A stretch of 64,000 nucleotides of DNA from Terriglobus tenax (GTDB taxonomy: Bacteria > Acidobacteriota > Terriglobia > Terriglobales > Acidobacteriaceae). The notes below the pieces were generated by a model, which saw nothing but the letters and a program-made list of their open reading frames with translations, was not told where the DNA came from and searched no databases. The position numbers were made by a program, and so were the translations under genes. Of the stretch, positions 1 through 64,000 are shown piece after piece (within the stretch, counting starts at the first letter, position 1; each line of letters starts with the position of its first letter). The DNA is taken from contig NZ_JAGSYA010000004.1 of the NCBI RefSeq assembly GCF_025685395.1, positions 1,302,001-1,366,000 of the forward strand, in the 5' to 3' direction.

Positions 1-3000
1 CCAAAGCGGGTGATCAGGATATCGCCGCTTAACTGCATGGAGTTTCCATTGCCGATCAGATGGATGTTTGCATTGGCAGTCGTGCTGACACCATACAGCC
101 GGATACGCGCCGCATTCGCCGTTGCCGTCAGATCCGCATACAGGCCGTGGCGATAGGTAATAAATCCACCCAGCTTCAACTGGCCGCCGCCCGTGGTGGC
201 CGTTACCGACTGCACCTCCAGGCGGTCCTGGTTGAAGACCAGCGTGCCGTTCATATTGCTCAACCCGTTGGGAATGTCCTCATACGCCAGGTTGGCGTTC
301 TTCATCTCCACGCGTCCGGTCAGCGAGGGCGAACTCATCGTTCCGGAAGCACCCACCGTAAAGGTAATGCCACCGCTTGAGAGCAGGCTTGGCTGCACCG
401 TGTGCAGCACGGCAAGGTTGGCACTGCCGCTGGCCTTCACGTCCAGCTTGCCACCCTTCGGATCCGTGACACCCAGCACCTGCACGCTTCCCTCGGCACG
501 CAGGTCTGTGTCTGATCCCGTCACATGCACCGGCTGCAGGCGCACAATACCGTTGTCCAGCGACGCGCGAACCGGGGCATCGGTTTTGAAGCTAAGCCCC
601 GCCACCGTCACATCCACATTGCGGACCTCGGCATTGCCACGCAACTGTTGCGGCGTCTTCAGCGGACCGGCAAAGTTCACCGTCCCGGCCAGGTTTGAGG
701 TCGCCTTCAGCTTCGTGTTGCCCAGCGACTTCAGAACGTTGTCCACGTTCAGGTTGCTGAACTCCAGCTTGCCCTGCGACTCATAATTGCCGGTAAGCTG
801 CGCCTGCGCGTCCATATTCATGCCGGCATTCAACAGTGTGGAGCGGCCCTGTAGAAACACGGTCGAGCCCTGGCTGTGGACATCCGCCGTCAGCTCGCCC
901 ACCGGCGAGCCCTGCAGCGTCACATTGGTCACACGCAGGTTGGCCTTCAGGTTGGGCTGCTCCAGCGTTCCCTGCGCATCCACCACCGCGGACACCACAC
1001 CATCCACCGGAAGCCCTTTGCTCTTCACCGTCTCAAAGCCGGAGAGGCGCAGGTCGCGCGCCTGCAGGTGGGCATGCACCTGCTTGGTGTCAATGTCATA
1101 TCCCGCGCTGCCGGTCAGCACCTGCACATTGTGCGCTCGGATCAGCAGGTCGTTGGCGTCGATCGTCTGGTCATGAACGTTCAGGTTGGTCTGCACCAGT
1201 TGGAAGGGTTCGCCATACGCCACACCATCGCGCAGCGCCACCACGCCATCGCCCTTCAGGTTCCCGATCGTTCCCCTCAGGTGCGCATTCACGTTCAGTG
1301 TTCCGGTCACCTGCAGGCTCTGCTGACCCGCCATCTGCAGCGCTTCCGCCGCGCTGGCGTCCACCAGCTGCACCTGCGCGTCTACCTCTGACTCCTTGTC
1401 CCACTCGTACGTCACACTGCGCCGCACCGCAACGCGATGCGCCTTCACTGCTCCATGCGCATGCAGTACCGAGTTGCCGCGCTTGATGGTTGACTCCGCC
1501 ACCGCCAGCCCCTGCGGCGTGTACTCCGCATCCGCCACCAGCGAATCCACAAGAATCGTCGAGTCCGACGAAATCTTCGCCTCCACGCCGGTCGCTTCAA
1601 GATGTCCCTTGATATCCAGCTGCGCCAGCGCGCCAGAAGCCGTGCCACGGAAGGTCGCAGCGCCCTGCAGGTCCACCGGCAGGGCGCTCGCGCCGCGCTT
1701 TTCCTGCGAATCAAACCCAATGGCGGTCAACACCGAATCCAGTTCGGCAAGGTTCCCCATCACCACATTCACTCGCAGAGCCGTGGCTGCTTCGCCCTTG
1801 GCAACACCCAGCACGCCGCTGGCCTCCAGCGTGGTGTACGGTGTCTTGGCCGTCACTTGCTGAATATTCACCACCTCGCCCTGGCCACGATATTCCGCCA
1901 CAACCGAACCGCTTACCGGAACATTCTGCCTGCCCTTGACCTGGCGGCCTGTCGGCGCCATCTTCAGGTCGGCGCTCACAATCACCGAGTCCTCGATATG
2001 CGCAAAGTCGCCACCCCACTCCGCCTTCGCCGGTCCGCTCACCGCGACATCCAGGCCAAGATCGCTGAAGCCTCGCGGCTGCGTGATCTCTTCAATGGCG
2101 CGCAGCGTCACCCGCGTCAGCGTCACATTCACATACGCGTGCGAAGGCTCCACCTTCGGCAGCTTGCGGTCGCCTTCCAAAGGAGGCTTCGCATTGATGG
2201 CCTTTGCCGTGGTGTTCGCGGTCTTCTGTCCGGCGGCAATCGTCGGCGATGCCTCGGCGGCATCCTGCGGAATCTGTCCAAGCCAGTTGTTGATACGCAT
2301 GTCACCGGCGATATGCCCGCCATCCGGCAGATCGATCAGCAGCGCATTCAACAGCAAGTCGGCCGGCGTAATGTGCAGCTTCGTATCCAGGTCGACGCCA
2401 CGCACACGTACATACTCATCGGTGTACCCGGCGCTGCGCGCCTTCACCGTGCCCGCCAGCAGATAGCCTTTCTCGCACTCGGGGTCCGGCGGCAGCACCT
2501 TCACAGTCGCTTTGTTCTTCGAAGGATTCGAACGCTGCCAGAACCGCGGCCGTTTCTGGGCCTCTTCAGGAGCCACCGCGCAGCTATGCCCGCTCACGTC
2601 CAGCACGGCATTGCCAGCATTCAGACCCGGGAAACCGCTCAGCACAGAGATCTGTTTGATCTCGATATTGCCCTTCACCGTCGCCTGCCACACCGGCTTA
2701 TCGAAATTCTCAAGCTGCGCCGTCACATCCAGCTTCGAGCTCTCGCCCGTCTCCAGGTGCAGGCTCTTCAGCGCCACCATCTTGCGGCCCAGCTCCAACT
2801 CGGCTGTAATACGCGACTTCGCCTCCGGCATCTTCTGCATCTTCGTCGTCAGGTCGTTCAGCCCGATGGAGATGCCATAGCGGTCGCTCGAAGAAAGGTA
2901 CTTCAGGTTGACGCCAAGCTGCCGTGCCGCCAGGTCAAACGGAATCGGCTTGTCGTTCATCAACACAACGCCGTCCGTCACCTCCGCCGTCGCCGCCTTC

Positions 3001-3542
3001 AGGTCCAGCAGCGTGTCCTGGATCGGTGTCGTGCTGGTGCTCTTCGTTTTAGGAACCGGCTGGTTCGTTGAGCCGTCAGCGTTCACAATCATGTGAAACT
3101 GCGGATGCTCCACGCGCAGCAGCCCCAGGCGCACCTTCGACGCGAATCCGCCAGCCGCACGCTCCAGTAGGTTGCCGATGGTAATGCGCACCAGGACGCG
3201 GTCCACGGAAAGATACGGAGCCTCGCCCGCGGCCTCTGTGCCATGGATCACCAGGTGATCCACCTCCGCTGCCAGGTGCCACAGGTTGAACTTCACCGCG
3301 CCAATCTCAACATGGCCGCCGGTTGCGTCCTCCAGAATGGAGACCACCTGGCTGGCCGCGCGGCGCTGAAAATCCTCCGTATGCGTGTACCAGGTCAGAG
3401 CGCCGGTCAACAGCACAAGCAGCACACCAAAGCCCGCAAAGATCCATGCCGCGGAACGCATCAGCTTGCGGTGCAGGGGGCTCTCGACGACCTCCGGCTC
3501 ATTCTTCTCCGGCGACTGGTTCAGGGGAAGCATCTCGCTCAT
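1..3542 (-). CDS. tamB: TamB/AsmA-like translocation-assembly protein (partial, 3' end outside window)
   Basis: About 1,180 residues are visible and no stop is reached before the window edge. A charged cytoplasmic tail of about 30 residues is followed by one membrane helix (WIFAGFGVLLVLLTGALTW). After it come hundreds of residues of the repetitive beta-rich periplasmic type seen in TamB/AsmA (DUF490/DUF748-like) proteins, which are thought to help outer-membrane protein insertion or lipid transfer across the periplasm. The ATG overlaps the stop of the upstream SurA-like gene as ATGA, and a BamA/TamA-like barrel lies upstream of that. This context supports an envelope-assembly role. The C-terminal domain is not visible, so assignment to TamB rather than another AsmA-like protein is by context and size. 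Confidence 0.75.
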   Translation of the reverse strand, partial: MSEMLPLNQSPEKNEPEVVESPLHRKLMRSAAWIFAGFGVLLVLLTGALTWYTHTEDFQRRAASQVVSILEDATGGHVEIGAVKFNLWHLAAEVDHLVIHGTEAAGEAPYLSVDRVLVRITIGNLLERAAGGFASKVRLGLLRVEHPQFHMIVNADGSTNQPVPKTKSTSTTPIQDTLLDLKAATAEVTDGVVLMNDKPIPFDLAARQLGVNLKYLSSSDRYGISIGLNDLTTKMQKMPEAKSRITAELELGRKMVALKSLHLETGESSKLDVTAQLENFDKPVWQATVKGNIEIKQISVLSGFPGLNAGNAVLDVSGHSCAVAPEEAQKRPRFWQRSNPSKNKATVKVLPPDPECEKGYLLAGTVKARSAGYTDEYVRVRGVDLDTKLHITPADLLLNALLIDLPDGGHIAGDMRINNWLGQIPQDAAEASPTIAAGQKTANTTAKAINAKPPLEGDRKLPKVEPSHAYVNVTLTRVTLRAIEEITQPRGFSDLGLDVAVSGPAKAEWGGDFAHIEDSVIVSADLKMAPTGRQVKGRQNVPVSGSVVAEYRGQGEVVNIQQVTAKTPYTTLEASGVLGVAKGEAATALRVNVVMGNLAELDSVLTAIGFDSQEKRGASALPVDLQGAATFRGTASGALAQLDIKGHLEATGVEAKISSDSTILVDSLVADAEYTPQGLAVAESTIKRGNSVLHAHGAVKAHRVAVRRSVTYEWDKESEVDAQVQLVDASAAEALQMAGQQSLQVTGTLNVNAHLRGTIGNLKGDGVVALRDGVAYGEPFQLVQTNLNVHDQTIDANDLLIRAHNVQVLTGSAGYDIDTKQVHAHLQARDLRLSGFETVKSKGLPVDGVVSAVVDAQGTLEQPNLKANLRVTNVTLQGSPVGELTADVHSQGSTVFLQGRSTLLNAGMNMDAQAQLTGNYESQGKLEFSNLNVDNVLKSLGNTKLKATSNLAGTVNFAGPLKTPQQLRGNAEVRNVDVTVAGLSFKTDAPVRASLDNGIVRLQPVHVTGSDTDLRAEGSVQVLGVTDPKGGKLDVKASGSANLAVLHTVQPSLLSSGGITFTVGASGTMSSPSLTGRVEMKNANLAYEDIPNGLSNMNGTLVFNQDRLEVQSVTATTGGGQLKLGGFITYRHGLYADLTATANAARIRLYGVSTTANANIHLIGNGNSMQLSGDILITRF

Positions 3543-4270
3543 GGAGCCATCTCCCCCTGCTTGAAGATGCGCACACTGCCCTGGTCACGCAGGCTCTTCA
3601 GCCAGTCCTGCAGCATGGCGGAAACCTGCTGTTGCAACAGCACCTCCTCAATACGCGAGGAGATACGTTCCAGCGGCGGCGGTGTTCCACCGCGCGCCTT
3701 CACCTGCGGCGTCAGCGTGTTGTTGTAGTAGTCCTCAATCTGCTGCTCGGTAATGGTGGCGCCGGAGCGGAACCTCTGCTCAATAAACCGCAGCACCGTC
3801 ATGCGCTCGCGCCAGTGCTCAAACATCTCCTGCTCGGTAATACCGAACTGCGACAGAAACTCTTTCCAGCCGTCCGGGGAGGCGCTGCACTTGTAAATCT
3901 GGCACTCGGAGAGCTGCTTCTTCAACTGCTCCAGCTCTGCCTTCACCTCGTCATCGGTCACCGGGTCCAACTGCTGTTCCCGCGCCTGCTGATACACCAG
4001 CGTGCGATCAATCAGCCGGTTCAGCGCCTGCTCATGCAAGGAGTCCCCGCGAGCCGTGCGGAAGGGCTGAATCTCCGCAAACCGCATCTCCTCGTTCACA
4101 TCGCTCTCCAGGATCAACTGCTTGTTCACAATGGCGACAACATGGTCCAGCAGCTCGCCCTGCTTCGGCGCGGGAACAGCTGGAGCAGGCGCAGGTGTCT
4201 GCTGCGCCATGGCGGCCATACCGGCCGCCAGCACCACCGCACCCATCGTCCTGATCCAGAGCGTCGCCAT
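3539..4270 (-). CDS. SurA N-domain-like periplasmic chaperone lacking a PPIase domain
   Basis: 243 residues with signal peptide MATLWIRTMGAVVLAAGMAA and then a Pro/Ala linker. From about residue 40, DHVVAIVNKQLILESDVNEE matches the start of the SurA N-terminal chaperone fold, which binds unfolded outer-membrane proteins. Helical segments follow (ALNRLIDRTLVYQQAREQQL; ITEQEMFEHWRERMTVLRFI). No parvulin (PpiC) domain fits between these helices and the C-terminus, so it is probably a chaperone without isomerase activity. E. coli SurA is about 430 residues with two parvulin domains. The ATG overlaps the TGA of the upstream barrel gene by one base (TGATG), and its own stop overlaps the tamB-like start. 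The ORF is open further upstream, but only this start gives a signal peptide. Confidence 0.8.
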   Translation of the reverse strand: MATLWIRTMGAVVLAAGMAAMAQQTPAPAPAVPAPKQGELLDHVVAIVNKQLILESDVNEEMRFAEIQPFRTARGDSLHEQALNRLIDRTLVYQQAREQQLDPVTDDEVKAELEQLKKQLSECQIYKCSASPDGWKEFLSQFGITEQEMFEHWRERMTVLRFIEQRFRSGATITEQQIEDYYNNTLTPQVKARGGTPPPLERISSRIEEVLLQQQVSAMLQDWLKSLRDQGSVRIFKQGEMAP

Positions 4271-7200
4271 CAGAAGGTCTGTCCAATGCTGAAGAAGAAG
4301 TTGAAGTGGCTCGCGCGGCCGGAGTATCCATGCACCAGCGGATACGGCAGCGAGTAGTCGTTGATCACGGGGTAATACGGAGGATTCAGGTTGTAGCTGA
4401 AGTCCACGCGCAGCGGACCTACCGGGGTCTTGTACCGTGCGCCCATGCCAAGCGCATGCGAGAAGTAATTGAAGTCGCACACGCCCTTGGTCACGCTGAA
4501 ATTTTTGCACGTGCTCTCGTTCGGCTGACGAAAGCGCCCAAAGCTCTTCCAGATATCGGAAACGTTGATGAACGCATTGCCCATGTCATGGAACAGAACC
4601 ACCTGCAGGTTGTCATTCACAATCGGCAGCACCGGTCCGGGCATGCGCAGCTCAAAGGTGTTGACGAACACACCATCACCACCCACCGGATATCCCGTGG
4701 TCAGATCGCGCGGTCCCGCACCGTTGATCGGGAAGCCGCGATGCGAGGTTGCTCCGCCCGCATACAGACGTTCCGGCAGAGGCACGGCGATGCAGCTCGG
4801 ATCGGTGACAACCTGCCCCTGTCCCTGCCCGGCGCAGGTGCTGTTGCCCTCAAGCTGGGGATTCGGTCCCAGCGTCGAAATAAACCCGAAGCGTGTGTTG
4901 CGGGCAAACACGTAGCGGCTCTTCTTACCGAACGCATAGTAAGTCGAATTCGTAATATCGGTCCGGTTGAAGTCCACATCTGAACCGAAGACGTGGTTGG
5001 AGAAAAAGTTCTGCACCGACAGGAACAGACCTTTGCTGGCATCCAGAGGCGAAGGCTGACGTGTGTCATGCAGAAAGGTCAACCCCGGGCCGCCTACCTT
5101 CACCGGCTGCGACAGCAGCGGAATCAGGTTCGCCGTAATTTGCAGGCTGGACTGGTCCACCGTAACGCGGCGGTAGGTAAAGTCATAGATCACCGTATCG
5201 GCGCGGCTCAGCCGCTGCGTCAGCTTCGTGGAGCCCTGGAGCTGTTTGGACGCATACGTCGAAATGTTCCGCACATTGCTGTAGCCGCCGGAGATCGAAG
5301 CATCCAGGCTGCGCTTGTTGCGGAAGTGCGGCAACGAGAAGGTCGCCGTCGCAATCTGCTCCAGCAGTCCATACGTCACATGCATCGTCAGCGACTGATC
5401 GGTGCCGCGCAGGTTGATGCGGGTGACATCCAGGCTGACGCGAGGACTCACGCCGGCCTTGCCTTCCTGCCGGCAATCCGCATTCGGATTCAGCGAAAGC
5501 TGCGCGTTGCAATTCGTCTGCGGTGTACCGGTCTGCACTTCGAAACCGAAGCCGTAGGTTACATCCCACCGCTTGGCCTCTTTCATCTGCACCAGCACGT
5601 TCTTGCGGTCGACGCGGCCATCCGGGTTCTGCACCGCTGTGTTCACTTCACTGAACAGGGCAAGGTTATAGAGATTGCGCTGCGTGTTCAGCAACGCGCT
5701 CTGATCCAGAGGCTCATTCGGCCGCAGCTCAATCTGCCGCTGCACCACCGCGGCTTTTGTATGCAGCGCGCCGGAGACCAGAACCTTGTCCACAAAAACC
5801 TGCTCGCCCTCGGTCACATCCAGCGAGACATTCACCTCGCTGCCATCCTCATTGGCTTTGGCCTGGTGCACATCCACGCGCGCCTGGTCAAAACCATGGC
5901 TCAGGTAGTACCCCAGCACCGCATCGCGGTCGCCCGAAAGCGTAATCAACGAATACGGCTGTCCCTGCTGCGCGTTCATCAGTCCCCGCAGTTCGTCCTT
6001 CCGTGCCGGGTCTACGCCGTTCAGCGCAACCTCTCCGAACTTCTGCTGAGGACCTTCCACCACCGTCAGCTTCACACGAATCTGCGCAGACTTCTTGTTC
6101 TGCTCCACATCCTGCACATCGGTCTTCACATCCGCCTGGCTGAATCCGTTCGCACGGTACAGCGCCTGGATCGCCGCAACATCGGCCGCCAGCAACTGCT
6201 GGCTATAGCGGCCCACGCGGTTGTAAGCGTCCGCATGCACCACCTGCATACGCTCCTTCAGCGTGTCCAGGTCAAAGTACTTGTTGCCGGTAATATCCAC
6301 GGCAATAACCTTGTGCTTGCGGTTGTTATGAATGGTGTAGGTCACCGTCTCCTGCTGGGTGCCGGCGCCGGTACGCACGGAGGTCACCTCCGCATCGAAG
6401 TACCCCTTCCGCTGCAGCGACTCCTTAATATTGTGCGAGCCTTCATTGATCAGGTCGTTATCGACCGCGCTCTCTTCATAAATCGGAACCAGCTTCTTCA
6501 ACTGTCGCGTGGAGAGCTTATCGCCCACCGTCTCCACCTTCACCAGGGGGCCTTGGTTGGCGTTGAATTTATAGTCCAGCTGCTTCCGCTGCTCGTTGTA
6601 TTTGGAGTCTTCAAGAGCGATCGTCGCTTCCAGGCGATCATTCTTCTGGTAACGCTTCCTCAGCCTCGTGAAGGCATTCGACACCGTGTCGCGGTTGACC
6701 TTGGTCTTTTCCTTCAGCTTGCCGCGCTTGCGGAACTCCTCCAGCGTCATGCCCGGCTCTCCGGACAGATCCACCTGCCCGACGCGCGCCTGCGGTCCAA
6801 TCTGCACCGTGTAGGAGACGTCCACCTGCTTTTCCGCCTCAATGACCCTCGTCTGGGGCGTCACCGTCGGCGTGTAGTAGCCGTTCTGCTGCAGGGACTG
6901 GCGAATTCCGTCCGCGCCTGCCGCCACCTTCGCCTGCTGGAACGGAGTTCCCGGCTGCAGTTGCGTTGCGTACTCCAGAATGCTGGTCAGCCGCTCGTTG
7001 CTGACGCCAAGAATCTCAATTCTGCCCACGAAGAAGCGCGCCGACCCGTAAAAAATCAGCGTTACCGCATCACCATGGCGCACACCCCGCAATTCAATAT
7101 TGCGGTACAGGCCTGAGGCATACAGACGGCGCGTCGTCTCCTGCAGGCCTGCCGGATCCAGCACCTGCCCTTCATGCACGGGCAGGTCCGCAATCAGACC

Positions 7201-7437
7201 CTGCTGTTGCTCCAGCGTCACACCTTCAAATTCAATTTTGTCGACCTGCAGGCCGCGCAGGCTCCAGATGCCACTGGCAGCCGTCGGAGGCGCGGGAGCC
7301 TGCGGAGACTGGTCAGCCTCCGCCGCGGTGACAAAAGCCTGTCCCGCCTGCCCGGATGCAGATGCTCCAGCACATGCCAGCAGCAGGCACGCAAGCACGT
7401 TCCGCTCCCACCGCAATCTGCTCCTGGTCCAAAACAC
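4270..7437 (-). CDS. bamA: BamA/TamA-family outer-membrane assembly protein
   Basis: 1,055 residues. The GTG start is followed by a signal peptide (NVLACLLLACAGASASGQ). Residues from about 50 to 650 carry successive POTRA-like modules: IEFEGVTLEQQQGLIADLPV, then VGQVDLSGEPGMTLEEFRKR, then KVIAVDITGNKYFDLDTLKE and others. The C-terminal third is an Omp85 beta-barrel rich in aromatic strands, ending in Phe (FFFSIGQTF), the usual signature recognised by the BAM machine. Omp85 proteins insert barrels into the outer membrane. At over 1,000 residues it is longer than E. coli BamA (810), implying extra POTRA repeats. The neighbouring tamB-like gene leaves TamA-like specialisation open. It is first in a tight three-gene minus-strand unit. 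Confidence 0.88.
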   Translation of the reverse strand: MFWTRSRLRWERNVLACLLLACAGASASGQAGQAFVTAAEADQSPQAPAPPTAASGIWSLRGLQVDKIEFEGVTLEQQQGLIADLPVHEGQVLDPAGLQETTRRLYASGLYRNIELRGVRHGDAVTLIFYGSARFFVGRIEILGVSNERLTSILEYATQLQPGTPFQQAKVAAGADGIRQSLQQNGYYTPTVTPQTRVIEAEKQVDVSYTVQIGPQARVGQVDLSGEPGMTLEEFRKRGKLKEKTKVNRDTVSNAFTRLRKRYQKNDRLEATIALEDSKYNEQRKQLDYKFNANQGPLVKVETVGDKLSTRQLKKLVPIYEESAVDNDLINEGSHNIKESLQRKGYFDAEVTSVRTGAGTQQETVTYTIHNNRKHKVIAVDITGNKYFDLDTLKERMQVVHADAYNRVGRYSQQLLAADVAAIQALYRANGFSQADVKTDVQDVEQNKKSAQIRVKLTVVEGPQQKFGEVALNGVDPARKDELRGLMNAQQGQPYSLITLSGDRDAVLGYYLSHGFDQARVDVHQAKANEDGSEVNVSLDVTEGEQVFVDKVLVSGALHTKAAVVQRQIELRPNEPLDQSALLNTQRNLYNLALFSEVNTAVQNPDGRVDRKNVLVQMKEAKRWDVTYGFGFEVQTGTPQTNCNAQLSLNPNADCRQEGKAGVSPRVSLDVTRINLRGTDQSLTMHVTYGLLEQIATATFSLPHFRNKRSLDASISGGYSNVRNISTYASKQLQGSTKLTQRLSRADTVIYDFTYRRVTVDQSSLQITANLIPLLSQPVKVGGPGLTFLHDTRQPSPLDASKGLFLSVQNFFSNHVFGSDVDFNRTDITNSTYYAFGKKSRYVFARNTRFGFISTLGPNPQLEGNSTCAGQGQGQVVTDPSCIAVPLPERLYAGGATSHRGFPINGAGPRDLTTGYPVGGDGVFVNTFELRMPGPVLPIVNDNLQVVLFHDMGNAFINVSDIWKSFGRFRQPNESTCKNFSVTKGVCDFNYFSHALGMGARYKTPVGPLRVDFSYNLNPPYYPVINDYSLPYPLVHGYSGRASHFNFFFSIGQTF

Positions 7438-7616
7438 GCGCGCCCTTGCTTCCCTTCAATCCATTTCCTGTGATGCCGCAGAAGGACACGCCTGGCGTCC
7501 GCTCCTTAGACTACCTGCTGGCCACCTGCTGCTGCTCACAGTTTTCAGGTTGGATGCAAGCATCGCTCCACCAGTCAACCGGCAGGGACCATAGAACTTT
7601 CCCTATACTAAGGTCT

Positions 7617-8660
7617 GTGGCACCCGTATCTTCCGTTACTTCCGAGACCATTGCCGAGCGTTATTCCCGGCAGGTCCTGTTTGCGCCCATCGGCGCCTCC
7701 GGACAGCAGAAGCTTGCCTCGGCGCACGTTGCCATTGTGGGCTGCGGAGCCACCGGAGCAGCCTCCGCTGCCCTGCTCGCCCGCGCCGGAGTCGGCACAC
7801 TTACCCTGATCGACCGCGACTTCGTCGAAGAGTCCAACCTGCAGCGCCAGGTGCTCTTTGAAGAAGAGGATGCCCGGAACGCCACTCCAAAGGCAGAGGC
7901 CGCCCGCCGGCGCATCGCCGCCTTCAATAGCGATGTCGTCGTCCATGCGCACATCGCCGATCTTGTTCCCGGCAATATCCACCAGTTGCTGGCAGGCGCG
8001 CAGATTATTCTGGACGCCACCGACAACTTCGAAACCCGCTACCTGGTCAACGATTACGCCGTCCAGCAGAACACCCCGTGGATCTACGCCGCGGCCATCG
8101 CTTCGTATGCGGCCAGCATGAATATTCTGCCCGGAGAAACGGCCTGCCTCGCCTGCCTTTTCCCCAAGCCGCCCTCGGGCACGGTGGAAACCTGCGACAC
8201 CGCCGGAATTCTGAATACTGCCGTCAACTTTGCCGCCTCCCTGCAGGTGACGGAGACGCTGAAATACCTGACCGGCGACCTGGCCGCAATGCGCCGCACC
8301 CTGCTCTCCTACGATCTGTGGACCAACGAGCGCAGCGAAATCCGCGCCCATAAGCCCGATCCGGAGTGCGAGGTCTGCGGGAAACACCAGTTCGTGCATC
8401 TTTCCGGTGATGCGCGGCCCCACATCACCCTCTGCGGACGGAACTCCGTCCAGATTCACGAGCACAACCGCCCGGTGGACTTCGCCGAGCTTACCGCTCG
8501 CCTCGCCCCGCACGGAACGGTTCGCAGCAACCAGTTGCTGCTGCGGTTTGAGCGCGCCCCGTTCACCATTACCGTCTTCCCCGACGGCCGCGCCCTCATC
8601 CAGGGAACCACAGACCCCGTCCAGGCCCGCACCCTCTACGCGCGCTATATCGGCTCCTGA
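7617..8660 (+). CDS. ThiF/MoeB/HesA-family adenylyltransferase (E1-like)
   Basis: 347 residues from a GTG start. The Rossmann nucleotide site GCGATGAASAALLARAGVG is followed by LIDRDFVEESNLQRQ, the acidic/arginine signature of E1-like enzymes that adenylate the C-terminal glycine of ubiquitin-like sulfur carriers (ThiS, MoaD). Two CxxC pairs (CLAC near residue 180 and CEVC near residue 255) would bind structural zinc. CDTAGILNT corresponds to the segment holding the catalytic cysteine in ThiF. About 70 extra C-terminal residues follow the zinc site. It could serve thiamine, molybdopterin or thiocarboxylate chemistry; no carrier-protein gene is adjacent. The reading frame is open upstream to 7356, but homology begins at about residue 10 of this model. 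Confidence 0.85.
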   Translation: MAPVSSVTSETIAERYSRQVLFAPIGASGQQKLASAHVAIVGCGATGAASAALLARAGVGTLTLIDRDFVEESNLQRQVLFEEEDARNATPKAEAARRRIAAFNSDVVVHAHIADLVPGNIHQLLAGAQIILDATDNFETRYLVNDYAVQQNTPWIYAAAIASYAASMNILPGETACLACLFPKPPSGTVETCDTAGILNTAVNFAASLQVTETLKYLTGDLAAMRRTLLSYDLWTNERSEIRAHKPDPECEVCGKHQFVHLSGDARPHITLCGRNSVQIHEHNRPVDFAELTARLAPHGTVRSNQLLLRFERAPFTITVFPDGRALIQGTTDPVQARTLYARYIGS

Positions 8661-8680
8661 ACACCAGCATTTCCCCTGGT

Positions 8681-8708
8681 CCACCTGAGCCGTAGCGAAG
8701 GACTCTGC
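8681..8708. repeat. Degenerate intergenic repeat of the CTGAGCGAAGCGAAGGATC type
   Basis: The intergenic stretch 8661-8914 holds a diverged copy of an element also found at 34824-34851 (CTTGAGCGAAGCGAAGGATC) and, inverted and partial, near 13631-13655. This widespread type of dispersed intergenic sequence is not coding. I see nothing else firm in the interval apart from a possible TTATAG -10 box near 8769, upstream of the sigma factor gene. Confidence 0.5.
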
Positions 8709-8914
8709 TTGTCTATTTGCAGGCTCCTGCCAAGGCAACTCAACGCCTTCGAATCGCTTCCAATTCTGTTATAGCCACACGATGGCGTCAGCCAACTCCT
8801 ATCCGATCTGCCTATGCTGCTGTACGATGGGTTTCCTGACGCATACTTCTACGCACTGACCAACCCGGCTCCACGAAGCCCCCAACATACCCTATGCAAC
8901 TTCAAGGCAGGACG

Positions 8915-9541
8915 ATGACCCAGACCAACGCGACGCCCGGCATGTTTAAGCGCAATCCGCCCATCGCCGGTGAGGCTGATGCGCTGGAGCGCGCTAAAAA
9001 TGGCGATCCGGATGCATTTGCCAAGCTCTACGCTCTGCATAAGCGCCGCGTATATACGCTTTGTCTCCGCATGCTCGGCAATGTTTCTGAAGCAGAAGAT
9101 ATGACGCAGGAGGCCTTCCTGCACCTGTTCCGCAAGCTCGGCAGCTTCCGCGGCGAGAGCGCCTTTTCCACATGGCTGCACCGCCTGACCGTGAACCTGG
9201 TCCTGATGCACCTTCGCAAGAAGGGTTTGCAACTGGTTTCTCTTGAAGAGACCATCAATCCCAGCGAAGAAGATGCGCCAAAGCGCGACTTCGGCACCGC
9301 CGACCCCCAGCTCTCCGGCTCGGTTGACCGCGTCGCCCTGGAGCGCGCCATCGCCACCCTTCCCCCCGGCTACCGTCTGGTCTTCGTTCTGCACGACATT
9401 GAAGGCTACGAACATAATGAGATTGCTGCCATGCTTGAGTGCTCCACTGGCAACTCCAAATCACAGTTGCATAAAGCCCGCCTCAAGCTTCGTGAGCTCC
9501 TCAAACAGAGCGAGTTGACCGCGCGGCAGGAGGTTGCCTAA
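8915..9541 (+). CDS. ECF-type RNA polymerase sigma factor (sigma-70 family, RpoE-like)
   Basis: 208 residues. Region 2 is clear ([19 protein letters not shown], then [20 protein letters not shown]), followed by the linker and region 4 helix-turn-helix ([40 protein letters not shown]). The protein directs core RNA polymerase to stress-type promoters. ATG 8915 is preceded by a purine-rich GGCAGGACG; an in-frame ATG at 8894 would add seven residues. The next gene begins at the base after the stop and encodes a zinc-binding anti-sigma, the usual co-transcribed partner that holds such factors inactive. Confidence 0.93.
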
Positions 9542-9856
9542 GTGTCTGAATCCACACAATCGATCCGAACCATCTCCTGCGCGGAGTTCCAGGAACAGTT
9601 GCCGGAACTTTTTGCCAATGCCAAGGGCGGCAAGATCTCCGATAACCCGATCTACGCGGAACATCTGCGGACCTGCGACAACTGCTCTGCCCTGGTCCGT
9701 GACCTGGAATACATCGCCGAGCAGGCCCGCCTGCTGCTGGACCCGGGCAGCGAAGCCGAGCCCTCAGACGACGTATGGTCCAACATCCAGTCCGCCCTCG
9801 CCACCAGCGAGAACAACGGCGGCGGCGGCAAGCCCAACGGCAGTTCGCCTCATTAA
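9542..9856 (+). CDS. Zinc-finger (ZAS-type) anti-sigma factor
   Basis: 104 residues from a GTG that immediately follows the sigma-factor TAA. HLRTCDNC provides the HxxxCxxC zinc motif of ZAS anti-sigma factors, and an upstream Cys sits in TISCAEFQ. There is no transmembrane helix, so it is a soluble cytoplasmic anti-sigma rather than a membrane-anchored RseA type. A soluble ZAS protein may respond to redox or disulfide stress, but this is inference. The C-terminus is Gly/Asn/Ser rich (NNGGGGKPNGSSPH) and probably flexible. Confidence 0.88.
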   Translation: MSESTQSIRTISCAEFQEQLPELFANAKGGKISDNPIYAEHLRTCDNCSALVRDLEYIAEQARLLLDPGSEAEPSDDVWSNIQSALATSENNGGGGKPNGSSPH

Positions 9857-9871
9857 GTCTGGACTTCTGAT

Positions 9872-9909
9872 AACAAAAGGGGCGCGACCTAGGTCGCGCC
9901 CCTTTTGTT
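9872..9909. terminator. Perfect bidirectional rho-independent terminator
   Basis: A 38-base perfect palindrome centred on CCTAGG (axis 9890/9891) carries GGGGCGCGACC arms and flanking AAAA/TTTT tracts. It sits between the convergent anti-sigma and trpE genes and would stop transcription from both sides. Confidence 0.93.
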
Positions 9910-9917
9910 GGGTGGAT

Positions 9918-11414
<1,497 letters not shown>

Positions 11415-11482
11415 CAAGGGTTATGGTAAATCTGCCCCGCCGGAAGGGTCCGGCAAATCCCCGAAAACTTAAGGACTCTGCC

Positions 11483-12211
11483 ATGGCGACTGCTGCCGTC
11501 AGTGTGAAACGGCCGGTGAACCCGGACCGCGTCTTCTTCCCTGTGCTACTCGGATTGATGCTCCTAACAGTCTGGCTTGGGTTTTCCAAGACCTATTACG
11601 CGGTGGGCATGATGACGACCCACCTGCCTAGCCCGATTGTGCATGTCCATGCCGTGGTTTTCACGCTCTGGCTGATGACCCTGGCGGTACAGATCGGCCT
11701 GGTGAGCGCGCGCAAGGTGAAGCTGCATATGTCGGTGGGCCTGTGGGGTTTTGGGCTGGCGGCGCTGGTGGTAGTGCTGGGAGCACTGGCCTCCCGCGAC
11801 TCGCTGCGGCGAGGCTTTTCCCCTCCCGGGTCAGGCCTGAGTCCGCTGACCTTCTTTGTGGTGCCCATGTCAGACCTGGTGGTCTTCAGTGTGCTGGCGG
11901 GATGGAGCTACGCAGCGCGGCGCAAGCCACAGATCCACAAACGGCTGATCATGCTGGCGTCGATCACCCTGCTGGACGCGGCGATCGGGCGCTTCCCCTA
12001 CACCATTGCGCCGCACATCACACCCATGGGTCAACTGGGCGTGCTGTTCAGCTTCATGGTGCTGATGATGATCTATGACCTGGTGACGCTGAAGAAGATC
12101 CACCGCGCCACGTGGATTCCGGCGGTCGCGACCCTGGCGTTGTTCCTGGTAAGGATACCGCTGGCGATGACGCCGGTGTGGATGAGGTTCGCGGAGTTGG
12201 TGCGGGGGTAG
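11483..12211 (+). CDS. Polytopic membrane protein of unknown function
   Basis: 242 residues with about six or seven hydrophobic helices (for example FPVLLGLMLLTVWLGFSKTY, HAVVFTLWLMTLAVQIGLV, LAALVVVLGALASR, LVVFSVLAGWSYAARR). Conserved-looking His residues lie at helix ends (HVHAVVF, KLHMSVGLWGF, IHKRLIMLAS), a pattern seen in small haem- or metal-associated membrane proteins, but I cannot assign a family. ATG 11483 has AAGG eight bases upstream. It is divergent from trpE. Alternative names such as DUF2306-like would be guesses. Confidence 0.75.
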   Translation: MATAAVSVKRPVNPDRVFFPVLLGLMLLTVWLGFSKTYYAVGMMTTHLPSPIVHVHAVVFTLWLMTLAVQIGLVSARKVKLHMSVGLWGFGLAALVVVLGALASRDSLRRGFSPPGSGLSPLTFFVVPMSDLVVFSVLAGWSYAARRKPQIHKRLIMLASITLLDAAIGRFPYTIAPHITPMGQLGVLFSFMVLMMIYDLVTLKKIHRATWIPAVATLALFLVRIPLAMTPVWMRFAELVRG

Positions 12212-12373
12212 GTGAGGTGGTTGGGGGATGGCGAGAAGAGCGTTTGTCGGTACCAAGACTGAGGATCGTGCTAGAATTCGTGCCAATCCATGGAGATTCT
12301 CATGCTCAGATCACGGTAGTGGATTTGCCTTTTACTGGCTTTCGGATTTATCAAGGGAACCGCTGCCCAGGAA

Positions 12374-12769
12374 GTGGTCAAGCCGCAGATCGATCATGTT
12401 GCGATCTACGTCTCGGATCTGGAGCGGAGAGTTGCCTTCTACAAAGACACCTTCGGCTTCGAACGGGTTCCAATGCCCGTGACATTCGCCGCATGGCTAT
12501 CGATGGGCAAGGGGGTCATGTTGCACATTGTCGCGGGAAGGAAAGAGTCCGTCGCCAACACCAAATGGGACCACCTTTCGATTGCGTGCTCCGACATAAC
12601 TGTCATGACGGCATCTTTGGATGCAAAGCACATTTTGTGGGCAAGCATGGAAGGTAAGCCGGAACCAGCAGTACGCTTCGACGGTGTGAAGCAAATCTTT
12701 GTCAAAGATCCAGATGGCTATTGGATTGAAATCAACGATGCGTTGAAAGTCCGCCCGCCTGCGAAGTGA
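12374..12769 (+). CDS. VOC (glyoxalase/bleomycin-resistance fold) protein, 5' end disrupted or non-secreted
   Basis: 131 residues from GTG 12374. IDHVAIYVSDLERRVAFYKD is the first beta-alpha-beta module and FVKDPDGYWIEINDA the end of the second, the classical vicinal-oxygen-chelate arrangement. Substrate is unknown. Upstream, in the same frame, ATG 12302 has a good GGAG site and would read MLRSR, then TAG (12317-12319), then WICLLLAFGFIKGTAAQE, a convincing signal peptide ending just before this start. The gene therefore looks like a secreted VOC protein whose leader carries one stop codon. Either it is a pseudogene, a base-call error, or it is translated from GTG 12374 as a cytoplasmic form. 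Confidence 0.7.
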   Translation: MVKPQIDHVAIYVSDLERRVAFYKDTFGFERVPMPVTFAAWLSMGKGVMLHIVAGRKESVANTKWDHLSIACSDITVMTASLDAKHILWASMEGKPEPAVRFDGVKQIFVKDPDGYWIEINDALKVRPPAK

Positions 12770-12846
12770 TGAGCGTGTCTGGGATGTAGCTGGCAGGGCG
12801 GATGATTGAGCCGCTTTACAGAAACAGACGGTACTTGGAGAATTCG

Positions 12847-13347
12847 ATGAATATTTTGCGTAGCGCTCTGATACCCCTGTCATTACTCGTCGCGACAGGT
12901 CGCGTCGTCGCCCAGCACACGACCGCGGACGAAACTGACATCCGAGGGACCATTATGACCATGCAGGGCGAGTGGAACCGCCATGATATGGCTGCTTACG
13001 CCTCGCACATGACTGATGATGTGGAATGGGTCAATGTTGTTGGTGCGTGGTGGAAGGGTAAGGCGCAACTTCAGAGCACCCTGGATCGCTACCATAAGAC
13101 CATCTTCAAGAATCGGCTGCTTCACGATCCCACAACTTTGGGATTCCACGAAGTCGCCCCCAATGTAATCGTCGCGACGGTGATTCGCGCGACGGACGGG
13201 TACACGGGATCAGATGGTAAGCCCGTCCCCCCGGTCAGCGATATCCTGACGCTTACCTTTGTGAAGCACGGTGCAGGTGGAATTTGGCTAATCGCCGAGG
13301 GACACAATACGAGCATCACGGAAAGTGTCCCTCCAAAAGTTCAGTAG
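12847..13347 (+). CDS. Secreted SnoaL-like / SgcJ-EcaC family protein
   Basis: 166 residues with signal peptide MNILRSALIPLSLLVATG ending near VVAQ. The mature part (ADETDIRGTIMTMQGEWNRH, YASHMTDDVEWVNVVGAWW, then FHEVAPNVIVATVIRA) is the cone-shaped NTF2/SnoaL fold common in SgcJ/EcaC-type proteins, which cover varied catalytic or binding roles. It follows the VOC gene by about 80 bases on the same strand, and both would be secreted if the VOC leader were intact, so they may be related in function. Base composition is slightly less GC-rich than in the flanking housekeeping genes. Confidence 0.8.
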   Translation: MNILRSALIPLSLLVATGRVVAQHTTADETDIRGTIMTMQGEWNRHDMAAYASHMTDDVEWVNVVGAWWKGKAQLQSTLDRYHKTIFKNRLLHDPTTLGFHEVAPNVIVATVIRATDGYTGSDGKPVPPVSDILTLTFVKHGAGGIWLIAEGHNTSITESVPPKVQ

Positions 13348-13471
13348 CGCCCTCGCCCTTCCAAACATCTTCCGCAGTCGATTTGTTCTGAGAATTGATT
13401 AGTAACGGGAAGTCGGCTTGTGTTGACTTACTCTGTAAGCTTGAGTCATCGATGGCAACCAAAGATAGAGG

Positions 13472-13506
13472 ACGCCGGTCGTCGAGGCCGGCGTTAATCT
13501 TTTTTA
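13472..13506 (+). terminator. Rho-independent terminator downstream of the SnoaL-like gene
   Basis: ACGCCGG (13472-13478) pairs with CCGGCGT (13488-13494), followed by TAATCTTTTTT. It lies about 125 bases after the stop, leaving an unusually long untranslated tail or a separate short transcript between 13348 and 13470. Confidence 0.75.
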
Positions 13507-13519
13507 TGAGGACTTATTC

Positions 13520-13539
13520 GGCACGGCTGAAGCCGTGCC
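13520..13539. repeat. Palindromic hairpin repeat, GGCTGAAGCC core
   Basis: GGCACGGCT, GA, AGCCGTGCC forms a nine-base-pair hairpin. A homologous element at 34560-34579 has compensating changes in the stem. The rest of 13348-13681 holds the terminator, this repeat, and near 13631-13655 a reversed partial copy of the GAAGCGAAGGATC-type repeat. I see no gene in it. Confidence 0.75.
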
Positions 13540-13681
13540 CTTAACGAAGCGGGCCGCGCTTCCGCGCGATGATCCCACTCATCCGCTACATGCATGAATA
13601 GGACATCCGGGGTTGTAGTGGTTCTAGAAGCAGATCCTTTCAGGATGACAAAGCAAGAAAACAAAGGGCCTGCGTTCTCAC

Positions 13682-14461
13682 CTATCGCCCCACCACAAAA
13701 TGAAACACCCGGCTGGGCCCATCCTCCGGCGCAAGATACAGGTCACTTCCCTTCAGCGCCATGCCCTCAGCGCTGTATAACCGTCCACGGTCCGTCATGC
13801 CGGACTGGACGCTGCGCACCAGCTTCATCTGCGGCCACCTATACCAATCCACAGCCCCAGTCGTCCTGGTCAGGTTGCCGCCGCCCACCAGCATTCCATC
13901 CACAAACTTGATGTCCTGGTACTGGTTGTGTGAAGGCGTGTCAATCACACGTATCTGCCTGCCCTGCATGTCCAGTACATACAACTGGCGGCTGCCCCAG
14001 TTACCCGCAATCAGCTCCTTGCCCGTGACCGCGACACAGCCGACATGATCCGCCACCGCAATCCTTCGCTTCACTGCCAGCGTCTTTTTATCCAGCTCCA
14101 CCAGCACACCGGAGCTATGCGGCTTGTACTCTGCCACCGGCACCCAGATGGAATCGCCAGCAATGGAAAATCCACCGGGGTGATAACGGTCTCCATCGGT
14201 CAGATCCACGCGGCGCTCAAACTTTCCCGCGCGACTGAACTGGTGCAGGTAGCCGTGCTTCTCCACCATGTCCACGGACGTGATCCAGATGTGCTCCGCA
14301 TCCACATCCACGCCCTGCACGTGGTACAGCGTGCCATCCAGCGGCACCGTCTCCACCAGTTTTGCGTGCTCCATGCCCTGAACCTGCAGGCTGTTTTGCG
14401 CAATCAACTGCGGGACAGAAAGAGCCACCCAACCAAGGGCAACAACCAGACGAAACATCAT
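13682..14461 (-). CDS. Secreted beta-propeller-like protein of unknown function
   Basis: 259 residues with signal peptide MMFRLVVALGWVALSVPQLI ending AQ. The mature chain has repeated short strands typical of a propeller: LYHVQGVDVDAEHIWITSVD, GDRYHPGGFSIAGDSIWVP, VGCVAVTGKELIAGNWGSRQ, LYSAEGMALKGSDLYLAPED. Conserved His and Asp in these blades resemble the DUF6454-like or strictosidine-synthase-like six-bladed class, but catalytic function is unknown. A GGGG element precedes the paired ATG codons. It is divergent from hemY, with the starts about 90 bases apart. Confidence 0.78.
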   Translation of the reverse strand: MMFRLVVALGWVALSVPQLIAQNSLQVQGMEHAKLVETVPLDGTLYHVQGVDVDAEHIWITSVDMVEKHGYLHQFSRAGKFERRVDLTDGDRYHPGGFSIAGDSIWVPVAEYKPHSSGVLVELDKKTLAVKRRIAVADHVGCVAVTGKELIAGNWGSRQLYVLDMQGRQIRVIDTPSHNQYQDIKFVDGMLVGGGNLTRTTGAVDWYRWPQMKLVRSVQSGMTDRGRLYSAEGMALKGSDLYLAPEDGPSRVFHFVVGR

Positions 14462-14549
14462 GCACCCCAGCTTATGCCATGCCTGTAACAACCTGCGAAA
14501 GGTGACCACGGACACGCCCCCCAACGGCAAGGCTCACTATCATGGACTG

Positions 14550-15920
14550 GTGAAGAAGATTGCCATCATCGGCGGAGGCATCTCCGGCCTGACCGCCGCC
14601 TACCGTCTGCATCGTCTTGGAGTTCCTTGCACGCTCTTTGAAGCCGGCCCACGCCTTGGCGGCATTGTCGAAACCCACCGCGAAGATGGCTTCGTCATCG
14701 AATGCGGCCCAGATTCCTGGGTCGCGGAAAAGCCGTGGGCCCGGGAACTGGCCGTCGAACTGGGCCTTGGCGACGAGATCCTCTCTTCCAACGACCACAA
14801 CCGGCTCACCTATGTTCTGCAGAACGGCACGCTGGTCCCCATGCCTGAGCACATGCGTATGATGGTGCCGCAAGGGCAGCCCGGCATGGACGCCCTTCTG
14901 GCGTCGCCGCTCTTCACCGACGAGGCCAAGCGCGCCTATCTGAACGAGCCCTCGCGCGCCGCCGAACTGAAGTCCTATGCTGCCGCCCATACGCACGACG
15001 ACGAGTCCGTCGCCAGCTTCGTCGCCCGTCACTTCGGGCAGGAGGTGGCCGACAAGCTCGCCGCTCCCCTGCTCTCCGGCGTCTTCGGCGGCAGCATTCA
15101 CAAGCTCTCGGTCAACGCCGTCATGGCGCCGTTTGTCGCACTGGAACAGGAGTTCGGATCACTGATCACCGGCCTGGCCTCGCGTCAGCGCAAAGGTGTT
15201 TCTCTTTTCGCTTCTCTGCGCAGCGGGCTCGGCAGCATCGTCGAACGCATGGCCGCAACGCTCCCCGAGAAGAGCATCAAACTTCGCGAAAAAGTGCTCG
15301 AAATGGAGCAGAAAGGGCCCCTGTGGAGCATCAAAACCGCGCATTCCGAAGAGCTTTTTGACGCCCTTCTGCTGGCCACGCCGCCCCGGCAGGCGGCATC
15401 ACTACTCGCCCCCGTGCTGCCGGAAAGCCGGCATCTCCTGCCGCAGCACGCAAGCTCGGCCATCATCATCGCGCTCGCCTTTCGCGATCCCTTTCCCCTG
15501 CCGCACGGTTTCGGTTTCCTGGTGCCTGAAGGCTCCAGCGAAAGCCGTTTACTGGCCGCCACCTTCGTCGACCAGAAGTTCCCCAGCCGCGCGCCCGCCA
15601 ATGGCCGTGTTCTGCGCGCATTTTTCGCCGACCAGGACATGATGGACCTGCCGGACTCCGTGCTGGTGCGGCTTGGGCTGAACGAGCTTTCTTCGATTCT
15701 CGGCCAGCCGCTGCCGGAACCAGCCATCAGCCTCGTCCGCCGCTGGCCTGACTCGCTGCCGCAGTATGAGGTTGGTCACCGCGAACGGATCGCCACGCTG
15801 GAAGCAAAGGTTGCCACGCTGGGCGTGCTACGGCTTCTCGGCAACGGCTATCACGGGGTCGGACTGCCGGATCTTGTGCGCCAAGCAGACGAGGCTGCCC
15901 AATGGGCAGCCTCTGTCTGA
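14550..15920 (+). CDS. hemY: FAD-dependent protoporphyrinogen/coproporphyrinogen oxidase (HemY/CgoX type, also named HemG)
   Basis: 456 residues. The N-terminal dinucleotide site KIAIIGGGISGLTAAYRLHR is followed by LFEAGPRLGGIVETHREDGF, then FVIECGPDSWVAEKPWA, the typical start of HemY-type oxidases. The C-terminal FAD contact is RLLGNGYHGVGLPDLVRQ. It oxidises the porphyrinogen macrocycle late in haem synthesis using oxygen. GTG 14550 is chosen because family homology begins at its second residue; the open frame extends upstream to 14460 without sense. No other haem gene is nearby, so it appears monocistronic. Confidence 0.92.
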   Translation: MKKIAIIGGGISGLTAAYRLHRLGVPCTLFEAGPRLGGIVETHREDGFVIECGPDSWVAEKPWARELAVELGLGDEILSSNDHNRLTYVLQNGTLVPMPEHMRMMVPQGQPGMDALLASPLFTDEAKRAYLNEPSRAAELKSYAAAHTHDDESVASFVARHFGQEVADKLAAPLLSGVFGGSIHKLSVNAVMAPFVALEQEFGSLITGLASRQRKGVSLFASLRSGLGSIVERMAATLPEKSIKLREKVLEMEQKGPLWSIKTAHSEELFDALLLATPPRQAASLLAPVLPESRHLLPQHASSAIIIALAFRDPFPLPHGFGFLVPEGSSESRLLAATFVDQKFPSRAPANGRVLRAFFADQDMMDLPDSVLVRLGLNELSSILGQPLPEPAISLVRRWPDSLPQYEVGHRERIATLEAKVATLGVLRLLGNGYHGVGLPDLVRQADEAAQWAASV

Positions 15921-15935
15921 AAAGAGAACCTGGGT

Positions 15936-16322
15936 TTAGCGCAGGTCGATCTTCAGCACCATCGGGAAGGAGTAGGCTTCGCCGTTCAGCAGACCGGGCT
16001 GGTAGCGCAGCTTGGAGACAGCATCGGCAACCTTGGCCGAAACATTCGCGCTGGCGCCCTCGACTGCGACGTTCTGCGGAATGCCCTTCTCGTCCACCGT
16101 GAACTTGGCAACCACCGGCTGGGCGGAGGTAAGGCCGACGAAGATCGAGCGGTCGATATCCGTGATGCGCTTCGGCGCGATGATTCCGCTGAAGGTATGC
16201 ACCTTCGGGGCCACCGCTGCAGCGGCCATCATCTTCGGAGTCTCGGCACGAACCGAGCTCTGCTGGGCGTGCATGAGAGTGGGAAGAACGAACAGGCTAA
16301 CTGCAATAAGCTTACGCATCAT
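15936..16322 (-). CDS. Secreted TonB C-terminal-domain protein (paralogue 2)
   Basis: 128 residues with signal peptide MMRKLIAVSLFVLPTLMHAQ. The C-terminal 90 residues (VVAKFTVDEKGIPQNVAVEG, ADAVSKLRYQPGLLNGEAYS) match the TonB C-terminal domain that contacts outer-membrane receptors. There is no inner-membrane anchor beyond the signal and no Pro-rich spacer, so it is not a full energy-coupling TonB; such short secreted forms are common in this group. An AGGAG site precedes two adjacent ATG codons. It lies 67 bases after its paralogue and is probably co-transcribed with it. Confidence 0.85.
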   Translation of the reverse strand: MMRKLIAVSLFVLPTLMHAQQSSVRAETPKMMAAAAVAPKVHTFSGIIAPKRITDIDRSIFVGLTSAQPVVAKFTVDEKGIPQNVAVEGASANVSAKVADAVSKLRYQPGLLNGEAYSFPMVLKIDLR

Positions 16323-16389
16323 AATCTCCTTGAAGAGGTTAGGTGTGAAGGTTGAGGGTGGACAAGAACCCGGCTTACAGGGGCCCGGC

Positions 16390-16797
16390 TTACTTCAGGT
16401 TCAGCGAGAGAGCGACAGGAAACGCGACCTTTTCACCGTGCAGCGAACCCGGCGCATAGCGCAGAGCCGAAACAGCTTCGATGATCTTGGCGTCAGCCGA
16501 GGGGCTGACCGAGCGCTCCAGGGAGATGTTCTGCGGCACACCGTTGGTGTCGACCGTGAAGTGCACCGTCACCACACCGGCGGCGGGCAGGGCCGCAACC
16601 TTTGCGGCGTCCAGCTGGTTCTGACGAACCGGGGGAACCAGGGCGATGGCGGCGGTGACCGGCTTGGCTACGCCCGTAACCGCGGCAATGGCTTCAGGAG
16701 CAGCGACACGGGCCAGAAAACCTCCCGAAATCGGCATCAACTGGGCGTTGGCGGCGACGGAAACGAGGGCGATGCTGGCGGCGATGAGCTTCTTCAT
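16390..16797 (-). CDS. Secreted TonB C-terminal-domain protein (paralogue 1)
   Basis: 135 residues with signal peptide MKKLIAASIALVSVAANAQ. The TonB-like C-terminal domain reads VVTVHFTVDTNGVPQNISLE, then IIEAVSALRYAPGSLHGEKV, and aligns throughout with the downstream paralogue, which points to tandem duplication. It lacks a membrane anchor and the proline-rich periplasmic spacer of TonB, so a role as soluble periplasmic receptor partner is inferred. AGGAG precedes ATG 16797. A consensus -35 box and a LacI-type palindrome lie upstream. Confidence 0.85.
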   Translation of the reverse strand: MKKLIAASIALVSVAANAQLMPISGGFLARVAAPEAIAAVTGVAKPVTAAIALVPPVRQNQLDAAKVAALPAAGVVTVHFTVDTNGVPQNISLERSVSPSADAKIIEAVSALRYAPGSLHGEKVAFPVALSLNLK

Positions 16798-16840
16798 TGT
16801 ACTGACTCCTGATAAAAGGTTGTTGGTTGCCGAAACCAGA

Positions 16841-16867
16841 ATGATATAGAAGCGATACTGTTGTCAA
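16841..16867 (-). promoter_or_regulatory. Sigma-70-type promoter for the TonB-domain gene pair
   Basis: On the minus strand TTGACA (16867-16862) is followed after 15 bases by TATCAT (16846-16841), 44 bases before ATG 16797. The -35 box is perfect; the spacing is two bases short of ideal. The flanking 16855-16900 is markedly AT-rich compared with the rest of the window. Confidence 0.55.
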
Positions 16868-16887
16868 CTAATTTTTCAAAATAAATT

Positions 16888-16899
16888 TGAAACGTTTCA
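16888..16899. promoter_or_regulatory. LacI-family-type operator palindrome
   Basis: TGAAACGTTTCA is a perfect 12-base palindrome with the central CG typical of LacI/GalR-family operators. It lies 20 bases upstream of the -35 box of the TonB-domain pair, a position suited to activation or looping rather than simple occlusion. The interval 16798-17102 otherwise holds only this promoter region and the terminator below. Confidence 0.5.
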
Positions 16900-17046
16900 T
16901 TTACACCTGAAATCAATCACTTACGAAACAGCAGGAACTGCGCCGACTACGGCTTTCTCAACACCATACGTCTGCTTAAGAACATTAAAATCCAGTGGTC
17001 AGACCTCTCGGGAGCCATAAGCGCACCCGTAGGCCGCCCAAACATA

Positions 17047-17083
17047 CAAAAGCCTCGAGCGCACGGTGCGTTCGAGGCTTTTG
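17047..17083 (-). terminator. Rho-independent terminator after the OPT-DUF2059 unit
   Basis: CAAAAGCCTCGA (17047-17058) pairs perfectly with TCGAGGCTTTTG (17072-17083), and the loop can form a further CGCA/TGCG stem. It lies 20 bases beyond the stop at 17103. T tracts on both sides could make it bidirectional. Confidence 0.88.
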
Positions 17084-17102
17084 GTGCGCTTTTGTCGATG
17101 GG

Positions 17103-17639
17103 TTACGGCTTCGGCTTGGCGACAGCAGGCGTGTGCGCCGCCTCAACCTCGGTCTTGAACTCCATGAACAGAGTCTGCAGCTTGGGCTGCATCTGCTGGA
17201 AATGCCCCTGGGCAATTGCGGACGACTTCGCAATGATCTCCGGGGTCTTTTCGATCATGGCCTGCCCTGCGGGCGACTTGTAGAAAGCCAGAATGCCGTC
17301 TACCTGCGCCTCCGTATAGAGGCTGGCATACAGATCCACCAGTTCGGGCTTCATCGTCTCCCAGCCGGACTCAGCTTTGAAGGTCGCCAGCATCTTGCCT
17401 TCAAAGCGAGTAAGAATCTCCCTGTCCTTCGGCGTCATCTTGGATGAATCTTCAAACAGCGACATGGCCGCCTGTTCGCCCTGCTTCATGCCGTTCTCCA
17501 CCATCGTGTTGAAGACCTTGTCCGACTTGGTCACCAGCAGGATCTCTTCGACCTTGGCACGCTTTGTGGCATCGTCCGCACGGGAAACGCCAGGCATGGC
17601 CAGCAGAAGAACGGCTGCTCCGAGAAATAATCTACGCAT
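17103..17639 (-). CDS. DUF2059-domain secreted protein
   Basis: 178 residues with signal peptide MRRLFLGAAVLLLAMPGVSR ending near ADD. The helical mature part carries the DUF2059 signature (MKPELVDLYASLYTEAQVDG, ILAFYKSPAGQAMIEKTPEI), a periplasmic domain of unknown role. AGGAGC precedes ATG 17639. It starts four bases after the stop of the OPT transporter, so the two are surely one transcript, closed by the terminator at 17047-17083. A helper role for the transporter is possible but unproved. Confidence 0.87.
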   Translation of the reverse strand: MRRLFLGAAVLLLAMPGVSRADDATKRAKVEEILLVTKSDKVFNTMVENGMKQGEQAAMSLFEDSSKMTPKDREILTRFEGKMLATFKAESGWETMKPELVDLYASLYTEAQVDGILAFYKSPAGQAMIEKTPEIIAKSSAIAQGHFQQMQPKLQTLFMEFKTEVEAAHTPAVAKPKP

Positions 17640-17643
17640 TGAT

Positions 17644-19881
17644 TTACTGCTCCTTCTTCTGGTCCAGCGGTTTACGGGCAAAGTAGTAGAGCGAAAACGC
17701 CAGCAGGCCAAAACCGATGACCGAGACCCAGTCTTTGTGGAGGGCGTTGGTCTCCGGGAAGCGCCAGATGGTGGTCTCCTGCAGGTTCTCATAGAGCTTA
17801 ACGCAGACGCCCAGCAGGCCGACGATGCCGCCGGCGGCGATCAGACCTGAAGCATAGAGCGAGCCCGGAGAGATCTCCTCCGAGGCCAGCTCATCACCCG
17901 GGATAGCGTTCGCTGCACGATGCTTCTCCAAAGCGCGATCGACCATCCAGCGGACAACACCGCCGACGAAGATAGCCAGCGTCGTTCCGATCGACAGGTA
18001 CGCGCCGACGGCAAAGGTCAGCGAGCGAATGCCGAGCAGTTCCACCACGATGACCAGCGCGACGCCCAGCAGCACCAATCCCCAGGCCAGCTTGCGTGAC
18101 AGGATGCCATTGATGACCGTGGCCATCAGGCGGCCCTGCGGTGCGGCGGCTTTCTCGCTGCCAATACCCTGCACCCACTGCACCTCTGCCAGCCCGGTGG
18201 CCGGGTTGTAGAGATACTTGCCGTCTTCGAGCGTGGACGAGCCGATGGCATTCAGCAGGATATAGCTCTGCGTTCCGTCAAGCGCCTGCTTGGATTGGTG
18301 ACCCTGCTCATCGTGGCTGGTCAGCTCAATATGACTGCGTGTGAAACTGCCATTGCTGGTCACGCCCTCCGGCAACGCGGCAAGATTCAACGCGCGTGGT
18401 GCGGGCATCTTCTGAAAGGTCTCCAGACCGGTATTCATCGCATTCAGCGTCGCTCCAATCGAGAAGACCGAGACGATGACGCCGACCATAATCGCCACCT
18501 GCTGCTTCCACGGCGTGGCGCCGATCAGGAAGCCAGTCTTCAGGTCCTGCGAGGTGTCGCCCGCATTCGAGGCCGCAATGCAGACGATGCCGCCGATGGT
18601 GATGGCCAGCGCACCGAAGGCCGGGGCCGTCCATCCCTTGACCAGGAAGATCGCGGCTGTGGCCATCAGCGTGGCAATCGTCATGCCGCTGACCGGGCTG
18701 GCCGACGAACCGACAATGCCGACGATACGCGCCGAGACCGTGACGAAGAGGAAGCCGAAGATCACGACGAGAACCGCAGCAGCGATATTGGCGAAGAGGC
18801 CTACCTGCGCTCCTGGTACAGGCTTGAATTGCAGAAATGCAACCATCAGCACCACCAGCGCGACTGACCCCAGACCAACCCACTTCATCGGGATATCGTG
18901 CTCGGTGCGACTGGCCTTCTCCTCCGCCGAGACAGACGATGCGCTCCCCTTCTTCCGGAAACCTGCCGTCAGCGCGCTCACAATCGTCGGCGCGGTACGC
19001 AGCAGCGTAATCAAACCGGAGCAGGCCACCGCTCCCGCACCCATCGGCCGTACATAGGTGCGCCACAGGTCTGAAGGCGACATCTGCATAATCGGCACCG
19101 TGCCGGGATAGAGCGGCCCCGGCAGGTGTCCCCCGAAGAAGACGATGGCAGGCATCAGCACCAGCCAGCTGAAGACGCCGCCGGCGAGCATGATGGCCGC
19201 GACGCGGATGCCGATGATGTAGCCGACGCCGAGATACTCCGGCGTAACGTCGGCACGAATCGCCGAGCCGCGCAGCAGGTGCTGTTCGCCGTAATCCGGC
19301 TGGTAGTTGGGCGTGCCGGGAAAGAGGCCGAAGAGGTTCTCGTTCTGGAAGAGCGTGTAGAGGCCACCGAGCCCGAGCCCGAGGAAGATGCGCGAGGCGA
19401 AGCTGCCGCCCTTCTCGCCCGCAATCAGCACATCGGCGCAGGCCGTGCCTTCGGGATAGGTGAGCGTGCCGTGCTCTTCCACAATCAACTGCCGACGCAG
19501 CGGAATCATGAAGAGCACACCGATCCATCCGCCGAACAACGCCAGCGCGAAGATGCGCGAGGCCTCCAGGTCGAAGCCCAGGAAGATGAGCGCGGGCAGC
19601 GTAAAGATCACGCCCGAGGCGATGGACTGCCCGGCATTCCCGGTAGCCTGCACGATGTTGTTCTCAAGAATCGACGAGCGTCCAAACGCCCGCAGAATCG
19701 AGATGGAAAGAACCGAAATCGGGATCGACGCCGCAACGGTCAGACCGGCCTTCAGACCGACATACACGGTGACCGCGCCAAACAGCACACCAAAAAGCGC
19801 GCCAATGATCAGCGCGCGGAAGGTGAGTTCGGGTCGGGTTTCATTGGCGGGAACAAAGGGGCGGAAGTTCTCTAGGGCCAT
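17644..19881 (-). CDS. OPT-family oligopeptide transporter
   Basis: 745 residues with about 16 hydrophobic helices. ETRPELTFRALIIGALFGVL and FGAVTVYVGLKAGLTVAASI are the characteristic OPT opening, and GNAGQSIASGVIFTLPALIF, YPEGTACADVLIAGEKGG and IVCIAASNAGDTSQDLKTGF match conserved family segments. OPT carriers import oligopeptides or metal chelates by proton symport. A soluble insert near residues 510-570 separates the two helix bundles. The ATG follows a 28-base leader region downstream of a long repeat-bearing spacer. The downstream DUF2059 gene is in the same unit. Confidence 0.9.
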   Translation of the reverse strand: MALENFRPFVPANETRPELTFRALIIGALFGVLFGAVTVYVGLKAGLTVAASIPISVLSISILRAFGRSSILENNIVQATGNAGQSIASGVIFTLPALIFLGFDLEASRIFALALFGGWIGVLFMIPLRRQLIVEEHGTLTYPEGTACADVLIAGEKGGSFASRIFLGLGLGGLYTLFQNENLFGLFPGTPNYQPDYGEQHLLRGSAIRADVTPEYLGVGYIIGIRVAAIMLAGGVFSWLVLMPAIVFFGGHLPGPLYPGTVPIMQMSPSDLWRTYVRPMGAGAVACSGLITLLRTAPTIVSALTAGFRKKGSASSVSAEEKASRTEHDIPMKWVGLGSVALVVLMVAFLQFKPVPGAQVGLFANIAAAVLVVIFGFLFVTVSARIVGIVGSSASPVSGMTIATLMATAAIFLVKGWTAPAFGALAITIGGIVCIAASNAGDTSQDLKTGFLIGATPWKQQVAIMVGVIVSVFSIGATLNAMNTGLETFQKMPAPRALNLAALPEGVTSNGSFTRSHIELTSHDEQGHQSKQALDGTQSYILLNAIGSSTLEDGKYLYNPATGLAEVQWVQGIGSEKAAAPQGRLMATVINGILSRKLAWGLVLLGVALVIVVELLGIRSLTFAVGAYLSIGTTLAIFVGGVVRWMVDRALEKHRAANAIPGDELASEEISPGSLYASGLIAAGGIVGLLGVCVKLYENLQETTIWRFPETNALHKDWVSVIGFGLLAFSLYYFARKPLDQKKEQ

Positions 19882-19974
19882 CGGCGGTCAATCCTTGTCG
19901 TGAGGAGGAGTGTATCAGCGTGGCCGATGGAAGAGATCAGAATTGCTGATGGAGCCAGAAGGCGCATTCTTTGT

Positions 19975-20125
19975 GTTTCTTGCGGATATGTCACCCCGGC
20001 CGCAGCAGGAAACCGCAGTGTGTCCTGCGCAGTGGAGTGACCCGCATTTCCCTCTCACCTCACTCAAATACAGGTCTCTCTGCTGCGCCCCTTCGGGGCT
20101 CCGGTCGAGATGACAGGGTGTTTTG
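19975..20125. repeat. Dispersed intergenic repeat (GTCATCCCGACCGGAGC type) with inverted ends
   Basis: The spacer between the OPT gene and the hypothetical gene begins an element near TATGTCACCCCGGCCGCAGC and ends it near CTCCGGTCGAGATGACAG, approximately inverted termini. CTGTCATCCCGACCGGAGCG at 35622-35641 is the reverse-complement relative of the right end. CCCCTTCGGGG forms a short internal hairpin. No protein is encoded. Confidence 0.6.
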
Positions 20126-20164
20126 CTGAAAGCAATTAGGGATCGAAAAGAAACCAGGGATGCC

Positions 20165-20611
20165 TTACACCCGCTCTGTATCTGCCAGCAAAGCCTGCAC
20201 TCGCGCCGCCAGCTTTTTATCTTTCACCACGGCGGCGATCCAGCGTGGATTCTCAAACTCCTCGCCCGGCCAGTAGATGTTGAGGAACTCCCAGACCGTG
20301 TCCTGCACATTGTCATCCTCGTGTGAGACGCAGCTGACCTGCGGCAGTTCGTGCTCCACAGCATCTTCCAGACGCTCCATGGAACGCTCAAAGACCCCGC
20401 GCACACGGATACACTCCGGCCCCCACACACCGAAGTAGGCCAGCCCCTTGTTCAGCAGCTGCGCCGCCACCAGCTCGATCTCGCCGGAGTACACCTCGTC
20501 GGCATCCATCAACAGCAGGAGCACAAACGGGCGCGATCCGCGGATGGCCGCGGGCAGGCGCGCAATAGTTTCCACGAAGACACATTCAACCGGCTGATTC
20601 TGACTGCTCAC
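20165..20611 (-). CDS. Conserved-looking hypothetical protein
   Basis: 148 residues from GTG 20611. The protein is acidic, without signal peptide or membrane helix, and has strand-helix alternation: RPFVLLLLMDADEVYSGEIE, LVAAQLLNKGLAYFGVWGPE, then SHEDDNVQDTVWEFLNIYWP. These read like a small Rossmann-type alpha/beta domain ending in a helical tail. I do not recognise the family. It is divergent from the methyltransferase gene, with 52 bases between starts. Longer starts up to 20704 would overlap that gene and add no visible domain. Confidence 0.65.
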   Translation of the reverse strand: MSSQNQPVECVFVETIARLPAAIRGSRPFVLLLLMDADEVYSGEIELVAAQLLNKGLAYFGVWGPECIRVRGVFERSMERLEDAVEHELPQVSCVSHEDDNVQDTVWEFLNIYWPGEEFENPRWIAAVVKDKKLAARVQALLADTERV

Positions 20612-20663
20612 CCGACCGAGTGTATCGCCGATGCCGGCACGGCAAACAACGTAAGGTGGAGGT

Positions 20664-21305
20664 ATGCCGCTTACCCTCCAGGAACAGTTCGGACAGATCG
20701 ACATCTACGTCTTCGACCAGATTCTCCGTGGCAACATTACCGGCGGAATGACGGTGCTGGACGCCGGCTGCGGCTTTGGACGCAACCTGGTGCACCTGCT
20801 GCGCGAGGGCTGCAGGGTCTTTGCCGTCGACGCCAACCCCGCGGGCGTTGACCATGTGCGCCGTCTCTCGGCTGCGCTTGAGACGGGCCTTCCGGAGACG
20901 AACTTCCAGGTAGCGGCGATTGAGGAGATGCCCTTTCCGGAAGAGTTTGCCGACGTCGTGATCTGCAACTCCGTGCTGCACTTTGCCCGCGATGACGACC
21001 ACTTCCACGCCATGCTGGCCGGGCTGTGGCGTGCGGTCAGGCCGGGCGGCATGCTGTTCTGCCGGCTGGGTTCGCGCATCGGCATGGACTTTGAAGAGGT
21101 CGGCGAAAACCGCTATATCGTGGGCGATGGGCAGGAGTGGTTCCTGGTCGATGAGTCCATGCTGCTGGACTATACCGCGACCATGGAAGCCGTCCTGGTC
21201 GATCCCCTGAAAACCACCATCGTGCAGGATTACCGCTGCATGACCACGTGGGTGCTGCGCAAGCCACTGACCCACGCTTCCACACCGCATTCCCCGATAC
21301 CCTAA
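20664..21305 (+). CDS. Class I SAM-dependent methyltransferase
   Basis: 213 residues. Motif I is VLDAGCGFGRNLVHLLREG with the acidic residue at the end of strand 2 in VFAVDANP, and the later motifs are FADVVICNSVLHFARD and AVRPGGMLFCRLGS, the methyltransferase-11/25 pattern. The substrate cannot be told; the acceptor region is short. GGAGG sits two bases before the ATG. Its stop is five bases from the priA start, so they are likely co-transcribed. Confidence 0.88.
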   Translation: MPLTLQEQFGQIDIYVFDQILRGNITGGMTVLDAGCGFGRNLVHLLREGCRVFAVDANPAGVDHVRRLSAALETGLPETNFQVAAIEEMPFPEEFADVVICNSVLHFARDDDHFHAMLAGLWRAVRPGGMLFCRLGSRIGMDFEEVGENRYIVGDGQEWFLVDESMLLDYTATMEAVLVDPLKTTIVQDYRCMTTWVLRKPLTHASTPHSPIP

Positions 21306-21310
21306 GAGAA

Positions 21311-23803
21311 GTGCCTCGCTACGCTGACATCGCCCTGCCTGTCCCGCTGGACCGCCCGTTTACTTATGCGGTGGACGGCGTAGTCCCTGCCGTGGGCGCG
21401 CGGGTGCTGGTGCCCTTCTCCGGGCAGAAGCTGATGGGCGTGGTGGTGAAAGTGCACGACGACGCTCCGCCGCCGGAGATCGACACCAAACCCATCCAGC
21501 AGGTGCTGGACACCGAGGCTGTGCTCTCCGCCGAATTGATGGAACTGGCCAACTGGATCGCCGCCTACTACCTGGCTCCGCTGGGCGAGGTGTTGCGCGG
21601 CATGCTGCCGCTGATGGCCGAGGTCAAGCGCGACGTCACCTACCGCATTACCGAGGTGGGCCAGAAGATTCTTTACCAGGGTGCGGAGCTTGGCTCCTCG
21701 CGCCGCAGCAAACTTTCGCCCGAGGACCAGAACCGCGAGTACGCCGTGCTGAACCTGCTGGAGGCGGGCGAAGCCGCGCGGCCGGGGAAGATCCGCTCGG
21801 CCACCGGGGCAAACAAGGCGCTGCTGGAAGGAATGGTGCGCAAGAAGTGGCTGGTCCGCGAGACCGTCGCCGAGCAGCGCGACGCCCGGCGGCTGGAGAA
21901 GGTCGCCGTTCTCGTCCCTGACGCTCGCCTGCCCAAGCTGAACGATAACCAGATGCGCCTGCTGGCCGAACTTGCCGCCGTGGGCGGACGCATGAAGGTG
22001 GCCGACACCCGCGGGCTGCAGCTTCCGCAGACGACCCTCGGAACCCTGGTCCGCCGCGGGCTGGTCAGTATCGAAGAGGTGCCCGAGAGCTTCCACCTGA
22101 GCGGAGTGCATGTACCTGGCAAGAAGCACGCGCACGAGCACACGCTGAATCCGCAGCAGAAGGCCGCTGCAGACGCCATCATCGCCTCGCTGGATGCGCC
22201 TCCAGCCGAGTTCAAACCGACGCTGCTCTATGGCGTGACCGGCAGCGGCAAGACCGCCGTCTACTTCGCCGCCATGCAGGCTGCGCTGGACCGCGGCAAG
22301 GCCGCAATTCTGCTTGTGCCGGAGATTGGCCTTACGCCCGCCATGGCCGCGCAGCTTCACGCTGCCTTCGGCTCGCAGGTGGCGCTGTTGCACTCACAGC
22401 TTTCCCCGGACGAGCGCGCGGAGCAGTGGCACCGCATCCGCCGCGGCGAGGCTCCGGTTGTGGTCGGCACACGCTCGGCCATCTTCGCGCCTGCGCCCAA
22501 GCTGGGGTTGATCCTCGTCGACGAAGAACACGATGGCAGCTACAAGCAGGAAGAGACGCCGCGCTATCACGCCCGCGACACAGCCATTGTCCGTGCTCGG
22601 CTGAATGGAGCGGCCATCGCCATCGGTTCGGCCACGCCCTCGCTGGAGAGCTGGCACAATGGCCAGCGCGGCAAGTACACGCTGCTGCAGATGCCGGACC
22701 GCGTCTCCAACCGTCCGCTGCCGGAGGTTGAGCTGATCGACATGCGCGCCGAGTTCCAGCACACCGGGCAGGACGCTCTCTTCTCGCGCACGCTGCTGGA
22801 GGAAACACGCACAGCGCTAGACCGTGGGGAGCAGGCCATCATCCTTCTCAATCGCCGCGGCTACAGCTTCGTAGTCATGTGCCGCAGTTGCGGCGAGAAG
22901 ATCGAGTGCCAGAACTGTGCCATCGCCATGACGTACCACAAACATGGCCGCGCCGATGACTTTGACGACCACGCCAAGGCAGGCCAGCGGCTGGAGTGCC
23001 ACTACTGCGGCTTCCGGCGCACCGTGCCCTCGGTCTGCCCCAAGTGCCAGTCTGAGCACCTGTATTACCTGGGTGCGGGCTCGCAGCAGGGCGAGGAGAA
23101 GCTCATCGAGCTCTTCCCCAACGCCCGTATCGGCCGCATGGACCGCGATACCGTACGAGGCCGCGCCGACATGGAACGCCTGCTCACGCGGCTGCACTCG
23201 GGCGAGATCAACCTTCTGGTCGGCACGCAGATGATCGCCAAGGGACACGACATTCACGGCGTCACGCTGGTGGGCGTCGTGGGTGCGGACTTCGCTCTGG
23301 GGCTGCCGGACTTCCGCGCCGCCGAGCGCGTCTTCCAGTTGCTGACGCAGGTGAGCGGACGCGCCGGTCGCGGCGACAAGCCAGGACGCGTCGTGGTGCA
23401 GAGCTACCACCCCGACCACTACGCCATGAAGTTCGCCCAGCAGCATGACTACCACTCCTTTGTGCAGAAGGAGCTGCAGTACCGACGCTGGATGCACTAC
23501 CCGCCCTTCACCGCACTGGCCAACCTGGTGATCCAGAGCGATGAGCTGGCACAGGCCGCCGGATGGGCGGCTGAGCTCGGCAGATTCGTGGAGAAGACAC
23601 CGCTGCCGAAGGTCCGCATCATCGGCCCGGCCACGGCGCCGCTGTCGCGCATCAAGAAGATCTACCGCTTCCACTTTGTGCTGAAGTCAGAGAGCCGTGC
23701 CGCACTGGCGGAGGCGCTGCGCGCCATGCTTGCGCACGCAGAGACACAGCAGATTCCACGCGCGGCCATCATCGCCGATGTGGATGCCGTTCACCTGATG
23801 TAA
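21311..23803 (+). CDS. priA: Primosomal protein N' (replication-restart DNA helicase PriA)
   Basis: 830 residues. The N-terminal 3'-end-binding domain (ADIALPVPLDRPFTYAVDG) is followed by a winged-helix region and the helicase core: Walker A GVTGSGKT near residue 308, DEEH box VDEEHDGSYKQ, and IGSATPSLES. Zinc cysteines follow as CRSCGEKIECQNC, then CHYCGF and CPKCQ, and then QVSGRAGRG. PriA reloads the replisome at stalled forks. The length is slightly above E. coli PriA (732). GTG 21311 is used because homology starts at its second residue. Confidence 0.95.
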   Translation: MPRYADIALPVPLDRPFTYAVDGVVPAVGARVLVPFSGQKLMGVVVKVHDDAPPPEIDTKPIQQVLDTEAVLSAELMELANWIAAYYLAPLGEVLRGMLPLMAEVKRDVTYRITEVGQKILYQGAELGSSRRSKLSPEDQNREYAVLNLLEAGEAARPGKIRSATGANKALLEGMVRKKWLVRETVAEQRDARRLEKVAVLVPDARLPKLNDNQMRLLAELAAVGGRMKVADTRGLQLPQTTLGTLVRRGLVSIEEVPESFHLSGVHVPGKKHAHEHTLNPQQKAAADAIIASLDAPPAEFKPTLLYGVTGSGKTAVYFAAMQAALDRGKAAILLVPEIGLTPAMAAQLHAAFGSQVALLHSQLSPDERAEQWHRIRRGEAPVVVGTRSAIFAPAPKLGLILVDEEHDGSYKQEETPRYHARDTAIVRARLNGAAIAIGSATPSLESWHNGQRGKYTLLQMPDRVSNRPLPEVELIDMRAEFQHTGQDALFSRTLLEETRTALDRGEQAIILLNRRGYSFVVMCRSCGEKIECQNCAIAMTYHKHGRADDFDDHAKAGQRLECHYCGFRRTVPSVCPKCQSEHLYYLGAGSQQGEEKLIELFPNARIGRMDRDTVRGRADMERLLTRLHSGEINLLVGTQMIAKGHDIHGVTLVGVVGADFALGLPDFRAAERVFQLLTQVSGRAGRGDKPGRVVVQSYHPDHYAMKFAQQHDYHSFVQKELQYRRWMHYPPFTALANLVIQSDELAQAAGWAAELGRFVEKTPLPKVRIIGPATAPLSRIKKIYRFHFVLKSESRAALAEALRAMLAHAETQQIPRAAIIADVDAVHLM

Positions 23804-23812
23804 AGGAGTAGG

Positions 23813-24082
23813 CTAGCCGATGACCTGCAGGTCTTTGCCGGGTTTGAAGCGTACGGCTTTTCCTGGAGTGATGCTGACCTCGGCGCCGGTGCGCGGATTG
23901 CGTCCGATTCCGGTCTTGCGGGGACGCACGTTGAAGACGCCAAAACCGCGCAGTTCAATGCGGTCTCCCGTGGCAAGCGCCTGTTTCATTGCTTCGAAGA
24001 TCGTGTCCACCGCAGCTTCGGCCTTGGTTCGGGGAAGACCTGTGCGATCCACAATCCGCTGAATAAGATCCTGCTTGATCAC
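23813..24082 (-). CDS. HU/IHF-family nucleoid DNA-binding protein
   Basis: 89 residues. KQDLIQRIVDRTGLPRTKAE forms the helical dimerisation part, and ELRGFGVFNVRPRKTGIGRN with PRTGAEVSITPGKAVRFKPG forms the beta-arm that bends DNA. It is close to IHF-alpha/HU in layout; which of the two cannot be fixed from sequence alone. GTG 24082 is preceded by GAGGG; a TTG at 24103 would add seven residues. It is divergent from dcd with overlapping promoter elements. Confidence 0.92.
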   Translation of the reverse strand: MIKQDLIQRIVDRTGLPRTKAEAAVDTIFEAMKQALATGDRIELRGFGVFNVRPRKTGIGRNPRTGAEVSITPGKAVRFKPGKDLQVIG

Positions 24083-24151
24083 CTGGGATTGCCCTCGCAA
24101 CAAAGAAATTCAGAAAAAGGCCTTTGTGACAACGCCTTCTTTCCTGTGCTG

Positions 24152-24180
24152 ATGGTAGAAAGCGTTGAAAAGATTGTCAA
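24152..24180 (-). promoter_or_regulatory. Promoter of the HU/IHF gene
   Basis: On the minus strand TTGACA (24180-24175) is followed by a 17-base spacer and TACCAT (24157-24152), about 70 bases before GTG 24082. Its -35 hexamer overlaps that of the dcd promoter. Confidence 0.65.
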
Positions 24181-24202
24181 CGCGCATACAGTCCCGTAAG
24201 AT
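24174..24202 (+). promoter_or_regulatory. Promoter of dcd
   Basis: TTGTCA (24174-24179), 17 bases, TAAGAT (24197-24202), 64 bases before ATG 24266. The -35 shares five bases with the opposed HU promoter, so the two polymerases cannot occupy the site together. Confidence 0.65.
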
Positions 24203-24265
24203 TGCCTTTTCCGGCACCATTTAATGCGCTGCCTGGTATCTGTCCCAAGGAGATTCACCCCAGAC

Positions 24266-24820
24266 ATGTCCATCAAGAGCGACCGCTGGATTCGGCAGCA
24301 GGCCATCGAACACGGAATGATCCGCCCCTTCAGCGAAAAGCAGGTCCGCGAGGGTGTCATCTCCTATGGACTGTCGTCTTACGGCTACGATCTGCGGGTC
24401 TCCGACGAATTCAAGATCTTCACCAATGTCAATTCGGCCATCATCGACCCGAAGAACTTCGATGAGCGCTCCTTTGTCACCGTTCAGGCGGACTCCGTCA
24501 TCGTTCCGCCAAACTCCTTCGCTCTGGCACGTTCAATCGAGTACTTCAAGATTCCTCGGGATGTGCTCACTATCTGCGTTGGAAAGTCCACCTATGCTCG
24601 TTGCGGCATCATCGTCAATGTGACGCCCTTTGAGCCGGAATGGGAGGGTTTTGTGACCCTCGAAATCTCGAATACAACCCCTCTGCCGGCGCGTGTCTAC
24701 GCCAACGAGGGCCTTTGCCAGATCCTTTTCTTCCAGTCGGACGAAATCTGCGAAGTCAGTTATGCCGACCGTGGAGGGAAATACCAGAACCAGCAGGGCA
24801 TCGTCCTGCCGAAGCTCTAA
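24266..24820 (+). CDS. dcd: dCTP deaminase
   Basis: 184 residues. [40 protein letters not shown] and the [20 protein letters not shown] segment with its catalytic Glu are diagnostic of the Dcd/dUTPase trimer family. The enzyme deaminates dCTP to dUTP, feeding dUMP and hence dTTP synthesis. C-terminal [13 protein letters not shown] is the nucleotide-closing tail. The ATG starts [13 protein letters not shown], the usual family start; AAGGAG lies 13 bases before it, somewhat far. Confidence 0.95.
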
Positions 24821-25001
24821 ATCAACGTTCTTTTTCTTTATCCCAGGCATTGCACGGTATATCCGGTCGTGCCCGCAGTAATTCGCTGAGCAAGCTCCTG
24901 CGTAACTTTAGCCCAAGCGTCCCTGTTGTCCATCCCAGGCGCAGCACAGCCCCTTTCGTGCCGCGCCCGCAGCACCTGTTGAGTAAAAATCTGCGGAAAA
25001 T

Positions 25002-25652
25002 ATGGCAAAAGAGTCCACGAACCACCCTTTCCGTCTGGGGCTGATGGCGACGGACCCGGTGCGCCTGGCCGGGCTTGAAGCAATCTTCGAGCAATCGAAT
25101 ATCGAGGTGGTACCGATCACCGTTCCGGGAAGCTTCCGGGAAAGCGATCTCTCCATCCTCATCATCGATTCGCAGGCGACCGAGCACCTGCTGGTGCTGC
25201 TGGCATCGCTGACACGCACCCACCCGGGGATTCGGATCGTTGTCCTGGGCCAGCATAACGACCCGGAATATATCCAGAAGGTCATCGGAGCCGGGGCTCG
25301 CGGCTACCTGGCCTATTCTGCCTCCGAACGTGACTTCCAGATGGCGATCGATGCCGTCCGCGACGGTTCCGTATGGGCGCCGCGCAAGGTGCTCGCAAAC
25401 CTGATCAGCCATCCCTCGGGCGGCCGGCCGTCCTCAGATCCGCCGGAATTCACTCCGCGAGAGGTTCAGGTTCTCGAGTTGCTGACCGCAGGCCGGTCCA
25501 ACCGCGAGATTGGCCTCTCTTTGCAGATTGACGAGTCAACCGTCAAAGCGCACGTCGGACGGCTGATGAGGAAGGTAGGGGTTGCGAACCGTATCTCCTT
25601 GACTATGTATGCGATGCAGCATCTCTTTCCCATCTCTGGACGGAAGAAATAG
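25002..25652 (+). CDS. NarL/LuxR-type response regulator with degenerate receiver
   Basis: 216 residues. The C-terminal LuxR helix-turn-helix is intact (FTPREVQVLELLTAGRSNRE, IGLSLQIDESTVKAHVGRLM). The N-terminal receiver keeps Asp56 (LIIDSQ) but lacks other phosphorylation residues: the acidic pair is Thr17-Asp18, the switch Thr is Gly in VVLGQH, and the conserved Lys of GYLLK is Tyr in GYLAYS. It probably acts without classical phosphorylation, or as a pseudo-receiver. No kinase gene is adjacent; the nearest histidine kinase begins 1 kb downstream. Confidence 0.88.
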   Translation: MAKESTNHPFRLGLMATDPVRLAGLEAIFEQSNIEVVPITVPGSFRESDLSILIIDSQATEHLLVLLASLTRTHPGIRIVVLGQHNDPEYIQKVIGAGARGYLAYSASERDFQMAIDAVRDGSVWAPRKVLANLISHPSGGRPSSDPPEFTPREVQVLELLTAGRSNREIGLSLQIDESTVKAHVGRLMRKVGVANRISLTMYAMQHLFPISGRKK

Positions 25653-25776
25653 GTAACTTTTTCCTATTTACTTATCAGTAAACTTTTTTAGCACTTACGT
25701 CGACAGACCTCCGTACTGTTGCGCACACATGCGTAACCACGCACAGTAATCCAAGCAACACAGACCTGGGAGAAGC

Positions 25777-25824
25777 GGGGCTGACGGATACGGCACAAAC
25801 CGGGTACGCAGCCCCCATTTTTTT
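25777..25824 (+). terminator. Terminator or attenuator hairpin upstream of the SYLF gene
   Basis: GGGGCTG (25777-25783) pairs with CAGCCCC (25809-25815), followed by CA and seven T residues. The loop contains a smaller CGG/CCG hairpin. It lies 88 bases before the SYLF start and 125 bases after the LuxR stop. It may simply end the LuxR transcript; a structured 5' leader for the SYLF gene is possible. The preceding stretch 25653-25776 has no gene. Confidence 0.6.
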
Positions 25825-25912
25825 GTCCCTTCATTTCCCCGTACAACTTCTGATTTCCCCCGTCCATCCATTCAATTAGACGAGGCGCATTCGCGCCCGA
25901 AAGGACGAACCA

Positions 25913-26605
25913 ATGAAAAAGCTTGCAGCAGCACTGTGTGGGACGGTCATGACTCTGGCGCCGCTGGCACACGCCGCGGACACCTCAAAGGAAGTTGAGC
26001 GTTTGCAGTCGGCCGAGGGCGTGCTGACAGAGATCATGGCGACGCCGGATAAGTCGATTCCGCAGAGCATTCTTGCCAGCGCGTACTGCGTGACGGTGAT
26101 TCCTTCGTACAAGAAGGCTGCCTTTGTTGTAGGCGGACAGTATGGCCAGGGCGTTACCACCTGCCGCACCGGCCATGGCTGGTCGGCTCCGGTCTTCGTC
26201 AAACTGACTGGCGGAAGCTTTGGCTTCCAGATCGGCGGACAGGCCACGGACCTGGTCATCATCGCCATGAACCAGAAGGGCATGCAGGACATGCTGAAGA
26301 ATAAGTTCAAGATTGGTGGCGACGCTGCCGCTTCCGCCGGTCCGGTGGGCCGCAATGCACAGGCCGGTACGGACTGGAAGCTGAACGCCGAACTGCTGAC
26401 CTACTCCCGTTCGAAGGGCCTGTTCGCGGGCATCGATCTGGAGGGTGCATGGTTTGAGCAGAACGATACCGACACCCGCGACTTCTACGGTTCGGCCATT
26501 CCGTTCGAGACCATCCTGAAGGGCAACACCCCGGCCCCGTCGGCGGCTCAGCCCTTTGTACGCACCGTAGCCAAGTACTTCGTAACCTCAAAGGCCGCTC
26601 AGTAA
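25913..26605 (+). CDS. Secreted SYLF (YSC84)-domain lipid-binding protein
   Basis: 230 residues with signal peptide MKKLAAALCGTVMTLAPLAH ending AA. The SYLF domain is clear: SILASAYCVTVIPSYKKAAF, VVGGQYGQGVTTCRTGHGWS, PVFVKLTGGSFGFQIGGQAT, then ELLTYSRSKGLFAGIDLEGA. In eukaryotes this domain binds phosphoinositides; bacterial versions are periplasmic and probably lipid-binding. Two Cys (CVTV and TCRTG) could form a disulfide. GAAAGGACGAACCA before the ATG gives a ribosome site, and a strong terminator follows. Confidence 0.9.
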   Translation: MKKLAAALCGTVMTLAPLAHAADTSKEVERLQSAEGVLTEIMATPDKSIPQSILASAYCVTVIPSYKKAAFVVGGQYGQGVTTCRTGHGWSAPVFVKLTGGSFGFQIGGQATDLVIIAMNQKGMQDMLKNKFKIGGDAAASAGPVGRNAQAGTDWKLNAELLTYSRSKGLFAGIDLEGAWFEQNDTDTRDFYGSAIPFETILKGNTPAPSAAQPFVRTVAKYFVTSKAAQ

Positions 26606-26622
26606 CCCGTCCTCTTTCAGGA

Positions 26623-26655
26623 AAAAGGCCGCCCTTTCGGCGGCCTTTTCTTTTT
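26623..26655 (+). terminator. Rho-independent terminator after the SYLF gene
   Basis: AAAAGGCCGCC (26623-26633) pairs with GGCGGCCTTTT (26639-26649) across a five-base loop, then CTTTTT. Confidence 0.92.
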
Positions 26656-26696
26656 GCGAAACAAAACAGCATGACTATGATGGAACATCCTCACCC

Positions 26697-28295
26697 ATGA
26701 GCCTGCCTCTGTCTTCCTCTGAGATCGACGAGAAACTCCAGCTACTGCTGGAAGCAGGGCAACGGCTGTCGACCGTCAACGAGGTCGAGGCGCTTCTGCA
26801 GACGGCGGTCGATGCGGGATGTGCTCTCAGCGGAGCGCAGACGGGGCTGCTTTTCTATTCCCCGCCTTCGGGAGGTGCCCCGCTCTGCGTCACCTCCGGC
26901 ACAGCTCCTGCCGTAGAGGCTTTGCCAGCCTTCCAGATTCCCCAACAGGTTCTCCGTCTGGACGGCGGAGCATTTCTCTCAGAGCCATCCTGGATCCCGC
27001 CACAGCTCCTCTCAAAAAACTTCCGCAGCTATCTGGCGGTTCCCTTCCGGTCCTCGCCCGAGGCGGGAGCGGGCGTCTTTTTTTATGGCAGCGAACAGAA
27101 TGAGGCATTCTCTGACCAGATGGAGACCTGCCTGGTCTCGCTTGCCGCGCAAACGGCAAGCGCACTGGAGATGGCACGGCTCCGCCGGCAACTCCAGGGA
27201 CGGGAGAGCGAGGAAAATGCCCATGCCAGGCACCTGAGCGAACTGGCGGCAATTGTAGCCAGCTCCGAGGACCCGATCCTCAGCAAAAGCCTGGATGGCG
27301 TCATCACCAGTTGGAATGCTGCAGCAAGCCGCGTCCTGGGCTACACCGCGGAGGAGATCGTCGGCCAGTCCATCCTGCAGCTCATCCCTCCGGAACTGCA
27401 TACCGACGAGGCCATCATCCAGAGCAAGATCCGGAACGGGGAGCGGCTGGAGCACTTCGAGACGGTCCGCTTGACGAAGAATGGAGATCGTATCGATGTT
27501 TCGCTCTCGGTCTCTCCTCTCAAGGACGAGACGGGAAGAATCGTCGGCGCCTCCAAGATTCTGCGCGACATCACGGCACGTAAGCGGATGGAACAGTCCC
27601 TGCTTCAGGCTGAAAAAATCGCCGCCACCGGGCGCATGGCAGCCACCATCGCGCATGAGATCAACAACCCCCTGGAGTCGGTCATCAACCTGCTGTACCT
27701 GCTGCGGCCCATGATCGTGGACCCGGACGGCATCGGATATCTGGATACGGCCGAGTTGGAGCTGGCGCGCGTCTCCCATATCGCCAAGCAGACCCTGGGC
27801 TTTTACCGCGAGCACGCCTCGGCGAAGCCGGTCTCCGTGGCGGAACTGATGCAACATGCCCTGCGCGTCTACGAGCCCCGCTGCCAGGCATTCTGGATCA
27901 AGGTTGAGCAGCACATTACGTCCGAGCGGAAGCCGGTTTTGCGGCAGGGCGAGATGCTGCAGGTCATCTCAAACCTGATCACCAACTCGATCTACGCCAT
28001 GCCAAACGGCGGTACCCTGCGCGTCTCCGTCAAGGACACCCCGGAGCCCGGCGATGGCGTGATTTTCAGCATTGAGGACACCGGGACCGGCATTGCTCCG
28101 GAGAACCTGGAGCGCATCTTCGAGGCATTTTTCACCACGCGCAGCACCATTGGCACCGGCATCGGCCTGTTCATCTCCCGGCAGTTTGTGGAAGGCCACG
28201 GGGGCCGGATCAGCGTGACCAGCAGCACGGACAAGGACGCCCACGGAACATGCTTCGAGGTCTTTCTGCCACTCAGCCCTCCGTCTGAGGCATAG
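26697..28295 (+). CDS. Soluble GAF-PAS sensor histidine kinase
   Basis: 532 residues and no membrane helix. Residues about 10-160 resemble a GAF domain. Residues about 185-300 form a PAS domain with its PAC tail (LDGVITSWNAAASRVLGYTA, then DETGRIVGASKILRDITARK). HisKA carries the phospho-acceptor His320 in MAATIAHEINNPLESVINLL. HATPase motifs are N-box NLITNSIYAMPNGG, G1 DTGTGI and G2 GTGIGL. It autophosphorylates in response to a cytoplasmic cue, possibly a small ligand in GAF/PAS. No receiver or response regulator is adjacent, so its partner is unknown. Confidence 0.93.
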   Translation: MSLPLSSSEIDEKLQLLLEAGQRLSTVNEVEALLQTAVDAGCALSGAQTGLLFYSPPSGGAPLCVTSGTAPAVEALPAFQIPQQVLRLDGGAFLSEPSWIPPQLLSKNFRSYLAVPFRSSPEAGAGVFFYGSEQNEAFSDQMETCLVSLAAQTASALEMARLRRQLQGRESEENAHARHLSELAAIVASSEDPILSKSLDGVITSWNAAASRVLGYTAEEIVGQSILQLIPPELHTDEAIIQSKIRNGERLEHFETVRLTKNGDRIDVSLSVSPLKDETGRIVGASKILRDITARKRMEQSLLQAEKIAATGRMAATIAHEINNPLESVINLLYLLRPMIVDPDGIGYLDTAELELARVSHIAKQTLGFYREHASAKPVSVAELMQHALRVYEPRCQAFWIKVEQHITSERKPVLRQGEMLQVISNLITNSIYAMPNGGTLRVSVKDTPEPGDGVIFSIEDTGTGIAPENLERIFEAFFTTRSTIGTGIGLFISRQFVEGHGGRISVTSSTDKDAHGTCFEVFLPLSPPSEA

Positions 28296-28335
28296 GCCGG
28301 TAGCGCGCCCCGTCTTCCCCATCTAAACTGTTGCT

Positions 28336-29265
28336 TTGGCAGCAGACACGCTCAAACCCGTTACCTTCCGTCACCGGCTGGAGTTCGCCCTGCTCTGGGT
28401 GATGGTCTCCAGCCTGCGCATTCTTCCGCGCTCCCTGGCGCGCATGGTCGGAGCCGGCATCGGCGCTATAGCTTTCCACCTGCTGGGCCGGCTGCGCAAG
28501 ACCGGCATGCGAAACCTTGAAATAGCCTTCCCGGCCATGCCCTCAGCCGAGCGTGATGGCATCCTGCGGTCGTTGTACCGCCACCTCGGCTGGCAGATGG
28601 CTGAGTTCTGCCAGATGCCCGGCTACACGTCCGAGTATGCCAGCACCTTTATCCGTTACGAGGGCCTGAACAACTACCTGGACGCCCGCGACAAGGGCCG
28701 GGGCGTGCTGGTCATTACCGGCCACCTGGGCGCGTGGGAGCTTTCCAGTTACTTCCACTCGCTGCGGGGCTTCCCCATGGCCATGGTCATCCGGCGGCTG
28801 GATAACCCGCTGGTCGACAGCTTTGTGAACGGCATTCGCTGCCTGCACGGCAACCGCGTCGTCCATAAGGACGACTCCGCGCGCGGCCTGCTGCGGGCCA
28901 TGCATCAGGGCCAGACGGTCGGCATCCTGATGGACACCAACATGACGCCGCCGCAGGGCGTCTTTGTTCCCTACTTCGGCACACTGGCCTGCACCGGCGC
29001 CGGCCTGGCGCGCGTGGCTCTGAAGACCAACGCCGCCGTGGTGCCGGGCTTCCTGCTCTGGAACGATGCCGAGAAGAAATACGTGCTGCACTTCGGCCCG
29101 GAGGTCGAGCTGGTACGCACCGGCGATGATGAGCTGGACGCCATCGCCAACACCGCCCGTTTTACCGCCGAGATTGAGCGCTATGTGCGTGAGTATCCTG
29201 ACCAGTGGCTATGGGTCCACCGCCGCTGGAAGACCCGCCCTGAGGGTGAAGCCAAGCTCTACTAG
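28336..29265 (+). CDS. LpxL/HtrB-family lysophospholipid (lipid A) acyltransferase
   Basis: 309 residues. ITGHLGAWELSSYFHSLRGF has the HxxxxE catalytic motif of the LpxL/LpxM late acyltransferases. MRNLEIAFPAMPSAERDGIL and DTNMTPPQGVFVPYFG are conserved family segments, and an N-terminal hydrophobic stretch (FALLWVMVSSLRILP) anchors it to the inner membrane. It would add secondary acyl chains to a lipid A precursor. Position next to lpxD supports lipid A work. The best start is TTG 28336; no ATG fits before residue 23 and no ribosome site is obvious, so the start is uncertain. Confidence 0.88.
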   Translation: MAADTLKPVTFRHRLEFALLWVMVSSLRILPRSLARMVGAGIGAIAFHLLGRLRKTGMRNLEIAFPAMPSAERDGILRSLYRHLGWQMAEFCQMPGYTSEYASTFIRYEGLNNYLDARDKGRGVLVITGHLGAWELSSYFHSLRGFPMAMVIRRLDNPLVDSFVNGIRCLHGNRVVHKDDSARGLLRAMHQGQTVGILMDTNMTPPQGVFVPYFGTLACTGAGLARVALKTNAAVVPGFLLWNDAEKKYVLHFGPEVELVRTGDDELDAIANTARFTAEIERYVREYPDQWLWVHRRWKTRPEGEAKLY

Positions 29266-29293
29266 CCCCCTCCCGTCAACGCCTCTCCTTAGG

Positions 29294-29316
29294 CCTGGAT
29301 CGCCCGACGATCCAGG
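29294..29316. other. Inverted repeat between the acyltransferase gene and lpxD
   Basis: CCTGGATCG (29294-29302) and CGATCCAGG (29308-29316) form a perfect nine-pair stem with a five-base loop. No T tract follows, so it is not a typical terminator; it may be an RNA-processing or protein-binding site. Confidence 0.4.
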
Positions 29317-29402
29317 AAGTGGAACTGGACCAGAAAAGGCTCCACTGAGGGACTCTACAAAGGCACCAAGACAAAGTAAGTTGGTGGACAGAGGAAGTCG
29401 AC

Positions 29403-30338
29403 ATGTTTGACCTGTCACAACTTGCGGAAAAGATTACGGCCTCCGGCTGCCCCACATTTGCCTCGGCGGAGGAGGGTCCGGGAGAGATCCGGCGTGTCTC
29501 CGCGATCTTCAGCGCCACCCCCAATGCCGTGGTCTTCGCCAGCGATGAAAAGACGCTGGACACCGCCCTGCGCTCCGCAGCGGGAGCCATTCTTACCCGG
29601 CCCACGCTGGCCAACAACATTACAGACCCCCGCATTCTGCTGACGAAAGACCCCCGGTTGGCGTTTGCCTACGCGGCACGGCATCTCTCCGCACCAGTGC
29701 AGGCCGGGATTCATCCCACGGCGATCGTCCACGAGTCGGTCATCCTTGGCGCACGGGTCAGCATCGGCGCCTATGCGATCCTGGAGGCCCGCGTCACCCT
29801 GGGGGACGACTGCGTGATCGCACCCCGTGTCACCATCCATGCGGACACAACACTGGGCGCGCGCTGCATGATCCAGAGCGGCGCCGTGCTCGGCTCGCTG
29901 GGCTTCGGCTATGCGCGCTCTTCCTCCGGGAGCTATACGCTGTTTCCGCAACAGGGCACGCTCACGCTGGAGGACGATGTCGAGGTCGGCGCCAACACCA
30001 CCATCGACCGCGGAGCTCTGGAAGAAACACGCATCGGCAGCGGCACGAAGATCGACAACCTGGTCCACATTGGCCACAACTGCCGCATCGGAAAGAACGT
30101 CGTCATTGCGGCGCAGACCGGCATCTCAGGCAGCTCCGTGATCGAGGACGGTGCCATTCTCGGTGGACAGGTCGGCATTGGCGAGAAGGCTACCGTCGGA
30201 CCCAACGTCATTCTTGGCGGAGGAGCCGGCGTGCTCTCCAACAAGAAGCTGCATGGGCCCGGCCAGGTCTTCTGGGGACGGCCTGCGCAGCCATTGAAGC
30301 AGTATCTTCGCGACCTGGCGAAGCTGCGCAAGGATTAG
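29403..30338 (+). CDS. lpxD: UDP-3-O-(acyl)glucosamine N-acyltransferase
   Basis: 311 residues. The N-terminal alpha/beta domain contains the uridine-binding segment, then [20 protein letters not shown] begins a left-handed beta helix of hexapeptide repeats ([60 protein letters not shown]). The catalytic His is in VHIGHNC. The enzyme adds the second acyl chain in lipid A synthesis. The tail [13 protein letters not shown] is the family C-terminal helix. GAGGAAG lies before the ATG. lpxA, lpxC and fabZ are not in the window. Confidence 0.95.
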
Positions 30339-30340
30339 CC

Positions 30341-30988
30341 ATGCTGGTGGTCGTCGGCGGACACACGCGCAACATCGGCAAGACCTCCGCCGTCTGCGAG
30401 CTGATCCGCAGCTTCCCCGCCCAGGACTGGACAGCGGTCAAGATCACGCAGTACGGGCATAGCGTTTGCTCCGCCAACGGCGAGCCCTGCGACTGCCAGA
30501 CCGCGGACCACACGCTTGCCCTGAGCGAAGAACGGAACGCAGAGACCGGCACCGACACCAGCCGCTACCTGGCAGCAGGAGCAGCACGGTCGCTCTGGCT
30601 GCGCACACGGCAGGGCCAGTTGGCCGAGGCCATGCCCCGCCTGCGTATGGAGCTGGCAAAGGCCGCCAACAATGTCCTGGAATCGAACTCCGTGATCCGC
30701 CTGCTCCGCCCGGACCTCTATCTTGCCGTGCTGTCACCCGGGGTCGTTGACTTCAAGCCCTCGGCGCAATATGTTCTGGATCGCGCCGATGCCTTTCTGC
30801 TGACAGAGCCTCTGCAGGAGCCGGCTTGGCAGGGCATCTCGCAGAGGCTGGTGCTCAGCAAGCCACACTTTGCCTACACGGCGGGCGAGCCATACTCCGC
30901 GGAGCTGCTGGCATGGCTGGCTTCGCGGTTAAACACAGAAGCGCCGCCCGAGGGCAGCGCTTCCGGACAAAGACTCAGTCTGCTCTAG
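30341..30988 (+). CDS. MobB-like P-loop NTPase of unknown role
   Basis: 215 residues. The P-loop GGHTRNIGKTS at residues 6-16, followed by VCELIRSFPAQDWTAVKIT, resembles the GTP-binding core of MobB-type proteins. A cysteine-rich segment CSANGEPCDCQ near residues 43-54 could bind metal. LRPDLYLAVLSPGVVDFKPS may be the switch region. The ATG is two bases after the lpxD stop, so it is translationally linked to lipid A synthesis, yet no link of MobB-like proteins to lipid A is known to me. Its stop is shared with the convergent lipoprotein gene through a CTAG overlap. Confidence 0.7.
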   Translation: MLVVVGGHTRNIGKTSAVCELIRSFPAQDWTAVKITQYGHSVCSANGEPCDCQTADHTLALSEERNAETGTDTSRYLAAGAARSLWLRTRQGQLAEAMPRLRMELAKAANNVLESNSVIRLLRPDLYLAVLSPGVVDFKPSAQYVLDRADAFLLTEPLQEPAWQGISQRLVLSKPHFAYTAGEPYSAELLAWLASRLNTEAPPEGSASGQRLSLL

Positions 30989-32433
30989 TTGTCGAAGTTG
31001 GTCAGAGCGTCCATGAACGCAACATCCAGAACTGTTCCCTGGATGGTGATCTGGCTGTTGTTGATCTCGGAACCATCGGCGGTGTTGAAGGCGTGAATCT
31101 GGCCGCCATACGCGGTATACATCTTGTGCAGGCTCTGCACCCAGCACAAGCCGGTCAGGTCGCCGTAGTAGTACTGGTTGTAATCCTGGTTGGGATACTT
31201 CACCGTCGTTCCGGCGTTCTTATTCACCGAGGGCACAATCTGCACCGTGTTGGCGGAGCGGTCAAAGCGCGTCAGGCAGTTGTAATTGGCAGCCTGGGTC
31301 GCATTGCCGAGCGAGGACTGGTACGCACGCTCGCCGGTAGCGCACTTCTGCGAACCGATCCACAGCGTATTGTCGTCGCCAAAGAGCATCTTGGTGTGCG
31401 AACCGTCCGAGATGGAGTATTTGCCCGTCACCGTCTTCGTCGTCAGGTCGATGGTGGACAGGTTTCCTGTCCAGTAACCGTCTGAGAGCAGCTGCTGCCC
31501 GCTGAGGTAGAGCGTAGAGCCCCCCACCAGGGCAGCGGTCACGCCTCCGGGCACCGGCACCGTCTGGGCCACGTAGTTCGGCTCCGGAGTAACCGTGGGA
31601 ATGTTGTAGATGGTCAGGTTCGAGAGGTTCAGGAAGCTGACGCTGGCGGTGGTTCCGCCGCACTCCGCACCGCAGTTCAGCACATAACCCTGGCTGCCGT
31701 CATTGGAGAAGTACACCCCCGTGGGGCGGTCAAACGATCCGGAGACCTGCACGATGCAGTAGGCCGGCAGCTGGTAGGGCTGGCAGTCCACCGCGCCCGG
31801 AGGCGCCGCCTGGTTGCTGTTCAGCTTCACCAGGCGGTAGATCGAGTCGCTGTTGCGGCGTGTAGCCAGCACCACCGTATTGCCCTGATTGACGAAGACA
31901 CGGTTCACGTTCGGCAGGTTGAAGGAGTAGCTGGTCTGCGTGGAGCCGCGGATGACCATCTGCAGCTGACCTGCTGCCTCCTGCGCGGAGTAAACCGTCG
32001 ACAGATCGGTAGAAACCTTGATGCCATCGGGCACCGAGGACAGGTTCGAGAGTGTTGCGGCCGCGCCGCTGCTCTGCTCCGTGCCATAGTTGATGGCCGC
32101 CAGGGAACCGTCGCCCTGTGAGTAGACAAAACCGGTAACCTGCTCCGGCAGATTCAGGATCGGGCTCGGCGAGGTGCCGGAGTACCCCTGAATGCTGTAC
32201 GTGGAGTTCGCATCGAAAATATTGTTGCGAAGATCACGCTGCGCGTCCAGAATCTGCAGGCCGCCGCTGATCGTGCTGGAATAGGACGCCAGAACGCGAT
32301 ACGCAAACTTGCTCGGCGGAATCGGACGTCCGGCGTAGGTGTACTGCGGGAACTTGTAGTAGCGAACACCACAGGCGCTCAGCACCAGGGCCACAGCGGT
32401 CAGGGCTGCAAATACATACAACTTACGCTTCAT
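30985..32433 (-). CDS. Lipoprotein with beta-propeller-like repeats
   Basis: 482 residues. MKRKLYVFAALTAVALVLSA with Cys next gives a lipobox (LSAC), so the protein is lipid-anchored in the envelope. The rest is Ser/Thr/Asn-rich with blade-like units: RPTGVYFSNDGSQGYVLNCG, YLSGQQLLSDGYWTGNLSTI, HTKMLFGDDNTLWIGSQKCA, KMYTAYGGQIHAFNTADGSE. This suggests a seven-bladed YVTN/NHL-like propeller without recognisable catalytic residues. The paired Cys in YVLNCGAECGG may form a disulfide. It is divergent from the one-carbon gene and convergent with the MobB-like gene, overlapping it by the four bases CTAG. Confidence 0.82.
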   Translation of the reverse strand: MKRKLYVFAALTAVALVLSACGVRYYKFPQYTYAGRPIPPSKFAYRVLASYSSTISGGLQILDAQRDLRNNIFDANSTYSIQGYSGTSPSPILNLPEQVTGFVYSQGDGSLAAINYGTEQSSGAAATLSNLSSVPDGIKVSTDLSTVYSAQEAAGQLQMVIRGSTQTSYSFNLPNVNRVFVNQGNTVVLATRRNSDSIYRLVKLNSNQAAPPGAVDCQPYQLPAYCIVQVSGSFDRPTGVYFSNDGSQGYVLNCGAECGGTTASVSFLNLSNLTIYNIPTVTPEPNYVAQTVPVPGGVTAALVGGSTLYLSGQQLLSDGYWTGNLSTIDLTTKTVTGKYSISDGSHTKMLFGDDNTLWIGSQKCATGERAYQSSLGNATQAANYNCLTRFDRSANTVQIVPSVNKNAGTTVKYPNQDYNQYYYGDLTGLCWVQSLHKMYTAYGGQIHAFNTADGSEINNSQITIQGTVLDVAFMDALTNFDN

Positions 32434-32569
32434 CAAAGTAACGGACTCCAGCCCACCGCCCGGCGGTAGCAAACTGCGGTGAAAAACCGCCTGAACTTTT
32501 CCCCTAAGTATAAAGCAAGCGCCTACCCCCTTGCCCTATTCCCGCTACACTGGTACTTGCCTATCTGTC

Positions 32570-34441
32570 ATGGTCGAATCGTCGGAATCCCTGCTCGAAA
32601 CTCTGCTCGCCCCGGGCCGCACTGTTCTATGTGACGGAGCCATGGGCACGATGTTGTACGCCCGCGGCGTGTTTATCAACCGCTGCTACGACGAACTGAA
32701 CATCTCCCAGCCGGAACTGATCCGCTCCATCCACGAGGAGTACCTCCAGGCGGGCGCGGAGATGATTGAAACCAATACCTTTGGAGCCAACGCCATCCGC
32801 CTGGCGCGCTACGGACTGGCTGACAAGGTGTCGGAGATCAACCACGCCGGCGTCAGCCTGGCCCGCAAGGCCGCCCTGCAGTCCGAGGAAAAAACCGCCA
32901 CCCGCGCCTATGTTGCCGGAGCCATTGGCCCCCTCGGAGCACGCCTTGCCCCCAACGGCACCGTAACCGCGCAGCAGGCCCACGACGCATTTGCGGAACA
33001 AATTGCAGCCCTGGCCGCCGCGGGAGCCGATCTGCTGATCGCCGAGACCTTTCCCTCGGTCGCCGAGGCCGAAATCGTCATCCGCGCCGCCAAGGACCTT
33101 GCACCGCACCTGCCGCTGATCGTCATGGTGACCGTGGACGACAACGGCAACACGCTGGATGGCACCACAGCCGAAGAGACCGCCACCCGTCTGACCATTG
33201 CCGGCGCCAGCGCCGTAGGCTGCAACTGCAGCTCCGGACCCCACGCCGTACTGGACGTCATCGAGCGCATGCGCGCCGTGACCCACCTGCCGCTGGCCGC
33301 CATGCCCAACGCCGGGCTTCCCCGCGCCGTGGATGGCCGCAATATCTACCTGACCTCACCCGAGTACATGGCGAGCTTTGCCCGCAAGTTCGCAAAGGCT
33401 GGAGCTGTCTTCATCGGCGGCTGCTGCGGCACCACGCCCATCCATATCAAGGCCATGCGCTCTGCCCTGCGTGCGATTGACGCCCAGCTGACGGCAAAAG
33501 CCGGGGTCACCGACGCCGCACTGGTTCCCGTGCAGCCGCCCGCCTTTGCCGAACGTTCGAAACTGGCCCGTCTGATTGCCGAAAAACAGTTCGTCAATAT
33601 GGTGGAGATCGTTCCACCGCTTGGCATCAACTGCAAAAAAGAGCTGGATGGCGCACAGACGCTTGCGAACCTGGGCGTTCACGTCATCAACGTGCCGGAC
33701 TCGCCGCGCGCTTCGGCCCGCATGTCCGCGCAGTCGCTCTGCGTGCAGATCCAGACGAAGATCGGCATTGAAACGCTGATCCATGTCACCTGCCGCGACC
33801 GCAACCTGCTGGCCCTGCAGTCGGACATGCTGGGCGCATCGTCCATCGGCCTGAAGAATGTCCTCTGCCTGACCGGAGATCCACCGAAGCTGGGCAATTA
33901 TCCGGACGCAACGGCGGTCTTCGACGTCGACGCGATCGGCCTGGTGAACATCGTCCGCAACCTGAACCATGGGCTGGACCTGGGCAAGAACCCTATCGGC
34001 GAATCGACCGGCTTTGCCATCGGCGTCGCCGCCAACCCCGGCGTCGCGGACGTGGACAATGAAATCCGCCGTTTTGAACTGAAGGTCGCCGCCGGCGCCG
34101 AGTACGCCATCACGCAGCCGGTCTTTGACCTGCGCCTGCTGGAGACCTTCCTGCGCCGCGTGGAGCAGTTCCGCATCCCGGTGATTGCCGGTATCTGGCC
34201 GCTAACCTCGCAGCGCAACGCTGAGTTTATGAAAAACGACCTGAAGGTCGCCGTACCGGACGAGATCATGCTTCGCATGCACAAGGCCGGAGAGGTGAGC
34301 GCCGACCACGCCCGCGCCGAAGGCATCAAAATCGCGCAGGAGATGCTGGCCCACGCCCGACCGCAGGTTGAGGGAGTGCAGGTCTCCGCGCCCTTTGGGA
34401 AATACGCCGCAGCCGCCAAGGTGCTGGAGTCCCTGCTGTAA
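32570..34441 (+). CDS. Bifunctional homocysteine S-methyltransferase / methylenetetrahydrofolate reductase
   Basis: 623 residues, matching the YitJ-like fusion of B. subtilis in size. Residues 1-300 are the homocysteine methyltransferase barrel with zinc cysteines (VGCNCSSGP and later FIGGCCGTTP). Residues about 335-620 are the FAD-dependent MTHFR domain (MVEIVPPLGINCKKELDGAQ, HVTCRDRNLLALQSDMLGAS, LCLTGDPPKLGNYP, AEYAITQPVFDLRLLETF). It would reduce methylene-THF and use a methyl donor to regenerate methionine. No SAM or cobalamin riboswitch is recognisable in the 136-base leader. Convergent hairpin repeats follow the stop. Confidence 0.93.
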   Translation: MVESSESLLETLLAPGRTVLCDGAMGTMLYARGVFINRCYDELNISQPELIRSIHEEYLQAGAEMIETNTFGANAIRLARYGLADKVSEINHAGVSLARKAALQSEEKTATRAYVAGAIGPLGARLAPNGTVTAQQAHDAFAEQIAALAAAGADLLIAETFPSVAEAEIVIRAAKDLAPHLPLIVMVTVDDNGNTLDGTTAEETATRLTIAGASAVGCNCSSGPHAVLDVIERMRAVTHLPLAAMPNAGLPRAVDGRNIYLTSPEYMASFARKFAKAGAVFIGGCCGTTPIHIKAMRSALRAIDAQLTAKAGVTDAALVPVQPPAFAERSKLARLIAEKQFVNMVEIVPPLGINCKKELDGAQTLANLGVHVINVPDSPRASARMSAQSLCVQIQTKIGIETLIHVTCRDRNLLALQSDMLGASSIGLKNVLCLTGDPPKLGNYPDATAVFDVDAIGLVNIVRNLNHGLDLGKNPIGESTGFAIGVAANPGVADVDNEIRRFELKVAAGAEYAITQPVFDLRLLETFLRRVEQFRIPVIAGIWPLTSQRNAEFMKNDLKVAVPDEIMLRMHKAGEVSADHARAEGIKIAQEMLAHARPQVEGVQVSAPFGKYAAAAKVLESLL

Positions 34442-34444
34442 TTC

Positions 34445-34579
34445 GCCAGGGCTGGGCTTCAGCCGCGCCCTTGGGCGGTCGATACAATTAGGCTTTAGCC
34501 CCTGACGGTTTGCTTTGGATACCTCAGCGGCTAAAGCCGTCTCCTCACGGAGCAGCAACGGCATGGTTGAAGCCATGCC
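34445..34579. repeat. Cluster of GGCTTCAGCC-type hairpin repeats
   Basis: Three elements lie in tandem. The first is GGGCTGGGCTTCAGCCGCGCCC near 34449-34470. The second is a pair GGCTTTAGCC near 34491 and GGCTAAAGCC near 34529 that can pair over distance. The third is the hairpin GGCATGGTT, GA, AGCCATGCC at 34560-34579. The last ends 15 bases before the xseB start and covaries with the repeat at 13520-13539. Confidence 0.75.
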
Positions 34580-34594
34580 CTGATGGGAAGAATC

Positions 34595-34813
34595 ATGCCG
34601 ACATTTGAAGAAAATCTGAAATCGCTGGAATCGGTCGTCGAGCAACTGGAGCGCGGCGACCTGCCGCTGGAAGACTCGGTCAAGCTCTTCGAGCAGGGCA
34701 TGTCGCTCTCCGCCGCCTGCAAGCAGGACCTGGAAGCCGCCGAAGGCAAGCTGCAGGTGTTGATGAAGCAGCAGAACGGCAAGCTGGAAGCGAAGGATTT
34801 GAGCCTGGAGTAA
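34595..34813 (+). CDS. xseB: Exodeoxyribonuclease VII small subunit
   Basis: 72 residues. PTFEENLKSLESVVEQLERG, DLPLEDSVKLFEQGMSLSAA is the diagnostic XseB helical hairpin that binds the XseA catalytic subunit; ExoVII degrades single-stranded DNA. ATG 34595 is chosen because GGGAAG lies just before it and homology begins there; an ATG at 34583 adds four residues. xseA is not adjacent, which is unusual for many bacteria. A hairpin repeat abuts the ribosome site. Confidence 0.93.
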   Translation: MPTFEENLKSLESVVEQLERGDLPLEDSVKLFEQGMSLSAACKQDLEAAEGKLQVLMKQQNGKLEAKDLSLE

Positions 34814-34823
34814 AGAGCAATTT

Positions 34824-34851
34824 GTCATCTTGAGCGAAGCGAAGGATCTGC
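34824..34851. repeat. Dispersed intergenic repeat (GAGCGAAGCGAAGGATC)
   Basis: GTCATCTTGAGCGAAGCGAAGGATCTGC occupies most of the 104-base gap between xseB and rpiA. It is the best-preserved copy of the element in this window; see 8681-8708. Confidence 0.65.
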
Positions 34852-34917
34852 TGTTTTTGCAGAATCTCTACCTCCTCCACCTTGCACCCCATGCCTTACA
34901 CCCCTGAAACTATCTGC

Positions 34918-35613
34918 ATGCCAACCCAGGACGAGCTCAAACTTCAGGCCGCGCAGCGCGCACTCGACTTCATCGAACCCGGAATGGTGGTCGGACTCGG
35001 TTCCGGCTCCACGGCGACTCTGTTCATTAAGCTGTTGGGCGAGAAGGTCAAACAAGGTCTCAAGATTCGCGGGATTGCCTCTTCCGAAGACTCCGCCAAA
35101 CTGGGCGCGGAGTTGGGCATCCCGATCATCGGCTTTGACAAGGCCACCGAGACCGATGTGACCGTCGACGGTGCTGACGAAGTTGCTCCCGGTCTGGCGC
35201 TGATCAAGGGTGGCGGCGGCAAACTGCTACGGGAAAAGATCGTCGCCTCAGCCTCGAAGAAGTTCATCATCGTCGCCGACGCCAGCAAGATCGTCCAGAA
35301 GCTGGGCAAGTTCAAGCTGCCGGTCGAGGTCATTCCCATGGCCGAGCCGCTGGTCACGGAGCGCCTGCGCGCGCTTGGCTATCCCAGCAGCATCCGCCAG
35401 GCAAAGGGCGGCAGCGGCAACTACATCACCGACGAGGGCAACCTGATTCTGGACTGCGACCCGATGCAGGTCGCAGACCCCGAGGTGCTGGCCGCCGAAC
35501 TGGATGGCATGGTCGGCGTGGTGGAGCACGGCCTGTTCCTGGATATGGCGGACCTGGCGCTGGTTGCCGGTGCGGATTCGGTAGTGGAATACACGCCGGA
35601 GACGAAGTTCTAA
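34918..35613 (+). CDS. rpiA: Ribose-5-phosphate isomerase A
   Basis: 231 residues. GMVVGLGSGSTATLFIKLLG, TVDGADEVAPGLALIKGGGG and KLLREKIVASASKKFIIVAD are the RpiA active-site segments, holding the catalytic Asp, Glu and Lys. VEHGLFLDMADLALVAG is the C-terminal signature. It interconverts ribose 5-phosphate and ribulose 5-phosphate in the pentose phosphate pathway. ATG 34918 gives a normal family length; in-frame starts at 34882 (TTG) and 34891 (ATG) are possible. No clear ribosome site marks any of them. Confidence 0.94.
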   Translation: MPTQDELKLQAAQRALDFIEPGMVVGLGSGSTATLFIKLLGEKVKQGLKIRGIASSEDSAKLGAELGIPIIGFDKATETDVTVDGADEVAPGLALIKGGGGKLLREKIVASASKKFIIVADASKIVQKLGKFKLPVEVIPMAEPLVTERLRALGYPSSIRQAKGGSGNYITDEGNLILDCDPMQVADPEVLAAELDGMVGVVEHGLFLDMADLALVAGADSVVEYTPETKF

Positions 35614-35621
35614 AGAAACAT

Positions 35622-35655
35622 CTGTCATCCCGACCGGAGCGTGGAACGACGAAAA
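35622..35655. repeat. Fragment of dispersed repeat GTCATCCCGACCGGAGC
   Basis: CTGTCATCCCGACCGGAGCG lies between rpiA and the thioredoxin fusion gene and is the inverted relative of the right end of the element at 19975-20125. Confidence 0.6.
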
Positions 35656-35707
35656 TTTCCGCTGCTCTGCGAGTATGATCGGTGCGACTCCTCCGTGAGG
35701 GGAAACG

Positions 35708-36967
35708 ATGGCGCGAATCTTTCCTGAACGGCTCCACACTGGTTTTCTGCGAAATCGTCTGCTCCTTGTTCTCCTCTTTCTGGCGGGGGCAGCCTCGCTC
35801 TGGGCGCACCCCGCGCCCGGGAATCCGGCCCCTCCGTTGGAATCTCTGAAGCTGTTGCAAGCGCCAAAAGGAGCGACGGCCGGCTGGAAAAGCCTTAAGG
35901 GGAAGGTCGTGGTGCTGGAGTTCTGGGCCACATGGTGTTCCCCATGTGTGGCAAGCCTTCCGCATTTCAACCAGCTTGTGGCATCGCTCGATCCGAAGAA
36001 GTTTCAGTTTCTCTCCATTGATGATGAAGAGCTGAAACCCATTCAGACATTTCTATCCAAGAAGAAGATGTCCGGATGGGTAGGCGTCGACTCTTCCGGC
36101 AAGGTGTTCGAGCAGTATGGCGTCAATGCAAGACCGACAACCATCATCGTGGATGGGAACGGGAAAGTTGCTGCCGTCACACAGATCGAATCCGTCAGTA
36201 CGGCCGATCTGCAAGCCGTGGCCGAAGGCAAGCATGTAGCCTTCAAGCCTGCGGTGGAGATTATCGAATCAAGCAGCGCCTCCGTCGCAGGCTCCGCGGT
36301 GCGGCCTTTGTTTGCGGTCTCGGTCAATCAGGCTGCTCCCGACGCAAGGTACTCCCAGGTCAATCACCCGCCTACGGGAACCGACTTCCTTGGCAATGAT
36401 GCCGACGGCCTGCTCGCTACCGCCTTCAACGTATTCGAAAACCGATATGTTCTGAAGAGCCCACTGGCGGATGGGCGTTACGATCTCCACGTAAACTTCG
36501 TCGACGTGCCCGATGCCGTCAGCACTTCGGCGATACAGCAGGCCGTTCTTGCAGCGCTGCATCTACGGATCGAACCCCGGACCATGACGAAGCCAGCGTA
36601 TATCCTCCGCACCACGAATGCCAGCAAACGACTGCTTAGCCCGTCGGCATCGACCCACGCCATGAAACGAGGCTACTGGCACCGCAACTTCATTCTGATG
36701 AACGGAACGATGAACGACCTGGCCTATGTACTGGCTACCGGGCTCGAGACCCCAGTTCTGAATGAGACTGGCATCAACGGCACCTTTGACGCACGCTTCA
36801 AAGTCGCTGCAGACGATGTAGACAGCCTGAATGCCACCCTCAAAGAAACTCTCGGTCTGGAACTTATTCCCGGATCACAGGAAATGCCGATCACGGTGTT
36901 TGAGGTAAGCCCGCAGATGGCGAGTACCCCTCTCGCATCAACACAGGTACAGCAGACCAGCCGATAA
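35708..36967 (+). CDS. Thioredoxin-like (TlpA) protein fused to a TIGR03435-type acidobacterial C-terminal domain
   Basis: 419 residues. A signal/anchor segment (LLLVLLFLAGAASLWA) is followed by a TlpA-like thioredoxin domain of about 130 residues with WCSPC in LEFWATWCSPCVASLP and the cis-Pro in ARPTTIIVDG. After a Ser/Ala linker near residue 190, the C-terminal 210 residues resemble the acidobacterial soil family TIGR03435 (FENRYVLKSPLADGRYDLHV; NLNGTMNDL-like MNGTMNDLAYVLATGL; LNETGINGTFDARFKVAADD; SLNATLKETLGLELIPGSQE). This predicts periplasmic thiol chemistry coupled to a domain of unknown role. GAGGGGAAACG precedes the ATG. The gene is somewhat less GC-rich than rpiA. Confidence 0.82.
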   Translation: MARIFPERLHTGFLRNRLLLVLLFLAGAASLWAHPAPGNPAPPLESLKLLQAPKGATAGWKSLKGKVVVLEFWATWCSPCVASLPHFNQLVASLDPKKFQFLSIDDEELKPIQTFLSKKKMSGWVGVDSSGKVFEQYGVNARPTTIIVDGNGKVAAVTQIESVSTADLQAVAEGKHVAFKPAVEIIESSSASVAGSAVRPLFAVSVNQAAPDARYSQVNHPPTGTDFLGNDADGLLATAFNVFENRYVLKSPLADGRYDLHVNFVDVPDAVSTSAIQQAVLAALHLRIEPRTMTKPAYILRTTNASKRLLSPSASTHAMKRGYWHRNFILMNGTMNDLAYVLATGLETPVLNETGINGTFDARFKVAADDVDSLNATLKETLGLELIPGSQEMPITVFEVSPQMASTPLASTQVQQTSR

Positions 36968-36968
36968 A

Positions 36969-36998
36969 GTCTCCTGATTCGTAAACGAATCAGGAGAC
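36969..36998. terminator. Terminator between convergent genes
   Basis: GTCTCCTGATTCG and CGAATCAGGAGAC form a perfect 13-pair stem with loop TAAA. T runs are weak (GGTTTT on the plus side, TTTATC on the minus side). It starts two bases after the fusion-gene stop. Confidence 0.8.
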
Positions 36999-37011
36999 CT
37001 GTCAGGTTTTG

Positions 37012-37260
37012 CTACGCTACTCGTCCCACCACCGGAGTTCCCTCCAGCAGCGGCTTCAGGGTGACGTGCCAGATGACTCCGGCGTCGTCCTTCAGCACTT
37101 CCAGCACCGGCACCTCCAGCTTTGCCCCGCTGCGTGCCGTTGCTTCCAGAACACCGGTTGCCCCCGGCGCGAACTCCGTCTGGCTCAGCGCAATCTGCCA
37201 GACGGACTGCCTTCCCTGCCGCGATGCTTCGCGGATCTCTGTAATCTCTGCGTCGAACAT
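37012..37260 (-). CDS. Small hypothetical protein, fbp-linked
   Basis: 82 residues, no signal peptide. The chain alternates strands (MFDAEITEIREASRQGRQSV, WQIALSQTEFAPGATGVLEA, LEVPVLEVLKDDAGVIWHVT) and could be a small beta-barrel. I do not recognise the family. Its ATG overlaps the fbp TGA by one base (TGATG), so it is translationally coupled to fbp, and it ends just before the terminator at 36969-36998. Confidence 0.75.
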   Translation of the reverse strand: MFDAEITEIREASRQGRQSVWQIALSQTEFAPGATGVLEATARSGAKLEVPVLEVLKDDAGVIWHVTLKPLLEGTPVVGRVA

Positions 37261-38258
37261 CAGCCCTTCAACATGCTCCTGAGTGCTTCTACTTCCGTTT
37301 TGCTGCCGATGGCCAGCGCCGTGCGCTGGTGAATGCCCTCGGGCTGGATATCGAGAATGCGGTCGGTGCCGTTGGTCGCCGCTCCGCCTGCCTGTTCGGC
37401 GATAAAGGCCAGCGGATTGGCCTCGTACATCAGGCGCAGTTTGCCCAGCGGAGTCTTTTCCGTCGGCGGATAGAAGAAGATGCCGCCCTTCAACAGCGTG
37501 CGGTGGAAGTCCGCCACCAGCGAGCCGATATAGCGCGAGCCATGCTTTGGACCGATTTTGCCCGACCGCATGTCATGCACAAACTGGGTATACACCGGCG
37601 CCGACTCTTCCAGGTACGCCTCGTTGACCGAGTAGTAGGGTCCGGCCTCGGGCATCTTCATGTTCTCCCAGCTCAGCACAAAGGCGCCGATGGTGGGGTC
37701 CAGCGTAAAGCCGTGCACGCCGCTGCCGGTGGTGTACACCAGGATGGTCGAAGGCCCGTACAGCACATAGCCCGCCGCTACCTGTTTAGAACCCGGCTGT
37801 AGCACGGAGCTATTGACGTCGCCCCACTGCGGCCGCTTGAAGACCGAAAAGATGGTGCCGACGTTCACATTCACGTCAATGTTCGAGGAACCATCCAGCG
37901 GGTCGAAGACAATGATGTACTTGCCCGTCTCACCGTCGCGGTTGTAGACCACCGGCTCGTCGTCTTCTTCGCTGACCAGCGCGGCCACGCTGTCGCGCAG
38001 GCCAAGGCAGTGCTCCATGGCGCGGTTGGCGTACACATCCAGCTTCTGCTGCTGCTCGCCCTGCACGTTGGTGTTGCCGTACGCGCCCAGAATATCCGTC
38101 AACCCGGCCGAGCGGATCTTCGCTTCGATCATCTTGCCCGCAAGCGTGATGCCGGAGAGCAGCCAGGAGAAAGTACCCGTTGCGTCTGGGAAGTTGGCCT
38201 GCTGTTGCAGAATGTGCTGCTGGACCGTGGTGATCATCGACTGCTGCTTCTGCGTCAT
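37260..38258 (-). CDS. fbp: Class I fructose-1,6-bisphosphatase
   Basis: 332 residues. FDPLDGSSNIDVNVNVGTIF is the diagnostic metal-binding signature of FBPase I. LVSEEDDEPV supplies further metal ligands, and GSRYIGSLVADFHRTLLKGG and KLRLMYEANPLAFIAEQAGG supply the substrate site. It hydrolyses fructose 1,6-bisphosphate to fructose 6-phosphate in gluconeogenesis. The N-terminus MTQKQQSMITTVQQHILQQQ is Gln-rich but helical. The downstream 82-residue gene is coupled; the M24 peptidase gene is divergent 72 bases away. Confidence 0.95.
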   Translation of the reverse strand: MTQKQQSMITTVQQHILQQQANFPDATGTFSWLLSGITLAGKMIEAKIRSAGLTDILGAYGNTNVQGEQQQKLDVYANRAMEHCLGLRDSVAALVSEEDDEPVVYNRDGETGKYIIVFDPLDGSSNIDVNVNVGTIFSVFKRPQWGDVNSSVLQPGSKQVAAGYVLYGPSTILVYTTGSGVHGFTLDPTIGAFVLSWENMKMPEAGPYYSVNEAYLEESAPVYTQFVHDMRSGKIGPKHGSRYIGSLVADFHRTLLKGGIFFYPPTEKTPLGKLRLMYEANPLAFIAEQAGGAATNGTDRILDIQPEGIHQRTALAIGSKTEVEALRSMLKG

Positions 38259-38330
38259 GTTTTATTCGTTCCCTTTCTTCCCATGCTATCGCTTGCTTGA
38301 TTCCAACGTGCCGCTACAATCTCAGTCAAT

Positions 38331-39626
38331 ATGAATCGCAGACACTTTCTTCTCTCCACGGCTGGAGTTGCGGCCACAGGTCTCGTCGAAGCTCCGTTAT
38401 TCGCACAGGCACGCGGTGGTGCGCCGCTGAAGGGTCCCCTGCCGCCTGCGATTGCTGCCCTTACCAACCGCGTTACCGATGTAAAGCCAATCACGCTGGC
38501 CGAGCGGGAAGAGCGCGTGACACGCGCCCAGGCGCTGATGGTGAAAAACAGGATGGACGCCATCGCCATCACCGGCGGAACCACGATGACCTACTTCACC
38601 GGCATTCGCGGTGGCAACTCCGAGCGCATCTTCTCCTGGGTACTGCCGATCAAAGGCCCCAGCTTCATCATCTGCCCGGTCTTTGAAGAGGACCGCATGC
38701 GCGAGCTGATTACCGACGTTCCCGGCGGCGACAAGATCCGCTTCTATGTCTGGAACGAGCACGAGAACCCCTACGAACTGCTGGCCAAGGGCCTGAAGGA
38801 CCTGGGTCTCTCCACCGGAAGCGTCGGCATTGAAGAACAGATGAAGTTCGCCTACGTGGATGGCTTTGCCAAGGCACTGCCGACCGCAAAGATCGTCAAT
38901 GCGACCCCGGTAACAGCCGGCGTGCGCGGCGTGAAGACCGCCCATGAGCTGGAGCTGATGAAGCTGGCCAACGACATTACCTGGCATGTGTATGAAGCCG
39001 CATGGAAGTCGCTGACGCCTGGTATGACCACCCGCGATGCGTCAGCACTGATCTCCGCTGCCTACCAGAAGTGTGGCGTCAACGGCTTTGCGTCGGTGGA
39101 GACAGATGAGTTTTCCGCCCTGCCGCACGGCTCCGTTAAGCCGCAGACGCTGAAGGAAGGCTCGGTCGTCATGATCGACGACGGATGCACGGTCGAAGGC
39201 TACCAATCCGACATCACCCGCACCTTTGTGCTGGGCGGCAAGGCCACGGACAAGCAGAAGAAGGTCTTTGAGATTGTGCGCCAGGCACAGGCCGCCGCTT
39301 TGGCCGCCGCCAAGCCAGGCGCAGCCTGCGAGGCTGTCGACATTGCCGCCCGCAAGGTAATCAGCGATGCCGGCTTCGGCCCGGACTACAAGTACTTCAC
39401 CCACCGCCTGGGACACGGCATCGGCATGGACGGCCACGAGTGGCCGTACCTTGTACGCGGCAACAAGCAGCTTCTGGCCGTGGGCAATACCTTCTCCGAC
39501 GAGCCCGGTGTCTACATCAAGGGTGAGTTCGGCGTCCGTTTGGAAGACGACTGGGTCATGACCGAAAACGGCGGCGTCATGTTTACCCCCACCAGCAAGT
39601 CCATCGAAGAGCCCTTCGCCGTTTAG
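38331..39626 (+). CDS. Secreted M24-family (Xaa-Pro type) metallopeptidase
   Basis: 431 residues. MNRRHFLLSTAGVAATGLVE is a twin-arginine-type signal peptide, suggesting export after folding. The N-terminal creatinase-like domain spans about residues 55-190. The pita-bread catalytic domain has metal ligands in MIDDGCTVEGYQSDITRTFV (two Asp), HRLGHGIGMDGHE (His), FSDEPGVYI (Glu) and GVRLEDDWVMTENG (Glu). It would release N-terminal residues, often before proline, or cleave a related substrate. Its stop overlaps the convergent diguanylate cyclase stop. Confidence 0.9.
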   Translation: MNRRHFLLSTAGVAATGLVEAPLFAQARGGAPLKGPLPPAIAALTNRVTDVKPITLAEREERVTRAQALMVKNRMDAIAITGGTTMTYFTGIRGGNSERIFSWVLPIKGPSFIICPVFEEDRMRELITDVPGGDKIRFYVWNEHENPYELLAKGLKDLGLSTGSVGIEEQMKFAYVDGFAKALPTAKIVNATPVTAGVRGVKTAHELELMKLANDITWHVYEAAWKSLTPGMTTRDASALISAAYQKCGVNGFASVETDEFSALPHGSVKPQTLKEGSVVMIDDGCTVEGYQSDITRTFVLGGKATDKQKKVFEIVRQAQAAALAAAKPGAACEAVDIAARKVISDAGFGPDYKYFTHRLGHGIGMDGHEWPYLVRGNKQLLAVGNTFSDEPGVYIKGEFGVRLEDDWVMTENGGVMFTPTSKSIEEPFAV

Positions 39627-40885
39627 GCTTGAGGTTGTTTTTCCGTCACACCGAGCAGCGGCGCGGCGCATACGCGGTTACGGCCCTCGGCCTTAGCCGC
39701 GTAGAGCGCCATGTCCGCCGCAGCCAGCAGCTTGCTGCGGTCCATGCTTTCTATCCCCGTCGCCGTTGCCACACCACAACTCACCGTCGTCCACAAACCA
39801 ACTTCCGGTTGCGGCACGGGCTGATTGGGTGCGGGTGATCCGGCCATCTTGATCAGCAGGCGCACGCGCTCGGCGACCTTGATGGCGGTGTCCAGATTTG
39901 TCGCCGGAAGCAACAACACAAACTCTTCTCCGCCATAGCGAGCGGCAAAGTCATCGCGTCCGCGCAGCGACTGCTGTACCAGTGTGGCCACGCGCTTGAT
40001 CACTTCATCTCCGTACAGATGCCCTTGCGTGTCATTCACGATTTTGAAGTGGTCGATATCGATCATGACGACAGAGAGCGGCGTACCTTCCGCCGTGGAT
40101 TGCCGCCACAGTTCCTCAAAATGCCTGTCGAATGCAGCACGGTTCGCCAGCCGGGTCAGGCCGTCCTGGTGCGACAGCATTTCCAGCTCACGGTTTGCCT
40201 CGGCCAGTTCAGTCGTCTTGAGCTCATTGCTCTGCTGCAGCAGATACGCAAGCCGCTCTTCGCGCTCCAGGCTGTAGGTGGCCACCAGCACCAGCGCCGC
40301 GGAGCAGGCCGTTACCGTACCCAGATGGATCTTGTCGACCAGGTCAAGGGAGGCATTGAATCGCAGGAAGGCCACGGATGTGGCGATACATGCCAGCGTG
40401 CAAAACAGCGAATAGAGCCACCGCAGCCGCATGACAACATTGGTGCCCAATAAAATAAGCAGCAACCCTACCTGCAGATTCGCCGTTACAACATCATCGG
40501 CATCGCGATAGAGATAAAACATGGTGCCGGCCGCGGCACCCGCCAGCATAATGATGGTTGCTCCCCGGACAATACGCGGCGGATTCGCACGCACTATGCG
40601 CGCGGTAAAGAATGCCAGCACGGGAAAGATGACGATCCGCAGGACAAGCGAAGCCATAAAGCGGTTGTGAATGCTGTGATAGTCGCTGAAGATGAACATG
40701 GCATTCAGCACCGCCATCAGCAGCATCGCCTGAGACAGACGTTTGGAACGAGCGGGCGAGACATCCGCCTCAAACTGCTTTTCCAGCTCTGCCGGAAATT
40801 GCAACCCGACAAATCGGTGCGATCTGAGAGAAACGATCTGCTGCTGCAGAAGATTGCTGAACGAATTGGAAGCAGCCGTTCTCAC
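39623..40885 (-). CDS. Membrane diguanylate cyclase (GGEEF)
   Basis: 420 residues from a GTG. Residues about 50-210 contain roughly six hydrophobic helices forming a membrane sensor (AMLLMAVLNAMFIFSDYHSI; VLRIVIFPVLAFFTARIVRA; LLLILLGTNVVMRLRWLYSL). The GGDEF domain follows with LSHQDGLTRLANRAAFDRHF, VVMIDIDHFKIVNDTQGHLY and RYGGEEFVLLLPA, an active GGEEF site for cyclic-di-GMP synthesis. The inhibitory RxxD site is absent (GRDD at the expected spot). The gene converges on the M24 peptidase with a few bases of overlap. Confidence 0.93.
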   Translation of the reverse strand: MRTAASNSFSNLLQQQIVSLRSHRFVGLQFPAELEKQFEADVSPARSKRLSQAMLLMAVLNAMFIFSDYHSIHNRFMASLVLRIVIFPVLAFFTARIVRANPPRIVRGATIIMLAGAAAGTMFYLYRDADDVVTANLQVGLLLILLGTNVVMRLRWLYSLFCTLACIATSVAFLRFNASLDLVDKIHLGTVTACSAALVLVATYSLEREERLAYLLQQSNELKTTELAEANRELEMLSHQDGLTRLANRAAFDRHFEELWRQSTAEGTPLSVVMIDIDHFKIVNDTQGHLYGDEVIKRVATLVQQSLRGRDDFAARYGGEEFVLLLPATNLDTAIKVAERVRLLIKMAGSPAPNQPVPQPEVGLWTTVSCGVATATGIESMDRSKLLAAADMALYAAKAEGRNRVCAAPLLGVTEKQPQA

Positions 40886-40978
40886 GTCACTTTTACGGTA
40901 GACGTGTAACTTACTGGTTCCTATGACTCTTCAGGGGGATACTCGTTACCTTTGGTATCAGACGGAAAAAGAATCCGG

Positions 40979-42121
40979 TCAGATCTCCATGGCGTACTGG
41001 CTGGAGACATAGCCCGGCGTAAGCGCCTTCGGCTCCGCCGCCAGATCCAGGATCAGCCGTTCCAGCACCAGCCGCTTGTCCGGCGGGCTGGAACGCAGCT
41101 CAAGGTCGGCGCGGGCGATCAGTCGCAGGGCCCGCGTCAGTTCGCGACGCGTCTTGTAACGGCGCGCCTGCCGGATCAGGTCATCGGCGGCAAACGGCGG
41201 CATGCGGAAGCCCTGCCACAGCGCCTGCCAGATGGCGCGTGAGTCGCGCACATTCTTCTCCAGGATAATCAGCATCTGGCGGAAGGTACGCGCCAGCATA
41301 TACAGGTGGCCAATGGCCGAATCCTCGCCGCCGTCCGACGCATTCAGCAGCCCGTGCAGCAGAAGCAGTGCCTGCGCGCGGTCATGCCGCGAGATGGCGT
41401 CAGTCAATTCGTACAGCGACCGCTGCTTGGCAGCCAGCACCTGCGTCTCCACGTCCCCCAGCGTCACGCGGCCCTTGCCAAGGGTATAGAGCAGCAACTT
41501 CTCCACCTCGGACGCGATCAGCATCATGTCCGCTCCAAGCGCGTCCACCAGCTCACGGGCGGCGTCCTGCTCAAAGTTCGTCTGCTGCTGCGTGGCATGC
41601 TCCATCACCCAGCGGGCGGCGTCGCCCTCTTCCACGCGGGCCAGTTCCACCACGCCGCACCAGTCGCCCAGCGTCTCGCGGATGCGGTCAAACCGCTCCT
41701 TGTCCTGGTAATCCATCTTGCGCAGGTCGGCGGGAATACGCAGGTGATCCGCCACAAACAGGATCAGTGCCTGCGGGTTGGGTGACTTGAAATAGGCATC
41801 AATCGCCGCAAACTCGTCCTTTTTGGCGCCGCGCGTGTACAGGTTCTTCAGGTTGCGGATGAAGATCACCTGGAAGGGAGCCATCAGCGACGGCGTTCGC
41901 GCAATATCCAGCGCGTCAAAGATCGTCGTCTCGGCCAGGTCCAGATCGTGCAGGCAGAAGTCGCGCAGGTCACCCGGGACAAACTGCTGCAACACGGCCT
42001 TGCGGGCGCGCTCCAGCAGAAAAAGCTCGTCGCCGACGAGGACATAGCCGGGCTTCGGATCCGGCGAAGCAATCTCCGCCTGGAACCGGTCAACCGACTG
42101 AAAGCTGCGCAAACCTGCCAT
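40979..42121 (-). CDS. holA: DNA polymerase III delta subunit
   Basis: 380 residues. GYVLVGDELFLLERARKAVL is the start of the degenerate AAA+ fold, and LVDALGADMMLIASEVEKLL followed by LYTLGKGRVTLGDVETQVLA and QRSLYELTDAISRHDRAQAL is the typical HolA middle and C-terminal region. Delta opens the sliding clamp in the clamp loader. ATG 42121 is picked for MAGLRSFQSVDRF; the frame is open to 42301 but only with unlikely sequence. AAGGGA directly abuts the ATG, closer than ideal. Confidence 0.92.
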   Translation of the reverse strand: MAGLRSFQSVDRFQAEIASPDPKPGYVLVGDELFLLERARKAVLQQFVPGDLRDFCLHDLDLAETTIFDALDIARTPSLMAPFQVIFIRNLKNLYTRGAKKDEFAAIDAYFKSPNPQALILFVADHLRIPADLRKMDYQDKERFDRIRETLGDWCGVVELARVEEGDAARWVMEHATQQQTNFEQDAARELVDALGADMMLIASEVEKLLLYTLGKGRVTLGDVETQVLAAKQRSLYELTDAISRHDRAQALLLLHGLLNASDGGEDSAIGHLYMLARTFRQMLIILEKNVRDSRAIWQALWQGFRMPPFAADDLIRQARRYKTRRELTRALRLIARADLELRSSPPDKRLVLERLILDLAAEPKALTPGYVSSQYAMEI

Positions 42122-42343
42122 TCCCTTGATTCTCAATGGCCGGGAGGTGTTAATGCCGGTGGAAATCCGGGGACGAATCCAAAGAAGAACGTTGTTTTTC
42201 CCGCGATTGACGCTGTCTGCACAGCAGGTGGTGCAGTTCTGGAAATGCGCGAGGAAAAAGAGGAGGGAGCATTCGCCTTCCCATAGTGTCCACCCACGCA
42301 ACGCTTGGATGGGTTCTGGAGCGCAGATTTTGCACGGACCGAA

Positions 42344-42369
42344 CCCACCCTAACTGCGTGAGGGTGGGG
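42344..42369. repeat. GGGTGGG hairpin repeat before dxr
   Basis: CCCACCCT (42344-42351) pairs with AGGGTGGG (42361-42368), followed by GCACCCGGGTG. The 308-base holA-dxr gap holds this hairpin plus a shorter TGGATGGGTTC stretch near 42307 that could compete for pairing. I see no gene in the interval and no clear promoter. Confidence 0.6.
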
Positions 42370-42429
42370 CACCCGGGTGAGAAACAGTCTTGCGCACAGC
42401 CAAACGGTAAAATAGAACGACTACTCAGC

Positions 42430-43602
42430 ATGAAGAACATTGCCATCCTCGGCTCTACCGGCTCTATCGGAACCAGCACCCTGTCCATCTGCGAGAGCTT
42501 TCCGGAGCGTTTTCGCCCGGTCTCGCTGGCTGCCGGACGCAACCTGGACGTCGCGCTTGCCCAGTGCCGGCAGTGGCGCCCGCGGCTGGTCTCCATGGCC
42601 ACCGAGGAGCTGGCCGACCAGCTTACGCAACAGCTCCGCGCCGAGGGCATCACCGGCATCGACGTGCTGCATGGCACCGCCGGAACCATTGCCGTAGCCA
42701 CGCTGCCCGAGGTCGACTTTGTCGTCTCCGCCATCGTCGGCGTCTCCGGCCTGGAGGCCACCTATGAGGCCGTCCGTGCAGGGAAAGACATCGGCCTGGC
42801 CAACAAGGAAGCCCTGGTCGCCGCCGGCGAGCTGATTATCGCCGAGGCCCGCAGAAACAACGTCGCCCTGCTGCCCATCGACTCCGAGCACAACGCCATT
42901 CACCAGTGCATGCGCGGCGGCACACCGGCCGAGGTGAAGCAGATCTGGCTCACCGCCTCCGGTGGCCCTTTCCGCAACACCCCGCTGGACCAGTTCGCCT
43001 CCATTACCCCGGCACAGGCTCTGAAGCACCCCACCTGGGTGATGGGACAGCGCATCACCATCGACTCCGCCACCATGCTGAACAAGGGATTGGAGATTAT
43101 CGAGGCCTGCCGTCTCTTCGATCTGCCGCCCAGCAAGGTGCAGGTGACAATTCACCCGCAGTCGACCGTGCATTCGCTGGTGGAGTACGTGGACGGCAGC
43201 ATCCTGGCGCAGATCTCGGTCACCGACATGCGGTTGCCGATTCTGTATGCCATGGCCTACCCGGAACGTATTCCGTCAGACCTGACCTTTGACATGAAGC
43301 TGTTGAGCCAGTTGGACTTCCAGCAGCCCGACTTCGCCCGCTTCCCCTGCCTGCGGTTAGCCTATGAGGCTGCCGAAGCCAGCCCGGCGCACTGCATTGC
43401 GTTGAACGCAGCCGACGAGATCGCTGTTGCAGCCTTCCTTGAAGGACGTATTCCCTTCCTGGGAATTCCCCGTACAATTGAATCCGTGCTCCAGCTCACC
43501 AAGCCCAGCCATCCCGCGTCCATTCAAGCGGTGCTTTCGGCAGATAATGAGGCCCGGCAGCTTGCACGCGAAGTAGCCCTTGGCCAGGCTGCGACCCACT
43601 GA
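42430..43602 (+). CDS. dxr: 1-deoxy-D-xylulose 5-phosphate reductoisomerase
   Basis: 390 residues. NADPH site IAILGSTGSIGTSTLSICES, substrate and metal site LANKEALVAAGELIIAEARR with LLPIDSEHNAIHQCMRGGTP, then SGGPFRNTPLDQF and MNKGLEIIEACRLFDLPP-type segments (MLNKGLEIIEACRLFDLPPS). It converts DOXP to MEP, the second step of non-mevalonate isoprenoid synthesis; ispA lies 9 kb downstream. The ATG is well defined by homology. rseP starts 20 bases after its stop, a pairing common in Gram-negative bacteria. Confidence 0.96.
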   Translation: MKNIAILGSTGSIGTSTLSICESFPERFRPVSLAAGRNLDVALAQCRQWRPRLVSMATEELADQLTQQLRAEGITGIDVLHGTAGTIAVATLPEVDFVVSAIVGVSGLEATYEAVRAGKDIGLANKEALVAAGELIIAEARRNNVALLPIDSEHNAIHQCMRGGTPAEVKQIWLTASGGPFRNTPLDQFASITPAQALKHPTWVMGQRITIDSATMLNKGLEIIEACRLFDLPPSKVQVTIHPQSTVHSLVEYVDGSILAQISVTDMRLPILYAMAYPERIPSDLTFDMKLLSQLDFQQPDFARFPCLRLAYEAAEASPAHCIALNAADEIAVAAFLEGRIPFLGIPRTIESVLQLTKPSHPASIQAVLSADNEARQLAREVALGQAATH

Positions 43603-43621
43603 GGACCCTCATAGATTCCCG

Positions 43622-44974
43622 ATGACAACTCTTATTTATTTAGCCATCGTGCTCGGCGTTATGGTGCTGATCCACGAACTGGGTCACTTTCTCGCCGCCA
43701 AGTGGTGCGGTGTCCGCGTTGAGACCTTCTCCATCGGCTTCGGCAAGCGCTTGTTCGGTTTCCGCCGCGGCGATACGGACTACCGCGTCTCGGTGCTGCC
43801 CTTTGGCGGCTATGTGAAGATGGCGGGCGACAACCCCGGCGAAGAGCCCTCGGGCGATCCCGGCGAGTTCAATGCCCATCCCCGCTGGCAGCGCGTCATC
43901 ATCGCCCTGGCCGGCCCGGTAGCGAACTTCATCCTCGCTTTTGCCATCATGGTCTTCGTCTTCCACTTCCACAACGAGGTGGACGAGTACATCTCCGGCC
44001 CGGCGCGTGTGAACTACGTTGCCAAGGGCTCCCCGGCTGAGGCTGCCGGCCTGCGTGGCGGCGACACCATCGTCCACTTTGACAACTCCGAGAACCCTGA
44101 CTGGGAGAGCGTTCTGCGCCGTTCCGCGCTGAACATGAACCAGAACGTCGCCCTGAGCTACCTGCGCGACGGCCAGCGCGTGAATACACGGTTCAACGTA
44201 AACGTGGGCAAGGCCACCGAGTTCAACGGCGAAGCCATGCAGAGCCTGGGCATGATTCCGACCATGCAGGACTCGCCGATCGAGGTCAACGAGGTGGACG
44301 CTGATACCCCGGCCCAGCGCGCCGGTCTGCAGGCCGGCGACAAGATCCTGTCGATCGACGGCCAGCAGCTGCTCTCCGTTCCCGCGCTTCTGGCGTATCT
44401 GAATGACCAGTCCGGCAAGACCTCCACGCTGCAGATCCTGCGCAACGGCCAGACCATTACGACGCAGGTAACGCCGGAGATTGGCGACATTGGCAACGGC
44501 ATCAAGAAGTACCGCCTCGGCTTCCGCTACGCCCAGCCGCCGCTGAAGATCTCGCAGCTCCCCTGGGGCGAGGCTATCGTTCAGTCCGCGCAGGAGAACT
44601 GGAAGAACTCGACGATGATTGTCGAGGTACTGAAGCGGATGTTCACCCACCAGGTCTCGGTCAAGAGCCTTTCCGGCCCCATCGGCATCGGCCAGCAGAT
44701 TGGCGCCGCCGCCCGCGATTCGCTGTGGACCGTCTACCGCCTGATGGCGATGATCTCCATCAACCTGGGCATCTTCAACCTGCTGCCCATCCCGATCCTC
44801 GACGGTGGCATGATCCTGATGCTGCTCGTAGAGTCGCTCATTCGCCGCGACCTGAACCAGCAGTTGAAAGAACGTGTCTACCAGGTCGCGTTCGTCTGCC
44901 TGCTGCTCTTCGCCGCCATGGTCATCTTCAATGACATCTCCAAGCTGGGCTGGTTCGCGAAGCTGAAGCCGTAG
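43622..44974 (+). CDS. rseP: RseP site-2 membrane metalloprotease
   Basis: 450 residues. HELGH at residues 18-22 (H18, E19, H22) is the zinc site within the first membrane helix, and NLGIFNLLPIPILDGGMI near the C-terminus holds the third ligand. Two PDZ domains lie between (VAKGSPAEAAGLRGGDTIVH; VDADTPAQRAGLQAGDKILS). It cleaves anti-sigma factors or other membrane substrates after a first cut. The soluble ZAS anti-sigma in this window is not an obvious substrate. dxr-rseP form one unit with the terminator below. Confidence 0.95.
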   Translation: MTTLIYLAIVLGVMVLIHELGHFLAAKWCGVRVETFSIGFGKRLFGFRRGDTDYRVSVLPFGGYVKMAGDNPGEEPSGDPGEFNAHPRWQRVIIALAGPVANFILAFAIMVFVFHFHNEVDEYISGPARVNYVAKGSPAEAAGLRGGDTIVHFDNSENPDWESVLRRSALNMNQNVALSYLRDGQRVNTRFNVNVGKATEFNGEAMQSLGMIPTMQDSPIEVNEVDADTPAQRAGLQAGDKILSIDGQQLLSVPALLAYLNDQSGKTSTLQILRNGQTITTQVTPEIGDIGNGIKKYRLGFRYAQPPLKISQLPWGEAIVQSAQENWKNSTMIVEVLKRMFTHQVSVKSLSGPIGIGQQIGAAARDSLWTVYRLMAMISINLGIFNLLPIPILDGGMILMLLVESLIRRDLNQQLKERVYQVAFVCLLLFAAMVIFNDISKLGWFAKLKP

Positions 44975-44998
44975 TTGGATGCTGCGATAGTAAAGACA

Positions 44999-45029
44999 AA
45001 AGCCCCGGATCGCTCCGGGGCTTTCCTTT
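44999..45029 (+). terminator. Rho-independent terminator after rseP
   Basis: AAAGCCCCGG (44999-45008) pairs with CCGGGGCTTT (45015-45024), then CCTTTT; it separates rseP from the convergent DHH gene. Confidence 0.9.
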
Positions 45030-45049
45030 TAACTCACACGTCGCAACGC

Positions 45050-46036
45050 CTAACTCTCGTAGGTGGCGCGCAGCTCGTCCACAATAACGCGGGCGGCTTC
45101 GCGGGCCTGGTCTTCCTGGTCCGGGGGGAAGCTGATGGCGCCGACGCGGGCGTGTCCGCCGCCTCCGTAACGCTCACAGATCGCCGCCAGATTCACCAGC
45201 TTGTCCACCGGCACCTTCGTCCACGGATTGGTCCCCACGGCCACCTTGGTGCGGAAGCTCGACTTGCTCAGGCCAATGTTGTACACGCCCTGCGGGAACA
45301 GGTAATACGGGATGAACTTGTTGTAGCCCTCGGTGGGCTGGTCGGTGATGTCGAAGGTGATGACGCCCTTCTCGCAGGTCGCGCGCGAGTGGATCAGCTC
45401 AATGGCCGCACGGTGCTTGGCCAGCAGCGGCTCCAGCAGTTCGGCAATAAAGGGCTGCTCCAGGATCTGGTCCAGCGGCATCTCCGTCAGCATGGGAATC
45501 AGACGCGGGATCAGCGTGTCGTCCGTCGTGGACTCAATCACCATGGTCAGCCGCATGGCGGCTTCCTTCATGCCGACAGCAGACTCCGCGCTCTCGTACT
45601 TGGCGCCATCCACGATGTTTGCCCAATAGATCAGGTCCTTCAGGCCGCTGACATCCATGCCGAACTTCGTGCTGGCGATGTGCGCGATGAAGCTGGTGCA
45701 GGAGGTGTACGCTGGGTCAAAGAACTGTCGCATTGACTGCGAGCCGTCCTTCTGTCCAGCCTCAAACGCAGCCTGGTCATCCTTCGTCAGGAAGGCCGAC
45801 TGGTGATGATCGAACCACCAGGTCAGCTTGGGCGAAGGCGAATATTTGAAATCGACGATGGCGTTCTCGTCGCCGGTGAACTCGTCACCGTCAAACAGCG
45901 CACCGGCGCGATGCACCAGTCCCTGGTAGCTGTACTCCGTCGCCGTGCCAATGCACTCGCGATGGAAGCGTGTGAACAGCGAAGCCGAGCACGCTCCGTC
46001 GAAACATCTGTCGTGATAAAAAACGCGGCAATTCAA
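45050..46036 (-). CDS. DHH-family phosphoesterase
   Basis: 328 residues. YHDRCFDGACSASLFTRFHR is the first metal-binding motif with HDxxxDG spacing, WWFDHHQSAF gives the DHH motif, and the C-terminal DHHA1-type motif is ERYGGGGHARVGAISFP. The fold covers RecJ, NrnA (nanoRNase) and c-di-AMP/pGpG phosphodiesterases; with no extra sensory domain, NrnA-like oligoribonuclease or dinucleotide hydrolase is the closest guess. The best start is TTG 46036, since no ATG or GTG exists before the first motif. It lies about 72 bases downstream of the GNAT stop. Confidence 0.85.
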   Translation of the reverse strand: MNCRVFYHDRCFDGACSASLFTRFHRECIGTATEYSYQGLVHRAGALFDGDEFTGDENAIVDFKYSPSPKLTWWFDHHQSAFLTKDDQAAFEAGQKDGSQSMRQFFDPAYTSCTSFIAHIASTKFGMDVSGLKDLIYWANIVDGAKYESAESAVGMKEAAMRLTMVIESTTDDTLIPRLIPMLTEMPLDQILEQPFIAELLEPLLAKHRAAIELIHSRATCEKGVITFDITDQPTEGYNKFIPYYLFPQGVYNIGLSKSSFRTKVAVGTNPWTKVPVDKLVNLAAICERYGGGGHARVGAISFPPDQEDQAREAARVIVDELRATYES

Positions 46037-46108
46037 AATACTGCGATGACCTCGTGGGGGAGCCGTTTTTACTGCGAAATTCTAAGCATAGTGATCGTGC
46101 CGGGGCTG

Positions 46109-46792
46109 TCAAGCAAGCTGCATGCCGCGGAAGATGATTCCGCGGGTGTGCGTAAAGCCCAGCCGCTCATAAATCGCGATTGCCCGGCTGTTGGCGGCCG
46201 AGGCGTGCAGATAGCTCTGGATGCCGGCTTTCCGGTGCTCCGCCATGACATGGCGAACCAGTGTGGCCGCGTAGCCTTTGCCGGTATGGTCAGGATGCGT
46301 ACACACAGCACTGATCTCTTTCCATCCTGGCAACGAGACGCGCTCACCCGCCATGGCGATCAGTTGTCCCTCGACACGGATGCCGTAGTAGCTGCCCAGC
46401 CGCCAGGTCTGGGGCCGGAAGTAGCCGGGGAAGGCAACATCGGTCAGCGCCACCATCTCCTGCGCCTCAGCCTCACCCAGCGGAACGGCCTCCTGACTCC
46501 ACACAGCTTCCGCCGGATCACCGGCGAAGTGCATCTGCACGCCGGGCAGGTAGACCTGCTCCACCAGCCCATCGACCGTGGCCACCTCGTCGCCGGTGAT
46601 ATAGACAATCTCTCCGGGGGACAACAGGTCGCGGAAGGCCGCCATGCAGGCCGGATCGCGCACCTCCGGCATCCCTCCAAAAGGAATCACAGCTGCCGGG
46701 TAGCGGCTTGCCAGCTTTCCACCGATGGCGAGCGGAGCGTTCTCCGTCGCCAGTCCGCTCCAGAAGGGGTTGGTAAAGTCCGGATGGCTCAC
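46109..46792 (-). CDS. GNAT-family N-acetyltransferase
   Basis: 227 residues. The acetyl-CoA site is ISAVCTHPDHTGKGYAATLV (R/QxxGxG-like HTGKGYA), followed by YLHASAANSRAIAIYERLGF, the FR47-like pattern. The N-terminal half is a degenerate second GNAT-like domain. The acceptor substrate is unknown. The GTG start overlaps the TGA of the upstream antiporter gene (GTGA), so the two are translationally coupled. Confidence 0.9.
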   Translation of the reverse strand: MSHPDFTNPFWSGLATENAPLAIGGKLASRYPAAVIPFGGMPEVRDPACMAAFRDLLSPGEIVYITGDEVATVDGLVEQVYLPGVQMHFAGDPAEAVWSQEAVPLGEAEAQEMVALTDVAFPGYFRPQTWRLGSYYGIRVEGQLIAMAGERVSLPGWKEISAVCTHPDHTGKGYAATLVRHVMAEHRKAGIQSYLHASAANSRAIAIYERLGFTHTRGIIFRGMQLA

Positions 46793-48375
46793 AGGGTCGT
46801 CGACCTCCGCGCCTCGCTCAGGTCCAGTTCGCGTTCGATCCTGCGCAGCACCTCGTCGCCGATGCGGCCATCGTCGCGCAGCCGGATCAGCGCCTGCCGC
46901 TCGACCTGGATAGCACCGAGCGAGACCTCGCGGAAGTGCGCCGAGTGAGCGTGTTCGGGATCATCGCTGCCGCACTCCAGAATGGCTTCCAGGCGATGCT
47001 CGTACTGGTGCAACACATCGTCGTAGACGTGAACCATCTCCTGGTGTGACCGCGTCTTCTCTTCTTCCAGGAAAGCGATCGCTTCCTCCAGCACCAGTTT
47101 GCGGGCTTCGCTTTCTTCGCAGTCCGGGCCACTGCTGTTGCTCAATCCCAGCACCTGGATGAGCTTTGGCAGGGTGAGCCCCTGCAGCACCAGCGTGACG
47201 AAGATGACGGAGAAGGTCAGGAAGACGATCAGGTTCTTCTGGGGAATCTCCGCAGGCAAAGACAGCGCCGCGGCCAGCGCCACAACACCGCGCATACCTG
47301 TCCAGCCCACCACGAACGAGGACTTGAGCGAAGGGGGAGGAACCTGCTGCTTCAGGACAACGCGTCGCACAAAGTACGCAACCTTGGTTCCTGGGGCAAC
47401 CCAGATCAGCCGCAGCAGGATCAGCGCGACGGAGAGGATGACGCCGTTCCGCACCAGTTCCAGCACGCCGTAGCCCTTGATGCCTGCCATCACGGTGGGC
47501 AGTTGCAGACCGATCAGCACAAAGACCAGGCCGTTGAGAGTGAACTCCAGCGTGTCCCACACGGCATAGGCCTGCATGCGTACCTGCGGTGAGAAGATGC
47601 GAGCCGCCTGCTGGCCCAGGTACAGGCCGCAGGCCACCACCGCCAGAACGCCCGAGGCCTTGACCTCTTCGGCTGCAAGATAGGCTCCATACGGAACCAC
47701 CAGGCCGAGCGCAATCTCGACCGGGCCGTCCTCGATCCAGTGCTCCAGCTTGGTGAACAGGTAGCCGAAGAGCAGGCCAACACCCACGCCGCCGACGACA
47801 AGCCAAAGCAGGCGCAGAAGGCCCTCCGACACGGTGGGCACGGAGCCGCTCAGCATCAGATCCAGGCCAAACTCCAGCGCCAGGAGGCCGGTAGCGTCGT
47901 TCAACAGGCTTTCGCCTTCCAGAACGTCAACAATGCGGCGTGGCAGACCGAGCTTCTTGGCGATGGCGCTGGCTGCAATCGCATCCGTGGGCGAAACCAC
48001 TGCTCCCAGAAGGATGCCGGCGCGCCAGTCAAACTCCGCCGGAAGCCAGCGGGCAGCCACAAAGGCCACGCCCACCACCGTAAAGCCCACCAGGCCAACC
48101 GCCAGCATCGCGATGCTGGTCAGGTTGTAGCGGAAGTCGCGCCACGAGGTCTGCCACGCCGAGGAGTACAGCAGCGGCGGCAGAAAGACCAGGAAAACGA
48201 TCTCAGGATTGAGTGGGATGGCCGGAAGGTGCGGGATAAAGCTGAGCAACAGGCCGCCGATGACCAGCACAATAGGATACGGCTTCTGCCACCGCCGGGC
48301 CACGCCCGCGATGGAGGCCACGAAGGCCAGCAGAAGCATCAGCACGAGTTCGAGAGAGTGCAGGTTTCCGCCCAT
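46789..48375 (-). CDS. CPA1-family Na+/H+ antiporter
   Basis: 528 residues. Twelve or so helices contain the CPA1 ion site GAVVSPTDAIAASAIAKKLG and LEGESLLNDATGLLALEFGL, plus WTGMRGVVALAAALSLP. The last 130 residues form a cytoplasmic tail of charged helices (EAIAFLEEEKTRSHQEMVHV; ALIRLRDDGRIGDEVLRRIE), probably regulatory. It exchanges Na+ or K+ for protons. The start MGGNLHSLELVLMLLL places the first helix at residue 8. It is divergent from the penicillin-acylase gene 39 bases away. Confidence 0.92.
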   Translation of the reverse strand: MGGNLHSLELVLMLLLAFVASIAGVARRWQKPYPIVLVIGGLLLSFIPHLPAIPLNPEIVFLVFLPPLLYSSAWQTSWRDFRYNLTSIAMLAVGLVGFTVVGVAFVAARWLPAEFDWRAGILLGAVVSPTDAIAASAIAKKLGLPRRIVDVLEGESLLNDATGLLALEFGLDLMLSGSVPTVSEGLLRLLWLVVGGVGVGLLFGYLFTKLEHWIEDGPVEIALGLVVPYGAYLAAEEVKASGVLAVVACGLYLGQQAARIFSPQVRMQAYAVWDTLEFTLNGLVFVLIGLQLPTVMAGIKGYGVLELVRNGVILSVALILLRLIWVAPGTKVAYFVRRVVLKQQVPPPSLKSSFVVGWTGMRGVVALAAALSLPAEIPQKNLIVFLTFSVIFVTLVLQGLTLPKLIQVLGLSNSSGPDCEESEARKLVLEEAIAFLEEEKTRSHQEMVHVYDDVLHQYEHRLEAILECGSDDPEHAHSAHFREVSLGAIQVERQALIRLRDDGRIGDEVLRRIERELDLSEARRSTTL

Positions 48376-48414
48376 CTCTGCAGCATACCCGACTCGTTTA
48401 GACTCAAGCTGACC

Positions 48415-50907
48415 ATGGACGCACCGGATCTCCAGGCCAGGGCTCTCTCCACGGAGCGGGCACGTCGAATTGTGAAGTACGTAGGCCTTGCCGCAGGCGT
48501 CGTTGTGCTTCTGCTGTTGCTCGCAACCGCTGGTTTGCGGCTGTGGATGTCGCATGCGCTGAACGCCAGCCTGCCCCAGACCGACGGCACGCTGCATGTG
48601 CGCGGCCTGAACAGCTCGGCCAAGGTGGAGCGCACGTCCACGGGGCTTCCAGTGATCCACGCCGCCAACCTGCACGACCTTGCCTTCGCACAGGGCTACG
48701 TCACCGCGCAGGACCGACTGTGGCAGATGGACATGCTGCGCCGCTACGCCGAAGGGCGCCTGTCCGAGGTGCTGGGCACCATGACCGTGGAGCATGACCA
48801 GGCCCAACATTATCTGCAACTGGGCGCAGCCGCCGATGCCGCCCTGGCCCACGTCGCTCCGGAACAACTGCAGCTTCTGAATGCCTACGCCGACGGCGTG
48901 AACGCTTACCTCGCATCGCACGACGGCAATCTGCCGCTGGAGTTCCGGCTGTTGCGCTACGAGCCGTCCAAATGGGCTCCGCGCGATTCCCTGCTGGTGG
49001 GCCTGTCCATGATGCAGGAGCTGGGCACCAGCTTCCCCACCAAGCTTGCCCGCGAGATCCTGACGGCGAAGCTTGCGCCGGAGCTCCTGGCCGATCTTTA
49101 CCCCGTAGGGTCATGGCGAGACTACCCGCCTGCCGCGCCTCATCCGGACCTATCCGCTCCGAACCAGGAGATTCCCGATATTCCGCTCGACGAATCGCAG
49201 AGTGTCCTGGCACTTTCAGCCACGGGGCTTGAAAGCCTGCAGCACGCCCTGCACCCGTTCCGCTGCGAGGACTGCGTCTCCGGATCCAACAACTGGGTGG
49301 TCAGCGGAGCCCATACGGCCACCGGCAAGCCGCTTCTGTCCAATGACATGCACCTGGGCCTCGACATCCCAGGCATCTGGTACCAGGCTTCGCTGGAGTC
49401 TCCGGAGCTGCACGCGACCGGCGTAACGCTGCCCGGCCTGCCGTTCATCATCGTGGGCCATAACCAGCACATCGCCTGGGGCTTTACGGCTTCCCTGGCA
49501 GACGTGCAGGACCTCTACGTTGAAAAGCTGCGCACCTCTGCCGCCGACCCGAAGAAAAACGAGTACCAGACCCGCGAAGGCAACTGGCTGCCTGTCGCGA
49601 CACGGCATGAGGTGATCCGCGTCCGTGGCAGCAAGGACCTTCCGCTTGAGATCAGCCTGACCACGCACGCCGGCATGGCCACGCCCGTCATCACGCCCAT
49701 TCTCCCGAAGGAGAAGCGGCCCATCTCGCTGGCCTGGACGGTCTACGACCCGGTTATCACCGCCAGCCTGCCCTTCCAGGCGGTCAACCAGGCCACGAAT
49801 TACGAGCAGTTCGTGACGGCCTTCCGCGGCTTCGGAGGGCCGGGGTTGTCCGCGGTCTATGCCGACGACCAGGGACATATCGGCTACCACGCCATCGGCA
49901 AGGTGCCGATTCGCGGCGACGCGCAGCACTCCTCCGGGCTTTCGCCGGTACCGGTCACCGACGGCTCTTATGAATGGAGCGGCTATGTGAGCTATGAGCT
50001 GATGCCGCAGGCGCTGGACCCCGATACCGGCGTCCTGGCTACGGCCAACGCCCGCATTACGACGGACAGCTCGCCCTATATGCTCTCGCTGGACTGGGAG
50101 AACCCTTACCGCAATGAACGCATCTGGAAGCAGCTTCTGCCCGGCAAGAACCTGAAGGCAGTCGACATGATGAAGCTGCAGATGGACATCTACTCGGACG
50201 GCGATCACGTCATCGCACAGCGGCTGGCGTATGCCATTGACCACTCCAACACCAAGGACAAGCGGCTGCATCAGGCCGCCGACCTGCTGCGCGTGTGGAA
50301 CGGCAACATGGAGGCAAACTCCTCCGCGGCCGCCATCGTCACCGCGACACGCACCGCTCTGTGGCCCATGCTGTTGAAGCCGCTGCTGGGCAATGAGTGG
50401 AGACTGTACCGCTGGAACTCCCGCATGTTCGTCGAGGAGGAGCTGGTTACGCACACTCCCGCGCGCTGGCTGCCCAAACAGTACGCCAACTGGAGCGAGC
50501 TGCTGACCGCCGCCGTAGATCAAGGTCTGAAAGAAGCCCATGCTCCCGGCGACCTGGCCAAATGGAACTACGGCGCAACGCACCGCATTGACCTGCGGCA
50601 TCCGCTGTTTGGCACCAACCGCTTCTTCCGCAAGCTGTTCCCGGCGCCCACCGGACCGGGCAACTTCCCCTTGCCCGGCAACGGCGTTACCGTGCGCGCA
50701 GGGTCGGCGACCTTCGGCCCCAGCGAGCGATTTACCGCCGACCTGGCCGACTGGGACAACTCCAACCTGAACCTGCCCGTTGGCCAGTCCGGCAACCCAC
50801 GCAGCGTGAACTTCCGCGACCAGTGGACAAACTGGTATGAAGGCAAGCCGCTCACGCTGCCCTGGAGCCAGGTGAAAGCCCAGCACACGCTGACCCTGGA
50901 GCCATGA
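48415..50907 (+). CDS. Penicillin acylase-family N-terminal nucleophile hydrolase
   Basis: 830 residues. One N-terminal membrane anchor (YVGLAAGVVVLLLLLATAGL) leads to the alpha-subunit part (VIHAANLHDLAFAQGYVTAQ, DRLWQMDMLRRYAEGRLSEV). The autoprocessing site is VSGSNNWVVSG, with predicted nucleophile Ser291 becoming the beta-subunit N-terminus. The beta part contains LSNDMHLGLDIPGIWYQASL and LPGLPFIIVGHNQHIAWGFT. Natural substrates of this family are amides such as acyl-homoserine lactones or acylated peptides; which is unknown. Its TGA overlaps the next ATG (ATGA). Confidence 0.92.
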   Translation: MDAPDLQARALSTERARRIVKYVGLAAGVVVLLLLLATAGLRLWMSHALNASLPQTDGTLHVRGLNSSAKVERTSTGLPVIHAANLHDLAFAQGYVTAQDRLWQMDMLRRYAEGRLSEVLGTMTVEHDQAQHYLQLGAAADAALAHVAPEQLQLLNAYADGVNAYLASHDGNLPLEFRLLRYEPSKWAPRDSLLVGLSMMQELGTSFPTKLAREILTAKLAPELLADLYPVGSWRDYPPAAPHPDLSAPNQEIPDIPLDESQSVLALSATGLESLQHALHPFRCEDCVSGSNNWVVSGAHTATGKPLLSNDMHLGLDIPGIWYQASLESPELHATGVTLPGLPFIIVGHNQHIAWGFTASLADVQDLYVEKLRTSAADPKKNEYQTREGNWLPVATRHEVIRVRGSKDLPLEISLTTHAGMATPVITPILPKEKRPISLAWTVYDPVITASLPFQAVNQATNYEQFVTAFRGFGGPGLSAVYADDQGHIGYHAIGKVPIRGDAQHSSGLSPVPVTDGSYEWSGYVSYELMPQALDPDTGVLATANARITTDSSPYMLSLDWENPYRNERIWKQLLPGKNLKAVDMMKLQMDIYSDGDHVIAQRLAYAIDHSNTKDKRLHQAADLLRVWNGNMEANSSAAAIVTATRTALWPMLLKPLLGNEWRLYRWNSRMFVEEELVTHTPARWLPKQYANWSELLTAAVDQGLKEAHAPGDLAKWNYGATHRIDLRHPLFGTNRFFRKLFPAPTGPGNFPLPGNGVTVRAGSATFGPSERFTADLADWDNSNLNLPVGQSGNPRSVNFRDQWTNWYEGKPLTLPWSQVKAQHTLTLEP

Positions 50908-52595
50908 CCGCAGATCACAGGAAGCAGCGGCTGATGCCCGTGACGGTAATTGCCGTCGCGGCGTTTCTCGCCGTTCTGCCGCTGGTGATCCATGGCTGCT
51001 CGTGCGGGCACGACTTCGACTTCCACCTGGTGAACTGGCTTGAGGTCCACCAGCAGCTGCTCCACGGCAACCTGCATCCGCAATGGGCTTTCACCGCCGC
51101 CTGGGGAGCAGGCGAGCCGCGCTTTGTCTTCTATCCGCCGCTGTCATGGATGGTCGGCGGCCTGCTCGGCTTCCTGATGCCGTACACGGTCGCTCCCATC
51201 GTCTACACCTGGCTCTGCCTGTTCCTTGCCGGTCTGACGGCTTGGCGGTTAGTGCGCACCATCACACCCTCCAGCCATCACACCCTCCAACTCGCCGTCG
51301 CCATCGCTTACCTGGCGAACCCCTACATCCTCTTCACCGCCTACGAACGCACGGCCTACGCGGAGTTGCTGGCAGCTGCATGGATGCCGCTGTTGCTCAC
51401 CGCCATCCTGCGCGAGCAGCCACGATGGCTGGGGATCGCCATCCCCGTCGCCCTGCTGTGGCTCACCAATGCTCCGGCAGCGGTGCTGGGCTGCTATGGT
51501 CTGTTGATCCTCGGCCTTCTGAGGCTGCTGCTGTGGCCACGTGAGCAGCGGCGACAGACACTGCAACACTTCACGCTGGGCACCGTGATGGGTCTGCTGT
51601 TCGCCGCCTTCTACATCGTTCCCGCCGTAGTACAGCGCAAATGGGTACAGGCAGGCATGGCCGTGATTGAAGGGATGCGGCCGCAGGACAACTTCCTGTT
51701 CGCACACACCGCAGACCCTCCGCACGATACCGTGCTGTGGCAGGCATCCCGCATTGCCGTGGTGTTGCTGACGCTGAGCCTTGGGCTTGCGGCGGTGATG
51801 TTCAAAGACCGGACAGCGCGCCTTCTGGGAGCGGCAACGCTTGTCATCCTGCTGCTGCTTCTTCCGGTTTCAGGATGGATGTGGCAGCACGCGCCGCAAC
51901 TGGCCTTTCTGCAGTTTCCGTGGCGCTTCCTCGCGCTGCAGCAGGCCATCGCAGCTGCCCTTCTGGCGCTGGCCGCGCCACGGTTAGCCAGCTTCCGATG
52001 GACGGCGTCAGCAGCCTCGCTCGCACTGCTGGCGGTAACCGTCTCGGTGGCCAACCACTTCTACCGTCAGGGCTGCGACGAGGAGGACGCTCCGGGAGCG
52101 CATATCACCTTATTTGAGCGGGGCGGCGGAGTTATACCCACCGACGAGTACACCGTGGTGGACGCCGACAACGACCTGCTGCAGCAGGACAATCCCGCAT
52201 GGTGGATCGCGGCCCTTCCTGACGCTGCTCCGCCGGTCATCGGACCCGGCAACGAACTGCGCGTCCACATTCCCGGCATGCCGCCCCTCGCGGAAGACAA
52301 GACCTGGAACACCGAACACACGCGGCTGACCGAGCTGTGGCCGCGCTCGCAGTGGCTGATTGTGAACCGCCGCGCGTGGCCCGCGTGGGAGGCCAGCGCC
52401 GACGGATCTCCTTTGCCCATCACTCAGCGCGCCGACGGACTGATGGCTATTCCCGTGCCCGCCGGACCGAACACCGTGGAACTGAGCCTGCACCGTACGT
52501 GGGACCAGTACCTGGGCGCGGCGCTCACGCTGCTGGGGCTGGTGCTGGCTGCCGTCCTGTGGGCAGAGGCAAACCGGTTGGACTGCTGGGTGTGA
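50904..52595 (+). CDS. Large polytopic membrane protein (glycosyltransferase-C/YfhO-like)
   Basis: 563 residues with about 11-12 helices. The first periplasmic loop has HGCSCGHDFDFHLVNWLEVH and GEPRFVFYPPLSWMVGGLLG, matching the acidic-residue loop of the GT-C superfamily and the 6-pyruvoyl-tetrahydropterin-synthase-related membrane proteins often annotated in acidobacteria. A C-terminal periplasmic domain (WLIVNRRAWPAWEASADGSP) precedes the last helix and resembles the YfhO tail. It may transfer a lipid-linked sugar in the envelope. It is coupled to the acylase gene by the ATGA overlap. Confidence 0.8.
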   Translation: MTADHRKQRLMPVTVIAVAAFLAVLPLVIHGCSCGHDFDFHLVNWLEVHQQLLHGNLHPQWAFTAAWGAGEPRFVFYPPLSWMVGGLLGFLMPYTVAPIVYTWLCLFLAGLTAWRLVRTITPSSHHTLQLAVAIAYLANPYILFTAYERTAYAELLAAAWMPLLLTAILREQPRWLGIAIPVALLWLTNAPAAVLGCYGLLILGLLRLLLWPREQRRQTLQHFTLGTVMGLLFAAFYIVPAVVQRKWVQAGMAVIEGMRPQDNFLFAHTADPPHDTVLWQASRIAVVLLTLSLGLAAVMFKDRTARLLGAATLVILLLLLPVSGWMWQHAPQLAFLQFPWRFLALQQAIAAALLALAAPRLASFRWTASAASLALLAVTVSVANHFYRQGCDEEDAPGAHITLFERGGGVIPTDEYTVVDADNDLLQQDNPAWWIAALPDAAPPVIGPGNELRVHIPGMPPLAEDKTWNTEHTRLTELWPRSQWLIVNRRAWPAWEASADGSPLPITQRADGLMAIPVPAGPNTVELSLHRTWDQYLGAALTLLGLVLAAVLWAEANRLDCWV

Positions 52596-52627
52596 TGGCC
52601 TAACACCGTTTATCCTTGAAGCTAGCA

Positions 52628-53533
52628 ATGTCTGTCGATACGATCCTTACCGAAGCCGTTACGCTGACGGATGCCGCGCTGGAGCGACTGCTGCCTGGTC
52701 CTGATGCTCAGCCGCATTCCATCCACCGCGCCATGCGCCACTCCACCTTTGCCGGCGGCAAGCGCCTGCGCCCCGCGCTGGTGCTGGAAGCCGCCCGCAT
52801 GATCGCTGGCTCGCTTCCCGAAGGCATTGAAGACTGCGGTGCAGCCATCGAGATGCTGCACACCTACTCGCTGATCCACGACGACCTGCCGGCGCTGGAC
52901 AACGACGACCTGCGCCGCGGCAAGCCCACCTGCCACGTCGTCTTTGGTGAGGCCATCGCAATTCTCGCGGGCGATGCCCTGCAGACCACCGCCTTCCAGT
53001 CGCTCGGCTTTTTGAAGTGCCCCGCGCCCGCCACCGTGCAGATTCTGCGCGAGGTCGCCATCGCCGTCAATACCGGCGTCGGCACGGACGGACTTGCCCC
53101 CGGCATGATCGGCGGCCAGGTAGTGGACATTGAGAGCGAGGGGAAAAAGCCCACCGCCGAACTGGTGGAAGCCATTCACCGTTCCAAGACCGGCGCCCTG
53201 ATCACCGTCTCCATCGTCGCCGGTGGCCTGTATGCCGGCGCTTCAGCAGCGGACGTCGCACGCCTGCGTACCTTCGGCGAGAAGCTCGGCCTGGCCTTCC
53301 AGATCGTCGATGACGTGCTGGACCTGACGCAGGACTCCGCCCAACTGGGCAAGACAGCCGGCAAGGACGCCGCCACGGACAAGGCCACCTGGCCCGCGAT
53401 CTACGGCATTGAAAAGTCCATCGCCGACGCCGACGCCATGATCCAGGAGGCCTACGATGCCATCGCGCCCTGGGGAGAGACTGCTGAGCCGCTGAAGACC
53501 ATTGCCCGTTTCCTTGTAGAACGGAAGCACTGA
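52628..53533 (+). CDS. ispA: (2E,6E)-farnesyl diphosphate synthase-type polyprenyl synthetase
   Basis: 301 residues. FAGGKRLRPALVLEAAR, the first aspartate-rich motif in LIHDDLPALDNDDLRRGKPT (DDxxxxD), GMIGGQVVDIESEG and the second motif FQIVDDVLDLTQDS are all present. The six-residue spacing of the first motif is the bacterial FPP synthase type. It joins C5 units from the MEP pathway whose dxr is also in this window. ATG 52628 opens MSVDTILTEAVTL; a slightly longer in-frame start at 52616 is less likely. Confidence 0.94.
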   Translation: MSVDTILTEAVTLTDAALERLLPGPDAQPHSIHRAMRHSTFAGGKRLRPALVLEAARMIAGSLPEGIEDCGAAIEMLHTYSLIHDDLPALDNDDLRRGKPTCHVVFGEAIAILAGDALQTTAFQSLGFLKCPAPATVQILREVAIAVNTGVGTDGLAPGMIGGQVVDIESEGKKPTAELVEAIHRSKTGALITVSIVAGGLYAGASAADVARLRTFGEKLGLAFQIVDDVLDLTQDSAQLGKTAGKDAATDKATWPAIYGIEKSIADADAMIQEAYDAIAPWGETAEPLKTIARFLVERKH

Positions 53534-53536
53534 TTC

Positions 53537-53908
53537 ATGACGGAAGCTGACGTTCGCCGTGCCCTTCGTGACTGCTTCCACCCGGCCCTGAAGCTGAGTG
53601 TGGAAGCCCTGGGCATGGTGGACCAAATCACCATCACCGTGGATAAGGACGCGCCAGGAGCAGGCATCCCGGGCGTTCCGCAGAAGCACATCGTCGCCCT
53701 GCGGCTGCTGCAGCCATCAGAGGACGAGACAGCGAACTCCATGCTGGCAGAGCTGGTGCGGAACCGTCTCTATGGATTTCCTGAGACCGGAACGGTCGAG
53801 GTGGAAATGGCCGAAGGCTGGACAGCCGACCGCCTGACAGACGAGGCCCGCGAGCAGCTAGCCGCACAGCTCCGTCCGCAGCAACTGGTACAGATCAGAA
53901 CAAGCTGA
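53537..53908 (+). CDS. DUF59/MIP18-like iron-sulfur assembly-type protein
   Basis: 123 residues. TEADVRRALRDCFHPALKLS, VEALGMVDQITITVD has the spacing of the MIP18/PaaD/SufT (DUF59) fold, whose conserved Cys acts in Fe-S cluster maturation; here a Cys sits earlier, in DCFHP, so function may differ. The tail (EDETANSMLAELVRNRLYGF, EMAEGWTADRLTDEAREQLA) extends the fold. It starts three bases after ispA and is probably co-transcribed. Confidence 0.7.
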   Translation: MTEADVRRALRDCFHPALKLSVEALGMVDQITITVDKDAPGAGIPGVPQKHIVALRLLQPSEDETANSMLAELVRNRLYGFPETGTVEVEMAEGWTADRLTDEAREQLAAQLRPQQLVQIRTS

Positions 53909-53951
53909 TTTGTCTTCAGTCGTACCCTGACGACCTTCTGAAATCTCTGAT

Positions 53952-55196
53952 CTAAACCTCGAGAACACGCTCTTCCGGAACGGAGATCTCTTCCTGCGGG
54001 CATGGCCCCTTCTGCCCGGTGGCATGCACGATCGTGGCAACCCCCAGCAGAAGCAGCGCCAGCGTACAGACTCCGGTCCACTGCCAGTGAACCCATGCGA
54101 AGGTCACCATGGCCGAGCCAAGCGCCGCTCCGGTGAAGTACACCGTCATGTAGACCGTATTCAGGCGGCTGCGCGCCGAAGCGTCCAGGCCGAAGATGCG
54201 TGTCTGGTTGGCGATCTGCGACATCTGCGCGCCCATGTCGAGCACGATGACGCCTACCACCATCGCCGCCAGGTGCAGCGCCATGGACATGTGAAGGCGG
54301 TCCTGAAGCCACAGCCACACGAAGCTAGCCGCCAGCGTAATCAGGGCCCAGCTCAGCACATAGCGCGGTCCTCGGCGGTCGGCCATGCGTCCGGCAACCG
54401 GAGCGATCACTGCTCCCGCTGCTCCCACAACACCGAAGGTGCCAGCCACCCCCGCTCCCAGGCCGTAGCGGCTGCCCAGGAAGAAGGCCAGCGTCGTCCA
54501 GAAGCAGGAGAAGGACGCGAAGACCAGAGCGCCCATGGCGGCCGACTCCCGCAGCAGCCTCTGGCTCCGCCATAGGGTCCACAGCGAGCGCATGGCGTCG
54601 CCGTAGGTCAGCTTATGCCTGGGCGGCAGCAGCGGCATGGAGCGGCGCAGCAACGGCACGAATGCAAGGTTGATGATGGCGGCCACCACGAAGACCGTAC
54701 GCCAGCCAGCGGCCCCGCCAATGTGAATGCGGCTGACCCAGCCGGCGAAGGTGCGCGCCAGCAAAACGCCCAGAAGGAGACCCGTCATGACCGTGCCAAT
54801 GGCGCGGCCCCGTTCCTCGTCGTTGGCGAGATCCGGTGCAATGGGAAGAACGATATGCGTGACCGAAGCCAGGACGCCCACAATGGCACTGGAGATAATC
54901 AGCCACGTCAGTGACTGCGCCACGGCCGTGAGCAGCAGAGCCACCGAGACGGCGGCATACATGCGCACCATCAGACTGCGACGCTCTTTCAGGTCGCCCA
55001 TCGGCACAAAGGCAAGCAGGCCAAGGGCATAGCCCACCTGTGTGGCTACGGCTACGTAACCGGTGTGGCCGCCGGTGGCGCCAAAGGTATGGCCCATCTC
55101 CACCAGGAGAGGCTGGTTGTAGTAGATGCTGGAGACGCCGACGGCACAGGCAAGGCCAAGAAACGCGAGCGGAGTATGTTTTTGGGCCTTACTCAT
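53952..55196 (-). CDS. Major facilitator superfamily transporter
   Basis: 414 residues, twelve predicted helices. The cytoplasmic loop after helix 2 reads PMGDLKERRSLMVRMYA, the MFS GDLxxRR-like motif A, and the equivalent in the second half is GRMADRRGPRYVLSWALITL. TGLLLGVLLARTFAGWVSRI resembles the antiporter motif C region, so it is probably a drug/proton-type exporter of the YnfM/arabinose-efflux class. The substrate is unknown. Short inverted repeats lie immediately upstream of the ATG. Confidence 0.9.
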   Translation of the reverse strand: MSKAQKHTPLAFLGLACAVGVSSIYYNQPLLVEMGHTFGATGGHTGYVAVATQVGYALGLLAFVPMGDLKERRSLMVRMYAAVSVALLLTAVAQSLTWLIISSAIVGVLASVTHIVLPIAPDLANDEERGRAIGTVMTGLLLGVLLARTFAGWVSRIHIGGAAGWRTVFVVAAIINLAFVPLLRRSMPLLPPRHKLTYGDAMRSLWTLWRSQRLLRESAAMGALVFASFSCFWTTLAFFLGSRYGLGAGVAGTFGVVGAAGAVIAPVAGRMADRRGPRYVLSWALITLAASFVWLWLQDRLHMSMALHLAAMVVGVIVLDMGAQMSQIANQTRIFGLDASARSRLNTVYMTVYFTGAALGSAMVTFAWVHWQWTGVCTLALLLLGVATIVHATGQKGPCPQEEISVPEERVLEV

Positions 55197-55198
55197 AG

Positions 55199-55229
55199 TG
55201 GTCCTACCACCGATTGTAGGCCTTCTACC
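55199..55229. promoter_or_regulatory. Inverted-repeat operator candidate before the MFS gene
   Basis: GTGGTCCTACCAC and GTAGGCCTTCTAC each form an imperfect palindrome with a five-base centre, spaced about eight bases apart in the 35-base gap upstream of the transporter ATG. Such a pair is typical of a dimeric repressor controlling an exporter, but no regulator of TetR or MarR type is adjacent. Confidence 0.4.
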
Positions 55230-55231
55230 GT

Positions 55232-56146
55232 TTATTTGCTTGCGTGGCGTTTCACAAGGGAGAGCTTTTCTCCCGCCAGGATGCGGCGGGCCTGGCTGCG
55301 GGCATGGGTCGACCAGGGACCGATGGGGTCCAGGCGGACATAGGCCAGCCAGTGCGGCAGGGCGCGGCGGCGCTCTCCCAGGCGCTCATAGGCCAGCGCC
55401 ATGTTGTAGTGAGCATCCGCGTAGCCGGGCACCAGCGCAATGGCGCACTTGTATGCCTCAATAGCCTCAGGCAGCCTCTGCAGCTCGTCCAGCACGTTGC
55501 CCAGGTCAAAGAAGGCCAGGGCATAGGTGGGGTCGGCGATCGTCGCGCGGCGATACAACTGCTCGGCGCGGCCATACTGCTTCTGGTTGTAGTAGATGGT
55601 TCCCAGATTGATGCAGCTGGGCGCGTGGTTCGGCTCCATCTCCAGCAGGTCCACATAGACCTGCTGAGCCTGGGCAACCGTGGCCGCATGCTCTTCAAGC
55701 TGAACCGCCTGCAGAAACATCTCCTGTACCTGCGTCGCCTTGTCGAGCTGCACCTCGTGCGCGCGCACCACCGAGAGCGGCCGCGCGGTCTGCGGATCGA
55801 AGTCAAAGAGCAACTGCTGCGTAACCGGGTCAACCAGGGCGCCGGAGTGACGGAAAACCAGCCGCGAGCCGCGGCGGGCAACCGCAGCTGCCTCCACCAG
55901 GGGGTTCGCCATACCCGAAACCCGCTGCATAGCATCGAGCCCAGCACGGATGGAACGGGAAGAGATCCGCGAAGCGCTCAGGTCCCGCAGACGGCGCAAA
56001 CGTACCAGGTCTTCAAAGGTGTAGGTATCTTTCAAGACGGAGAGACCAGCCCGCTCCCAGCCGGCAAGTTGCCGTGGGTGCAGCCTCAGGATTCGCAGTA
56101 CATCCTGGCGGCTATAACTATCCCTTGGGGTAATCTCGATGGGCAC
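55232..56146 (-). CDS. MerR-like N-terminal domain fused to TPR repeats
   Basis: 304 residues from a GTG with GGAG six bases before it. Residues 8-70 (YSRQDVLRILRLHPRQLAGW, YTFEDLVRLRRLRDLSASRI) form a MerR-type winged helix without the usual coiled-coil effector region. From about residue 155 there are tetratricopeptide repeats (HAPSCINLGTIYYNQKQYGR; ALAFFDLGNVLDELQRLPEA; ADAHYNMALAYERLGERRRA). It probably binds DNA and a protein partner. Such MerR-TPR fusions are common in acidobacteria but have no assigned role that I know. Confidence 0.85.
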   Translation of the reverse strand: MPIEITPRDSYSRQDVLRILRLHPRQLAGWERAGLSVLKDTYTFEDLVRLRRLRDLSASRISSRSIRAGLDAMQRVSGMANPLVEAAAVARRGSRLVFRHSGALVDPVTQQLLFDFDPQTARPLSVVRAHEVQLDKATQVQEMFLQAVQLEEHAATVAQAQQVYVDLLEMEPNHAPSCINLGTIYYNQKQYGRAEQLYRRATIADPTYALAFFDLGNVLDELQRLPEAIEAYKCAIALVPGYADAHYNMALAYERLGERRRALPHWLAYVRLDPIGPWSTHARSQARRILAGEKLSLVKRHASK

Positions 56147-56248
56147 CGGCTCCTCTTGTGCCGAGTATGCGGCGCAACCCGGCTGGAATCAAGAGGATTA
56201 GCGGGGGTAGAGAAAGAAACCAGTGGAATTCGTGTCCTAAATCTGGTA

Positions 56249-56344
56249 CTAGAGCTCGCCCGTGTCGTCCCTGCGGCGCAACGTTACAAGACAGGGCACA
56301 AGAAGGATGGCTAGAAACGCAAAACCAATCAGCAGATCGTGCAT
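56249..56344 (-). CDS. 31-residue single-span membrane protein
   Basis: A tiny ORF from ATG 56344 to TAG: starts MHDLLIGFAFLAILLVPCLV and ends TLRRRDDTGEL. One helix of about 18 hydrophobic residues is followed by RRRDD, which the positive-inside rule would leave in the cytoplasm. GGAG lies six bases before the ATG, which supports translation. It sits alone in the gap between the diguanylate cyclase and the MerR-TPR gene. It is unlike noise in having a well-placed ribosome site, a clean helix and a charged tail. Function is unknown. The rest of 56147-56509 shows no other gene. Confidence 0.6.
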   Translation of the reverse strand: MHDLLIGFAFLAILLVPCLVTLRRRDDTGEL

Positions 56345-56461
56345 GGTGACTCCGGCAGTAAGGGAGATAACAGCTTCAAAAACTTTGCGCCCGGGAGCTG
56401 CATTGGCTGCCGGCTGCCTTCGTTGTACAGAGGTACGGATCTCTGCCGAGCAAAGTTCGAT

Positions 56462-56477
56462 GATTTTTGCAAAAATC
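56462..56477. promoter_or_regulatory. AT-rich 16-base perfect palindrome
   Basis: GATTTTTGCAAAAATC lies 118 bases upstream of the 31-residue ORF and 33 bases beyond the diguanylate cyclase stop. It may be an operator or part of a weak terminator; no T tract follows. Confidence 0.4.
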
Positions 56478-56509
56478 TGGCTGATTTCACCTGCGACATG
56501 AGTAGTCGG

Positions 56510-57694
56510 TTAACCGCGCCTGAATTCGGCCAGTGGAATGGAATTGTCGGCATGAAGGTCTTCCGTAGCTAGAGCGAACCGCGCACAGGACCGCCCGGAG
56601 CGCTTGGCATCATATAGGGCTGTATCCACGCGTTGAAGAAGGGTCCTGGCGGAGTCGCCGCAATGATATTCCGTCACCCCAATGCTGAGCGAAAGCTTAA
56701 AAGGGGAATGACCGGAGGAGGCCACGGCTTCGCAGATACGATTGGCAGATGTGAATGCACCGGATCCTGGGATGGAGGGCAGGATGATGACGATTTCATC
56801 TCCACCCAGACGGCCAATCAAATCCTCTGAGCGCACCTCAGATTCGATAATGGAAACGACCTTACGGAGTGCCTCGTCGCCAGCAGGGTGACCATAGGTG
56901 TCGTTGATTATCTTGAAATGGTCCAGGTCTAGAAGCACGATAGAAAACTGATCATAGTTACGCGAGCACCGGGCGAGCTCCTGATCGAGATAGAACTCGA
57001 TTCCACGCCGATTGAGTTTGCCCGTCAGGTGGTCTACAAACGACAACTGTTCGACTTGGTGGAAGCTTCGCTCTCCGAAGAGATAGAGCAAGAGGAGTGC
57101 CAATGCCGTGGATAACGCAACATTTCCAAGAAAAATCGAGTTGGACAGCATGGCCGCCAGATAAGGATCAATCCAAGGAATTCCCGTGTGCCGTAGAATG
57201 ACCACCATTCCATAGAAGCCATACAGAATCAGGAATGTTCCGACAATATACATGGGCAGCCGTTTTGCCTTGAGCGAGAGCAGTCGGTAGCCGGCAGCGA
57301 ATCTCAAGACGACAATAGTGAAAAACAACACCTTCGTTTTGAATAGAGTCCCCTGTGTGAGGATGGCCTCCATGCCATAAATAGCTGCAACGATCAGAGC
57401 GACCACCAAACAGTAGTCTTTCCGCTCGAACAAAGGTGCCCCGGAACAATATCTCTTGATGGCGAGATAGATCAGGATGGTTGTGACGAGAGTGAAAATA
57501 TCGCCGAACCGTATAGGGAGAAAAGTGTCGAAGAGAAATGCAGAACGGGAGACTGTCGCCAGAACGTACACGGAACACAGAAGACCGATTCCGGAGTGGG
57601 GCGCACTTGTTCTGTAGAAGAAATAAAAGAACCCAGCAAGGAGAGCTGTAAGGATGATCTGGCCAACAATAATCGAAGTCTCATCCAACCGCAT
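56510..57694 (-). CDS. Membrane diguanylate cyclase (GGDEI) with intact inhibitory site
   Basis: 394 residues. Seven or so helices fill residues 5-210 (VGQIILTALLAGFFYFFYRT; FTLVTTILIYLAIKRYCSGA). The GGDEF domain contains LSFVDHLTGKLNRRGIEFYL, IVLLDLDHFKIINDTYGHPA and RLGGDEIVIILPS; the last residue of the signature is Ile instead of Phe, a tolerated change. RSED five residues before it is a classical I-site for feedback inhibition by c-di-GMP, unlike the other cyclase in this window. GC content is visibly lower than in neighbouring genes and codons are less biased, suggesting acquisition near the tRNA gene. Confidence 0.93.
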   Translation of the reverse strand: MRLDETSIIVGQIILTALLAGFFYFFYRTSAPHSGIGLLCSVYVLATVSRSAFLFDTFLPIRFGDIFTLVTTILIYLAIKRYCSGAPLFERKDYCLVVALIVAAIYGMEAILTQGTLFKTKVLFFTIVVLRFAAGYRLLSLKAKRLPMYIVGTFLILYGFYGMVVILRHTGIPWIDPYLAAMLSNSIFLGNVALSTALALLLLYLFGERSFHQVEQLSFVDHLTGKLNRRGIEFYLDQELARCSRNYDQFSIVLLDLDHFKIINDTYGHPAGDEALRKVVSIIESEVRSEDLIGRLGGDEIVIILPSIPGSGAFTSANRICEAVASSGHSPFKLSLSIGVTEYHCGDSARTLLQRVDTALYDAKRSGRSCARFALATEDLHADNSIPLAEFRRG

Positions 57695-57801
57695 AAAACG
57701 TCCTCAATGTGACAGCGGATTGACCATCAAATGCGCAGGAATGACCCAGGAGCCACCTACTCCAAGTCTGAAGCTGTAAGGTTGCTCTCCTCCACGGCCA
57801 A

Positions 57802-58059
57802 GTGCAAGCAGATTTTGGAGATGCTCAGCAATTCACCATCGTGACAACTGGCGCTAATGAGCTGATGGCGAAGATCCACTCGCGTATGCCGGTTATCTTG
57901 CACCGGAGAGACTACGACCGGTGGCTGGATCGGGGGGAAACTGAACGGCTTCCCATAGACCTACTGAGTCCTTACGAGGCGGAGGGGATGGAGATGCACG
58001 AGGCGAATCCAGCGGTGAGCTCTGTTCGCAATAACAACCCCGAACTGCTGAAAAAATAG
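57802..58059 (+). pseudogene. Truncated SOS-response-associated peptidase (SRAP/YedK-HMCES) C-terminal fragment
   Basis: Only about 85 residues remain. FTIVTTGANELMAKIHSRMP, VILHRRDYDRWLDRGETERL, LLSPYEAEGMEM, NPAVSSVRNNNPELL match the last third of SRAP proteins, including the active-site His in IHSRMP. The N-terminal two thirds with catalytic Cys2, which crosslinks abasic DNA, is missing. The 100 bases upstream show no remnant in any frame. Full-length YedK has about 220 residues. It is a relic in a lower-GC region close to tRNA-Thr. Confidence 0.82.
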
Positions 58060-58423
58060 CCCTGCTGGGGCTTTGGATGCCCCGCCATTCTGGCATAAAT
58101 TTGAATAGGATCACCCGCCGCCAGACTTAACTAAAGGCAAGAAAGCTCAATCACAACTCGGCGCATTCGGGCGATGACTGCAGTGAGCGCGCCAGGCGCG
58201 TCTGCAAATTCTACTGCCGCTACAGCACTCTCTCCCTTGCCAGGGCGAAAGCCCTTTCCGCGCATCGTCAAATTTTGCCAATCATGTGCCGGCAAGGGTC
58301 CAACGCGGCTGGAATTAGAACGAAAGCCTGCTCAACCGCATCAACTGCGGGCTCCCATGCGTCAAGAAACTCCACTGAAACCTATGCAGGTACCCGCGGC
58401 CAGGGCTAAGACATTGAAAAGAA
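58060..58423. other. Non-coding, lower-GC interval downstream of the tRNA 3' end
   Basis: No ORF with credible composition or ribosome site is present. GCGCGCCAGGCGCG near 58180 is a short palindrome. The stretch joins the truncated SRAP relic to tRNA-Thr and looks like degraded DNA. Confidence 0.5.
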
Positions 58424-58499
58424 TGGAGCCGACGGCCGGACTCGAACCGGCGACCTGCTGATTACGAATCAGCTGCTCTACCAACTGAGCTACGTCGGC
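58424..58499 (-). tRNA. tRNA-Thr (anticodon CGT)
   Basis: 76 bases with encoded CCA. Acceptor arms GCCGACG and CGTCGGC pair perfectly, the D arm has AGCTCAGTTGGTAGAGC, the anticodon arm CTGATTCGTAATCAG places CGT in the loop, and the T arm contains GGTTCGAGTCC. CGT reads ACG threonine codons. Confidence 0.97.
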
Positions 58500-58552
58500 G
58501 AGCTCCTCATCGATTCTATAGGGGATTCTGTTTGCGCGCAAAGCACCCCTTC

Positions 58553-58594
58553 GGTGGAAAGAAAAGAGGCCGCCCGGCAACAGGGCGGCCTCTT
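58553..58594 (-). terminator. Strong minus-strand terminator upstream of tRNA-Thr
   Basis: AAGAGGCCGCCC (58564-58575) pairs with GGGCGGCCTCTT (58583-58594); on the minus strand TTTTCTTT follows. It ends any transcript coming from 58600-58850 before the tRNA gene. Confidence 0.88.
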
Positions 58595-58646
58595 CGTAGG
58601 GAGAATAGTTCCAACGGAGGCAAAGCCATCAGAACTTTCTGGCGAA

Positions 58647-58676
58647 ATACTATGGTTCGCCTAAACAGGGTGTCAA
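58647..58676 (-). promoter_or_regulatory. Consensus-like minus-strand promoter
   Basis: TTGACA (58676-58671), 18-base spacer, TAGTAT (58652-58647). Transcription would start near 58640 and meet the terminator at 58594-58553 after only about 45-85 bases. It could serve a small RNA, or the tRNA by readthrough. Confidence 0.5.
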
Positions 58677-58753
58677 GGCAATTTCTGGGTGGCCGCAAGC
58701 CACCTATTATCAGTGAGATAAAGAGTGACAAAACAGTAACCCGGCGACGAATC

Positions 58754-58773
58754 TATTCGCCATATATTCGCCA
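58754..58773. repeat. Two direct copies of TATTCGCCA spaced 11 bases apart
   Basis: The copies at 58754-58762 and 58765-58773 recur once per helical turn, as expected for a protein binding the same face of DNA twice. They lie about 80 bases upstream of the promoter at 58647-58676. Apart from these and the promoter and terminator, 58500-58846 is empty. Confidence 0.5.
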
Positions 58774-58846
58774 TCAACAGAGTAACATGACCTTTCGAAG
58801 CATCGTGAATTCAGGTCGTTAGCGTTTCCGCTGCACCAGAAACAGG

Positions 58847-59959
58847 TCACTTTTCGTTGGCGGCCGGCGGAAGATCCTGTCGCAGATCCAGATGGATAAA
58901 TTCGGCATCGTGCATGCTGGAGGCGGGCTTGCCGCGCAGTACGCGGATTAGAGCGCGTCCGCCGCCGAAGAAGACCCCCAGAACCAGCGCCACCAGGCAC
59001 ATGACACCCACGCCCAGGATGATATTCACCAGCAGCTTTGCCGCCTTGCTGGCCTCGCTGACGTAGCCTTCAGGCTTGTTCCAGCTGATGTTGGTTTCGT
59101 AGTGCACCTGGTCCAGCAGCGTCTTGGCTTCTTCTGCCGAGAACTGCCCGTAGGTCAGGGCGACGATCGGGCCGGCGCGCTTCACGGTAATCGACTCGGC
59201 CTTTGCCCCCGCGGGCAGATGCTCAAGCAGATCCTTCAGCAGCGCACGGGAGCGGTCACCGGCGATGGCCGGCGTGGGGTAGTAGAGGGCAACGATGGTT
59301 CCGTGCGGATACTGGCCGGTCGCAATCTCCGGCGATTTGGAAAAGTCCACGACCGATGGATTCAGTTGTCCGCCGTCTCGCTGATAGGTGGCGGGGCCAA
59401 GCGCATACCGGATGCTTTCAGGGCGCAGGCCGTGCTTCGGCAGGTAGCTCAGCAGACCGGGCGCCTTTCCGGCGGCACCGCTCCGCTTCGGGAGGCCGGC
59501 GTTCAATGTATCCAGAGCTTTGTAGTCCGGCTGCGCCTGGAAGGTGGCGGAGACCAGCGTCGGACCGCTCCAGAAGAGCACCGTGTTTCCCTTCACCGCC
59601 GAGTCATTGCCCAGTTTGCCCGGAGCCGGCTGCGTGCCGGGATCGCGCATTGCGGCAAAGGCAGCGAACGCGCCGGTGGCATCAATGTACTGCGTAGCGC
59701 TGATGGCAAGCTGATTTTTGCCGGAGAGGTAGACACCCGACTGGGTGCGCTTGACGCCAAGCTCTTTCTGGATGGCGTCATCGCTAGCCGTGGTGACCGC
59801 GGGCTTTTCACTGCTCAGCGTCCATGCGCCCAGAGACTGCGGCAGCAGCGGCGCGGCAGGAAGTTGCAGCGTTGCCGCAGGCTTCTGCTCCTGCTGCGCA
59901 AACGCACCGGTTACGACAACAACCCCCAGCAGGGCCGCGGAAATCCAACGCCTGATCAC
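58847..59959 (-). CDS. Secreted/membrane-anchored protein resembling DUF6599
   Basis: 370 residues from GTG 59959. The signal peptide RWISAALLGVVVVTGAFAQQ is followed by a long periplasmic part with LYLTG-like repeats (VYLSGKNQLAISATQYIDAT; TVLFWSGPTLVSATFQAQPD; GTIVALYYPTPAIAGDRSRA) and ends with a membrane helix (LLVNIILGVGVMCLVALVLG) and a short charged tail. The family is common in acidobacteria and uncharacterised as far as I know; DUF6599 is a tentative name. In-frame ATGs at 59998 and 60010 are alternatives, so the start is uncertain. Confidence 0.72.
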   Translation of the reverse strand: MIRRWISAALLGVVVVTGAFAQQEQKPAATLQLPAAPLLPQSLGAWTLSSEKPAVTTASDDAIQKELGVKRTQSGVYLSGKNQLAISATQYIDATGAFAAFAAMRDPGTQPAPGKLGNDSAVKGNTVLFWSGPTLVSATFQAQPDYKALDTLNAGLPKRSGAAGKAPGLLSYLPKHGLRPESIRYALGPATYQRDGGQLNPSVVDFSKSPEIATGQYPHGTIVALYYPTPAIAGDRSRALLKDLLEHLPAGAKAESITVKRAGPIVALTYGQFSAEEAKTLLDQVHYETNISWNKPEGYVSEASKAAKLLVNIILGVGVMCLVALVLGVFFGGGRALIRVLRGKPASSMHDAEFIHLDLRQDLPPAANEK

Positions 59960-60176
59960 AACAGTGAGACTACCACCCGACCGCCAACGGAAGCACATCG
60001 CCGTACCCATGCGGAGATAGACAACGGACAGATCAATTTAGTTCCCACCCCACCTGCCGGTCCGCGTGTGTATAAAACAGATATCCGTTCCTCTCCGTTG
60101 CGAAGACGGGCGCTCTGGCCCCGCTTCGCCGCCGTGTCGTTCCCAGCCGTTCAACTCTGGTTTGAAGGAGTGTGCT

Positions 60177-61694
60177 GTGATCCGTACCCGTACCTTGCTG
60201 TTTCTGTGCGCGCTTGCCTGTGGCGCGATCTCTCCTCTCGCGGCACAGAGTGCCGATGTCGCCGCCGTCCGCACCTATGCTGACAGCCATCGCCGCGAGA
60301 TCGTCGATGAGTACCTGAAGCTGCTGTCGTTGCCCAACGTGCATGGCGATGCGAAGGCGTTGCAGGCAAACGCCAGCCTGCTCTCCGCCATGATGAAGAA
60401 GCGCGGTGTCGACACGGAAATATGGCCGACCAGCGGTGGTGTGCCTGTGGTCTTTGGCCAGAAGCTGGTTCCCGGCGCAAAACGCACGCTGCTCTTCTAT
60501 ATTCACTACGACGGCCAGCCGGTGGATGCGAAGCGATGGGCACAGCCTGACCCGTTTGTCCCGGTCATCCGCACCGACAGCATCGAGGCCGGGGGCAAGG
60601 TGGTTACCGACCTGACCAACGCCACCTATCCTGATGCGTGGCGTATCTACGCCCGTGCCGCAGGCGATGACCGCGTGCCGATTGAGGCGATCCTCTGCGC
60701 GCTGGACGCGCTGCACTCCGCGCCGAAGGAGAACGTGAAGATCATTCTCGACGGCGAGGAAGAGGGCGGCGGCAAAGGGCTCTCCGAAGTGATCCAGCAG
60801 TACCCTGACAAGCTGCACTCGGACCTGCTCATCATTCTCGACGGTCCGCAGCACCCCAGCGGGCGCCCCACCATCTATTACGGCGCGCGTGGTGGAGCCA
60901 GTGTGAATGTGACCGTCTACACCGCCAAACAGGGCATGCACAGCGGCAACTACGGCAACTGGATGCCGGACGCCAACGTGCGCCTGGCGCAATTGATCTC
61001 CTCCATGGTGGATGTCAAAGGGAAGGTGGTCATTCCCGGCTTCTACAGCGACGTGCTCCCCTTCTCCGCTGAGGCTCGCGCGATGATGGACGCTGTACCG
61101 GACCAGAGCGCGCAAATGCAGAAGGACTTCGGCGTGGGCTCACTGGATGGCGCGGCAAGCTCATTACAGGAAGGCCTGAATATGCCGTCATTCAGCATTC
61201 ACACCATGAAGGGTGGTGAGGTGGGTGGCGTGATTGCCGCCAGCGCCACGGCGGAGATTGCCATGCGCCTGGTAAAGGATAACGAGCCGCGCGTGATGGC
61301 GCAGCGCGTCATCGATTTCATCCGCGCGCAGGGCTACTTTCTTGTGGACAAAGACCCGGATGTGGCCACCCTGGCCGCACACCCGAAGATCGCCAAGGTC
61401 ACCTCACGCTCGCTGGCAGCCACCAGCGGCGGAGCCTGGCGCACGGACCCGAAGGACCCGCAGGCGGTCTTCGCGACCAATGCGCTGAAGTCGGCCTGGG
61501 GAGACGGAATCGTGCGCATCCGCACCCTCGGCGGCAGCGTTCCGGCATCGCCGTTTATTGATGCCTTCCGCGTGCCGACCATCGGCATCTCCATTGCCAA
61601 CTACGATGACAACCAGCACACCGACAACGAAAATCTGCGGCTGGGAAATCTGTTTGAAGGCATGGTGACACTGGCCAGCCTGATGGTGCAGTAA
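60177..61694 (+). CDS. Secreted M20-family metallopeptidase
   Basis: 505 residues. GAAGGAG lies six bases before GTG 60177, and the signal peptide is LLFLCALACGAISPLAAQ. M20 zinc ligands are visible in LLFYIHYDGQPVDAKRW, ILDGEEEGGGKGLSEVI and LIILDGPQHPSGRPT, with a late His in DDNQHTDNENLRLGN. A lid/dimerisation domain lies between about residues 240 and 350. The enzyme would hydrolyse di- or tripeptides or N-acyl amino acids in the periplasm. The length is above simple dipeptidases. Confidence 0.92.
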   Translation: MIRTRTLLFLCALACGAISPLAAQSADVAAVRTYADSHRREIVDEYLKLLSLPNVHGDAKALQANASLLSAMMKKRGVDTEIWPTSGGVPVVFGQKLVPGAKRTLLFYIHYDGQPVDAKRWAQPDPFVPVIRTDSIEAGGKVVTDLTNATYPDAWRIYARAAGDDRVPIEAILCALDALHSAPKENVKIILDGEEEGGGKGLSEVIQQYPDKLHSDLLIILDGPQHPSGRPTIYYGARGGASVNVTVYTAKQGMHSGNYGNWMPDANVRLAQLISSMVDVKGKVVIPGFYSDVLPFSAEARAMMDAVPDQSAQMQKDFGVGSLDGAASSLQEGLNMPSFSIHTMKGGEVGGVIAASATAEIAMRLVKDNEPRVMAQRVIDFIRAQGYFLVDKDPDVATLAAHPKIAKVTSRSLAATSGGAWRTDPKDPQAVFATNALKSAWGDGIVRIRTLGGSVPASPFIDAFRVPTIGISIANYDDNQHTDNENLRLGNLFEGMVTLASLMVQ

Positions 61695-61748
61695 GCGGCA
61701 ACGCTCTGTTCCGCACCGCCTGTTTCGCTGGCCGAACAGATGCTCCTG

Positions 61749-62195
61749 CTACTTCTTATTCGGCGACCAGTTAATGACGTGATACTGCGCTGGCGTCGTA
61801 CCCACGTTGCGTATCTGGTGCAGGCTGTTCGATGCGTTGAAGATGATGTCGCCCTTCGTCGCCTTAATCCACTTGCCATTGGAGAGCGTCTCGCACTCGC
61901 CGCTGTCGATCAGGATCAGCTCTTCGTTCACATGCTTGTGCGCCGGATGCGAGGTTTGCCCTGGGTTCAGGGTGGTGATGTGCATCTCCAGTTCATCCAC
62001 CGTGGCCGTGGGCTGCTTCACGACAGAACGTACCTCTCCGGTTGCGTTTTTCGTCACGGCGAGCTGGCCGTAATGGAAGACGGTTGGGCCGAGCACAGTT
62101 GCACTGTTCGCGGCAGGTGTGGCGGGGTTCTGAGCAAATACAGAGGGCGCAGCCAGCAGGAGGGCTGCGGCAATTCTCCAGATATCCAGTTTCAT
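61749..62195 (-). CDS. Secreted cupin-fold protein
   Basis: 148 residues with signal peptide MKLDIWRIAAALLLAAPSVF ending AQ. The cupin barrel has metal ligands in SHPAHKHVNEELILIDSGEC (HxH then Glu) and a later His in NASNSLHQIRNVG. Function is unknown; many such proteins are isomerases, dioxygenases or binding proteins. GGAGGAATAACAGG precedes the ATG. It converges on the M20 peptidase and is divergent from the M23 gene. Confidence 0.88.
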   Translation of the reverse strand: MKLDIWRIAAALLLAAPSVFAQNPATPAANSATVLGPTVFHYGQLAVTKNATGEVRSVVKQPTATVDELEMHITTLNPGQTSHPAHKHVNEELILIDSGECETLSNGKWIKATKGDIIFNASNSLHQIRNVGTTPAQYHVINWSPNKK

Positions 62196-62343
62196 CCTGT
62201 TATTCCTCCGTGCCGGGGATTTGCATAGGGTGCGACTTCCGGCGACAGCCATCTTAGCCAGCGCAACCTATGCCGGTCATCTTCCAGGCGAACATTCATG
62301 CCGCACAACGGAACTCCGCATCGGATTGCCGCGTAGCAGTAAC

Positions 62344-63534
62344 ATGCGCTCTCTACTGCTTCCAGCAATTGTTCTCCTGTACGCCTATCCAGCGATGGCA
62401 CAAAGCGGACGTCCGGTACGCAATGCTCCGCCCAGGATCAGCTCCAGCGATAAGAAACCTGCAGACAAATCGTTTGCGTGGCCAACGCAGCTTGAGATGC
62501 GCGTACCTTTTGAGCCCACGGCGTTCCCCTCCGGAGAGAAGTCATATCTGATGTATGAGCTTTACCTGACCAACTACGGATCGTCCGCTCATACCTTCAG
62601 CCGTCTTGAGGTGCTGGATGCGGATGCCGGGGAAGCCGCGCCGATTGCATCGTTTGATGCTGAACAGCTTGCCGCCATGGTGCAGCCCATCGGCGATATC
62701 TCCGGCAAAAACAAGCTGACGCTTGGCGGCGGGCAAAGTGCGATCGTCTTTGTCTCCATTGCCACCGGCCGTAAAGCGCACTTCCCCCGGCGCGTTGTAC
62801 ACCGCATCCGTATGGGCGATACAGCGCTGGAAGGAGCCGGGATCGCAACGCACCATACCACCCTGCACCTGTTCGGGCCTCCGCTGGAAGGAGCGAACTG
62901 GCTGGCCGCCGATGGCCCCAGCAACGACGAGGACAATCATCACCGGCGCGGCGTTCTCGTGATGGACGGCAGCCCGGTGGATTCGCGGCGTTATGCCATC
63001 GATTGGAAACAAATGCAGAATGGAGCATCGTTTAGCGGCGATGCACGGGATGTGCATTCTTACTACTCGTACGGCAACGCCGTATTGGCCGTTGCCGATG
63101 GCCGTGTGATCACCTCGAAGGATGGCCTTCCGGACAATATCCCCGGCCATGGAGAGGCATTTCATCCCGCGGTCCCCATCACGCTGGAGACGGTTGCGGG
63201 AAACACCATCACCCTTGATCTTGGTGGGGGCCAGTTCGCCTATTACATGCACCTGCAGCCCGGTAGCCTGCGCGTAAAAGCCGGTGACCACGTGCGGCGC
63301 GGCCAGCTTCTGGCCCGTGTCGGCGCTTCCGGAGACGCACGCGAGCCGCATCTGCACTTCGAGGTCACAACCTCGCCCAGGCTGATTCGCGGAGAAGGCG
63401 TTCCTTACCTGATCGCTCGCTATCGCTCCAGCAGCAAGGGAACCCAGGAAGAGCATACGCACGATCTCCCTCTCGATAACGAGGTCATCGACTTCGGGGA
63501 AGCGATGAGGAGTACACGCCAGCACGCGCCGTAG
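62344..63534 (+). CDS. Secreted M23-family (LytM) peptidase
   Basis: 396 residues with signal peptide SLLLPAIVLLYAYPAMA. The N-terminal 200 residues are a beta-rich domain of unknown role (YELYLTNYGSSAHTFSRLEV). The C-terminal LytM fold has its zinc-ligand region in HSYYSYGNAVLAVADGRVIT and GGGQFAYYMHLQPGSLRVKA, with VGASGDAREPHLHFEVTTSP holding the HxH motif. The usual HxxxD first motif appears altered (HSYYS), so catalysis may be weakened. It would cut peptidoglycan crosslinks or act as a scaffold. Confidence 0.85.
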   Translation: MRSLLLPAIVLLYAYPAMAQSGRPVRNAPPRISSSDKKPADKSFAWPTQLEMRVPFEPTAFPSGEKSYLMYELYLTNYGSSAHTFSRLEVLDADAGEAAPIASFDAEQLAAMVQPIGDISGKNKLTLGGGQSAIVFVSIATGRKAHFPRRVVHRIRMGDTALEGAGIATHHTTLHLFGPPLEGANWLAADGPSNDEDNHHRRGVLVMDGSPVDSRRYAIDWKQMQNGASFSGDARDVHSYYSYGNAVLAVADGRVITSKDGLPDNIPGHGEAFHPAVPITLETVAGNTITLDLGGGQFAYYMHLQPGSLRVKAGDHVRRGQLLARVGASGDAREPHLHFEVTTSPRLIRGEGVPYLIARYRSSSKGTQEEHTHDLPLDNEVIDFGEAMRSTRQHAP

Positions 63535-63581
63535 CGCTGAATCGGGCTATACTTCCGCGGCGAGGCCAATGCGTTATTCCT

Positions 63582-64000
63582 ATGTCTCTCTATCGCCTGC
63601 CGTGTGCTGTCATTCTGCTCTTCGCGTCGTCTCTTGTCTCTTCGCAAATGCCGCTTCCGCCACCAGCAGCGGCCCGGCCGGTTCCGCCTACGCGTGATCC
63701 GCATACGCCGGGCTACGTTGCGGCGAAAGAACTATCAGATGCTGAGCTGCCTCCTGCGAATGAGGACGGCAACTTCATCCTGGGGCCGACGCATACGCCC
63801 GCTCCGGAAACGCTTCCCCGCACAGACGTGCCACACGGCGATGTCTCCGCGTTCGTTCTTGACTCGGCCGACAGCAGGTTCTATCCCGGCATCGCGCGGG
63901 AAGCCGGCACCTTCGGCACGCCTGATCCGAACGATCCTGCAAAGCTGGTGGTCACCACCAGTCATCCTGCACCATACACGCGCCGCGTCACGGTCTATGT
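63582..64000 (+). CDS. Secreted protein, probably an esterase-like hydrolase (N-terminal part only)
   Basis: The first 139 residues are visible and the gene runs off the window. Signal peptide SLYRLPCAVILLFASSLVSS is followed by a Pro-rich spacer (MPLPPPAAARPVPPTRDP). Then comes DGNFILGPTHTPAPETLPR and HGDVSAFVLDSADSRFYPGI, ending TTSHPAPYTRRVTVYV. The last stretch resembles the lead-in of putative esterase (Fes/IroE-like) proteins, in which the alpha/beta-hydrolase core follows. The catalytic residues are outside the window, so the call is tentative. It starts 47 bases after the M23 gene. Confidence 0.55.
   Translation, partial: MSLYRLPCAVILLFASSLVSSQMPLPPPAAARPVPPTRDPHTPGYVAAKELSDAELPPANEDGNFILGPTHTPAPETLPRTDVPHGDVSAFVLDSADSRFYPGIAREAGTFGTPDPNDPAKLVVTTSHPAPYTRRVTVY

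Follow-up and report, generated by a model that had tools for sequence, protein, structure and literature searches.

The window, by which we mean the whole 64,000-nucleotide stretch of Terriglobus tenax DNA that was analysed, carries at positions 35,708-36,967 of the plus strand a complete open reading frame that starts with ATG and encodes an exported protein of 419 residues in which a thioredoxin domain is fused to a DUF3738 domain. The gene begins 95 bp after one that we take, from its sequence, to be rpiA, and it faces a gene that on the same grounds presumably encodes fructose-bisphosphatase. Both were considered as partners and rejected, since by tblastn neither was found at any of 80 related loci (flanks of up to 6 kb), at all 80 of which the fusion itself was recovered as a control. 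Searches of the 64-kb window with home-built profiles for M56, BlaI, STN and a second DUF3738 domain found none. We note that positions 32,531-34,441 (+) encode a 636-residue protein that reads to us, from its sequence, as a fusion of homocysteine S-methyltransferase and methylenetetrahydrofolate reductase.

The fusion protein has an Arg-rich, basic start followed by a hydrophobic segment (residues 11-33 approximately; 35,738-35,806, +) that would act as a signal peptide or signal anchor and that is modelled as a helix over residues 11-32. By a crude regular-expression and hydrophobicity rule, the N-terminus is hydrophobic in 91 of 96 fusions and includes a lipobox in 28 of these, and the export signal that an earlier note on this DNA had proposed is borne out. 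A ResA/TlpA-like thioredoxin domain comes next (residues 38-172; 35,819-36,223, +), recognized both by Pfam and by structural match, with the redox motif WCSPC at residues 76-80 (35,933-35,947, +). A flexible linker (residues 180-198 approximately; 36,245-36,301, +; pLDDT below 50 at residues 187-196) leads to the DUF3738 domain, which together with a leading strand spans residues 199-403 or thereabouts (36,302-36,916, +) and has a Pfam match and a confident model. Within it lie two repeats, the first at residues 222-302 (36,371-36,613, +) and the second at residues 325-401 (36,680-36,910, +), each with its elements in the order strand-helix-strand-strand-helix-strand, and the second repeat holds the conserved motifs PV.(D/N)ETG..G and LGL.L. 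An AlphaFold model of the whole protein has a mean pLDDT of 89.4, and both domains are modelled with confidence.

The N-terminal domain matches the Pfam families AhpC-TSA (63.2 bits, residues 39-156) and Redoxin (58.8 bits). The thioredoxin fold, the CxxC motif, the cis-Pro position and the export signal are all present, and on these features the protein is a ResA/TlpA-like thioredoxin; it stays below the curated cut-offs of the ResA subfamily model NF002854 (66.8 bits against 170) and of DsbE. The C-terminal domain is a member of DUF3738 (PF12543), which it matches over residues 235-397 (profile positions 3-186 of 190) with 39.6 bits where the gathering score is 22. The earlier note had read the protein as a thioredoxin joined to a TIGR03435-type domain at residues 200-410 or so, and an HMM search does find TIGR03435 (Soli_TIGR03435 of NCBIfam) at residues 226-397 (27.6 bits, E 2.1e-6, profile positions 32-230 of 241), although this score is below the curated cut-off of 40. 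The two-domain architecture is therefore upheld by the Pfam and NCBIfam matches, and by relatives of identical architecture, and the domain is homologous to TIGR03435; by the curated cut-offs, however, it belongs formally to DUF3738 and not to TIGR03435, and for this reason DUF3738 is the preferable name. Our search of the open-access literature, which is not all that is in print, returned no paper that names DUF3738, TIGR03435, PF12543 or IPR017801, and a Solibacter paralogue paper of 2011 (PMC3174227), as far as its passages retrieved with our search terms go, gives no pointer to the family. Public domain databases may already display the thioredoxin-DUF3738 architecture.

The best structural matches of the thioredoxin domain (Z 17-19) include the DsbE-like protein 3gl3 (Z 18.7) and ResA (1st9; Z 18.1). 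Both active-site cysteines, Glu71 (35,918-35,920, +) and Pro143 (36,134-36,136, +) are invariant in an alignment of 51 sequences; we take Pro143 to be the cis-proline site of the thioredoxin fold and the acid at position 71 to be the equivalent of Asp26 in E. coli thioredoxin and Glu47 in PDI, residues that assist the buried cysteine. By a regular-expression count over 96 fusions, position 71 is Glu in 91, Asp in two and another residue in three, and five aligned relatives of solved structure have N, D or K where the window protein has this Glu before FWATWC. As a marker of the fusion the acid was tried and set aside, because only ten other thioredoxins were found at the related loci (E 7, D 2, H 1) and several of these are probably kin of the fusion, which makes them too unfair a control to mark the Glu as special. 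An open-literature search on the buried acid returned nothing. Like ResA, TlpA and DsbE (CcmG), the window protein combines thioredoxin fold, CxxC, cis-Pro position and export signal, but it adds a C-terminal domain of tandem repeats. Thioredoxin domains are likewise joined to a further domain in the C-terminal region of DipZ (2hyx, 5cyy) and in NHLRC2 (6gc1), where the further domains are other folds than DUF3738.

Given that its nearest structures are DsbE/CcmG-like proteins and ResA, the protein might be a thiol reductase of cytochrome c maturation, in the role of ResA or CcmG, with the C-terminal domain holding apocytochrome. We consider this improbable. In ResA a Glu three residues beyond the second active-site cysteine matters; the corresponding position, aligned with the Glu of ResA 4nmu, is Ser83 in the window protein, which also scores below the ResA and DsbE cut-offs. 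Moreover, 56 neighbours of fusion genes were scanned, and the 25 families listed, out of 73, include none of cytochrome c maturation save for DsbD at one locus (L058).

The earlier note had also supposed that the C-terminal domain itself acts in thiol or peptide chemistry, which the fusion does not imply. DUF3738 has no conserved cysteine (13% in the highest well-filled column), so that the domain is probably not itself a thiol enzyme and is probably a docking or sensing module, and its fold hints, weakly, at protein interaction. When the whole protein was submitted to a structural search, the 50 matches listed were led by thioredoxin-type proteins and were silent on the C-terminal domain, which was therefore folded alone (pLDDT 92.6); the strand-helix-strand-strand-helix-strand order again occurs twice. 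The two repeats align with each other by hhalign, in register along 86 columns (E 3.9e-10, against 0.37 and 0.65 for reversed controls), and they match too in 94-95 fusion sequences (E 1.8e-9) and within the branch of stand-alone relatives described below (E 8.8e-5, or 0.0013 in a smaller set). Judged by these profile alignments, DUF3738 is an internal duplication.

Sequence comparison of the domain with solved structures gave at best ribosomal protein L7/L12 (E 0.3), which we rejected as chance, and Foldseek returned no match in the PDB at E below 0.001. A VIA re-alignment of the C-terminal domain placed seven structures on top with Z from 5.2 to 3.3 over 65-79 residues, the eighth having Z 2.6; Z values of 3-5 are in the range that the structural alignment tool flags with a warning. 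The seven are four baseplate or tail proteins of phages and injection systems, a chain of the Salmonella type III needle complex (Z 4.2, 20% identity over 65 residues), PilQ 4av2 (Z 4.1) and a chain of a pilus machine (Z 3.3), of which we take the Salmonella chain to be the secretin InvG and the pilus-machine chain to be PilQ. Six of the seven alignments begin in repeat 1 and finish at the end of repeat 2, and thus do not simply lay one repeat on one N0 domain, a pattern that might reflect a strand exchanged between the repeats. The secretin N0 domain, the signalling domains of TonB receptors, phage gp27 and gp44 and VgrG are described, in the part of PMC3093366 retrieved, as having one common topology, and DALI Z-scores of one member of that topology against others are given there as 5.0-7.3.

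Profile comparison points the same way. A home-made STN profile, built from 29 acidobacterial STN sequences, matches repeat 2 of the fusions (E 8e-4, score 20.0) and of the stand-alone branch (E 1e-3, score 19.4); against repeat 1 it gives E 0.012 in the fusions and no match (E 0.8) in the stand-alone branch. Reversed controls gave 0.11-0.39, and none of 36 unrelated comparisons scored above 8.1. In a smaller first run, three forward profiles gave 0.0026-0.0072 in one register and a fourth 0.79, with reversed controls as low as 0.038 and 0.048. No Pfam STN match was found in the 18 proteins of the window genome in which it was sought. The fold of secretin N0, TonB-receptor STN and phage gp44 domains thus offers the best structural and profile similarity that we found, and the predicted strand-helix-strand-strand-helix-strand unit is common to it and to DUF3738, but DUF3738 has two such units in tandem and the Foldseek match is not significant. 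The structure prediction that the earlier note had called for accordingly yields a confident, duplicated fold, whose halves resemble the N0/STN fold in a way that is suggestive but not conclusive.

A scan of contigs with the window protein gave at least 503 relatives among at least 592 candidate stretches, of which the best 80 were retained. These come from Acidobacteria, Planctomycetota, Latescibacterota, Elusimicrobia, Verrucomicrobia-type bacteria, Bacteroidota, Aminicenantes, Myxococcales and other groups, and 75 of them have a DUF3738-type domain beside the thioredoxin domain (the exceptions are L052, L081, L085, L092 and L094), which answers the earlier note's call for a search for further fusions. 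The count of 75 was made with a home-built profile derived in part from those same loci; Pfam provides an independent count, in which PF12543 is matched by 50 of 51 aligned proteins (the window protein and those from 50 of the 80 loci); TIGR03435, at E 0.01, is matched by 50 as well. Both sets were picked by likeness to the query and are thus biased towards fusions.

Less biased samples were obtained by searching three non-acidobacterial groups with PF12543 alone. DUF3738 is present in 7 of 149 genomes of an Elusimicrobia group (G374; 8 proteins), in 7 of 395 of a Hymenobacter group (G363; 8 proteins) and in 11 of 343 of a planctomycete group (G354; 11 proteins), and a thioredoxin domain accompanies it in 23 of these 27 proteins, as called by motif and, for L183, L193, L199, L200, L201 and L204, by Pfam. 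Of the remaining four, L182, L189 and L203 are stand-alone proteins, and in L194 the domain is joined to a CPBP/Rce1-like membrane protease. Leaving out the three centre genomes, which were picked for bearing the fusion, the proportion is 20 of 24, and leaving out the previously met G379 as well it is 19 of 23. In the sampled non-acidobacterial groups, then, the thioredoxin fusion is the usual form of DUF3738, and the domain occurs beyond the soil acidobacteria, from which it is mainly known. Among these proteins, L189 shows a 178-residue thioredoxin gene followed, six bases from stop to start, by a separate DUF3738 gene of about 241 residues, a pair that is the fusion in two pieces. Two further architectures may be recorded here. 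One is a 1212-residue open frame of the planctomycete group (L204:1492-3447, -) in which a long spacer lies between the thioredoxin domain and DUF3738; the other is the membrane protease fusion of the Bacteroidota group (L194:613-1896, +), in which an unrelated, second kind of membrane protease (Rce1-like/CPBP, 44.7 bits) is joined to DUF3738 (32.3 bits).

For 38 of the 75 fusion loci we reached the genome, and 37 of these 38 genomes match DUF3738 (the exception being that of L097), 28 of them exactly once, in open frames of 397-516 residues. Within the Acidobacteriota the picture is mixed and the fusion patchy. DUF3738 is present in 4 of 60 genomes of one sample, with 22 matches in the window genome, 12 in G105 (with no thioredoxin motif) and one each in G106 and G066, both of them fusions; in 60 genomes drawn from the family the fusion is found only in the window's own (E 1e-20); and 16 of 297 genomes of the phylum match at E 1e-35, at least 12 of them over both domains, two of those with an internal stop, a count of fusions that is a lower bound because six candidates were scored per genome. 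This patchiness might suggest that a thioredoxin was joined by chance, or recently and locally, to one DUF3738 paralogue with no shared function. We hold such an origin to be very improbable, since 75 of the best 80 relatives retain both domains and since the window protein sits in a set of 15 fusions outside the stand-alone clade in a tree (see below); placing it inside that clade is weakly rejected (AU p 0.034). The architecture is beyond chance: it is kept in distant relatives, and both of its domains are confidently modelled.

The 22 DUF3738 matches of the window genome fall in 20 proteins, two of which carry the domain in tandem (L013, 540 residues, and L018, 558 residues; presumably four repeats each). 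One of the 20 is the thioredoxin fusion and one is a fusion to M56 (L019); the others are neither, L021 having been outside the Pfam scan. Stand-alone DUF3738/TIGR03435 proteins of the Terriglobia are homologous to the C-terminal domain of the window protein, the leading strand included, and have in common with it the motifs PV.D.TG..G and LGL.L, but the window protein has a thioredoxin domain in front. In a tree of 138 domain rows, a single starred branch (SH-aLRT 96) unites both M56 fusions with all 34 stand-alone rows of the Terriglobia. The window row falls outside it, within another starred set (99) that consists of 15 thioredoxin fusions, and five stand-alone rows of other groups sit among fusions. 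The tree is unrooted and comes from a quick search, with 58 of 134 inner branches left open, many weak deep forks and several long branches, and it leaves out 24 duplicate copies, the three own-genome duplicates L012, L020 and L022, as well as L200 and matches of fewer than 120 profile positions. Forcing the window row into the stand-alone clade is weakly rejected (AU p 0.034, by a test picked after the tree had been viewed). A single branch of Terriglobia stand-alone copies that excludes the window protein is thus supported, not proven. With so weak an unrooted tree, it is the distribution that would suggest the thioredoxin fusion as the ancestral form.

The stand-alone and M56-fused branch (36 rows) conserves an Arg (97%) and a His (94%) at columns 283 and 289 of the window numbering, which are absent from the window protein and possibly mark a site for a ligand or partner. 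These two columns are not conserved in the thioredoxin fusions. A stretch of about 130 residues that starts with GTWQ precedes DUF3738 in L005 and L010 and lies between M56 and DUF3738 in L153; the likeness was judged by eye, on unaligned sequences, and no Pfam family matches there.

No gene family accompanies the fusion constantly. A constant neighbour was sought among 56 of the 66 close neighbours on the same strand, and no family matches more than five of the 56 (25 of 73 families shown). The commonest, an O-methyltransferase (5 of 56), fits synteny within Elusimicrobia, and it is undercounted since the ten neighbours that were omitted are repeats from Elusimicrobia loci. Sigma70_r4_2 matches three of the 56, and at two loci (L041:4780-5907 and L062:3779-5323) Sigma-70-like, ECF-type genes seem by eye to adjoin the fusion; STN domains work with ECF systems in TonB receptors. 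As to a source of electrons, 35 of the 38 genomes, the window's among them, have a DsbD_TM gene and three give no match; such genes are widespread in any case, as 10 of 14 control genomes have one. At L058 a full DsbD (DsbD_N, DsbD_TM and Thioredoxin_7) begins some 24 bp downstream of the fusion. In G382 the fusion ORF of L176 is preceded, on its own contig and strand, by a DsbD_TM match that ends about 0.4 kb upstream. A supply of electrons through DsbD is supported by these observations but not proven.

Besides the thioredoxin domain, which the earlier note had held to be the best lead to a function and which stands as one, a second lead comes from M56 and BlaI. At three loci (L048, L057 and L059) blaI, M56 and fusion genes follow one another on one strand, with M56 23-35 bp before the fusion and both neighbours over their Pfam cut-offs, and L067 has the same order by home-built profiles. 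In the latter the M56 gene (L067:1776-3648) lies in two overlapping frames, through a frameshift or an assembly error, and the smaller frame matches no Pfam family; the larger frame was scanned in the neighbour set only, where M56 matches four unnamed members. These four loci are among seven rows of one starred clade, the other three of which (L040, L044 and L049) have no blaI-M56 pair. A fifth case, drawn with the planctomycete group (L082), has BlaI (112.0 bits, cut-off 22.6) and M56 (45.1 bits, cut-off 31) 93 bp before the fusion. The pair thus precedes the fusion at 5 of 75 fusion loci, 68 of which have at least 1.5 kb of upstream sequence. Direct fusions of M56 to DUF3738 exist in the window genome (L019) and in G349 (L153), and a blaI-like gene ends 33 bp upstream of L019 (home-built profile, 77.9 bits). 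We also note that the BlaR1-type M56-DUF3738 gene (L019:1483-3363, -; L211:6527-8824, -) lies near the DUF3738 genes L008 and L010, which are on the opposite strand. In BlaR1, according to the part of PMC9834060 retrieved, an extracellular sensor lies behind M56, which is where L019 and L153 have DUF3738.

It is possible, if unlikely, that the fusion serves as redox input or effector in a BlaR1-type switch, where DUF3738 would be an extracytoplasmic module of M56/BlaI and the thioredoxin would set or read a disulfide. The five loci with blaI and M56 directly before the fusion gene, as in the BlaR1/MecR1-BlaI systems, the position of DUF3738 in the two M56 fusions and the fusion of DUF3738 to a CPBP/Rce1-like membrane protease in L194 are all consistent with such a switch. 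Against it, the pair is found at 5 of 75 loci only and is lacking in L040, L044 and L049 of the shared clade; in the thioredoxin branch M56 is adjacent and unfused, those four M56 proteins being without DUF3738; and the M56 gene of L067 is split in two overlapping frames, of which the smaller lacks a Pfam match. The scanned M56-DUF3738 proteins also differ from BlaR1/MecR1 in having no Pfam penicillin-binding sensor, and the window gene lies outside any such operon, with neither blaI nor M56 as a neighbour. Open-literature searches for BlaI with M56 and thioredoxin, and for BlaR1 with BlaI and Acidobacteria, returned nothing relevant. Given the M56/BlaI link, supported but not proven, part of the family may plausibly have a role in redox-coupled sensing, but the window gene has no such context.

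We favour, with a probability of roughly 0.6, the reading that the fusion protein is an envelope thiol-disulfide reductase of the ResA/TlpA type, which DUF3738, as a tandem N0/STN-like module, directs to a partner. The protein would be exported and located in the membrane or periplasm, and electrons from the cytoplasm would arrive by way of DsbD/CcdA. Cys77 would attack a disulfide of the partner protein and Cys80 would resolve it, with Glu71 assisting as an acid, while the non-catalytic DUF3738, through its two N0/STN-like repeats, would dock the thioredoxin on one partner or link it with a sensor of the envelope. What we observe is the architecture, the conservation of the active-site residues, the duplication within DUF3738 and the spread over several bacterial groups; the reductive direction, the docking role and the partner are inferred. 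The neighbours of the window gene offer no partner, which counts against this reading.

The earlier note's view of the fusion as a lead into a large orphan family holds, in that the open literature we searched does not name the domain. DUF3738, with 22 matches in the window genome, gains a predicted fold, an origin by duplication, a distribution and several kinds of partner. A broader reading, which we put forward as rather doubtful, is that DUF3738, as an extracytoplasmic module of tandem N0/STN-like units, serves several outputs alike, namely thioredoxin (the form found across several phyla), BlaR1-type M56 proteases with BlaI, and a CPBP membrane protease. If this were true, the fusion would be the redox arm of an unrecognised class of envelope sensing, and the acidobacterial expansion of stand-alone copies would represent ligand-specific sensors or decoys that derive from it. 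The thioredoxin fusion gives the little-studied DUF3738 family functional leads that can be tested.
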